Assembly (NCBI GenBank): GCA_013288545.1
Contig: JABDBR010000004.1
Span: 33,834-66,644 of the forward strand
Reading direction: 5' to 3'
Source: Nitrososphaerota archaeon
GTDB lineage: Archaea > Thermoproteota > Nitrososphaeria > Nitrososphaerales > Nitrosopumilaceae
DNA: 32,811 nt
In this document: positions 1 to 32,811 of the stretch, piece by piece
Layout of the letters: each line of letters starts with the position of its first letter
Numbering within the stretch: position 1 is the stretch's first letter
The notes under the pieces: generated by a model
What the model saw: the letters and a program-made list of their open reading frames with translations, nothing else
Told to the model about the DNA's origin: nothing
Database searches by the model: none
Position numbers and translations under genes: made by a program

Positions 1-144
1 CATCTTGTTTCCTACTCTTGACGGTGATGCTGACATGAGGGAAATTTTTGATTTTTGTTCCAACAGTTTAAAGATTATTTTGAGTCTCTGCTCACTTGCA
101 AGTTCTAGAAAATCATTTGCGGCATTTTCATAAATTGTGCCCAC
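1..144 (-). CDS. Winged-helix transcriptional regulator, N-terminal part only (cut by window edge)
   Basis: The minus frame is open from a GTG at 142-144 to the window edge, giving 48 residues with no stop. The stretch FLELASEQRLKIIFKLLEQK followed by SKISLMSAS reads like the first helices of the ArsR/MarR-like winged-helix regulators that are common in Thaumarchaeota, in which a SEQRL-x-IIF segment precedes the recognition helix. The C-terminal part of the gene lies outside the window, so ligand or effector domains cannot be judged. The start is uncertain: no in-frame ATG is present and GTG 144 is simply the best candidate. A possible TATA element (ATTTATA in minus sense, about 160-170) lies close upstream. 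The family call is inference from a short stretch. Confidence 0.55.
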   Translation of the reverse strand, partial: MGTIYENAANDFLELASEQRLKIIFKLLEQKSKISLMSASPSRVGNKM

Positions 145-262
145 AGCAGATTTGATTCAAAGTATAAATGTAAATCTTACTCAAATTCCAATAAAACTAT
201 CACAGACTAGAATCTAGAGACATTTGTTAAACTAAAATATCATCATATGACTTGAGTTAGAT

Positions 263-631
263 ATGATAACAGTAGATTGTCGAGTGATACCTTCCTTAAA
301 GTCACCTCTTGCAGTATACACATCAGACCAAGTAGGGGCAATACCTGCATTGAAGATACACGAGTTTATGCTTGCCCCTCTAGGTGATGAAGGTGTAGAT
401 GCTACCAGAGTCATAAAAGCAATCAAAGATTTTCTTGGCTCATTGTCAATCGAGAACCATTTTGCAGTAATACAGAACAAGAACGTAATCTCAATAGTTG
501 CAATAGATGATTTCAAGTTAGAAGAACTACCAACACAAGCAACGGACCAATTTTTTTCATGCGTACATTGTGGCCATGTGACACAATTTGAGACAGTGCA
601 CAACAATCACATGAAAATCCATTACCTTTGA
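263..631 (+). CDS. Conserved small protein with C-terminal C2H2 zinc finger
   Basis: A 122-residue protein with no recognised N-terminal domain and one classical C2H2 finger at its end: C100-x2-C103-x12-H116-x3-H120, followed by only two residues. Residues 1-95 are mixed alpha/beta and carry no signal peptide or membrane helix, so the protein is probably cytoplasmic. A C-terminal finger suggests nucleic-acid or protein binding, but the target cannot be read from sequence. It stands alone: the upstream regulator is divergent and the next gene starts 83 bases downstream. There is no clear Shine-Dalgarno before the ATG, consistent with leaderless translation. The finger is certain from the spacing; the function is unknown. 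Confidence 0.75.
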   Translation: MITVDCRVIPSLKSPLAVYTSDQVGAIPALKIHEFMLAPLGDEGVDATRVIKAIKDFLGSLSIENHFAVIQNKNVISIVAIDDFKLEELPTQATDQFFSCVHCGHVTQFETVHNNHMKIHYL

Positions 632-714
632 GTACTTTCTAAACTGTATTGATCTTATAGAATAATGTACGGATATTCAGATATGTAATGCAATGGGTAT
701 ATGATTGGTAACTA

Positions 715-2730
715 GTGGCAGTAAAGCCCAAAAATTATCATGTCAAGTATTTTCTTACACTTGTCTTTGCTTCAATTTTAGTCACTTTTGGTGCATCCAT
801 AAACCAAGTATTTGCAATGGGCGATGCTCCATCTACATGCTCCAATAGATATGATGGACCAATTGTCTCTTTTTTAATAAACAATGGAAGTCAGACATTT
901 GATCCAATAGCAAATCCCGGCGTGACCTTTAATGTGAATACACTTAGCAATTACAGTGTAACATTTGTAATACATACTTCCAACATGAGTTCTCAGAACA
1001 ACACAAATCCTGGAACTACTTGGTACCATGATGATGTTTTTGCTTTTGCAGATGGCCACTGCATACCAGATAGTATAACTACCAACATAAATCCGAATCA
1101 AAATGTAACTCTAAACAGGACTCTCACAAATCCACATGGTGGATACTACCAACAATCTGTTTTCTTTTCAACTTTTTCAACTCTTGGTAACCCAGTGACA
1201 TATAATGTACAATGGATTGCACCACCGTCTGTACCACAGAACCTACAGGCAAATACTAGTAATTCACAGGTGATTCTATCATGGTCTGCACCATCAAGCA
1301 ATGGTGGCTCGCCAATTACAAACTATAAGATATTCAAGTCAACTAGTTCTGGAACTGAGACGCTATTTGCAACAACAGAAAATATGACTTTGTATAATGA
1401 TACTTCCGTAACTAACGGACAGACATATTTTTACACAGCAACGGCAGTTAACTCTGTCGGTGAATCTCCGCAATCAAATGAGACAAGTGTAACACCAACA
1501 TCTTCTGCAACAGTTCCACAACCACCAACTAGCCTGACAGCTACAGTCGCTTCATCATCACAGATCAATCTGTCATGGGCATCACCCGTAAACAATGGCG
1601 GTTCTGCACTAACAGGATATCAAATTGAAAGATCAACTGATTCGGGTTCCACATGGTCAACTCTAGTTGCAAACACTGGGAATACATCGATAAAATATTC
1701 AGATACAGGATTGCATCCAAGTACTATCTACACTTATCGTGTATCATCAATCAATTCAGTAGGCACCAGCTCACCATCAAACACTGCAACTGCCACTACA
1801 TCTAGTAACACAACTATACCATCATCGCCTACAGGATTAGTTGCAACAGCAATTTCATCATCACAAATTAACTTGTCATGGACAGCACCTAGTAACAATG
1901 GCGGCGCTGCAATTACAGGATATGATATTGAACGATCCACAGATAACGGCAATACATGGTCCAATCTAATACCAAATACATCTTCAACTGCTACAACATA
2001 CAATGACACTGGGCTCTCATCCAGTACAACCTATACCTATAGAGTATCAGCAATTAATTCAGTAGGTACAAGCTTACCATCGGATACATCTTCTGCTACA
2101 ACAAGTACAGTTACATCAAGCGGTATTGTTCTAAATAATGTCCAGTCAACATCAGGTGTAGTATCATTCTCAAACCAAATTACACTTGCAGATTTCGATG
2201 TTGGAACTGGTAACAACAAGCTACTTGTTGTAGGTGTTAGTTCAGATAATAGTGATGTAGGTTCGGTTACATTTGGAGGATCATATCTGACAAAAAAAGT
2301 TGGATCATTTTATAACAACGATGCAGAATTTTGGTATCTCAAAAATCCCACAGGTTCTGGTGCCATTGTTGTCACAATGAACGGTCCAACATCAACTATA
2401 GTTGGCGCATACTCGTTCTCTGGAGTAAATCAAACAAGTCCAATTCCCACCAAAACAGTACGTCATAATGTAAACCCCAATAGCCCTACCATAACACTTA
2501 CAACGAAATTCTCAAACGACTGGGTACTTGACCTGCCATCAATGTATGGTGGTTCTACACTCGGTTCCCCAACATGTACACAACAATGGGATGCTAACGT
2601 ACCAGATGCAATCACCGGAACATCAAGCTCCAAGATTGTGCCAACACCTGGAGCTGTCACATGCAAGTGGACTACAAATATTGTTGATCTCTGGGATGAT
2701 GTTGCAATCGAGATAAAAGCATCAAAGTAG
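715..2730 (+). CDS. Secreted multidomain protein with three fibronectin type III domains
   Basis: A 671-residue exported protein. A GTG start gives a basic N-terminus and a hydrophobic segment (about 11-31) ending near Val-Phe-Ala at 32-34, a typical signal peptide. Residues 35-168 form an unassigned beta-rich domain with N-glycosylation-type NxS/T sites. Three FN3 domains follow at about 171-262, 268-364 and 369-465, each with the LSW, NGG and Y-x-Y-x-V landmarks; the second and third are close copies. Residues 467-671 form a C-terminal beta-rich domain, possibly carbohydrate- or surface-binding, which I do not recognise. No PEFG-CTERM or C-terminal anchor is seen, so it may be released or held by other surface proteins. 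Adhesion or matrix binding is a plausible role for FN3 architecture but is inference. Confidence 0.85.
   Translation: MAVKPKNYHVKYFLTLVFASILVTFGASINQVFAMGDAPSTCSNRYDGPIVSFLINNGSQTFDPIANPGVTFNVNTLSNYSVTFVIHTSNMSSQNNTNPGTTWYHDDVFAFADGHCIPDSITTNINPNQNVTLNRTLTNPHGGYYQQSVFFSTFSTLGNPVTYNVQWIAPPSVPQNLQANTSNSQVILSWSAPSSNGGSPITNYKIFKSTSSGTETLFATTENMTLYNDTSVTNGQTYFYTATAVNSVGESPQSNETSVTPTSSATVPQPPTSLTATVASSSQINLSWASPVNNGGSALTGYQIERSTDSGSTWSTLVANTGNTSIKYSDTGLHPSTIYTYRVSSINSVGTSSPSNTATATTSSNTTIPSSPTGLVATAISSSQINLSWTAPSNNGGAAITGYDIERSTDNGNTWSNLIPNTSSTATTYNDTGLSSSTTYTYRVSAINSVGTSLPSDTSSATTSTVTSSGIVLNNVQSTSGVVSFSNQITLADFDVGTGNNKLLVVGVSSDNSDVGSVTFGGSYLTKKVGSFYNNDAEFWYLKNPTGSGAIVVTMNGPTSTIVGAYSFSGVNQTSPIPTKTVRHNVNPNSPTITLTTKFSNDWVLDLPSMYGGSTLGSPTCTQQWDANVPDAITGTSSSKIVPTPGAVTCKWTTNIVDLWDDVAIEIKASK
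1552..2106 (+). repeat. Tandem intragenic repeat encoding FN3 domains 2 and 3
   Basis: DNA of the second and third FN3 domains is visibly duplicated with a 303-bp period. For example, TCATCATCACAGAT at 1552 corresponds to TCATCATCACAAAT at 1855, and both are followed by the codons for an LSW-x-xP-x-NNGG segment. Third-position differences are scattered, so this is an old but still recognisable in-frame domain duplication rather than an assembly artefact. Confidence 0.75.
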
Positions 2731-2740
2731 TTCAGGACAA

Positions 2741-2758
2741 ATTTTTGTTTAAAAAAAA
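2741..2758. terminator. Probable bidirectional termination region
   Basis: A T-rich run on the plus strand (ATTTTTGTTT, 2741-2750), 11 nt after the FN3 gene stop, is followed directly by an A8 run (2751-2758) that reads as T8 on the minus strand, downstream of the convergent ABM-domain gene. Archaeal termination commonly uses such T tracts without a stem. Assignment is by position and composition only. Confidence 0.4.
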
Positions 2759-2837
2759 TCATTGATCATACATCAAAACTAGTTCTTACTAGATTACATC
2801 ATTTGTAAAAATATACAATAAAAACTGAAGATTATAC

Positions 2838-3122
2838 CTACTGAGACACTACTTCGTAAAACGTCGGCTTGGGCGGTCCTTCCATGTAAGAATGCCCTTT
2901 TGACTGGATTTGGAAATGTTCCTGAGTTTTATGCATGGTTTCAAATTGTTCCTTTGTTTCAAACTCTACCAGAATTACATGCTTGCCAGTACGCGATTCA
3001 AGTAGTCTACGTCTTACAAAGCCATCAAATTTTGAAAGTTCTGTATTGGACTTGCCTATCCAGTCCTTAAATTCCGCTTCAGAGCCTTTCTTGATCTGAA
3101 TTTCGGCTGCAACTACAAACAT
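2838..3122 (-). CDS. Antibiotic biosynthesis monooxygenase (ABM)-fold protein
   Basis: With the start chosen here the protein is 94 residues, a typical length for a single ABM/dimeric alpha-beta barrel domain. It starts MFVVAAEIQIKKG, contains the W-x-G/S-N-x-E-x-x-x-F-x-G-F motif region, and ends FYEVVSQ. These proteins form dimers and act as small monooxygenases or haem/quinone-related enzymes; the substrate here is unknown. A longer reading from 3185 adds 21 residues that do not fit the family. The internal ATG at 3120-3122 lies about 26 nt after an AT-rich TATA-like stretch (about 3141-3155), which supports the shorter start. The gene is convergent with the FN3 gene and divergent from the membrane-anchored gene at 3257. 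Confidence 0.75.
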   Translation of the reverse strand: MFVVAAEIQIKKGSEAEFKDWIGKSNTELSKFDGFVRRRLLESRTGKHVILVEFETKEQFETMHKTQEHFQIQSKGHSYMEGPPKPTFYEVVSQ

Positions 3123-3228
3123 GAAATATTCCAATATGGGTTTGAATAATAATATTTCTAAGATTTCCACATGTAGTAAACTCATGAAGTACTTTGAGTT
3201 TCAGACGCAGTCAGTGGCTCAATAGTCC

Positions 3229-3239
3229 TAAATAACGGA
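3229..3239 (+). promoter_or_regulatory. Promoter core TAAATAACGGA for the 3257 gene
   Basis: TAAATAACGGA lies about 26 nt before the ATG at 3257, the usual TATA-to-start distance for leaderless archaeal transcripts. The identical 11-mer precedes the small metal-binding gene at 4006 at nearly the same distance (3979-3989), which supports a real promoter element. Confidence 0.5.
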
Positions 3240-3256
3240 ATAATTCGTTCAAGTAT

Positions 3257-3517
3257 ATGAATGAGAAACTCTTGGCATATGGATCAATTGCAGCTGCAAT
3301 TGTGGTCATGTCAACAATTGTGTTTCCGTTTTGGAATTTAATACCAGACATGGTGACAGAAAAAGTCAGAGTCGTTTACAAAGAAGGAGACAAGTGTACA
3401 GTAGAGACAAGCGATGGCTTTAACATACCTAACATACCTTGTGCTAACGCAAAGATAGGAGACAATATCACTGCATCATATGATGTCAAAGTAAAAGATA
3501 GAGAACACAAGATATAG
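3257..3517 (+). CDS. Small membrane-anchored hypothetical protein
   Basis: An 86-residue protein with one hydrophobic helix (about residues 6-28), followed by a compact extracytoplasmic beta-rich segment containing KVRVVYKEGDKCTVET and two cysteines (about 48 and 60) that could form a disulphide outside the cell. The layout (uncleaved signal anchor plus about 55 residues) suggests a pseudoperiplasmic tail. I do not recognise a family. It ends 4 nt before the end of the convergent Pth2 gene. Promoter: TAAATAACGGA at 3229-3239. Confidence 0.65.
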   Translation: MNEKLLAYGSIAAAIVVMSTIVFPFWNLIPDMVTEKVRVVYKEGDKCTVETSDGFNIPNIPCANAKIGDNITASYDVKVKDREHKI

Positions 3518-3521
3518 AAAA

Positions 3522-3878
3522 TTAGAGAAGTTTTAGATCCTTTGTAACTTTGTCAATCATTTCTTCTGGGGCCGGACCTATTGAGATACATGTTACAGTC
3601 CCAGGTTCTATCTGAGTATGGCCTGCATCTGTGACTTCGGACCAAGGCAGATCGTGTGATATCGCATCTCTTTTCACCTTATCCAACTCGGACATGCTAG
3701 ATACTTTAACTACAACTTTTTCTTGGCCGTATCGTTCCCACTGGTCAAACCACTCTCGTTTTGATTTTCTCACATGTTCTGCTCCCAAGACACATGCATG
3801 ACCCACTTGGGCTGCAATTTTTCCAGTACCCATTCCAAGATCTTTTCTTACAACAATTACCTGTTTGATTATACCCAT
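3522..3878 (-). CDS. pth2: Peptidyl-tRNA hydrolase, Pth2 type
   Basis: A 118-residue protein matching the archaeal/eukaryotic Pth2 family over its whole length. It begins with KQVIVVRKDLGMGTGKIAAQ, followed by VGHACVLGAE, a WERYGQEKVVVKV strand and a C-terminal segment with DAGHTQIEPGT and ISIGPAPEE. Pth2 cleaves peptidyl-tRNAs that drop off the ribosome, recycling tRNA. The conserved Lys/His/Asp/Thr positions of the active site appear intact. It is transcribed alone, with its stop 4 nt from that of the convergent 3257 gene. Confidence 0.95.
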   Translation of the reverse strand: MGIIKQVIVVRKDLGMGTGKIAAQVGHACVLGAEHVRKSKREWFDQWERYGQEKVVVKVSSMSELDKVKRDAISHDLPWSEVTDAGHTQIEPGTVTCISIGPAPEEMIDKVTKDLKLL

Positions 3879-3978
3879 ACTAATTTGGAATTACATTAGG
3901 ACATGTTAAACTTTTGAATCAACACATGAAAAAAGACCATTAACAGATGTGTTTCACATTTTCAGGTTATCATATCAA

Positions 3979-4001
3979 TAAATAACGGAGTGTTTTAACA
4001 C
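3979..4001 (+). promoter_or_regulatory. Promoter plus palindrome ahead of the His/Cys-rich mini-protein
   Basis: TAAATAACGGA (3979-3989) is identical to the element ahead of the 3257 gene and lies about 25 nt from the ATG at 4006. It is followed at once by GTGTTTTAACAC (3990-4001), a 5-2-5 inverted repeat covering the expected transcription start. A palindrome between TATA box and start codon is a typical repressor position in archaea; which regulator might bind is unknown. Confidence 0.4.
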
Positions 4002-4005
4002 ATAC

Positions 4006-4146
4006 ATGCCCGGTATGAAATGCGTATCATGCGGAATTGGATTCTTTTCTGCCACTGGTTCAGATAAATGCTCCAAGTGTTCAGGTAAAGGCCAAGAAGA
4101 AGCTGCACACGGTCACGACTCTTGTGGCTGCGGTCACAGTCATTAG
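4006..4146 (+). CDS. 46-residue zinc-ribbon/His-rich metal-binding protein
   Basis: Frame 4006-4146 encodes MPGMKCVSCGIGFFSATGSD, then KCSKCSGKG and a tail rich in His and Cys (HGHDSCGCGHSH). The first part is a C-x2-C...C-x2-C ribbon (C6, C9, C22, C25). The tail, with two more Cys and four His, looks like a metal-chelating end, as in Zn/Ni/Cu-handling small proteins. ATG 4006 lies about 25 nt after a TATA-like element; an alternative ATG is at 4015. A T6 run at 4177-4182 could terminate it. Metal binding is strongly implied; whether it is a chaperone, buffer or nucleic-acid-binding protein cannot be told. Confidence 0.7.
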   Translation: MPGMKCVSCGIGFFSATGSDKCSKCSGKGQEEAAHGHDSCGCGHSH

Positions 4147-4258
4147 AAAATTCTAGTGGTATGTGATAAATCTCCCTTTTTTGATATAATTATACAAAAT
4201 TAAATTTTCCAAAATCCGTAGTGAATTAATAGTGCAGACATGACAAAAATAATACGAT

Positions 4259-5395
4259 ATGGATTATGATGTAGTAATAGCAGGTGGAAGTGTTGCAGGA
4301 CTCTTGTGCGCACGAGAGATTGCAAGCAAGAATTACAAGGTCCTAGTAATAGAAGAAGACTCTGAGCTTGGAACCCCAGAGCATTGTGGGGGTGTAGTCA
4401 GCATACCTGCAATGGATGACCTTGGAATCATACCTGTGCGAGCTACACTTGACAACAAGATACGTTCTGCAAAGATAGTGGCACCATCTGGAAAAAAATT
4501 TACACTAGACGCAAGGCCACAGCAAGTCATAGTTTTGGATAGGCGAGAGTTTGACAAACAGATTGCACATCAAGCCCAAGTCAAAGGTGCTGAAATCATG
4601 GTAAAGTCATCACTAAGAGAGATAACAAAGGATGGAGTGAGAACATCAGACGGAGAGATAAAATGCAAAATTGTTGTGGATGCAAGAGGTGTGACATCTC
4701 TTGTTCAAAAAGATAGAACTGGAACACTCCAGTCAGCACAATATGAAATCTTTGCAGACTGGATAGACAAGGAAAGAATTGAAGTATATCTAGATCAGGA
4801 AAAATATCCAGGATTTTTTGCATGGGTCATACCCACTAGAAGAGATGAAGCCAAAGTAGGAGTAGCAGGAAGAGGAATCAATCCTGCTCTTGTAATAGAA
4901 GAATTTCTCAAGGAAAAAGGAAAACATTCTACCATCAGAAAAATATTTGCCCCAATCTGGGTTAAAGGACCAATCAAAGAATTCGTAACAGGAAATGTTG
5001 TAACCATAGGAGATGCAGCAGGGCAAGCAAAACCTACAACGGCAGGCGGAATCTATTCATCAGGAATTGGAGGAATACTTGCTGGCAATGCAATTTCCAA
5101 GTTTTTAGAATCAGGAAATAAATCAGATTTATTAGAATATCAAAAACAATGGAATGAAAAATTCGGCAAAGAGTTTGAAAATATGCTTCTTGCGCGTTCA
5201 CTTCTTGAGAGACTAGACAACAAATCAATTGATGCAATATTCGAATCAATAACACCAAAGATGTTAGATGAGATCTCAAAGGAAGGAAGTTTTGATTTTC
5301 ACACAACATCAGTTGCAAAGCTATTGGGTGTGCGAGGATCTGTCAAGGCAATCCAGGCAATTCTTGGAAATGAATTGAGAAGATTGTTGAACTGA
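4259..5395 (+). CDS. Geranylgeranyl reductase family FAD-dependent oxidoreductase
   Basis: A 378-residue flavoprotein. The N-terminal dinucleotide fold is VVIAGGSVAGLLCAREIA (about 5-22), followed by the family's E-H-C-G-G-V segment (about 42-47), a DRREFD motif and the second FAD motif VTIGDAAGQAKPTTAGGI (about 248-265). This matches the archaeal geranylgeranyl reductase/GGR group that saturates the isoprenoid chains of membrane lipids (digeranylgeranylglycerophospholipid reductase) or of related prenyl compounds such as menaquinone side chains. The length is normal and all FAD motifs are intact. It is transcribed alone. Thaumarchaeal genomes can hold several paralogues, so the exact prenyl substrate is not settled. 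Confidence 0.85.
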   Translation: MDYDVVIAGGSVAGLLCAREIASKNYKVLVIEEDSELGTPEHCGGVVSIPAMDDLGIIPVRATLDNKIRSAKIVAPSGKKFTLDARPQQVIVLDRREFDKQIAHQAQVKGAEIMVKSSLREITKDGVRTSDGEIKCKIVVDARGVTSLVQKDRTGTLQSAQYEIFADWIDKERIEVYLDQEKYPGFFAWVIPTRRDEAKVGVAGRGINPALVIEEFLKEKGKHSTIRKIFAPIWVKGPIKEFVTGNVVTIGDAAGQAKPTTAGGIYSSGIGGILAGNAISKFLESGNKSDLLEYQKQWNEKFGKEFENMLLARSLLERLDNKSIDAIFESITPKMLDEISKEGSFDFHTTSVAKLLGVRGSVKAIQAILGNELRRLLN

Positions 5396-5415
5396 GCAAC
5401 ATTTGATAAGCAAGG

Positions 5416-5423
5416 TATAAATT
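5416..5423 (+). promoter_or_regulatory. TATA box of the zinc-ribbon-aEF1B-Cdc48 operon
   Basis: TATAAATT at 5416-5423 is centred about 26.5 nt before the ATG at 5446, matching a leaderless archaeal promoter. The following genes at 5446, 5629, 5919 and 8090 are separated by 2-8 nt, so this is probably the promoter for all four. Confidence 0.6.
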
Positions 5424-5445
5424 CGGTAGAAATCGACTTTTTATC

Positions 5446-5625
5446 ATGTCATCAACTATAGCATTACCTGTATGCAGTTCTTGTCACAGACCAATAATGC
5501 CTAACGATAAGTGTGTAAAATTTAACTGTCCTAGTTGTGGCTCTGTATTGCTTTGGAGATGTGAGAGTTGCAGAGAGGCTGCAAGAGTATACAAGTGTAA
5601 TTCATGCACTTTTGAAGGACCTTAA
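5446..5625 (+). CDS. Small zinc-finger protein of the HVO_2753 type (nucleic-acid-binding Zn ribbon)
   Basis: A 59-residue protein with nine cysteines, eight in four CxxC pairs: C10/C13, C28/C31, C39/C42 and C51/C54, plus C23. The NCPSCG core, the RCESCR segment and the final CNSCTFEGP are the signature of the archaeal small zinc-finger family represented by Haloferax HVO_2753, often described as Zn-ribbon RNA-binding proteins. As in haloarchaea, it stands directly before the elongation factor aEF1B gene, here 3 nt apart, which supports a translation-linked role. ATG 5446 is set by the TATA box at 5416. Confidence 0.85.
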   Translation: MSSTIALPVCSSCHRPIMPNDKCVKFNCPSCGSVLLWRCESCREAARVYKCNSCTFEGP

Positions 5626-5628
5626 AAA

Positions 5629-5910
5629 TTGGCCCGACTTTCACTTAGAGCAAAAATTCTTCCAACCGGAACAGAAATAGATCTAGATGACGTTGCAAAA
5701 AAGATCACGTCTTCATTAAAAGGAGATATCGTGCTTTCAAAATATGTAAAAGAACCGCTAGCTTTTGGTCTCTACTTTCTTAATGCAGAGTTTTCCTTAG
5801 ACGATAAGGAAGGCCAAATGGATTCTCTTGAAAATACTGTACGTTCAATTGAAGGAGTAGGAGAATTCGAAGTGTTAGGTTTGAGCCGAACATCTGTCGA
5901 TATGAAGTAG
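5629..5910 (+). CDS. ef1b: Translation elongation factor aEF1B (EF-1 beta)
   Basis: A 93-residue protein with the archaeal aEF1B pattern: an N-terminal KILPTGTEIDLD strand-helix, a central KYVKEPLAFGLYFL segment and a C-terminal GVGEFEVLGLSR strand. It is the guanine-nucleotide exchange factor that recharges aEF1A with GTP. The TTG start at 5629 is 3 nt after the preceding stop and gives the usual family length. It is the second gene of the operon and is followed 8 nt later by Cdc48. Confidence 0.92.
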   Translation: MARLSLRAKILPTGTEIDLDDVAKKITSSLKGDIVLSKYVKEPLAFGLYFLNAEFSLDDKEGQMDSLENTVRSIEGVGEFEVLGLSRTSVDMK

Positions 5911-5918
5911 GTGTCTCC

Positions 5919-8087
5919 TTGGTAAAAAAAGACGAACTGCTTCAAATGCGGGTCGGCGAAGCAAAACAAAGAGATGTTGGAAAAAGACGTGCCAGGATAG
6001 AACCTGAGGCAATGGAGTTTTTAAAAGTAGAAGCAGGTGACATGATTGAAATTGTTGGAAAGAGAGCAAGCTGTGCCATAGTTTGGCCTGCAGATGATGA
6101 CAACAAGACACCAGATGTCATACGAATAGACGGTCAAACAAGAAAGAACGCAGGTGTTGGAATAAATGATCTAGTAAATGTAAAAAAAATAGTAGCCAAG
6201 CCGGCAAAGAGTGTTACATTGATGCCGGTAAACGGCAACGTTACAGTTGACAAGGAATTTACAGATTTTGTAAAAAATAGACTGCGAGGATTGCCCCTCT
6301 CCGAAGGCGACGAGATATCAGTAATGATTCTTGGAAACTCGATGGACTTTAAGATTCACAAGATTGCACCAAAGGCTGTTGTAAAAATAGAGCGAAGCAC
6401 TGCAGTAACAATACTTACTGAAACATCGATTGACAAAAAAATCAGAGTTACATTTGAAGAAATAGGCGGTCTTAAAACACAAACAAAAAGAATGCGTGAG
6501 ATAGTTGAGCTTCCATTAAAACATCCAGAAATTTTCACAAGACTCAACATTGAACCTCACAGTGGCATACTATTGTATGGTCCACCAGGATGTGGAAAGA
6601 CATTGATTGCAAAGGTACTAGCAAGTGAATCAGAGGCCAACTTTTATTCAATCAACGGTCCAGAAATAATGAACAAGTATTACGGAGAGACAGAGGCAAG
6701 ACTACGAGATATTTTCAAAGAGGCAAAAGAAAATTCGCCAAGTGTAATATTCATTGATGAAATTGATGCAATTGCTCCAAAAAGAGAGGAGGCATATGGA
6801 GATGTCGAAAAAAGAGTAGTAGCCCAACTCTTGGCCTTGATGGACGGCCTCAATGACAGAGGAAATGTCATAGTTCTTGGCGCCACAAACAGACCAGAAA
6901 GTGTAGACCCAGCTCTTCGAAGACCAGGCAGATTTGACAGGGAGATTGAGATCTCTGTTCCTAATGCAGATGGCAGATTAGAGATATTACAGATTCACAC
7001 ACGCGGTATGCCACTTCAAGATGTAGACCTCAAGATACTTGCTGCAGAGTTGCACGGATATACAGGAGCAGACATCAAATCATTGTGCAGAGAAGCTGCA
7101 ATGAAAGCTGTTAGAACGTACTTGCCAGAGATAGAAAATGAGACTGAAAAAATAGCACCAGATATTTTACTCAAGCTAAAGATCACACTACAAGACTTCT
7201 ATGATGCAATGCATGAAATTGTACCAACCGCAATGCGTGAATTTTATGTTGAGAGCCCAAAAGTATGGTGGAGAGAAGTTGGAGGTCTAGATGATGCAAA
7301 AAGAACCCTTGAAGATAATTTGATAACTGCAATAAAAGAGCCTGCAAAATTCCAGAAGATGGGAATCAAGCCACCAAAGGGTGCACTCTTGTATGGCCCA
7401 TCAGGATGTGGAAAGACATTGCTTGCACGAGCTCTTGCGACAGAGAGTGGTGCAAACATGATACTTGTAAGAGGACCTGAGATTTTATCAAAATGGGTAG
7501 GCGAATCAGAAAAAGCAATAAGAGAAATATTTCGAAAGGCAAAAACCTCTTCTCCATGTATAATAATATTTGATGAACTTGATTCACTTGCTCGTTTCAA
7601 ATCAAACGAGGAGGGTGGAGTGGGAGAAAGATTGCTAAGCCAACTTCTCACTGAAATGGAAGACGGTGGAGCATCAAGAGTCATAGTTCTAGGAATTTCA
7701 AACAGACCAGACCTTATCGACCCATCTCTGATACGACCTGGTAGACTAGATCTAGTGATTTTTGTCCCACCGCCTGATGAGAAGGGACGATTTGAAATAA
7801 TTAGATTACTTACAAAACAAATGCCACTTTCTGGAGATATTGACTTGAAAGAGATTGCAGTGGCAACAAAGGGATATAGTGGAGCAGATCTTGTTGCAGT
7901 GTGCAGAGAATCTGCAGTAAATGCCATGAGAAACAACACTCCAAAAATTAGCAGCAGTGACTTTTCTGCTGCACTAAAAAATGTCAAACCATCAATTACA
8001 AAAGGAGTTGAAGATTGGTATTCCACAGTTAAAGATAATATCTCTTATGCGCTACCAAAACCAATGGACAAGGCATTCTACGGTTAG
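5919..8087 (+). CDS. cdc48: Cdc48/VAT-type AAA+ ATPase (p97 family) with possible C-terminal HbYX tail
   Basis: A 722-residue double-ring AAA+ protein. The N-terminal substrate/cofactor domain (about 5-185) starts LLQMRVGEAKQRDVGKRRAR. D1 has Walker A GPPGCGKT (about 221-228), Walker B VIFIDEIDAI (about 277) and an arginine-finger segment RRPGRFDRE. D2 has GPSGCGKT (about 493-500), Walker B IIIFDELDSL (about 549) and IRPGRLD. Cdc48/VAT hexamers unfold proteins and, in archaea, can feed the 20S proteasome. The last residues are Ala-Phe-Tyr-Gly, so the C-terminus fits the HbYX rule (hydrophobic-Tyr-any) used to dock on the proteasome. The start is a TTG at 5919. A winged-helix gene follows 2 nt after the stop. 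Confidence 0.95.
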   Translation: MVKKDELLQMRVGEAKQRDVGKRRARIEPEAMEFLKVEAGDMIEIVGKRASCAIVWPADDDNKTPDVIRIDGQTRKNAGVGINDLVNVKKIVAKPAKSVTLMPVNGNVTVDKEFTDFVKNRLRGLPLSEGDEISVMILGNSMDFKIHKIAPKAVVKIERSTAVTILTETSIDKKIRVTFEEIGGLKTQTKRMREIVELPLKHPEIFTRLNIEPHSGILLYGPPGCGKTLIAKVLASESEANFYSINGPEIMNKYYGETEARLRDIFKEAKENSPSVIFIDEIDAIAPKREEAYGDVEKRVVAQLLALMDGLNDRGNVIVLGATNRPESVDPALRRPGRFDREIEISVPNADGRLEILQIHTRGMPLQDVDLKILAAELHGYTGADIKSLCREAAMKAVRTYLPEIENETEKIAPDILLKLKITLQDFYDAMHEIVPTAMREFYVESPKVWWREVGGLDDAKRTLEDNLITAIKEPAKFQKMGIKPPKGALLYGPSGCGKTLLARALATESGANMILVRGPEILSKWVGESEKAIREIFRKAKTSSPCIIIFDELDSLARFKSNEEGGVGERLLSQLLTEMEDGGASRVIVLGISNRPDLIDPSLIRPGRLDLVIFVPPPDEKGRFEIIRLLTKQMPLSGDIDLKEIAVATKGYSGADLVAVCRESAVNAMRNNTPKISSSDFSAALKNVKPSITKGVEDWYSTVKDNISYALPKPMDKAFYG

Positions 8088-8089
8088 AC

Positions 8090-8404
8090 ATGGCAATTCC
8101 ACTCCGAAATACAATATATGAAAAGATCAAGATAGCAGGATCTCTTACAGACTCAGAGCTATCCAAGTCTTTGATAAAAGCAAGCATCTCAATTCCAGAA
8201 GATGAATTCAACAAGACATTACTCAACTTGGAGATTTATGGTTTGATCAAAGTTACCTGGCTGACTAAAGATGAGCGTAGAATAGAGATATCTGAAAAAG
8301 TAGAGGACGAAGACGAGATAGAAAAACAAAACATGGAAAACCTTGAAAAAGAATACGAGTCAGGATTTCCAGGCGTAGGCCAAGAAGAAGAAATCCAAGA
8401 ATAA
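8090..8404 (+). CDS. Winged-helix-like protein coupled to cdc48
   Basis: A 104-residue protein. Residues 6-70 have the helix-helix-wing pattern of a winged-helix domain (SLTDSELSKSLIKASI, then EFNKTLLNLEIYGLIKVTWL). Residues 71-104 are highly acidic and Glu-rich, probably a flexible or coiled tail. It follows cdc48 by 2 nt and is surely co-transcribed; its stop abuts the end of the convergent ctaB. It could be a transcriptional regulator or an adaptor (winged helices also occur in PCI/proteasome-lid-like proteins). The linkage to Cdc48 makes an adaptor role worth considering, but no function can be claimed. Confidence 0.7.
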   Translation: MAIPLRNTIYEKIKIAGSLTDSELSKSLIKASISIPEDEFNKTLLNLEIYGLIKVTWLTKDERRIEISEKVEDEDEIEKQNMENLEKEYESGFPGVGQEEEIQE

Positions 8405-9304
8405 TTATCTTATCACTGGAAAGTGAAATGCTGCATCAAGTGCAATTCCCACAAATATTATTGTAAGATACGGAGCAGTAACCTTGTATGCCTTCCACGC
8501 AAAATCAGAAGTAGGAGTCTTGGTGAGTTTATAGTGATAAACAAGCATCAAGCCACCTGACACCAGGGCAATTCCAAGATACACATATCCCAATCCAAAT
8601 GCGACAAGCATAACAGAATATGGTAGTAAAATTGCAGTGTTGAGCAAAATATACTTTGAAGTTTTTTGCATACCAATTAGTACTGGTAGCATTGGAACTT
8701 TGGCCTCTGCATAATCGTCTCGTATCTTCATTGCAAGACACCAAAAGTGTGATGGTGTCCAGACAAAGACCAAGATACCAACTAACGCTCCAAGAGTATC
8801 CATTGAGCCAGTGGCTGCAGCCCAGCCTGCCATTGATGCACAGCTTCCTGCAAATCCGCCAATTACAATGTTGGACCAGTTACTGCGTTTAAGCCAGACC
8901 GTGTAGATTATGACATAGAAAAATATTCCAAGTGCAATGAAAAATGTTGAGACGGGATTTAGCGTAAACCATGCATAAATTACAGATATTGAGCTGACTG
9001 CAAGTCCATACACCAAAACACTACGTGCAGCCATTCTTCCAGATGGAATTGGTCTTGTGCTAGTTCGTTTCATCAATGGATCAATATCTCTATCATAGTA
9101 ATGATTCAGAGCACTAGAACCTGCAGACGATAACGCACCTGCCACTATGAGATGGAAAAGCACCATGTTATCCAAAGGCTTGTGTGCGATCAAAATGCTT
9201 GCGGCATACATGGAAGTGATTGCCGTAATGACAAGTAAAACTATGATTCTAGGTTTTGATACTTCAAGTACTTCCTTTAATCCCACGATCCTTAGCTGAT
9301 TCAC
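8405..9304 (-). CDS. ctaB: Protoheme IX farnesyltransferase (haem O synthase)
   Basis: A UbiA-family polytopic membrane protein with about 8-9 hydrophobic helices. It has the first prenyl-diphosphate motif NHYYDRDIDPLMKRTSTRP, as expected for CtaB/CyoE, and the second loop with RDDYAEAKVPMLPV. It farnesylates haem B to haem O for haem-copper oxidases. The open frame extends to an ATG at 9379, but that would overlap the divergent cupredoxin gene start (9365), so an internal start is more likely. GTG at 9304 or GTG at 9286 (after AAGGATC) gives the normal N-terminus just before LEVSKPRI. The exact start is open. It is convergent with and abuts the 8090 gene. Confidence 0.92.
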   Translation of the reverse strand: MNQLRIVGLKEVLEVSKPRIIVLLVITAITSMYAASILIAHKPLDNMVLFHLIVAGALSSAGSSALNHYYDRDIDPLMKRTSTRPIPSGRMAARSVLVYGLAVSSISVIYAWFTLNPVSTFFIALGIFFYVIIYTVWLKRSNWSNIVIGGFAGSCASMAGWAAATGSMDTLGALVGILVFVWTPSHFWCLAMKIRDDYAEAKVPMLPVLIGMQKTSKYILLNTAILLPYSVMLVAFGLGYVYLGIALVSGGLMLVYHYKLTKTPTSDFAWKAYKVTAPYLTIIFVGIALDAAFHFPVIR

Positions 9305-9364
9305 AGGGAATTTAATTTCTTCGAAGATTATCCCAGTGTTCAAAAGAATTAAGTATGTCACTTC

Positions 9365-10501
9365 ATGGAACATCCACAAATGAGTGACTGGGACCTCATG
9401 ATGCCAGGAATGGGACTAACAGCAATTGGTCTGGCAGGAGTAATTTTATCATATTTGGGTATTGCAAATACCTTCCTTACAGGAATGCAGGCTCTTTCAG
9501 GTTTAACGATGTTTATCGGCATGGTCTTCTTGGCAGCAGGAATTCTAAGTGGCGGTGTTTCTACCAGTCCACGAGCCAAGGCAACTACCCTTGTCATCTT
9601 TGGTATAGCAGGCTCTGTAGGAGTATATGCCATAGGATTGAACAAGGTCATCACATCATTGCCAGCATTTACAGGGTTGCTCATCATAATACTCATACCA
9701 ACAATAGTTCTAGCGTTCTTTTCAATGAAGGCACCAAAGCACTTCAAGCCAATAGCAACAATATTTGTTGCAGCCATGATAGTAGGTATTGGCTCTTACA
9801 CAGCTTTTGGATTTCTCGGACCAGGTGCACAATTCCAATTCCATCCAGTAATTCAGAATTCGACAACCGCCACTACACCAGTTGCTGCTTCAAATGTACC
9901 AGTCATATCAATTGAAATTCCTGAAAATGCATCAATGCAAGGACATACAAGCTTTAACCCAGATACAATATCAGTTCCCAAGGGAGACATAATTGAATGG
10001 AAGAACAACGACAAAGTTGCACATACAGTAACTAGTCAAGATGGAACAGTGTGGGATTCAGGAATAATCAAGCCAGGAAATACATTCAGACTTGATACAT
10101 CAAAGCTTAACGCTACAACATACCAGTATCTCTGTACGGTCCACCCAATCATGTCAGGAAACATAACCATAACAGCATCTGCCAAGCCAGTATTTGCAAA
10201 TGTAACCATCACAAGTGGTGCAGGAGCCAGTGCAAGTGCAGCATGTGTTGGTACAAACAACTGTTTTGCTCCAAATCCAGTCACCATTAAAACTGGAACT
10301 ACGGTAACTTGGACAAACGGTGACAGTGTTGCACACACTGTAACAAGTGGCAAGCCAAGCGATAATGTCTCAGGAGATGTATTTGATTCTGGCATGATCA
10401 AACCAGGAAAGACATTCCAGTTCACATTTACAAAGATAGGTTCACAGGATTACTTTTGCTCAGTCCATCCATGGATGATTGGAAAAGTAACAGTAGGATG
10501 A
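9365..10501 (+). CDS. Membrane protein with two amicyanin-type cupredoxin domains
   Basis: A 378-residue protein. The N-terminus is Met/His-rich (MEHPQMSDWDLMMPGMG), followed by about five transmembrane helices (about 15-155) and then two extracytoplasmic cupredoxin domains (about 190-272 and 275-378). Both have complete type 1 copper ligands. Domain 1 has H220 and C257-x2-H260-x2-M263; domain 2 has H324 and C365-x2-H368-x2-M371. The C-x2-H-x2-M spacing is that of amicyanin. Thaumarchaea use many blue copper proteins as electron carriers, and the divergent ctaB points to the terminal oxidase branch. An electron-transfer role near the oxidase is inference. The gene overlaps the JAMM gene by an ATGA junction. 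Confidence 0.88.
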   Translation: MEHPQMSDWDLMMPGMGLTAIGLAGVILSYLGIANTFLTGMQALSGLTMFIGMVFLAAGILSGGVSTSPRAKATTLVIFGIAGSVGVYAIGLNKVITSLPAFTGLLIIILIPTIVLAFFSMKAPKHFKPIATIFVAAMIVGIGSYTAFGFLGPGAQFQFHPVIQNSTTATTPVAASNVPVISIEIPENASMQGHTSFNPDTISVPKGDIIEWKNNDKVAHTVTSQDGTVWDSGIIKPGNTFRLDTSKLNATTYQYLCTVHPIMSGNITITASAKPVFANVTITSGAGASASAACVGTNNCFAPNPVTIKTGTTVTWTNGDSVAHTVTSGKPSDNVSGDVFDSGMIKPGKTFQFTFTKIGSQDYFCSVHPWMIGKVTVG

Positions 10502-10911
10502 CTGGACCCAAACTAGTAATTTTATCCAAACTCCAAGTCCAGATTCTTGTAAATCATGCACGTGAGACTGCCCCCAACGAATCATGTGCAATATTATTTG
10601 GCGGTACAACCGATGGAAACATACTAGTGGAAGATGTTTTTCTTACAAAAAATATTGAAGACTCACCCGTAAACTTTACCATTGCACCAGAGGAATTGAT
10701 ATCCGCATATAGTGCGGCAGAAAAGAAAAAACTTGAAGTCATAGGAATATTTCATTCACATCCAGATTCTGTTGCATACCCATCATCAACTGACAAAAAA
10801 TACATGGAAATCAATCCAGTACCATGGGTTATTTTTTCAAATCAAAATAATGAATTCAAGGCATATATCTACGATTCAGGTCTAGTCCCAGTTCCAGTAA
10901 AGATTTCGTAA
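10498..10911 (+). CDS. JAMM/MPN+ metalloprotease (M67 family)
   Basis: 137 residues from the ATG at 10498, whose ATGA overlaps the stop of the cupredoxin gene; a longer in-frame reading from 10456 overlaps that gene by 46 nt and is unlikely. The zinc site is complete: E28 in ESCAILFGG, then H86-S-H88-P and S96-x2-D99 (HxHx7Sx2D). Archaeal relatives remove ubiquitin-like modifiers (SAMP/Urm1 type) or cleave sulfur-carrier adducts, as with the Mec-type CysO peptidase. The substrate cannot be told here. Coupling to a copper membrane protein is unexplained. Its stop lies 2 nt from the end of a convergent mini-gene. Confidence 0.85.
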   Translation: MTGPKLVILSKLQVQILVNHARETAPNESCAILFGGTTDGNILVEDVFLTKNIEDSPVNFTIAPEELISAYSAAEKKKLEVIGIFHSHPDSVAYPSSTDKKYMEINPVPWVIFSNQNNEFKAYIYDSGLVPVPVKIS

Positions 10912-10913
10912 CA

Positions 10914-11012
10914 CTACTTTTTGTGAACGTGTTTGTGTCGTTCGAGATGATCCTTATCTGTAAAAGTTGTATCACAATCTTTACATTTGAATTCGGCTTT
11001 AGCGCCCCACAT
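10914..11012 (-). CDS. 32-residue single C2H2 zinc-finger protein
   Basis: A minus-strand frame of 33 codons that encodes almost nothing but one classical C2H2 finger: FKCKDCDTTFTDKDHLERHK followed by HVHKK, so C10-x2-C13-x12-H26-x3-H30, with Phe and Leu at the expected core positions (F17 and L23). The finger is eukaryote-like in spacing. It ends 2 nt from the convergent JAMM gene. The ATG (11010-11012) follows a GGGTATATC element at about 11018-11026, rather close for a leaderless promoter; other TATA-like runs lie at 11096-11115. The exact fit to the finger consensus makes chance unlikely. Role unknown: DNA/RNA or protein binding. Confidence 0.72.
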   Translation of the reverse strand: MWGAKAEFKCKDCDTTFTDKDHLERHKHVHKK

Positions 11013-11095
11013 CGACAAGATATACCCAAACTAACGTAAAAGGCTTTAGCAAGATGATCTGAAATTACTTTTCTGTTATCCAGATTTAATGGAAT

Positions 11096-11115
11096 TTTTA
11101 TATAATTTTATATAA
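11096..11115. repeat. Two tandem copies of TTTTATATAA
   Basis: TTTTATATAA occurs twice in a row (11096-11105 and 11106-11115), followed by T5. Each copy is a good TATA box in either direction. It may be a promoter for the C2H2 mini-gene (minus, 84 nt downstream) or for an unannotated transcript in this 284-bp gap; purely AT-rich drift is also possible. Confidence 0.4.
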
Positions 11116-11137
11116 TTTTTCCAATTATCACATACTT

Positions 11138-11157
11138 GATGAAATAATGATTTCATC
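11138..11157. promoter_or_regulatory. Perfect 8-4-8 inverted repeat in intergenic region
   Basis: GATGAAAT-AATG-ATTTCATC is a perfect 20-base inverted repeat with a 4-nt centre. It lies in the gap between the C2H2 mini-gene (ends 11012) and the DUF2024 gene (starts 11297), overlapping the 3' end of a possible 28-codon minus frame. It could be an operator or an RNA hairpin; a second weaker inverted repeat (ATCTG...CAGAT, 11155-11174) touches it. Confidence 0.45.
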
Positions 11158-11239
11158 TGTTTTTTACATCAGATTCAAAAAAGATCGCATTCATTACTGA
11201 AGCCAATTTAGATCGCACTTGTGAATTCCATGTTGACAT
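11153..11239 (-). CDS. Possible 28-residue peptide (uncertain)
   Basis: A minus-strand ATG frame encodes MSTWNSQVRSKLASVMNAIF and eight more residues, an amphipathic-looking peptide. A TATA-like GATATTTAGAG (minus sense, about 11266-11276) lies about 31 nt upstream, right for a short-leader transcript divergent from the DUF2024 gene. No homologue is recognised, and an open frame this short may be chance. I include it because the surrounding gap is otherwise structured. Confidence 0.25.
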   Translation of the reverse strand: MSTWNSQVRSKLASVMNAIFFESDVKNR

Positions 11240-11296
11240 TATATCTGAACCAGTTCACCTACAAACTCTAAATATCCCTATTCTAGAACAACAATT

Positions 11297-11554
11297 ATGG
11301 AAATTCACGTATACGACACATATGTAGAGGCAAAGGACGGCCACACAATGCATTTTGACGTCATTACTAGCCAGAAGGATCACACCAAGGCAATCCAGTA
11401 TGCAAAAGAATGGCTCAAGACCATTGGAGAGAGCGAGTCAAAGGTTTCAACAGAAGAATGTCAGTTCTGCCACTCACAAGGTGCACCAGAACCCATTGCC
11501 AATGAAATCCAAAAGAAAGGCTACTTCATCCAAAAGATGGAAGGCTGCCCGTAA
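11297..11554 (+). CDS. DUF2024 family protein
   Basis: 85 residues, starting MEIHVYDTYVEAKDGHTMHF and containing FDVIT, a helix with AIQYAKEWLKTIG and the family's ECQFCHSQGAPE segment (two Cys, one His). This is the length and pattern of DUF2024, a small alpha/beta protein of unknown function found in bacteria and some archaea. CTAAATATCC at about 11267 gives a TATA element about 25 nt before the ATG. Cytoplasmic; no partner can be deduced from the neighbours. Confidence 0.82.
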   Translation: MEIHVYDTYVEAKDGHTMHFDVITSQKDHTKAIQYAKEWLKTIGESESKVSTEECQFCHSQGAPEPIANEIQKKGYFIQKMEGCP

Positions 11555-11628
11555 AGATACCTCTCAATTTTTTAATTCAATCATTATTTTTAAAAACTCT
11601 AATAGCGTCACGCTTGATATATTATTTC

Positions 11629-11823
11629 ATGACAAAAAAGAGCGAGTATAACAGACTAACAGTAGAAGGCGACATACAGACAAAATGGATATGTGGCTGT
11701 TTTGAAACGGTCGATGGTTTTTTCAAGTTCTGCTCCCAACATAATGAAACAATGAGACATACAATAGAATCTCAGATAGACAAGCTCGACATGACTACAG
11801 TAGTAGAAGAAAAACAGACCTAA
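11629..11823 (+). CDS. Small Cys-containing hypothetical protein
   Basis: 64 residues from the ATG at 11629 (a longer frame begins at 11614, but the ATG follows a TTGATATATTATTT promoter-like stretch). The middle reads WICGCFETVDGFFKFCSQH: a C-x-C pair and a C-x2-H pair about a dozen residues apart, which could bind one zinc. The C-terminal half is a charged helix. I recognise no named family. Its stop lies 9 nt from that of the convergent zincin gene. Confidence 0.6.
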   Translation: MTKKSEYNRLTVEGDIQTKWICGCFETVDGFFKFCSQHNETMRHTIESQIDKLDMTTVVEEKQT

Positions 11824-11832
11824 GATAACCAG

Positions 11833-12219
11833 TCAGCGTCTTTTGGCATATGGTTTGAATGTCCATCCTGCCAATCCGCGTCGTACCATTTTGTTAAATC
11901 TTCTTCCATGGCTCAGATATGGAAAACGCATGTGGATCAATTCGTGCACAATTGTATTTTCCAGCAGTTTTTCATCAGGAATCTTGCGGACATTTATGAA
12001 GACAACGTTATCCTGAATGTATGACACCCCAAGATACTTGTAGGCAGATGTTCGTCTGCCCTCAGTTACTTCTTTTGGCATCTCCAATACCTCTTTTGTG
12101 GTCAACAATATCTTTGGCTCTAAAATGCTAAACCTTGCACAATAGACTCCCACTTTCTCAAGTATCTTAAAACGGAGATCAGAGTCAAGCTTCACAAATT
12201 CAGAGACGTCAAATCCCAA
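11833..12219 (-). CDS. SprT/YgjP-like zinc metalloprotease (zincin)
   Basis: 128 residues with H92-E-L-I-H96 and a third ligand H104 (HExxH-x7-H) in VHELIHMRFPYLSHGRRF, followed by a basic tail GWTFKPYAKRR. This matches small SprT/WSS1/YgjP-type minigluzincin-like proteins. Members of these groups degrade DNA-protein crosslinks or have unknown substrates; the basic tail would suit nucleic-acid proximity. The gene lies 134 nt after the dephospho-CoA kinase gene on the same strand, and that gap contains a small AACCA...TGGTT hairpin (about 12275-12290). Family placement is fairly sure, substrate unknown. Confidence 0.75.
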   Translation of the reverse strand: MGFDVSEFVKLDSDLRFKILEKVGVYCARFSILEPKILLTTKEVLEMPKEVTEGRRTSAYKYLGVSYIQDNVVFINVRKIPDEKLLENTIVHELIHMRFPYLSHGRRFNKMVRRGLAGWTFKPYAKRR

Positions 12220-12353
12220 GTTTAATGCATATTGTCAAAATTCGTATTGACACTAGTGGATTTTTTTGTTTCAACCACTAAAATGGTTAAGTGGGGTCAG
12301 AAATTTCATTAGGTTAATCATAAATCATACAGCCACCGTCTCCTCATTCCCCA

Positions 12354-12848
12354 TTAACTCATAGAATCCATTATGGATTTAGCCCTATTTCTTACCTCTT
12401 CTGTCAGTTGCACTAGAACAAGTCCCTCATTTGGCTGCCCATACAAGATTACAGAATTTGCAGGTGCATAGACTGCAACGGGCAGCACAAGAAGATCCTC
12501 TTCTCCAGTTACAATAATCCGTACTGGAATAGCCATGGATAACGCCTTGCGAATCACAGAAATGCTTTCATCAGTTATTTCTGCTGCAGGATTTGTACAT
12601 GTCAGTATGGTATTTGCTTGTCCTACCGGTAAATCCCTCTTGTGTCTTTTTTCCAGTGCATCCACTATCTGAAGCGAAGGGTTGAAGCCAAGTAAGAGCA
12701 TCTTTTCAGTAGTAGCATCACCTACGGTAATCACAAATGCATCTTTAGGAATATTATCAGAAATACTGGATCTAGTTACTTTAGAATCTTGTATGAGAAG
12801 TCCAAATGGCTTTTTTAGTTGAGGTCGTAGGTTTTCGGGCAGGTGCAC
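12354..12848 (-). CDS. GTP-dependent dephospho-CoA kinase (DUF359)
   Basis: 164 residues matching the archaeal DUF359/COG1909 enzyme shown to phosphorylate dephospho-CoA with GTP, the last step of coenzyme A synthesis in most archaea. Landmarks are LPENLRPQLKKPFGLLI near the start, the VGDATTEKMLLLGFNPSLQI core, IVDALEKR and the GEEDLLVLP motif with acidic residues. It starts at a GTG (12846-12848), 26 nt after the Mrp gene stop, so the two are probably one transcript. Confidence 0.85.
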   Translation of the reverse strand: MHLPENLRPQLKKPFGLLIQDSKVTRSSISDNIPKDAFVITVGDATTEKMLLLGFNPSLQIVDALEKRHKRDLPVGQANTILTCTNPAAEITDESISVIRKALSMAIPVRIIVTGEEDLLVLPVAVYAPANSVILYGQPNEGLVLVQLTEEVRNRAKSIMDSMS

Positions 12849-12874
12849 AAGATAATCTTTGTTTTCAACTATTT

Positions 12875-13957
12875 TTATGTAGCTGCCGCATCTTTCATCT
12901 CATCACTTAGCTGAGATGCAAGAACACTACACCTGGCTGCAACATTTTTTGCCACAGTCATAAATGACTGGGACATTGTAGAATTCGGATCAGATACAAG
13001 TACTGGTCGTCCACTATCAGAGCCTTCCATGATACCAGGATTTAGTGGAATTCCTCCCAAGAATTGTAGTTCGTGTTTTTCACTCATTCTTTTTGCACCA
13101 TCTTTTCCAAAGATGTAATGTTTTTCAGTACATTTTGGACATGTAAAATAGCTCATGTTTTCTATGACACCCATGATTGGTATGTTTAGTTTCTGAAACA
13201 TTCCAAATGCTTTTACTGCAATATTGCTTGCAACATCTTGTGGAGTTGTAACAACAACAATCCCAGTAATTGGTATAGTCTGTGCAAGTGTAAGAGGAAT
13301 ATCTCCAGTACCAGGAGGAAGGTCTACTATGAGATAATCAAGGTCAGACCAGTTTGTATCAACAAGAAATTGTTTTAAAATTCCAGAAATTATTGGTCCC
13401 CTGTAAATTGCAGCCTGATGAGCCTGCTCTGCAAAAAAACCAAATGATACGACTTTGATCCCGTGGGATTCCACTGGCTGTAATTTATTATTGTCAACTT
13501 CCATTGCGGCTTTTGCCATTCCAAGCATCAATGGTACACTTGGTCCATAGATATCCGCATCAAGTAGGCCAACCTTTGCGCCAGTCTTTGCCAATGCAAG
13601 AGCCAAGTTTACAGATACCGTAGTTTTACCTACACCACCTTTTCCACTTGCAATTCCTATGATGTTTTTGACAGTTGGCAGCATCTGGTCAATGCTAAGA
13701 GATCTTCCTTCCATGACTTTGGCAGTTACCTTTAGATCAAGTTTTGAGATCTCTTTGATTGAGGAGATTGCAGCCCTCACGTCTTGCTCTATTTCATCAT
13801 TGAATGGACAAGCAGGAGTGGTAAGTTCAAGTGTAAATTTTAATTCGCTTCCGTTTATCTCAAGATCTTTTATCATACCCATTGATACGATGCTCTTCTT
13901 GAGATCTGGATCGATTACAGTGCTCAAAGTGGAAAGTACTTGATCAACTGAGACCAT
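12875..13957 (-). CDS. Mrp/NBP35-type Fe-S cluster carrier ATPase
   Basis: 360 residues. An N-terminal MIP18/DUF59 domain (about 1-85, with LELTTPACPFNDEIE) is fused to a P-loop ATPase with GIASGKGGVGKTTVSVNLAL (about 106-125), a switch segment DADIYGPSVP and the cluster-binding CPKC in YFTCPKCTEKH. This is the standard archaeal ApbC/Mrp architecture for delivering 4Fe-4S clusters to apoproteins. The length and motifs are normal. TATA TTTAAATA (minus sense, 13981-13988) is centred 27 nt upstream of the ATG, so the mRNA is probably leaderless. Confidence 0.95.
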   Translation of the reverse strand: MVSVDQVLSTLSTVIDPDLKKSIVSMGMIKDLEINGSELKFTLELTTPACPFNDEIEQDVRAAISSIKEISKLDLKVTAKVMEGRSLSIDQMLPTVKNIIGIASGKGGVGKTTVSVNLALALAKTGAKVGLLDADIYGPSVPLMLGMAKAAMEVDNNKLQPVESHGIKVVSFGFFAEQAHQAAIYRGPIISGILKQFLVDTNWSDLDYLIVDLPPGTGDIPLTLAQTIPITGIVVVTTPQDVASNIAVKAFGMFQKLNIPIMGVIENMSYFTCPKCTEKHYIFGKDGAKRMSEKHELQFLGGIPLNPGIMEGSDSGRPVLVSDPNSTMSQSFMTVAKNVAARCSVLASQLSDEMKDAAAT

Positions 13958-13980
13958 AAATTAAAAAATCCTGAATACGA

Positions 13981-13988
13981 TATTTAAA
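13981..13988 (-). promoter_or_regulatory. TATA box of the Mrp gene
   Basis: TTTAAATA on the minus strand, centred 27-28 nt before the Mrp ATG at 13957. The spacing is that of a leaderless archaeal promoter. The divergent rpo7 gene starts at 14059, so the 101-bp gap must hold promoters in both directions. Confidence 0.6.
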
Positions 13989-14058
13989 CATAGGCAAAAA
14001 TAATATCCTAGTCATCCAAAGATTCATAAATTCAATTTTTCTGTCTTTGCTTAGGTTC

Positions 14059-14679
14059 ATGTTTTCTATATCGACCCTTACTGATGTAGTTAGAATACCG
14101 CCTAAATTATTTGGGGAATCACTCAAAAAGGCAGCAATCACAATCCTTAGAGAAAAATATGAGAGCATGATAAATCCAGAGCTTGGTTATGTCATCATGA
14201 TACTTGAGACCAAGGTAGAAAAAATGGGCAAAGTGATTGCAGGAGACGGCGGTACATATCATAGAGTAGAATTTACAGCATTAACATTTTCACCAAAACT
14301 CCAAGAAATTGTACGTGGAGAAATTGTCGAGATTACAGACTTTGGAGCATTTGTCAGAATTGGTGCAACAGATGCATTGTTACACTTGTCACAGATCATG
14401 GATGACTATCTCAAAAGTGATGTCAAGTCTGGCATGATCCTTGCAAACCAAAGTGGAAGAACAATGAAGATTGGAACAACACTTCGTGCAAGAATCACTG
14501 CAGTATCAATTGGCAAGACAGCAGCAATGAAAGTTGGAATCACATGCAGACAACCATTCTTGGGTGCAGATGAATGGATTGAAGAAGAGATAAAGAAAGC
14601 CAAGGCACCAGCTGCTGCAGTAACACCAGAGAAGACAAAAAAACCAGAAGCCGAGAAAGGAAAGAAGTCAGACAAGTGA
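14059..14679 (+). CDS. rpo7: RNA polymerase subunit Rpo7 (RpoE', Rpb7 homologue)
   Basis: 206 residues from ATG 14059, which follows AGGTT; a TTG four codons earlier (14047) is the alternative. The N-terminal tip domain has DVVRIPPKLFG, and the OB/S1 domain (about 80-170) has VRGEIVEITDFGAFVRIG and the LLHLSQI motif. The end is a Lys/Ala/Pro-rich tail of about 30 residues that looks disordered. Rpo7 with Rpo4 forms the polymerase stalk, binding RNA and helping open the promoter. It is the first gene of a run with spt4 (6 nt) and nadC (1 nt). Confidence 0.95.
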   Translation: MFSISTLTDVVRIPPKLFGESLKKAAITILREKYESMINPELGYVIMILETKVEKMGKVIAGDGGTYHRVEFTALTFSPKLQEIVRGEIVEITDFGAFVRIGATDALLHLSQIMDDYLKSDVKSGMILANQSGRTMKIGTTLRARITAVSIGKTAAMKVGITCRQPFLGADEWIEEEIKKAKAPAAAVTPEKTKKPEAEKGKKSDK

Positions 14680-14685
14680 TAACAG

Positions 14686-14874
14686 ATGGTTAGAGAACTG
14701 GCTTGTCGTAAATGCAAATTTGTCACAGTGGGAAAAGTATGCCCGATATGCAAATCATCTGATCTAAGTCCAGACTGGAGTAGTTCAGTTCTTGTTGTAG
14801 ACCCAACAAACTCTCTTGTTGCCAAATCTCTTGGAATAAAAGAGAAAGGCAAGTATGCCCTCAAGGTAACATAG
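14686..14874 (+). CDS. spt4: Transcription elongation factor Spt4 (RpoE'')
   Basis: 62 residues with the Spt4 zinc site C7-x2-C10 and C19-x2-C22 (ELACRKCKFVTVGKVCPICK), followed by the WSSSVLVVDP strand and an IKEKGKYALKV end. With Spt5 it forms the processivity clamp factor on RNA polymerase. Archaeal spt4 next to rpo7 is a classical arrangement. It lies 6 nt after rpo7. Confidence 0.95.
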   Translation: MVRELACRKCKFVTVGKVCPICKSSDLSPDWSSSVLVVDPTNSLVAKSLGIKEKGKYALKVT

Positions 14875-14875
14875 G

Positions 14876-15703
14876 TTGCAATCAAGTGCAAAAAAACAAC
14901 TAGAAAGATTTCTTGCCGAAGACATCAAGAGCGGAGACATTACAAGCAAATTACTTGCAAGGAAAAAAATTACTGCAAATATAATATCTCGTGAAAATAG
15001 CATAATTGCAGGTGTTACCTATGCAAAAGAGATTTTCACCTCACGAAGATGTATAGTTACCATACACAGAAAAGATGGACAGACCGTAGCCCCCAACCAA
15101 AAGATTATGACAATTTCCGGTGATACCTACGCCATATTATCATGTGAGAGAACTGCATTAAATTTAATGTCAAGAATGAGTGGCATTGCAAACCAGACAA
15201 GTGCATATGTAAAAAAAATCCATGCTGCCAATCCCAAAGTTGGACTATATTCTACAAGAAAGACAGCACCGGGCCTTAGAATCTTTGACAAGGATGCAGT
15301 AGCCATAGGTGGCGGACACAGACACAGAATGTCACTTGACCAGATGGTTATGATAAAGGACAATCACATTGCTGCATCAGACTCGTTCTTTGATCTAGTC
15401 AAGCGCGCAAAACTTGCACACAAGAAAATTGAGGTTGAAGTGGAAAATCTTGATGATGCAATTACTGCTGCAAGAGAAGGCGCATACATAATCATGCTAG
15501 ACAACATGCCTCCCCCAAAGATTAGAAAGATAATAAAAAAACTAGAGCAACTCAAGCTTAGAGATAAAGTAAAGATAGAGGCATCAGGCGGAATAAATTA
15601 TTCTAATGTAGGACAATATGCCAGATCAGGCGTAGATATGATATCCATTGGAAGACTGACAAGTTCTGTTTCAGGTCTTGATCTGAGCCTAGAAGTTAAT
15701 TGA
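14876..15703 (+). CDS. nadC: Nicotinate-nucleotide pyrophosphorylase (carboxylating), quinolinate phosphoribosyltransferase
   Basis: 275 residues from a TTG directly behind the spt4 stop. Motifs: EDIKSGDITS near the start, ERTALNLMSRMSGIA, STRKTAPGLR, GGGHRHRMSLDQMVMIKDNH, the VEVENLDDA barrel strand, and ASGGINYSNVGQYARSGVD, which binds the phosphoribosyl group. It converts quinolinate and PRPP to nicotinate mononucleotide in NAD synthesis. The 3' end overlaps the convergent nadA by 8 nt. Being third in an RNA-polymerase-subunit operon ties its expression to growth-related transcription genes while the other NAD genes are on the opposite strand. Confidence 0.95.
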   Translation: MQSSAKKQLERFLAEDIKSGDITSKLLARKKITANIISRENSIIAGVTYAKEIFTSRRCIVTIHRKDGQTVAPNQKIMTISGDTYAILSCERTALNLMSRMSGIANQTSAYVKKIHAANPKVGLYSTRKTAPGLRIFDKDAVAIGGGHRHRMSLDQMVMIKDNHIAASDSFFDLVKRAKLAHKKIEVEVENLDDAITAAREGAYIIMLDNMPPPKIRKIIKKLEQLKLRDKVKIEASGGINYSNVGQYARSGVDMISIGRLTSSVSGLDLSLEVN

Positions 15704-16661
15704 TTGCAAGCATGCGTTCTATTGCAATCTGGGCCTTGTCTGCAATATTTTTTGGAACTTTAACTTGATACTTGTTTTCTTGCAGTGATGCATACACTTT
15801 GTCAAGTGTTATCATCTTCATGTACTTGCAGATGGCATTCTCAGACATTGGGATGAACTTTTTGTCTGGGTTTTGTTTTCGCATCCTATACAAGATGCCA
15901 GTCTCTGTTGCTACAACAAATTGCTTTGATGGAGAGGTTTTGGCATAGTTCATCATTCCTTCTGTGGACAAGATTTGGACTTGTCTTGAACCATAATCTC
16001 CTGATGCAATATCATACATTACTGAAGAGGTGCAACTACACTCTGGGTGGACCAAAAATTCTGCATTGGCGTGCTCGCGTAATTTTTCCTGCACATCCTG
16101 AGATCGTATGCCTGCATGTACATGGCATTCACCTGCCCAGATGAACATGTTTTCTCTGTTTGTCATCTTTGCAACATAAGAGCCCAGGAACATGTCAGGC
16201 AAGAAGAGAACTTCTCTGTCTTCTGGGATTGATTTTACAACATTTACGGCATTAGATGAAGTACAACAATAATCAAGCTCTGCTTTTACTTCTGCTGATG
16301 TATTGACATAGCCTACTGTGATTGCCTTTGGGTGCTCTGACTTCCATTTTCTGAGCTCATCAGCATTGATGGTATCAGCAAGTGAGCAGCCAGCTGCCAA
16401 GTCAGGAATGAGGACAGTCTTGTCAGGACAGGTTATTGCGGCAGTTTCTGCCATAAAGTGAACACCGCAAAAAAGTATGGTCTTGTGATCAGTCTTTGCA
16501 GCCTGTCTTGATAGCCCTAACGAATCACCTACATAATCTGCTACATCCTGTACTTCTGGTAATTGGTAATTATGAGCAAGAATGAGAACATCCTTTTCTT
16601 TTTTGAGTTTTAATATCTCAGACTTGATGTCCATATACGAAATATCATAGTATTTGTTCAT
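15696..16661 (-). CDS. nadA: Quinolinate synthase A
   Basis: 321 residues. It condenses iminoaspartate with dihydroxyacetone phosphate to quinolinate and carries an oxygen-sensitive 4Fe-4S cluster. The three expected cluster cysteines are present: C92 in AAGCSLAD, C179 in WAGECHVH and C278 in NAICKYMK. Other family segments are LAHNYQLPEVQDVADYVGDS and HPECSC. A second ATG at 16634 (MDIKSEI) is an alternative start. It follows nadX on the same strand after a 65-nt gap and ends overlapping nadC. Confidence 0.95.
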   Translation of the reverse strand: MNKYYDISYMDIKSEILKLKKEKDVLILAHNYQLPEVQDVADYVGDSLGLSRQAAKTDHKTILFCGVHFMAETAAITCPDKTVLIPDLAAGCSLADTINADELRKWKSEHPKAITVGYVNTSAEVKAELDYCCTSSNAVNVVKSIPEDREVLFLPDMFLGSYVAKMTNRENMFIWAGECHVHAGIRSQDVQEKLREHANAEFLVHPECSCTSSVMYDIASGDYGSRQVQILSTEGMMNYAKTSPSKQFVVATETGILYRMRKQNPDKKFIPMSENAICKYMKMITLDKVYASLQENKYQVKVPKNIADKAQIAIERMLAIN

Positions 16662-16726
16662 CTTTAAAGCGTCATGATGTTGACAAATTTATTGCCACAA
16701 TCAATCCAAATGGCAAAATTTACCAT

Positions 16727-17545
16727 TCACGTGCCTATGTTAAGGGGAGCACCGCAAATCTTTCTGAGGCATTCTATTGCAGCAAGTATTGCAAGCCTAC
16801 TCGTCTTGGGATTATCAGGGCTTGGCACATTTTCCACCTTTATTGAAAATCTTCCAAACTTTCCTTCAGCCTGGATTTCATGAGTATTCTTGTCAGTGTT
16901 AGGGTCTGCAACTATCTTTACCCTGGTCTTTTCACTGCCAATTCCTGCAAGACTGAGAAGTGCGGCAACATTGATGTTTGCAGGAAATAACCTTACTGCT
17001 TCTTGCGCACTTCCTTCATAGATTATTGTAGATTGGGTGATTTTATCAGGATCAATGGGAGATGTTTCAAAGAATTTTGCGCCCTTCAATGCTTTTGGGT
17101 TTTTTGTGGTTACAAGTGTTACAGAGTCAAGTTCGTCCTTTACGGCACGGATTCCATCAAGCCCAATTATTGCACCAGATGGAAGATAGACGCGTTTGTT
17201 AAAGTCCTGGCATCCATCCATGACAATATCAAATATAGACTCGTCCAAGAGCGCACCCACGCTCATTATCATCACATCTTTTCTATTTTGCAATATGCTC
17301 AGTATGTCATCTTTTACTGCATCTTGGGAAGCCGCCTCGATTATCATATCAACTGGAGACGCTGCAAGTAAACCGACATTTTCGGTTACAATAGGTTTGT
17401 TTTGTAACTTGGCAACTAGATTTTTTGAATTTTCTTTTGAGAAATCATAGACATGGGTAAGTTTAGCAGAGATTTTGCCAGAATCGATTGCAAGTGCGAT
17501 CTCTGATCCTATAGCACCGCATCCAAGTAATCCCACTCGCTTCAA
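16727..17545 (-). CDS. nadX: L-aspartate dehydrogenase (NAD pathway)
   Basis: 272 residues from a TTG. The N-terminal Rossmann motif GLLGCGAIGSEIA and the family-typical NINVAALLSLAGIGSEKTRV segment identify aspartate dehydrogenase. It makes iminoaspartate from aspartate with NAD(P)+, replacing the oxygen-using aspartate oxidase NadB. It supplies NadA, whose gene follows 65 nt downstream, so nadX-nadA is probably an operon. The promoter region holds ATATAAAA (minus, 17589-17596) and two palindromes (17575-17591 and 17607-17622), so regulated expression is likely. Confidence 0.92.
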   Translation of the reverse strand: MKRVGLLGCGAIGSEIALAIDSGKISAKLTHVYDFSKENSKNLVAKLQNKPIVTENVGLLAASPVDMIIEAASQDAVKDDILSILQNRKDVMIMSVGALLDESIFDIVMDGCQDFNKRVYLPSGAIIGLDGIRAVKDELDSVTLVTTKNPKALKGAKFFETSPIDPDKITQSTIIYEGSAQEAVRLFPANINVAALLSLAGIGSEKTRVKIVADPNTDKNTHEIQAEGKFGRFSIKVENVPSPDNPKTSRLAILAAIECLRKICGAPLNIGT

Positions 17546-17574
17546 TCTAAACTTGCTAAAGACTTGTCCATGTT

Positions 17575-17591
17575 AAATCTGTTACAGATTT
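17575..17591 (-). promoter_or_regulatory. Candidate operator at the nadX promoter: AAATCTG-TTA-CAGATTT
   Basis: A perfect 7-3-7 inverted repeat on the start-site side of the TATA box ATATAAAA (minus, 17589-17596). With the TATA centre at about 17592 the transcription start should fall near 17567, so the palindrome fills the gap between TATA and start. Binding here would block RNA polymerase, as with many archaeal repressors. The regulator is unknown. Confidence 0.55.
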
Positions 17592-17606
17592 TATATGGTT
17601 TACGAG

Positions 17607-17622
17607 ATATCTTGAAAGATAT
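17607..17622. promoter_or_regulatory. 16-bp palindrome ATATCTT-GA-AAGATAT upstream of nadX
   Basis: A perfect 7-2-7 inverted repeat upstream of the nadX TATA box, its centre about 22 bp from the TATA centre. The same arms with a TT centre occur at 18453-18468 ahead of the proline dehydrogenase gene. An upstream position would suit an activator or a second operator. No protein partner is known from this window. Confidence 0.5.
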
Positions 17623-17731
17623 TGTAGTTGAAGAAATCCTGTTTTCCTTGAAAAAATAGACATCTTAGAGCAAGTGTAAGAGATCAAAATTTTTCATTAT
17701 TTCATGTGAAAGGAGATTGCAGTCAACAATG

Positions 17732-17806
17732 ATCACTAAAACTAAGGATCATGGTTCATACAATCATTAAAATGAAAGATGGTGCTACATATAACCACTA
17801 AAATGA
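17732..17806 (+). repeat. Imperfect 31-bp direct repeats (two full units, one partial)
   Basis: Units begin at 17732, 17763 and 17794, exactly 31 bp apart, each starting A(T/C)CA(C/T)TAAAA. Units 1 and 2 agree at 22 of 31 positions; unit 3 keeps the first 13 or so bases and runs into the start of the 17803 gene. They lie in the gap between nadX and the receiver-protein pair. They may be a regulatory array or the remnant of a small duplication. Confidence 0.4.
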
Positions 17807-17994
17807 GATATTTTGGTAAATCAGAGGTACAATATGGCTATTGCCAGTACGAGATTTGGCTGAATAACATTAAACTCTTTTCCAGTTTTGGCAACTACAA
17901 TGTTGTAGAAGATTTTTCTACAATGTATAAAAATAAAGAATATCACATATACCTGAAGACATTTGGAAACAATTCAGAGGCAATAATTTTATGA
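17803..17994 (+). CDS. Small hypothetical protein coupled to the receiver protein
   Basis: 63 residues from ATG 17803 (the frame is open from ATG 17779, inside the 31-bp repeats, but the shorter start is preferred). It is rich in Tyr/Phe/Asn (RYFGKSEVQYGYCQYEIW ... FSSFGNYNVVEDF) and is predicted to be beta-rich. No signal peptide or helix anchor. No family recognised. Its TGA overlaps the ATG of the next gene (ATGA), which argues for a real, translationally coupled gene with the receiver protein as functional partner. Confidence 0.5.
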   Translation: MRYFGKSEVQYGYCQYEIWLNNIKLFSSFGNYNVVEDFSTMYKNKEYHIYLKTFGNNSEAIIL

Positions 17995-18383
17995 AAGATG
18001 TACCACACCGTAAAAAAATAATGGTGGTTGAGGAAGAACAGGACATGGCATTATCAATAAAACAAGCATTAGAGACAAATGGTTTTTCAATAGAAATATT
18101 TACTGATCCAATTTTGGCACTAAAAAAATTCAAAAGAAATTCACATGACTACAGCTTGGTAATCATAGACATGAAGATGATTCTCATGTCAGCATTTGAA
18201 TTTATGAGAGAAATAAAAATAGAAAATTCAGAGATCAAAGTGCTTTTAATTACAACGTTTGAGATAAAACCGCTAGAATTCAGCAGGGTGTTACCATCAG
18301 TCAAGATAGAAGGGCTGATTGAAAAACCATCTTTATTAAACAAAATCATACCATCTGTACACGAGATACTAGATCCCCAGTAG
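17991..18383 (+). CDS. Stand-alone response-regulator receiver protein
   Basis: 130 residues, one receiver (REC) domain and no output domain. The fold landmarks are an acidic pair E14/E15 after the first strand (IMVVEEE), phospho-acceptor D60 (LVIIDMKM), Thr 88 or 89 (VLLITTF) and K112 (LIEKPS), so phosphorylation should be possible. The usual MPxMDG turn after the Asp is replaced by MKMILMSAFEFM, lacking the Pro and Gly. No histidine kinase lies in the window. It could act as a CheY-like protein or by partner binding. It follows the small 17803 gene with a 4-nt overlap. Confidence 0.85.
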   Translation: MKDVPHRKKIMVVEEEQDMALSIKQALETNGFSIEIFTDPILALKKFKRNSHDYSLVIIDMKMILMSAFEFMREIKIENSEIKVLLITTFEIKPLEFSRVLPSVKIEGLIEKPSLLNKIIPSVHEILDPQ

Positions 18384-18452
18384 GTAGAACGGGCACCATA
18401 GAAAATATGCTTGCATCCAAGCAAATGATATGTACCTAACGTTAATTGATTA

Positions 18453-18468
18453 ATATCTTTTAAGATAT
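18453..18468 (+). promoter_or_regulatory. 16-bp palindrome ATATCTT-TT-AAGATAT at the PRODH promoter
   Basis: A perfect 7-2-7 inverted repeat centred 25.5 nt before the TTG start of the proline dehydrogenase gene (18486), so it includes or overlaps the TATA element (TTTTAAGATATA). The same 14 arm bases are found at 17607-17622 ahead of nadX. A protein bound here would cover the TBP site and repress. Confidence 0.5.
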
Positions 18469-18485
18469 AGTATTAGTGACAAAAG

Positions 18486-19361
18486 TTGGAAAAACACGAA
18501 TCGACATTAATTGAAAAGATCCTGTTCAAGATAGCAAAGCAGTGGATAGCAGGAGATACAATGGAAGACGCCCTCAAATCTGCGCGCCAGGCAAATAGAA
18601 ACGGCATGGGTGCAATTTTGAACAAGCTCGGAGAGCATGTTACATCAAAACAAAAAGTCAACCAAACAGTCTTGGACTATCTCACACTTGTCTCAAACTT
18701 GCGTAGATCAAAAATTACTGGTGGGTTATCAATAAAACCAACACAGGCTGGGCTTGCCATCAGTGCAAAAGAGTGTCTTGGAAATCTAGATACAATAATA
18801 GAAAAAGCATTACAGTTCCAGTCTTTTGTTTGGATAGACATGGAATCATCAGAATTCACAGATGACACATTTAGGATATACCTTAGCCTCTTTGAAAAAT
18901 ACGAACGATTAGGTGTAGTCATACAAGCCAATCTCAAACGTACCCAGAGTGATCTTGACATGCTTTTAAAAAATGGAGCCAAAATTCGCCTTGTCAAAGG
19001 GGCATATCATGAAAATTCAAAGAATGCATACAAAACAAGACATGAGGTAGATGAAAACTATAGAAAATTGATGAGTGTTTTGTTTGAGCGTGGAAATGAG
19101 TTTGCAATTGCAACACATGATTCCAAGTTAATCGATCGTGCAACTGATTTATCAAAAAAGCATGAACGAAAATTTGAATTCCAGATGCTAAAAGGGATAC
19201 GTGATGAGTTAAAACCTATTTTGATAAAAAGTGGATTTACAGTTTCAGAATATATTCCATATGGGACAAATTGGCTTCCTTATTCCATCAGAAGACTAAA
19301 GGAGAGAAAACGTAACATACTTCTCCTTGGAAGTTCCTTTATTCACTCACACCGGGTCTGA
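18486..19361 (+). CDS. Proline dehydrogenase
   Basis: 291 residues from a TTG. This is a monofunctional PRODH: an (beta-alpha)8 barrel FAD enzyme oxidising proline to pyrroline-5-carboxylate and passing electrons to the quinone pool. Family segments are ISIKPTQ-type GGLSIKPTQAGL, the VWIDMESSEFTD strand, RLVKGAYHE, FAIATHDSKLI, EFQMLKGIRDELK and the C-terminal IPYGTNWLPYSIRRLKER that binds FAD and substrate. The partner P5C dehydrogenase is convergent and overlaps its 3' end by 19 nt. The start codon sits at the leaderless distance from the palindromic promoter at 18453-18468. Confidence 0.93.
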   Translation: MEKHESTLIEKILFKIAKQWIAGDTMEDALKSARQANRNGMGAILNKLGEHVTSKQKVNQTVLDYLTLVSNLRRSKITGGLSIKPTQAGLAISAKECLGNLDTIIEKALQFQSFVWIDMESSEFTDDTFRIYLSLFEKYERLGVVIQANLKRTQSDLDMLLKNGAKIRLVKGAYHENSKNAYKTRHEVDENYRKLMSVLFERGNEFAIATHDSKLIDRATDLSKKHERKFEFQMLKGIRDELKPILIKSGFTVSEYIPYGTNWLPYSIRRLKERKRNILLLGSSFIHSHRV

Positions 19362-20908
19362 GTCTGTTCCCTTAGGAACTGTAAAAGATAGTATGCTCCA
19401 CCTGCACCCTTGCCAGATATTCCAGATTCTTTCCACCCTACAAATGGCTGTGCCCCAACCATTGCACCGGTAGTAGCACTGGCTGCCCTATTGGCATAAG
19501 TAACACCTGCTTCAATTTTTTCAAAAAATTTCTCAACCTCATTTTTGTCCTGGCTGAAGACTCCTGCTGTCAATCCATAATTGCTCTTGTTTGCTAAAGC
19601 AAGTGCTTCGTCAAAGTTCTCAAATTCTTCGATGCAAAGAAATGGTAGAAACAACTCTTCGCGTATCAATTCATGATCTTTTGGAAGATTTGCAACAATT
19701 GTGGGCATGACAAAATTTCCATCCATATGTTGTCCATCAGAGACAAGTGAGCCTCCACAAAGTATCTTGCCATCTTTTTTTGCAACATCTGACGCTTTTT
19801 GAAATTTTTTTACCGCTTCATCATTTATGACAGGTCCAATGTAGGTATCTTTTTCCCATGGTTTTCCAATTTTTAATGCCACAGTCTTTGCAACAAGTCT
19901 TTCCAGAAACTTGTTTGCAATAGATTTTTGAACATAGACTCGTGAACAGGCACTACACTTTTGTCCACTAAAGCCAAATGCTGCCCTCAATACACCATCT
20001 GATGCTTTTTCAATGTCAGACGATGCTGAGATTATGGCTGGGTTTTTCCCTCCCATCTCAGAAATAAACGGTCTAGGCCTGCTTGTTACAAATGTGGAAT
20101 ATCCTGTCATGCCAACCTCTTTTGAGCCAGTAAATGCGATACCGTCAACTAGATGGCTTTCAAGTATTGTTTTTCCAACTATTCTTCCAGCACCTGTCAC
20201 AAAGTTTACTGCGGCAGGGGGAAGTTTGTGGTATATTGATTCAACAAACTTGAATCCAGAGATTGGTGCGTCACTTGAAGGCTTTAGCACAGCAGTGTTT
20301 CCAGTAATCAGAGCCCCCGAAGTCATCCCTATTGCAATAGCAGATGGAAAGTTAAATGGAGAGATTATTCCCCATACCCCATATGGTTTTAGTACACTTT
20401 TTGTCTTTTCATTTGGAGAAGCGCTTTTGGTATCCTTTGAAAATCCTTCGTTTATCTCAAGTTGTTCGGCATAAAATCGCATAAAGTCTATTGACTCGTC
20501 TAGATCCCCCATTGCTTCTAGTCGGTTCTTTCCGTTTTCAAAGCTCATGATTGCGGCAAGATTGAATTTATTTTGAGAAAAAACATCTGCAATTTCTCGA
20601 AATATTTGAACTCTTTTTTGGTATGGTACAAGAGACCATTTGGAAAACGATTCCTTTGCAGTATCGATTGCATGTAGTGTGTCTTCCTCTGTGGCTATCG
20701 GAAAGTTTCCAAGTATCAGATTTTTGTCAGCAGGAGATCTAACTTGAAACTCATTATTAGAAAAGATCTCTTTTCCGCCAATTATCATCGGGTATCTTTT
20801 GCCAAAGTCTTTTTGCACTTGGTCTACAGCATTGTCAAATTTTTTATGAAATTCATCAGTGGAATTGTTTTCTACGAATCGTCCCCAGGTTCTCTCGTTT
20901 TCAAACAT
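19343..20908 (-). CDS. 1-pyrroline-5-carboxylate dehydrogenase (ALDH superfamily)
   Basis: 521 residues from the ATG at 20908. An upstream ATG at 20932 is possible, but CTAATTATGC (minus, about 20930-20938) sits 26 nt before the shorter start. Aldehyde dehydrogenase motifs include GVWGIISPFNFPSAIAIGMT, ITGNTAVLKPSSDAP, FTGSKEVG, the base Glu in SEMGGKNPAII and catalytic Cys in FSGQKCSACSR; the C-terminus has VGWKESGISGKGAGG. It oxidises glutamate semialdehyde to glutamate. Pairing with proline dehydrogenase and the long N-terminus typical of P5CDH support this substrate over other aldehydes. Confidence 0.92.
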   Translation of the reverse strand: MFENERTWGRFVENNSTDEFHKKFDNAVDQVQKDFGKRYPMIIGGKEIFSNNEFQVRSPADKNLILGNFPIATEEDTLHAIDTAKESFSKWSLVPYQKRVQIFREIADVFSQNKFNLAAIMSFENGKNRLEAMGDLDESIDFMRFYAEQLEINEGFSKDTKSASPNEKTKSVLKPYGVWGIISPFNFPSAIAIGMTSGALITGNTAVLKPSSDAPISGFKFVESIYHKLPPAAVNFVTGAGRIVGKTILESHLVDGIAFTGSKEVGMTGYSTFVTSRPRPFISEMGGKNPAIISASSDIEKASDGVLRAAFGFSGQKCSACSRVYVQKSIANKFLERLVAKTVALKIGKPWEKDTYIGPVINDEAVKKFQKASDVAKKDGKILCGGSLVSDGQHMDGNFVMPTIVANLPKDHELIREELFLPFLCIEEFENFDEALALANKSNYGLTAGVFSQDKNEVEKFFEKIEAGVTYANRAASATTGAMVGAQPFVGWKESGISGKGAGGAYYLLQFLREQTQTRCE

Positions 20909-21023
20909 GATTGTATCACGATGAACCTGCATAATTAGTTAGCTGGGTGTTGATTTTCTGTTAGCTGTTAGACAAATCTGTTTCAAACGAGAAACATTTT
21001 ATCTCTGCAGGCAAAGGTGTTTT

Positions 21024-21863
21024 ATGCTCAATACAGTATATCGTGATGCCATAAAGAAACGAGATGAGGCACGGTCCATCTTCAAGGGAGAGAAATTTGA
21101 TCAAATAATCAAGACAGCCAAGGAAAACTGGGTTGAGTATAGCCCTCAGAAAAAAGATGCCGAGATTGCAGGTATAGATAGTAGTTATAACAGCACAAAG
21201 TTTCAAGGGCTAGAATTATGGGTAGTCACAGGCGTGTCTGTGAAATCAGACGGTCAAATAATATCAGAAAGCCATAACCAGGGACTAGGACAGCCTTCAC
21301 CTGAACTTGAGACGCAGGCAAGCAAGATGGAGGTGGATGCCTGTATCAATTCTATTGACAAGGCAGACTTGGTGATATTGGATGGCTCGCTTTACTCACA
21401 GTTTCTTACAAGACAGACATCGCTTGGAAATTCCATTACATTGGCAATAAAAAAGAGGAACAATGTAATTTTCATATCAAAGACATCATCAGCAAGAAAA
21501 CAATTTGAAAAACTCGGTTCCATGGCAGGAGATATTTTCTATTATAACCATGCAATAAAAACACCAGGCTTTAGCAAGATATTTGTAGATTCTAGTCTAG
21601 GGCCAGGCAAAGTAGTATCATATGTTTATGCAAGGCTCAGAGATTCTACTCCATTGATCAAAATAGAACTCTTAGGCTCAAACCACATGGAAGATGAAAT
21701 AAAATCACTCCTTGACATGATAACAAAAAACAGCGTAGGCGGATATCCATATTCATTGAAACTCGCACATGAAAACTGCAAGATATCTAATTCAGATCTT
21801 GCAAGACTTGTTAGTCTATATGGACTTGGAAACGAGATTGGTTCAAGAGAGGTATTGAGTTGA
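21024..21863 (+). CDS. nurA: NurA 5'-3' nuclease
   Basis: 279 residues. The RNase H-like NurA active site is seen as D52 in AGIDSSY and D120 in LVILDGSLY, with a C-terminal YSLKLAHENCKIS segment. NurA works as a dimer on the HerA hexamer to resect double-strand break ends. It is the first gene of nurA-herA-mre11-rad50. The start ATG lies about 24 nt after CATTTTATCTC, a TATA-like element. The upstream gap to the divergent P5CDH gene carries GTTAGCTG twice (20938 and 20960, 22 bp apart) and GTTTC...GAAAC (20980-20995). It overlaps herA by 4 nt. Confidence 0.93.
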   Translation: MLNTVYRDAIKKRDEARSIFKGEKFDQIIKTAKENWVEYSPQKKDAEIAGIDSSYNSTKFQGLELWVVTGVSVKSDGQIISESHNQGLGQPSPELETQASKMEVDACINSIDKADLVILDGSLYSQFLTRQTSLGNSITLAIKKRNNVIFISKTSSARKQFEKLGSMAGDIFYYNHAIKTPGFSKIFVDSSLGPGKVVSYVYARLRDSTPLIKIELLGSNHMEDEIKSLLDMITKNSVGGYPYSLKLAHENCKISNSDLARLVSLYGLGNEIGSREVLS

Positions 21864-23380
21864 CAATTGGTGTAGTAATCGGAGAGTCAAGACCCACTGA
21901 TGTAACCGCCCAATCATCAAAACCACTTTCAGTTGGAGAATACGTAATAATTGATTCGCAGGACGGACAGATTTTAGGCCTTGTTGAAAAATCAATCATA
22001 TCAAGTGAGGCATTAACTGATGTCAGAAATTTTGATGAAGCCGTAGAAAGCAGGGAAGTTGCAGATATCAATTCTAGAGATAAAAATTACAAGGTAAAAA
22101 TTGGAATACTGGGTTTTTTGGACAAACTGCAAAAGGGTCAGATGATTTTGCCTGCAGTGCCACCCTTACCAGGTACTTCAATCCTTGAAGCAACGCAAAA
22201 AGATCTAGGTGTGATATTTGGACCAATAACAGAAGAATGGGTTAGGATTGGTTCGCTTTTAAGAAATTCAAGCATCGAGGCCAAGATAAACATCAACAAG
22301 ATTGTATCAAGACACTTGGCCATACTTGCAATGACAGGCATGGGAAAAAGCAATCTTGTGTCTTTAATTGCAAGACATGTGGCATCATTGAACGGTACCC
22401 TAATTATTTTTGATTATCACAATGATTATGAAAATCTGGATGTTCCAAAAATGAATTACATGTTGGCAAAGATAAATCCCAGACTATTGCCCGCTGACAA
22501 GCTAGCAGAAGTAATTGAGCTAAGAGAAAATGCAGACAAGCAGCAAAGAGCATTACGTGAGTCTTTTACAGAATCAGTAAAGCAGTCAAAGGACTTCTGG
22601 CAAGCCCTAGAAGAGAGCGCCGCATCTTTTGGGCGTACCACCAAGGGTTATGCAGACAGTGCAAGCAGAGTACTGGACAAGATAGATGATGCAAAGCATA
22701 GATTTTCAGACATACTAGACCCAGATTGTGGAGATCCAGTAGATCTCATCAAAGAAGGCAGAGTCAATGTACTGAACATATCAGAACTCAGTGAAAGACA
22801 GGCAAACGCTGGGCTTGCATACTATTTACAAGAATTATTACAACACAGAAAAGATGCAGTCTGGGAAAGAAAGGGAAAATCATCAGGTAAGAGAAGCAAC
22901 AAGTTCCTTGCACCTATATTTGTCATAATAGAAGAAGCCCATGTCTTTATTCCAAAAGGCGAGCACACCGATACAAAATACTGGGCATCAAAGGTGGCAC
23001 GAGAGGGCCGTAAATTTGGAATTGGTTTAGGAGTTGTTTCACAAAGACCAAGAAATATCGATCCTAACGTACTAAGCCAAATGGGTTCGCTTGCAATAAT
23101 GAAGATAGTTCAAGACGATGATCAGCAACAGATTGCATCTGCAGCAGAGTCACTAAGCAAGGATCTGCTCTCACAACTTTCATCTTTGAATATTGGTGAT
23201 GCTGTTTTGATTGGGCAGTGGGTGAATCTTCCATCAATTGTACATGTAGACGAGGTCAAGAGCAAGAAATCAGGCTCGGACTTGAATGCAGTATCAGAAT
23301 GGAACCAGACTGACAAATTCAAACAAGTTGCAAAGGAATCAACCAAGTCAATGATTCAAAAAGACTTGTTACTTGATTGA
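21860..23380 (+). CDS. herA: HerA bipolar DNA translocase/helicase
   Basis: 506 residues from a TTG overlapping the nurA stop. The N-terminal HAS barrel (IGVVIGES ... VGEYVIID, about 3-100) is followed by an FtsK/HerA RecA-like core with Walker A LAMTGMGKSNLVSL (about 156-169), a Walker B IFVIIEEAHVFIP (about 350) and the arginine/sensor region EGRKFGIGLGVVSQRPRNID. HerA hexamers drive DNA through the NurA nuclease. Gene order and overlap with nurA and mre11 are as in other archaea. Confidence 0.95.
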   Translation: MTIGVVIGESRPTDVTAQSSKPLSVGEYVIIDSQDGQILGLVEKSIISSEALTDVRNFDEAVESREVADINSRDKNYKVKIGILGFLDKLQKGQMILPAVPPLPGTSILEATQKDLGVIFGPITEEWVRIGSLLRNSSIEAKININKIVSRHLAILAMTGMGKSNLVSLIARHVASLNGTLIIFDYHNDYENLDVPKMNYMLAKINPRLLPADKLAEVIELRENADKQQRALRESFTESVKQSKDFWQALEESAASFGRTTKGYADSASRVLDKIDDAKHRFSDILDPDCGDPVDLIKEGRVNVLNISELSERQANAGLAYYLQELLQHRKDAVWERKGKSSGKRSNKFLAPIFVIIEEAHVFIPKGEHTDTKYWASKVAREGRKFGIGLGVVSQRPRNIDPNVLSQMGSLAIMKIVQDDDQQQIASAAESLSKDLLSQLSSLNIGDAVLIGQWVNLPSIVHVDEVKSKKSGSDLNAVSEWNQTDKFKQVAKESTKSMIQKDLLLD

Positions 23381-23381
23381 G

Positions 23382-24536
23382 ATGATCTTTTCACATATTT
23401 CTGACACTCATTTGGGTTTTGTACAGTATCATTCAGAGGAACGTGAAAATGACATATACGCGGCATTTGACCAGGCAATTGACGTATCAATAAAAGACCA
23501 TGTTGATTTTGTCATACATTCTGGGGACATATTTCATGTTCCAAATCCAAGTGGAAAGGCAATTGTTGTTTTGGCAAATGCCCTAAAACGCCTAAAGCAA
23601 AACAATATCGATTCTTTTTTTATTCTCGGCGATCATGACATTAGTAGGATAAGGGCAACACCTGTTCCTTTTGTATACAACAATCTAGAGTTTTCAAAAT
23701 ATATCGGAAATGGAAAACCATTTGTTTACAAGGATGTTTTTATCGCAGGATTTGACAAACGCAGAAAAGCAGAGATCGAATCATTTGAAGAAGATTTCTC
23801 AAGAGTAGATGCAGAAGCCAAGAAACATCAAGGACATAAGATCCTAGTTTTGCACCAAGGAATTACTGAAATCAACAAGTTTGCAGGAGAGATAAATTCA
23901 GTGGATCTCCCAAAGAATTTCACATATTATGCCATGGGTCATCTTCACGAGCAAGAGCTAAAGCATTTTTCGCACTTAGGTGGCCCACTTGCATATCCTG
24001 GGTCAATTGAACTCACATCAAGTGAGGGAATAAAAGAAACGCAAAAGGGGTTTTACCAAGTAGACATTTCAAATCCTGAACCATCCCCAACATGGATAAA
24101 ACTTGACACGCGACCCCAATTTTCTTTCAAGACTTCGATGGACAACATTTCAAGTGAGGTAGATGCAATTTCTGAGAAGATCAAACTACTTGCGAAAAAA
24201 CCTGTAATAGAGCTAAAAATTACAGGTGAAACTATAGAGCCTAGCCTAGTACAAGCACAGATTTCCAAGTTGTCAGACCTTGTGCTACGTTGCTTTTGGA
24301 GACATGTATCCACTGAGCAATCAAGCGGATCTGTCTTCATTGATAGACCATTGAAGATAGAAGATGAGATGTATCGAATTGCAAAAGAGATACTGGGCTC
24401 TACAGACATGGCAAATTTTGCAATAAATGAGCTCTTGCCATTATTATCAAATGGTAGTACTAATGAAGCAAGCCAAGCAGTTGTAGATAATTTTGCAAGA
24501 TTCAAAAAAGGAGTAGAACATGCTGCAATCAGTTGA
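23382..24536 (+). CDS. mre11: Mre11 nuclease, with GDHD in place of GNHD
   Basis: 384 residues from ATG 23382 (a TTG at 23373 would overlap herA by 8 nt). Calcineurin-type phosphoesterase motifs: SHISDTHLGF (D8, H10), HSGDIFH (D49), ILGDHDIS (84-86 region), LHQGITE and YAMGHLHE, followed by a capping domain. With this start the numbering matches Pyrococcus Mre11, whose metal ligand N84 is Asp here; catalytic H85 is retained. Mre11 with Rad50 opens and trims DNA ends for HerA-NurA. The 3' end overlaps rad50 by 17 nt. Confidence 0.95.
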   Translation: MIFSHISDTHLGFVQYHSEERENDIYAAFDQAIDVSIKDHVDFVIHSGDIFHVPNPSGKAIVVLANALKRLKQNNIDSFFILGDHDISRIRATPVPFVYNNLEFSKYIGNGKPFVYKDVFIAGFDKRRKAEIESFEEDFSRVDAEAKKHQGHKILVLHQGITEINKFAGEINSVDLPKNFTYYAMGHLHEQELKHFSHLGGPLAYPGSIELTSSEGIKETQKGFYQVDISNPEPSPTWIKLDTRPQFSFKTSMDNISSEVDAISEKIKLLAKKPVIELKITGETIEPSLVQAQISKLSDLVLRCFWRHVSTEQSSGSVFIDRPLKIEDEMYRIAKEILGSTDMANFAINELLPLLSNGSTNEASQAVVDNFARFKKGVEHAAIS

Positions 24537-26595
24537 GATAGAAAATTTCCTGTCTCATAAAAATACAAAATTAACATTTGACAGAGGGGTAACAGTATTT
24601 GTAGGACAGAATGGTGCCGGAAAATCAAGCATCATAGATGCAATAACATTTGCGTTGTTTGGAGAGCACATAAGAAAATCAACAAAGGGACTTTTGCGCA
24701 GAGGAAGTAACCAGTCATATGCCAAAGTAGAATTTTCCATAGGAAATAGGCAGTTTGAGGCAGTGCGCAAAATAGACTCCAAGGGAACAGTCGGAGCTGT
24801 ATTACACGAAAAGATCAACGGTGAATTAATTCAACTTGCAGCAGGAGAACGAAGGCAGTTTGGAGAATCCATGACAAAGACAATCGAATCCCTCATAGGA
24901 CTAGACTTTGAGAAACTCAAAGTTGCATCCATTGTACAACAAGGCGAACTACAGACAATAATTGAGGCAGATCCCAAAAAATTCAAGGAACTAGTCAATG
25001 CAATGATTGGCATAGACAAGCTTGACATGGCTTTTGAATCAATGAAAAAAACAATTGATGCTTTCAGAGTCACTGTCAAATCTAGATTAGGTTACGATGA
25101 CACCAGTATTGATGCATTACAAAATAAAATTGATACCCTGTTAAAAGAAATCACAACTTTAGAGCCACAAAAAAAGAGGCTCGAGTCAGACAAGTTATCT
25201 CAGGAGCATGAATTTTTTGTGCTACAGCAAAATATCGAATCAGAGATACCAAAGGAACTAAAGATAAAGGAATTAGAAAGCAAAAAAGAAGATCTTCTCA
25301 GATACCTGAGAAACTCCATAGTTTCAATGAAGCGAGAACTAGCAGAAAAAGAGAGAAAGTTTGCAGAATGCACAAACAGTTTGTCCGTTTTATCTCTCAA
25401 GTCACAAGTTGAATCAGACGTAAAACATGCACAGTTAGAAATTGACAGAATCAGTGCAGAATCAAAAAAAATAGTAGAAGAGATGGCAACCATACGAAGC
25501 CAGCAAGATATTGCAAACAGGTTGCACCTAATAGATGGCAAATGTCCTGTCTGCGACTCTACGGTGGACAAGCTCAATCCATTATTTGATGAAAAGTACA
25601 TTACATCAGAACTTGAAACATTAAAGAAAAAAACAGAACTTTTGGCAAAGGATAACATCACGATTCAAAACAAGAAAAAAGAACTTGACATGAAACTACA
25701 ACAAATCATAAAAGCAGAGGGGGTCTTGTCCTTGAACAATATCAAAAGTCCAGATGACTTGACAAAGCTTGAAGATGAGATATCAAAATTGCAGGTAAAT
25801 ACCAAAGACATACCTCTTGAGATAAGCACTGGGAACATGGTGCAATATGCAATTGACGAATATTCCACTGATGTTACAAAATCAATATCTGTTCTAGTTC
25901 AAGAGACCCAAGGTTTTGATGTCAATAATTTTAGAAATCTAAAATCAAAACTGGAACAACAAAGAAGAGTCCTCAGTACACTAGATCAAGACATTGGAGC
26001 AGTAAATACAAAATTAAGTTTACACAAAGACGAGTCTGAGAAAATTTCCCTTGTGCTACTAGAACTACAAGATGTAAAACAGTATGTCTCAAGTCTTGAA
26101 ACAATACGCAGCCAGATTTACAATAGAGACGGACCCGTTGCCACAAGCCTTCGCTCTTGGGCTTTGGGTATGATATCACAAAAGGCTTCAGAGTATCTTT
26201 CAACATTTAATGTAAAAATTCAGAGAATCACACTAGAAGACAAGTCAAGAGATATTGGAATCACATGTTACTCTGGAAATTCAGAGTTGGATCTAGAATC
26301 ATTGAGCGGTGGAGAAAAAGTCAGTGTAGCACTTGCACTACGGCTTGGAATGGCTCATTTCATGGGATCATCAAATTTGAATTTCATCATTCTTGACGAG
26401 CCAACTACTCACTTGGACCAAGAGAGAAGAAAATCTCTGGTAAATGTGCTTACGCAGGCATTTGAGTCAAACATTGATGCAATTTCCCAATTTATCATCA
26501 TCACACATGATTCAGAGATATTTGAAAATTCTAACATTGATGCAATCTATGACTTCAAGTCAACTCCAGAAGGAACTGTAGTTACGCCAATCTAG
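24520..26595 (+). CDS. rad50: Rad50 SMC-like ATPase
   Basis: 691 residues. Walker A GQNGAGKSS (29-37), Q-loop VQQGELQ (about 147), two coiled-coil arms around a zinc hook CPVC (about 341-344, GKCPVCDSTVD), ABC signature LSGGEKVSVALALR and Walker B FIILDEPTTHLD. It tethers and gates DNA ends for Mre11. The arms, about 160-190 residues each, are shorter than in Pyrococcus Rad50 (882 residues in total). It overlaps mre11 by 17 nt and the convergent HEAT gene by 4 nt. Confidence 0.95.
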   Translation: MLQSVEIENFLSHKNTKLTFDRGVTVFVGQNGAGKSSIIDAITFALFGEHIRKSTKGLLRRGSNQSYAKVEFSIGNRQFEAVRKIDSKGTVGAVLHEKINGELIQLAAGERRQFGESMTKTIESLIGLDFEKLKVASIVQQGELQTIIEADPKKFKELVNAMIGIDKLDMAFESMKKTIDAFRVTVKSRLGYDDTSIDALQNKIDTLLKEITTLEPQKKRLESDKLSQEHEFFVLQQNIESEIPKELKIKELESKKEDLLRYLRNSIVSMKRELAEKERKFAECTNSLSVLSLKSQVESDVKHAQLEIDRISAESKKIVEEMATIRSQQDIANRLHLIDGKCPVCDSTVDKLNPLFDEKYITSELETLKKKTELLAKDNITIQNKKKELDMKLQQIIKAEGVLSLNNIKSPDDLTKLEDEISKLQVNTKDIPLEISTGNMVQYAIDEYSTDVTKSISVLVQETQGFDVNNFRNLKSKLEQQRRVLSTLDQDIGAVNTKLSLHKDESEKISLVLLELQDVKQYVSSLETIRSQIYNRDGPVATSLRSWALGMISQKASEYLSTFNVKIQRITLEDKSRDIGITCYSGNSELDLESLSGGEKVSVALALRLGMAHFMGSSNLNFIILDEPTTHLDQERRKSLVNVLTQAFESNIDAISQFIIITHDSEIFENSNIDAIYDFKSTPEGTVVTPI

Positions 26596-27086
26596 CCGCC
26601 AGTCATCTTGGCAAACTTTTCATTCTTGCACAAGCTTTCCATGAATTTTAGGTTTGACAGTGCAACTACTGCAGAATCTCGTACTTGTTCGCTTGAATCT
26701 TCCAAGGCTTTTTGCAATGTCTCTTTGGCATCCTGAGAGCCAATCACCCCTAGTGCAACAGCTGCTTCATGTCTTACAAACAAGCTAGGATCGTTTCTTG
26801 TTGCATCCTCGAGGGGTTTTATGCCACTTCGAAGGCACATCTGTCCAAGCGAGAAGGCAGCCTCATGTCGCACCAATTCATTAGAATCATTTTTGAGCAC
26901 ACTTGCAACATGTGGAACAACATCTTCTCCCCCCATATCTACAAGAATGCAGACTGCTCTACATCTTATTACAAAATCGTTGTCAGTCAGTAGGCCAACA
27001 AAGTATTCCTTGTCTTTTTTTTCATACTTTTCTTCCATTTCGGATAAAAGCTCAAGACGATTTGTTGGAATGACTTCCATGCCCAT
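26592..27086 (-). CDS. HEAT-repeat protein with two His-Glu motifs, resembling half of deoxyhypusine hydroxylase
   Basis: 164 residues: a short charged N-terminus and about four HEAT/PBS-lyase-type repeats. Two consecutive repeats carry His-Glu pairs, H74-E75 in LVRHEAAFSLGQM and H106-E107 in FVRHEAAVALGVIG, 32 residues apart. Eukaryotic deoxyhypusine hydroxylase has four such pairs, two per half and about 33 apart, binding a di-iron centre, and its repeats read similarly (KHELAYCLGQM and VRHEAGEALGAIG as I recall them). A half-size protein could form the site as a dimer. Plain HEAT scaffolds can also show VRHEAA, so this is a hypothesis. CTAAATAT (minus, 27101-27108) favours ATG 27080 over 27086. 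Confidence 0.75.
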   Translation of the reverse strand: MGMEVIPTNRLELLSEMEEKYEKKDKEYFVGLLTDNDFVIRCRAVCILVDMGGEDVVPHVASVLKNDSNELVRHEAAFSLGQMCLRSGIKPLEDATRNDPSLFVRHEAAVALGVIGSQDAKETLQKALEDSSEQVRDSAVVALSNLKFMESLCKNEKFAKMTGG

Positions 27087-27148
27087 GATTTTATCATCGA
27101 ATATTTAGGCGTTATTAACAAGCCCTTGATGCAAAATATTTAATTTTT

Positions 27149-27595
27149 TTATAGGACCGGATTTGATTTGACTAGCCTGGATTGCAAGACCAGATTATTT
27201 TTTTGGAAGTGATCTCTTATGGCATCTTCTGACACTAGTAACTTGTCAGTATACAGATAGACATCACCTGTGAACCTAAAAATATGAATGTCCGGCATTT
27301 TTTTCTCTAGTGTAGAGTCAGTCTCACCAGTTTTTCGTATCTGTGATAGAAATTTTTCCACTAGGTCAGGAATCTGGACATATTCACTGCTCAATTCAGG
27401 AACAATGATTCCAACATGTTGAGATTTTTCAGCATTATTTACAATCGCAATCATGCGAAATTTCTTTGTATTTTTTACTTCTCCGGTTTTCTTGTCCGTG
27501 AGAGCAAATTCCCAGTCAGTATGAACTGTAGGGCATTGAGAAAACTCGCTTTGTATCTTAGACATTGCAGCTTCAAAGACATCTAGCTTTTTCAA
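27149..27595 (-). CDS. Hypothetical protein
   Basis: 148 residues, mixed alpha/beta, no signal peptide or membrane helix, a single Cys (C21). It contains an antiparallel-looking stretch (KKFRMIAIVNNAEKSQHVGI and IVPELSSEY) and an amphipathic helix with VEKFLSQIRK. I recognise no family or catalytic motif. It stands alone between the HEAT gene (62 nt) and the MFS gene (82 nt), all on the minus strand. It is real by length, codon use and neighbours; function unknown. Confidence 0.65.
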   Translation of the reverse strand: MKKLDVFEAAMSKIQSEFSQCPTVHTDWEFALTDKKTGEVKNTKKFRMIAIVNNAEKSQHVGIIVPELSSEYVQIPDLVEKFLSQIRKTGETDSTLEKKMPDIHIFRFTGDVYLYTDKLLVSEDAIRDHFQKNNLVLQSRLVKSNPVL

Positions 27596-27677
27596 TTATA
27601 TCTAAAAATAGTGACAAAAAATGAGGCCTTTATGTCTAGTGCTTATCATATAGAATAGAGTTACAAGAAAACCAGTA

Positions 27678-29102
27678 TTAGTATATCACGTGTTCTTTTT
27701 GTGAACGATTCATCATGGCAGGTATGATGGATGCAAGCAGTACAATTGTAGATATGTAAAATATCACGTGTATCGAACTCATAAAATTAGAAATTGTTGC
27801 CGCAGATTCCAAGTGACCAGAAGAACCCAAGAAAATTGATTCCAGTTCAGATATTGGGACAGTACTTGCAATCAGTGCAAATGACATTCCAAGACTCATG
27901 ATATTTCCAAGTGTTACAAGTGTGGTACTCATCCCTGCTGCAACTCCTCGCCTTTGAGGCGGAACGGAATTCATAATCGAGGATCTGTTAGGCGATGCAA
28001 AAATTCCCATACCTGCACCCACCAGTGAAAGCGGTAAAACCAGATTATCAAAACTTGTTTTAGCCCCAATCTGTGAAAGTATCAAAAATCCCACAGCAGA
28101 CAATAACAATCCAATAACCGTAAGCAGTTTGGAACCATATCTATCTGAGAGCCATCCGCTAATTGGTCCAAATGTTGCAATTGTAAATGATACCGGAATC
28201 AAGTAAAGCCCAGCTGTGAAAGGACTGAGATGCATCGATGGCCCTTGGAGATAAAATGCCATTATCAATACCAACGCACCTCTTGCCAGGGCGTTTAGAA
28301 ATATTGTGATATTTCCTGCAGAAAAAAATCTTATCTTAAAAAGAGATAGATCAAACATTGGTTCCTTTACTTTGGATTCAACATATCCAAACAGTGCCAA
28401 TAGAGAAAATCCTCCAGAGGTTAGAAGTATTGCGCCAAAAGAATTTACCATCTGCAGTGAGCCAAGTGTGATTCCAAGCATCACCAGTGTAAGACCCACA
28501 ACTAGGATCAAGTTTCCAGCCCAGTCTATCTTTCCTTTTACAATCGAGCCCAATTCTCTAAGCTTTGCACGAGACCAGATAATTGCAAAAATTCCAATTG
28601 GGATATTCACCCAAAAGATTGCCCTCCAACCAAGTGTCTCAGTCAGTATTCCTCCAAGCACCAAACCCAATGCAGAGCCAATTACAATAGAGACTTGGTT
28701 TAATCCAAGGGCTTTTCCCCTTTCTTTTGCATCAAATGCATCTGTCAGAATAGCCGCACTGTTAGAGAACAGAAATGCAGCCCCCAAGGCCTGGATTATC
28801 CTAAACAATATCAGTTCTGGCCCAGTTTGAGCAAGGCTGCAGAGAAATGAGGCTATTGTAAAAAGTATCAAGCCAAAGTTGTACAGTTTTACCCTGCCAA
28901 ACATATCTGCCAATCTGCCAAAACTAAGAAGAACAGATGACGTAACAAGACCATATGAGAGAATTATCCATATGGTTTCAATTAGTGAGACATGCAAATC
29001 AGGGACCAGTCTAGGCAATGCAATGATTAGGATATTTGCATCAAGGGATGCCATCAATATGCATAATGTAGTATTAGTTAGCGCTATCCACTTGTACTGC
29101 AT
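27678..29102 (-). CDS. MFS transporter, 14-TM DHA2 (EmrB/QacA-like) family
   Basis: 474 residues with about 14 hydrophobic helices. Family motifs are the helix-1 segment MASLDANILIIALP (motif D1), the loop GRLADMFGRVKLY (motif A), RIIQALGAAFLFSNSAA (motif B) and the antiporter motif C-like GSALGLVLGGILTETLGWRAIFWVNIPIG. Such proteins export drugs, organic cations or other small molecules with a proton gradient. Substrate unknown. It is transcribed separately from the pirin gene (73-nt gap). Confidence 0.92.
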   Translation of the reverse strand: MQYKWIALTNTTLCILMASLDANILIIALPRLVPDLHVSLIETIWIILSYGLVTSSVLLSFGRLADMFGRVKLYNFGLILFTIASFLCSLAQTGPELILFRIIQALGAAFLFSNSAAILTDAFDAKERGKALGLNQVSIVIGSALGLVLGGILTETLGWRAIFWVNIPIGIFAIIWSRAKLRELGSIVKGKIDWAGNLILVVGLTLVMLGITLGSLQMVNSFGAILLTSGGFSLLALFGYVESKVKEPMFDLSLFKIRFFSAGNITIFLNALARGALVLIMAFYLQGPSMHLSPFTAGLYLIPVSFTIATFGPISGWLSDRYGSKLLTVIGLLLSAVGFLILSQIGAKTSFDNLVLPLSLVGAGMGIFASPNRSSIMNSVPPQRRGVAAGMSTTLVTLGNIMSLGMSFALIASTVPISELESIFLGSSGHLESAATISNFMSSIHVIFYISTIVLLASIIPAMMNRSQKEHVIY

Positions 29103-29175
29103 TATTTTAGCTTGATAAAGTTGCTATAAATCTCATGTTGATTTCAAAATAGCATTTGAGTTTTAGAAAAAACTT

Positions 29176-29904
29176 CTAGTTGTTGACTACATACTTTTCA
29201 GGTAGGTCAACTAGGATCAGTTCAGTTGGTGCTTCTGCACGTATTACAATGTCATCACCTTTTGATATCATTGCGGCATCCCTTGTCTGCAGTACATGAT
29301 TTCCTAGTGTTATCTTTCCGTCTATGACAAACAGATATGATTGTCGTCCAGAACCTAGTTTGTGTTCTATACTATTACCAGGAGCAATAGTTGAAAGATA
29401 AAATGCAGCGTCTTGGTGTATGCGTAATGCATTAGAACCAGATGCGTTCTCAGATACAACTACAGGTACCAGTCTGTTCATCCTTTCTTCTTTTGTGAAT
29501 TTTTTCTGCTCCCAGGATGGTGCCAATCCTTTCTTGTTTGCAAACACCCACATTTGCAACAGTCTCAGTGGTTTTTCTTTTGAATGGTTTGATTCCGCAT
29601 GCATTATTCCAGAACCTGCGGTCATCCTTTGGACTTCACCAGGATATATCACTCCGTGATTTCCTTGGTTGTCCTTGTGTTCTAGTTCTCCATCTATGAC
29701 ATAGGTTATGATTTCCATGTCTCTGTGAGGATGGAAATCAAATCCCGTACCTGGTTGTATCTCATCATCGTTGAATACGCGTAATGGTCCAAAGTTCATC
29801 TTGTCAGGGTTTTGATAGTCTGCAAACGAAAAGTGATGATATGTTGTAAGCCAGTCAGTCTTGTTTTGATAGTGCTCGTTTGCTCGAATTATTCTAGTGC
29901 TCAT
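29176..29904 (-). CDS. Pirin family bicupin protein
   Basis: 242 residues, a double cupin of the pirin/YhhW type. The N-terminal cupin metal ligands are complete: H58 and H60 in DFHPHRDMEIITYV, H102 and E104 in GIMHAESNHS. The C-terminal cupin has the usual sequence without ligands. Bacterial relatives oxidise quercetin-like flavonols; human pirin is an iron-dependent nuclear transcription cofactor. The ATG overlaps the stop of the TFB gene (ATGA), so the two proteins are made from one transcript in coupled fashion. That coupling is unexpected for an enzyme and could hint at redox-sensitive transcription control, which is inference. Confidence 0.92.
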   Translation of the reverse strand: MSTRIIRANEHYQNKTDWLTTYHHFSFADYQNPDKMNFGPLRVFNDDEIQPGTGFDFHPHRDMEIITYVIDGELEHKDNQGNHGVIYPGEVQRMTAGSGIMHAESNHSKEKPLRLLQMWVFANKKGLAPSWEQKKFTKEERMNRLVPVVVSENASGSNALRIHQDAAFYLSTIAPGNSIEHKLGSGRQSYLFVIDGKITLGNHVLQTRDAAMISKGDDIVIRAEAPTELILVDLPEKYVVNN

Positions 29905-30836
29905 TTTGATATATCTAGATTTTTCCTGATTACCTTGGCAACATTTCGTATCGTTACGCTGCTAATACCAGATGCCTGAGCAATCTTATCCTGAGTGGCC
30001 TTTTCTCCATTAAGTATTGCAGACAGGAATAGAGCAGCGGCTGCAAGCGACACTGGATTCTTTCCATCTACGATTCCCTTTTGTTTGGATCTTTCTATGA
30101 TGTCAAGTGCATCTCTTTTTGCCTTTTCGCTTAGGCCAACAGATGTTCCAATCTTTGACACAAACTCTGATGGATTCAGTGAATCTACACGTAGTTCCAA
30201 TGCCTTGACAAATACCCTATAGTGTCTGGATAAATTCTTGAACGAGATATTTCCTGCATCAGAGATATCCTGCAAGGTTCTTGGAATACCAGACTCTCTG
30301 CATGCAACATACAATGCAGAAAGAATCATTCCAGATATTGTCCTTCCCCGAATGATGTTTTTTGTCAATGCCTTTCTATACAGATAAGCGGCGCGCTCGA
30401 CTACGGCATCTGAGACATCAAGCTTTGGCTGGATTGCACCCATTATGACAAATGCAGAACGCAGGTTTCTTTCAGTAGAGCTAGATTTGCTTCTGCTATC
30501 CCATGTCCTTAATCTGTTGAAAGTGTACTTCATGTATGTAGATATGGAATTTCCTGATGCGTCCTTGTCAGCATGACCAATTATTGTAGACAGTCCCTTG
30601 TCGTGAATTGATAGTGCAGAGCCAAGTCCTGTTCTGGTACTGTTGGCATAATCATCTGGTGTAAATGATCTCTGTTCAGATCCAGAGTCTTCGGTCTTGT
30701 CTGTAATTACTTCACCACATGTAGCACACAGGATCTCACCGCGAACACTGTCTGTTATCAGCGGTCCATGCAAGTGACTACTACGTGGGAGTAGATTATT
30801 TTCAAATACGAGTTTTTGCTTCTTATTAGATATCAT
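29901..30836 (-). CDS. tfb: Transcription initiation factor TFB with a degenerate zinc ribbon
   Basis: 311 residues. The two cyclin-fold repeats (about 120-210 and 215-305) and the B-reader/linker (SFTPDDYANSTRTGLGSALS and HDKGLSTIIG) are standard TFB. In the N-terminal ribbon only the second pair remains, C37-x2-C40 in RGEILCATCGEVI. The first CxxC, expected near residues 18-23, reads RSSHLH, so two Cys ligands are missing, though H21 or H23 might serve. The ribbon recruits RNA polymerase, so this paralogue may bind weakly, use other contacts or be regulatory. TATA TTTTAAAT (minus, 30865-30872) precedes it, with a palindrome at 30839-30853. The stop overlaps the pirin ATG. Confidence 0.92.
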   Translation of the reverse strand: MISNKKQKLVFENNLLPRSSHLHGPLITDSVRGEILCATCGEVITDKTEDSGSEQRSFTPDDYANSTRTGLGSALSIHDKGLSTIIGHADKDASGNSISTYMKYTFNRLRTWDSRSKSSSTERNLRSAFVIMGAIQPKLDVSDAVVERAAYLYRKALTKNIIRGRTISGMILSALYVACRESGIPRTLQDISDAGNISFKNLSRHYRVFVKALELRVDSLNPSEFVSKIGTSVGLSEKAKRDALDIIERSKQKGIVDGKNPVSLAAAALFLSAILNGEKATQDKIAQASGISSVTIRNVAKVIRKNLDISK

Positions 30837-30838
30837 TT

Positions 30839-30853
30839 GTATAGTTACTATAC
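30839..30853 (-). promoter_or_regulatory. Candidate operator at the TFB start: GTATAG-TTA-CTATAC
   Basis: A perfect 6-3-6 inverted repeat immediately before the TFB ATG (30834-30836). The TATA box TTTTAAAT (minus, 30865-30872) predicts a transcription start near 30842, inside the palindrome. A second inverted repeat, ATACA-CT-TGTAT (30849-30860), overlaps it. The arrangement is typical for a repressor that blocks initiation, perhaps autoregulation; the binding protein is unknown. Confidence 0.5.
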
Positions 30854-30942
30854 ACTTGTATGTTATTTAAAATGGTAAGTGAGAATAGGTGTATCAGATT
30901 AACTCTAGGTAAGTATCTACACGCACAAAATACGCCTTCATC

Positions 30943-31350
30943 TTAGGCAGTTTCAATCGGTTTTGCGTAGATCTCTTTTAAGATTCGTGGCTTGCCATCT
31001 TTGAATATATCCTTGGCACAATACTGCATAGAAAAGGCAGCCATCGATTCAAGTATGGGATTTAGTGCAATCCCTTTTTTTGTAATGGCATATTCAATTT
31101 TGACTGGAGTCCCAGCATAGATTCTCTTCTCAATAATACCATTTTTCTCCATTTCCCGCAGTCGTGCTGAGAGAGTTTTTGGGTTTATTCCCTCTACAGA
31201 ATCCAGAAACTGGTTGAATCTTGTCTGGCCAAGCTTTGTCATGTTACGCAAAATGTGGACAGTGAATTTTTTTCCAATAATTTTAAAAGTATTGTCAATA
31301 GGGCATGCCTTTAGAGAATCAAGCAAATGTTTGCATTCTTCTTCTTTCAA
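30943..31350 (-). CDS. HxlR family winged-helix regulator
   Basis: 135 residues from a TTG; no in-frame ATG lies upstream before a stop. HxlR pattern: C-x-P near the start (SLKACPIDNTFKIIGKKFTV), then the helix-turn-helix and wing GQTRFNQFLDSVEGINPKTL, LSARLREMEKNGII and YAITKKG. Members sense aldehydes, disulphide or quinone stress, often by Cys residues; here C6 and C16 are candidates, and a third lies in the C-terminal part. The TATA region (minus, centred about 31375) is 25 nt upstream and overlaps a repeated element, so autoregulation is likely. The TFB gene follows 106 nt downstream on the same strand. Confidence 0.9.
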   Translation of the reverse strand: MKEEECKHLLDSLKACPIDNTFKIIGKKFTVHILRNMTKLGQTRFNQFLDSVEGINPKTLSARLREMEKNGIIEKRIYAGTPVKIEYAITKKGIALNPILESMAAFSMQYCAKDIFKDGKPRILKEIYAKPIETA

Positions 31351-31370
31351 CTTACCATTTCCTCATTTGA

Positions 31371-31422
31371 TATATCTATTATCACTTTCTAACTTATATG
31401 CTTACCTTTGTATATCTAATAT
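31371..31422. promoter_or_regulatory. Pair of TATATCTAWTAT elements 40 bp apart in a divergent promoter
   Basis: TATATCTATTAT (31371-31382) and TATATCTAATAT (31411-31422) differ at one base and start exactly 40 bp apart, close to four helical turns. The first overlaps the HxlR promoter and lies within TGATATATCTATTATCA (31368-31384), a 5-7-5 inverted repeat; the second lies just before the 28-residue gene at 31432. They are good candidates for binding sites of the HxlR protein itself. Confidence 0.5.
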
Positions 31423-31431
31423 AGGAAAAAC

Positions 31432-31518
31432 ATGACAACTCAGACACAGCACAAACACCAGTGGACTGTCACATCAAAGCACTGGCAATGCAGCACGTGT
31501 GGAAAGACATACGGATAA
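31432..31518 (+). CDS. 28-residue CxxC peptide divergent from HxlR
   Basis: Encodes MTTQTQHKHQWTVTSKHWQC followed by STCGKTYG: a His-rich start (H7, H9, H17) and one zinc-knuckle-type pair C20-x2-C23 in WQCSTCGKTYG, the beginning of a ribbon or finger. The ATG has TATA-like elements at about 31395 and 31411-31420, and the promoter shares a repeated element with HxlR. Too short for most gene callers. The Cys pair and promoter make it more than chance, but there is no homology evidence. Confidence 0.5.
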   Translation: MTTQTQHKHQWTVTSKHWQCSTCGKTYG

Positions 31519-31544
31519 AACCAACTTTCCAACTTTTTTCTGAT

Positions 31545-31667
31545 TCAATCAAGTGGTTTTGATTTATAGCAATCAACGCATATCTCAACTGTCTTGCCAT
31601 ATTTTTTCGAGTAATATGCACCAAGTTCCCTGTGTAGTTGACACATAAAACAGAGGCCAAAATTCAT
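31545..31667 (-). CDS. 40-residue two-CxxC zinc-ribbon protein
   Basis: A minus frame with ATG 31665-31667 encoding MNFGLCFMCQLHRELGAYYS, then KKYGKTVEICVDCYKSKPLD. C6-x2-C9 and C30-x2-C33, about 20 residues apart, form a complete four-Cys zinc site. Another minus frame over the same bases is longer (31469-31660) but has no recognisable features, so the ribbon frame is preferred. It is convergent with the 31432 peptide. Function unknown; probably zinc-dependent nucleic-acid or protein binding. Confidence 0.6.
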   Translation of the reverse strand: MNFGLCFMCQLHRELGAYYSKKYGKTVEICVDCYKSKPLD

Positions 31668-31709
31668 GAAAACAGTTACGCCATTGTTTGTAATAGATTT
31701 TGTGTGTAG

Positions 31710-32210
31710 CTACAAGGAAAGTCTTTTGAATTTACCCTGGAAAGCATAAAGGCCAATTATCAAAAGAAACGACACCCCAAAGATTGGCGTTGCAATCGAA
31801 CCAAACTCTGGAACTGTTGCAGTCATTGTTTTTGTTTGAGTAATGACAAATCCATTAATTCTTGCACTAGCAATTATGCTAAAATCTCCAGATGTTGCCG
31901 TTGGAGGAATCTTGAACGAGAGTGTAAAGTTGCCATTTTGATCAGACTGGACAGTCCTGATTAGTATCAAGTTTCCTGAAGAGTCTTTTATTTGCAGGCC
32001 AACAAGTGCGTTTGGCTGTCCTGGTACAGTGCCACTTAGTTGGACTGTATCACCTGGAAGATAATGATCCTTGTTTGTGGCAAGCGTGATTGACTGCTCT
32101 TGGGCAAAAGAATTCATGAACCCAGGCAGCGCAATCAACAGGACTGCTGCAAGAGGCAGGAATCGTGTTTTATTTTTCCTATGAGAGGCCGACAAAATAT
32201 GATAGTTCAT
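31710..32210 (-). CDS. PEFG-CTERM surface protein
   Basis: 166 residues from ATG 32210; TTG 32198 is an alternative giving less overlap with the upstream gene (32 vs 20 nt). Basic N-terminus, hydrophobic signal (FLPLAAVLLIALPG), probable cleavage after Ser-Phe-Ala. The mature part is an Ig/MG2-like beta domain (ATNKDHYLPGDTVQLSGTVP ... NGNFTLSFKIP). The end is VPEFG, a hydrophobic helix (IATPIFGVSFLLIIGLYAF) and basic KFKRLSL, the PEFG-CTERM sorting signal of Thaumarchaeota recognised by an archaeosortase, which would link it to the cell surface. It is probably co-transcribed with the gene upstream. Confidence 0.85.
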   Translation of the reverse strand: MNYHILSASHRKNKTRFLPLAAVLLIALPGFMNSFAQEQSITLATNKDHYLPGDTVQLSGTVPGQPNALVGLQIKDSSGNLILIRTVQSDQNGNFTLSFKIPPTATSGDFSIIASARINGFVITQTKTMTATVPEFGSIATPIFGVSFLLIIGLYAFQGKFKRLSL

Positions 32211-32811
32211 TTGATTGTGATGTTCCTCCCTTGTTTGGCCAGTCAGTAAATACATTGGCATAGACACTAGCAAGTCCCGTTCCAGATTGTGATGGGACGT
32301 AATACGGAAGAACCACTTCAGATTGTCCTGGGCTCAAGGTATACTGGGCAGATGCAGTACCAAGACTGCTTATGTTAGAGTCAAAGAGGTTTACAGTTAC
32401 AAGTGATTGTGAGTTTACATCAGACTGGATTACCACCTTGACATAACCTGTCTGTCCTCTTTGAATCATCGATACTGGATTTCCTTGTTGGTCAGTTGGC
32501 TGGACAGATATGATTGAGATTCCGTTTGGTCCAGTGGAGTTGTTTTCAATGTTTTGGACACAGGAGTTCACTCCATTTACAACAGTAAGCTGTCCCTTGT
32601 CATCAAAACAGGATTGGATTCTGCTGTCTGCAAGACCATACTGAACATTTAGTTCATTATTGAGGCTGACCATTTGAACATGGTTTATTGTGGCATATTT
32701 GTTAAAAGTTGCAAGTGCTTGACCTAGACTTCCACCATCATTAAGAACAGATTGCATGGCAGTGTTTGCAACAGTCACTCGTTGTTTCATGAAATTAAAT
32801 TCATCTTGGAA
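32179..32811 (-). CDS. Secreted or surface protein, N-terminal part outside the window
   Basis: The minus frame is open to the window edge. The first Met visible is at 32790, but in-frame codons without a stop continue to 32811, so the gene is 5'-truncated. The visible 210 residues have no own signal peptide. The N-terminal part is helical (TAMQSVLNDGGSLGQALATF) with two Cys (about 60 and 76 after the Met) that could form a disulphide. The C-terminal part is a beta-rich CARDB/Ig-like domain (GQTGYVKVVIQSDVNSQSLV ... LSPGQSEVVLPYYVP). Partnership with the overlapping PEFG-CTERM gene suggests export, possibly as a soluble partner of the anchored protein. Confidence 0.7.
   Translation of the reverse strand, partial: FQDEFNFMKQRVTVANTAMQSVLNDGGSLGQALATFNKYATINHVQMVSLNNELNVQYGLADSRIQSCFDDKGQLTVVNGVNSCVQNIENNSTGPNGISIISVQPTDQQGNPVSMIQRGQTGYVKVVIQSDVNSQSLVTVNLFDSNISSLGTASAQYTLSPGQSEVVLPYYVPSQSGTGLASVYANVFTDWPNKGGTSQSNELSYFVGLS

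Follow-up and report, generated by a model that had tools for sequence, protein, structure and literature searches.

A candidate half-size deoxyhypusine hydroxylase-like HEAT protein with two conserved His-Glu pairs in Nitrososphaerota

Introduction

The closest described system is deoxyhypusine hydroxylase (DOHH), known from the human structures 4d4z and 4d50, in which each chain comprises two arms, eight HEAT repeats and four His-Glu pairs, the pairs being located in repeats 2 and 3 of each four-repeat arm. The conserved pairs of the human enzyme are H56-E57, H89-E90, H207-E208 and H240-E241, with iron anchored by H56, H89, E90, H207, H240 and E241, and the deoxyhypusine side chain bound by E57, E90, E208 and E241 together with two glycines, printed as G65 and G214 (PMC9117371). 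A likeness of the HEAT repeats of Plasmodium DOHH to those of phycocyanin lyases, and to archaeal COG1413 proteins, has been noted before (PMC3591309). Additionally, a PBS-lyase HEAT family, arCOG02966, occurs in a sponge Nitrosopumilus, according to a report whose accessible portion draws no link to DOHH (PMC6697440).

The archaeal side of this pathway has a gap. Hypusine is reported in Sulfolobus, Pyrodictium and Thermoproteus (PMC5178350), and some anaerobic archaea are described as having only deoxyhypusine (PMC9599864). Although some archaea contain hypusine, three papers state that no archaeal DOHH orthologue had been found by 2016 (PMC5178350), 2018 (PMC6105217) and 2021 (PMC8153317), and the latter two mention a bifunctional deoxyhypusine synthase (DHS) as a possible alternative. 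No published archaeal DOHH was found among the titles and abstract openings listed in our literature search, which extended to sources other than subscription papers and preprints.

The gene and its product

The window, i.e., the whole stretch of 32,811 nucleotides analysed here, spanning G000:C4:33834-66644, carries at 26592..27086 of the minus strand the gene of a half-size DOHH-like HEAT protein of 164 residues with an ATG start (the window protein), defined by its ORF, translation, HEAT_2 match and orthologues; together with the latter it forms what we call family A. The first-pass annotation of this DNA had located the ORF correctly and had noted two segments, LVRHEAAFSLGQM and FVRHEAAVALGVIG, both of which are found in the translation, as well as His-Glu pairs spaced 32 residues apart, which are H74-E75 and H106-E107. 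It had also counted two HEAT repeats, a description that holds for the repeats bearing the pairs and fails for the repeat number, since the model helices and the HEAT_2 match give four repeats after an N-terminal helix. Pfam assigns HEAT_2 (2.7e-19) and HEAT_PBS (6.8e-14) to the protein. The gene is single-copy in the window's genome, an assembly that is ~85% complete, and the nearest named orthologues of its product are those of Candidatus Nitrosotalea.

An AlphaFold2 model computed from 22 sequences (the window protein and 21 loci) has a mean pLDDT of 93.9 and a pTM of 0.87, and consists of the N-terminal helix followed by the four HEAT repeats, with H74-E75 and H106-E107 close to where the second helix begins in repeat 2 and in repeat 3, respectively. 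Repeat 1 (residues 26-51, 26934..27011; this and all following features lie on the minus strand) was delimited from the model helices; it is devoid of His-Glu and includes R41, R43 and C46, which are invariant in 66/66 orthologues. Repeats 2 (residues 54-83, 26838..26927) and 3 (residues 86-115, 26742..26831), delimited from model helices and conservation, contain the first and the second pair, respectively. The H74-E75 codons (26862..26867) align with human DOHH H56-E57 and H207-E208, and the H106-E107 codons (26766..26771) with H89-E90 and H240-E241; the codons of G81-Q82 (26841..26846) follow the first pair within repeat 2. Repeat 4 (residues 118-154, 26625..26735, from the model) has an invariant S138, and at the pair position the window protein has DS, some members of family A having another letter before the Ser, whereas the two arms of DOHH have ET and ES there. 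The chain ends in T162-G163-G164 (26595..26603), as delimited in the orthologue alignment.

Conservation of the His-Glu pairs

The family A alignment has 69 rows representing 66 distinct orthologues, with 11 duplicate, fragmentary, remote or paralogous loci left out. Conservation of the His-Glu pairs among orthologues had been set beforehand as a test, and the pairs are kept throughout: 41 positions are invariant in 66/66 orthologues, among them H74, E75, H106, E107, G81, Q82, G113 and T162-G163-G164. A profile-based recount over all loci at hand found the two pairs exactly 32 residues apart in 76/78 distinct family A frames. One of the two exceptions, L136, is a frame full of N gaps, and the other, L058, comes from a draft contig containing an N, where a 7-residue tandem duplication widens the spacing to 39. 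Divergent members (L094-L099) retain both pairs and lack the Thr-Gly-Gly ending, which is present in 71/78 distinct frames and is absent from six divergent ones and from the gapped L136. Other long HEAT proteins of the phylum, each with three or more motif matches, served as a control and showed His-Glu in 0/43 repeats from 12 loci; the control is narrow, as these loci reduce to only 8 groups of proteins with 31 different motif strings. The two His-Glu pairs of family A are more than chance.

Three further observations concern individual genes or residues. The conserved C-terminal Thr-Gly-Gly could enter the active site of a partner, or could serve as a processing or attachment tail. The split family A gene of genome G361 was not accepted as a real fission, since one of its two pieces, L136, is flanked by N-filled gaps. 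In one genome of genus g4, family A is present only as two-frame fragments, one with a stop (L138, G351:C1:3383-3627), which may reflect either gene decay or an error in sequencing.

Relationship to DOHH and to other HEAT proteins

Family A and DOHH place their His-Glu pairs in the same two repeats of a four-repeat arm, and LGQ[ML] follows the first pair in both. The glycine at H+7 is also shared, G81 of the window protein (H74+7) corresponding to G214 of DOHH (H207+7). The spacing is 32 in family A vs. 33 in DOHH, and family A, known here from sequence and model, is archaeal, half as long and in most members ends in Thr-Gly-Gly. One defining feature of DOHH, two arms in one chain, is absent: the window protein has four repeats and two pairs.

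The profile search that the first-pass annotation had called for identified DOHH as the best natural PDB relative of family A (1e-35 with the family profile, in two stretches), with designed HEAT proteins preceding it by E-value. DOHH was likewise the best natural match of the window protein as a single sequence (1.9e-19) and of a divergent family A member (3.9e-23), with alphaReps scoring higher in both cases. By fold, the window model matches DOHH chain A with a TMq of 0.73 and 1.7 Å over 131 columns, and chain B with a TMq of 0.72 and 3.6 Å over 138 columns (Foldseek); chain A ranks 29 by E-value, behind designed proteins, and has the top query TM-score among the 50 matches listed. The highest total PDB scores for family A, by sequence and by fold E-value, belong to designed alphaReps, which are consensus HEAT repeats like family A, but artificial. 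They have no His-Glu in the segments aligned, and their fold matches of similar length are mostly at 4-8 Å rmsd; one designed protein, 6veh, is comparable to DOHH chain A in its fit to the window model (TM 0.70, 1.9 Å over 126 columns; Foldseek).

The other natural proteins in question, CpcE/CpcF and NblB, have PBS-lyase-type HEAT repeats in common with family A. Membership in the phycobilisome-lyase/NblB group was rejected, the scores being 41.7 bits vs. a cut-off of 300 for NblB, 20.7 vs. 330 for CpcE and 20.5 vs. 220 for CpcF. A best match to phycobilisome lyases with no DOHH signal had been named as an outcome that would count against the DOHH reading; the PDB profile search gave the reverse, 29.6 bits for the lyase vs. 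126 for DOHH.

How much of the similarity is specific to DOHH was gauged by masking the His-Glu positions in a comparison of 12 family A sequences, 4 alphaRep segments and partial DOHH arms. Against DOHH arm N, family A had a mean score of 96.8 and the alphaReps 100.5; against arm C, the values were 81.0 and 67.0. Since masked family A is no closer to arm N than the alphaReps are, common descent is unproven, and the comparison, tried as proof of orthology, did not supply it. Beyond the pairs, family A approximates the HEAT consensus, so that its link with DOHH derives mainly from the pairs, from where they lie and how far apart, and from the paralogues described below. The DOHH-type reading of the first-pass annotation is upheld in part, with regard to the conserved pairs, the best natural match and the shared one-arm plan; a dimer with converging pairs, metal binding, hydroxylase activity, aIF5A as the substrate and an ancestral position relative to DOHH, as against another HEAT protein with the same residues, are proposals.

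The two DOHH arms score 175 against each other, and 126.8 and 113.0 on average against family A, a greater mutual closeness that would follow from a doubling of DOHH later than any split. A tree with alphaReps as the sole outgroup and one DOHH species is uninformative as to descent; it pairs the two DOHH arms and places them outside families A and B, and under the same outgroup limits a tree computed without the His-Glu columns places B inside the smallest clade containing A.

A paralogous family with the same pairs

Family B (L075-L081, L084-L093, L102, L103, L131, L137) comprises half-size HEAT proteins of ~165 aa with 32-40% identity to the window protein over ~90 residues. Like family A, they have two His-Glu pairs, with a spacing of 32 in 16/16 distinct frames; both pairs are invariant in a 7-sequence alignment, and in one variant the corresponding positions read HHE and RHE. 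They differ from family A in an N-terminal RWD motif, in the absence of the Thr-Gly-Gly ending and, in 6/7 aligned sequences, in having no Gly seven residues after the His (H+7) in the first pair. For family B, human DOHH is the top PDB match overall (2.7e-21 by profile, 9.2e-15 by single sequence), and the profile alignment covers all four DOHH pairs, in both arms. At E 1e-60 or better, 40/121 genomes of the window's family, including two from its genus, have a near full-length match, and the B-profile tally of 107 includes family A genes. In the window's genome (~85% complete), the sole B-profile match is the family A gene itself.

Genomic context and the candidate substrate

The window gene shares 4 bp with the end of a Rad50-like gene that runs towards it (ORF 24520-26595, named by eye). 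Among the loci listed, Rad50 also lies tail-to-tail with family A in L033, L035, L041, L047, L049 and L061, L071-L073 have, by eye, a molybdenum-hydroxylase-like cluster next to it, L066 and L074 have NADH-dehydrogenase-like genes, and the neighbours are different again in further loci. Given that the neighbours change among these loci, the adjacency to Rad50 was rejected as a sign of a role in repair. A separate observation is a conserved protein of ~152 aa with an RYW motif at its start, encoded head-to-head with family A (L063:3087-3545, L064:4283-4792, L065:4409-4945, L041:4502-4960, L047:4503-4961 and L049:4503-4961).

In the portion listed of the surroundings of 28 family A loci, neither DHS nor aIF5A is a conserved neighbour; in the window's genome, a DHS gene is located ~39 kb from the family A gene. 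This genome contains both an IF5A with the target lysine and DHS, the activity of the latter being predicted. Two DHS-family genes score above the Pfam cut-off (L001, G000:C4:20592-21446; L002, G000:C3:3-731), which are alike by eye over their shared part, L002 being cut by the contig end. The complete DHS is closest to 8put (1e-89), a 'Probable deoxyhypusine synthase' that we take to be archaeal. Both genes encode Thr where the eukaryotic-type DHS in the same alignment has a Lys, which is presumably catalytic, and 8put is also devoid of Lys at that position; with Thr in its place, the activity of the window's DHS is not assured. The aIF5A has the loop SKPGKHGAAK, and its match to the Pfam C-terminal domain, at 21.8 bits, falls short of the cut-off (24.2). 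Elsewhere, in L083, an aIF5A gene (1495-1908) adjoins a gene resembling Dph6-type diphthamide synthase (549-1295, named by eye), so that two themes of translation-factor modification are adjacent in this locus.

Distribution and co-occurrence with haem-copper oxidase

Profile searches of genomes were made within the window's phylum, and a survey of 397 of its genomes, counting matches at a profile E-value of 1e-20 or better, found family A in 102: 77/79 genomes of the window's family, 16/17 from other families of the order, 1/2 from the rest of the class and 8/299 other genomes of the phylum. COX1 (haem-copper oxidase) was found in 173/397 genomes, i.e., in 100/102 with family A vs. 73/295 without it. 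The only genomes with A and no COX1 are G484 and G504; G471, a member of the class, has neither, and G071, G170, G092, G098, G110, G116 and G217 are COX1-bearing relatives devoid of A. This co-occurrence fits an O2-dependent enzyme and is confounded by ancestry, with 93/102 genomes belonging to one order. When 14 genomes were rechecked at a looser threshold, A was nearly full-length in G484 and G504 and in pieces in G361 and G351; G461 had a match of B type, and the remaining nine had nothing beyond weak HEAT matches. A search for close relatives in one genome per species found 29 thaumarchaeal-labelled loci and a single bacterial one (L062, 28% identity).

HEAT_2 was matched in 6/14 control genomes at a threshold of 1e-8, with no match at that threshold in Sulfolobus acidocaldarius. 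As hypusine is reported in this species, family A is not the general archaeal hydroxylase. Pyrodictium and Thermoproteus are anaerobic, and family A is not expected in Sulfolobus, Pyrodictium and Thermoproteus, for all of which hypusine is reported.

Proposed function and alternatives

The best-supported reading is that the window protein works like DOHH, its main rivals being a DOHH-type oxygenase with another substrate and a non-catalytic adaptor. With a confidence that comes near to even and stays below it, we propose that it is a half-size DOHH-type di-iron hydroxylase that forms a homodimer and probably acts on deoxyhypusine-aIF5A; the dimer, the iron, the O2 chemistry and the substrate are what we infer from the features described above. 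Several findings speak against this reading: designed alphaReps outscore DOHH, the masked similarity is largely generic, the family A loci listed show no constant linkage to DHS or aIF5A, the co-occurrence with COX1 is confounded by ancestry and has exceptions, hypusine is reported where family A is not expected, with a bifunctional DHS put forward in its stead (PMC6105217), and the window's DHS has Thr at the presumably catalytic position. In such an enzyme, the chain would fold as one four-repeat HEAT arm with the His-Glu pairs near the second-helix starts of repeats 2 and 3. A single arm has two pairs, and thus only a dimer could supply the four pairs of DOHH. Two chains would face each other as the two arms of DOHH do, and the four His and the Glu residues of both would hold two irons. 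The reduced di-iron centre could then bind O2 and hydroxylate an amine-bearing side chain, the likeliest being deoxyhypusine on aIF5A as produced by a DHS from the same genome.

The same conserved residues and fold would equally fit a DOHH-type di-metal oxygenase with half-size subunits that acts on something else, e.g., a different side chain in a protein, or a polyamine. We regard this as rather doubtful: the family A loci listed do lack a genomic link to aIF5A or DHS, and the Thr-Gly-Gly ending, together with a divergent family B bearing the same pairs, suggests more than one substrate, but the genome does contain DHS-family genes and aIF5A, and the retention of the side-chain-binding Glu residues of DOHH and of one of its Gly positions fits the same substrate.

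It is unlikely, somewhat more so than a change of substrate, that the protein is a non-catalytic HEAT adaptor in which the His-Glu pairs are structural, bind metal without chemistry or serve as a metal chaperone. HEAT proteins are mostly adaptors, as is generally known and has also been stated (PMC9040561), and the proximity of family A to designed consensus proteins above all others, the largely generic character of its masked similarity to DOHH and the varying neighbours all suit such a role. Against it, families A and B both keep the exactly spaced pairs, although they otherwise share just 32-40% identity over ~90 residues, the control repeats are devoid of His-Glu, and the NblB and lyase models score far below their cut-offs. 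An A/B heterodimer as the working enzyme where both families occur, by analogy with the two unequal arms of DOHH, is improbable: family B does keep both pairs, picks DOHH first over both arms and has near full-length matches in 40/121 genomes of the window's family, but it mostly lacks the first pair's H+7 Gly, and since in the window's genome the B profile matches nothing but the A gene, A must work there without B, unless the assembly misses it.

Implications

Returning to the DOHH-like reading, it is tentatively possible that family A is a missing archaeal DOHH, at least in ammonia-oxidising archaea and some other lineages of the phylum. It would then be a homodimeric di-iron HEAT enzyme (where B is present, perhaps an A/B one) and would represent the single-arm state before duplication and fusion gave rise to the two-armed eukaryotic DOHH. 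A half-size candidate that has the metal-anchoring residue types and occurs in O2-respiring lineages makes the archaeal DOHH gap testable. If this proposal is true, it would show an O2 enzyme arising on a non-catalytic repeat scaffold and then doubling.
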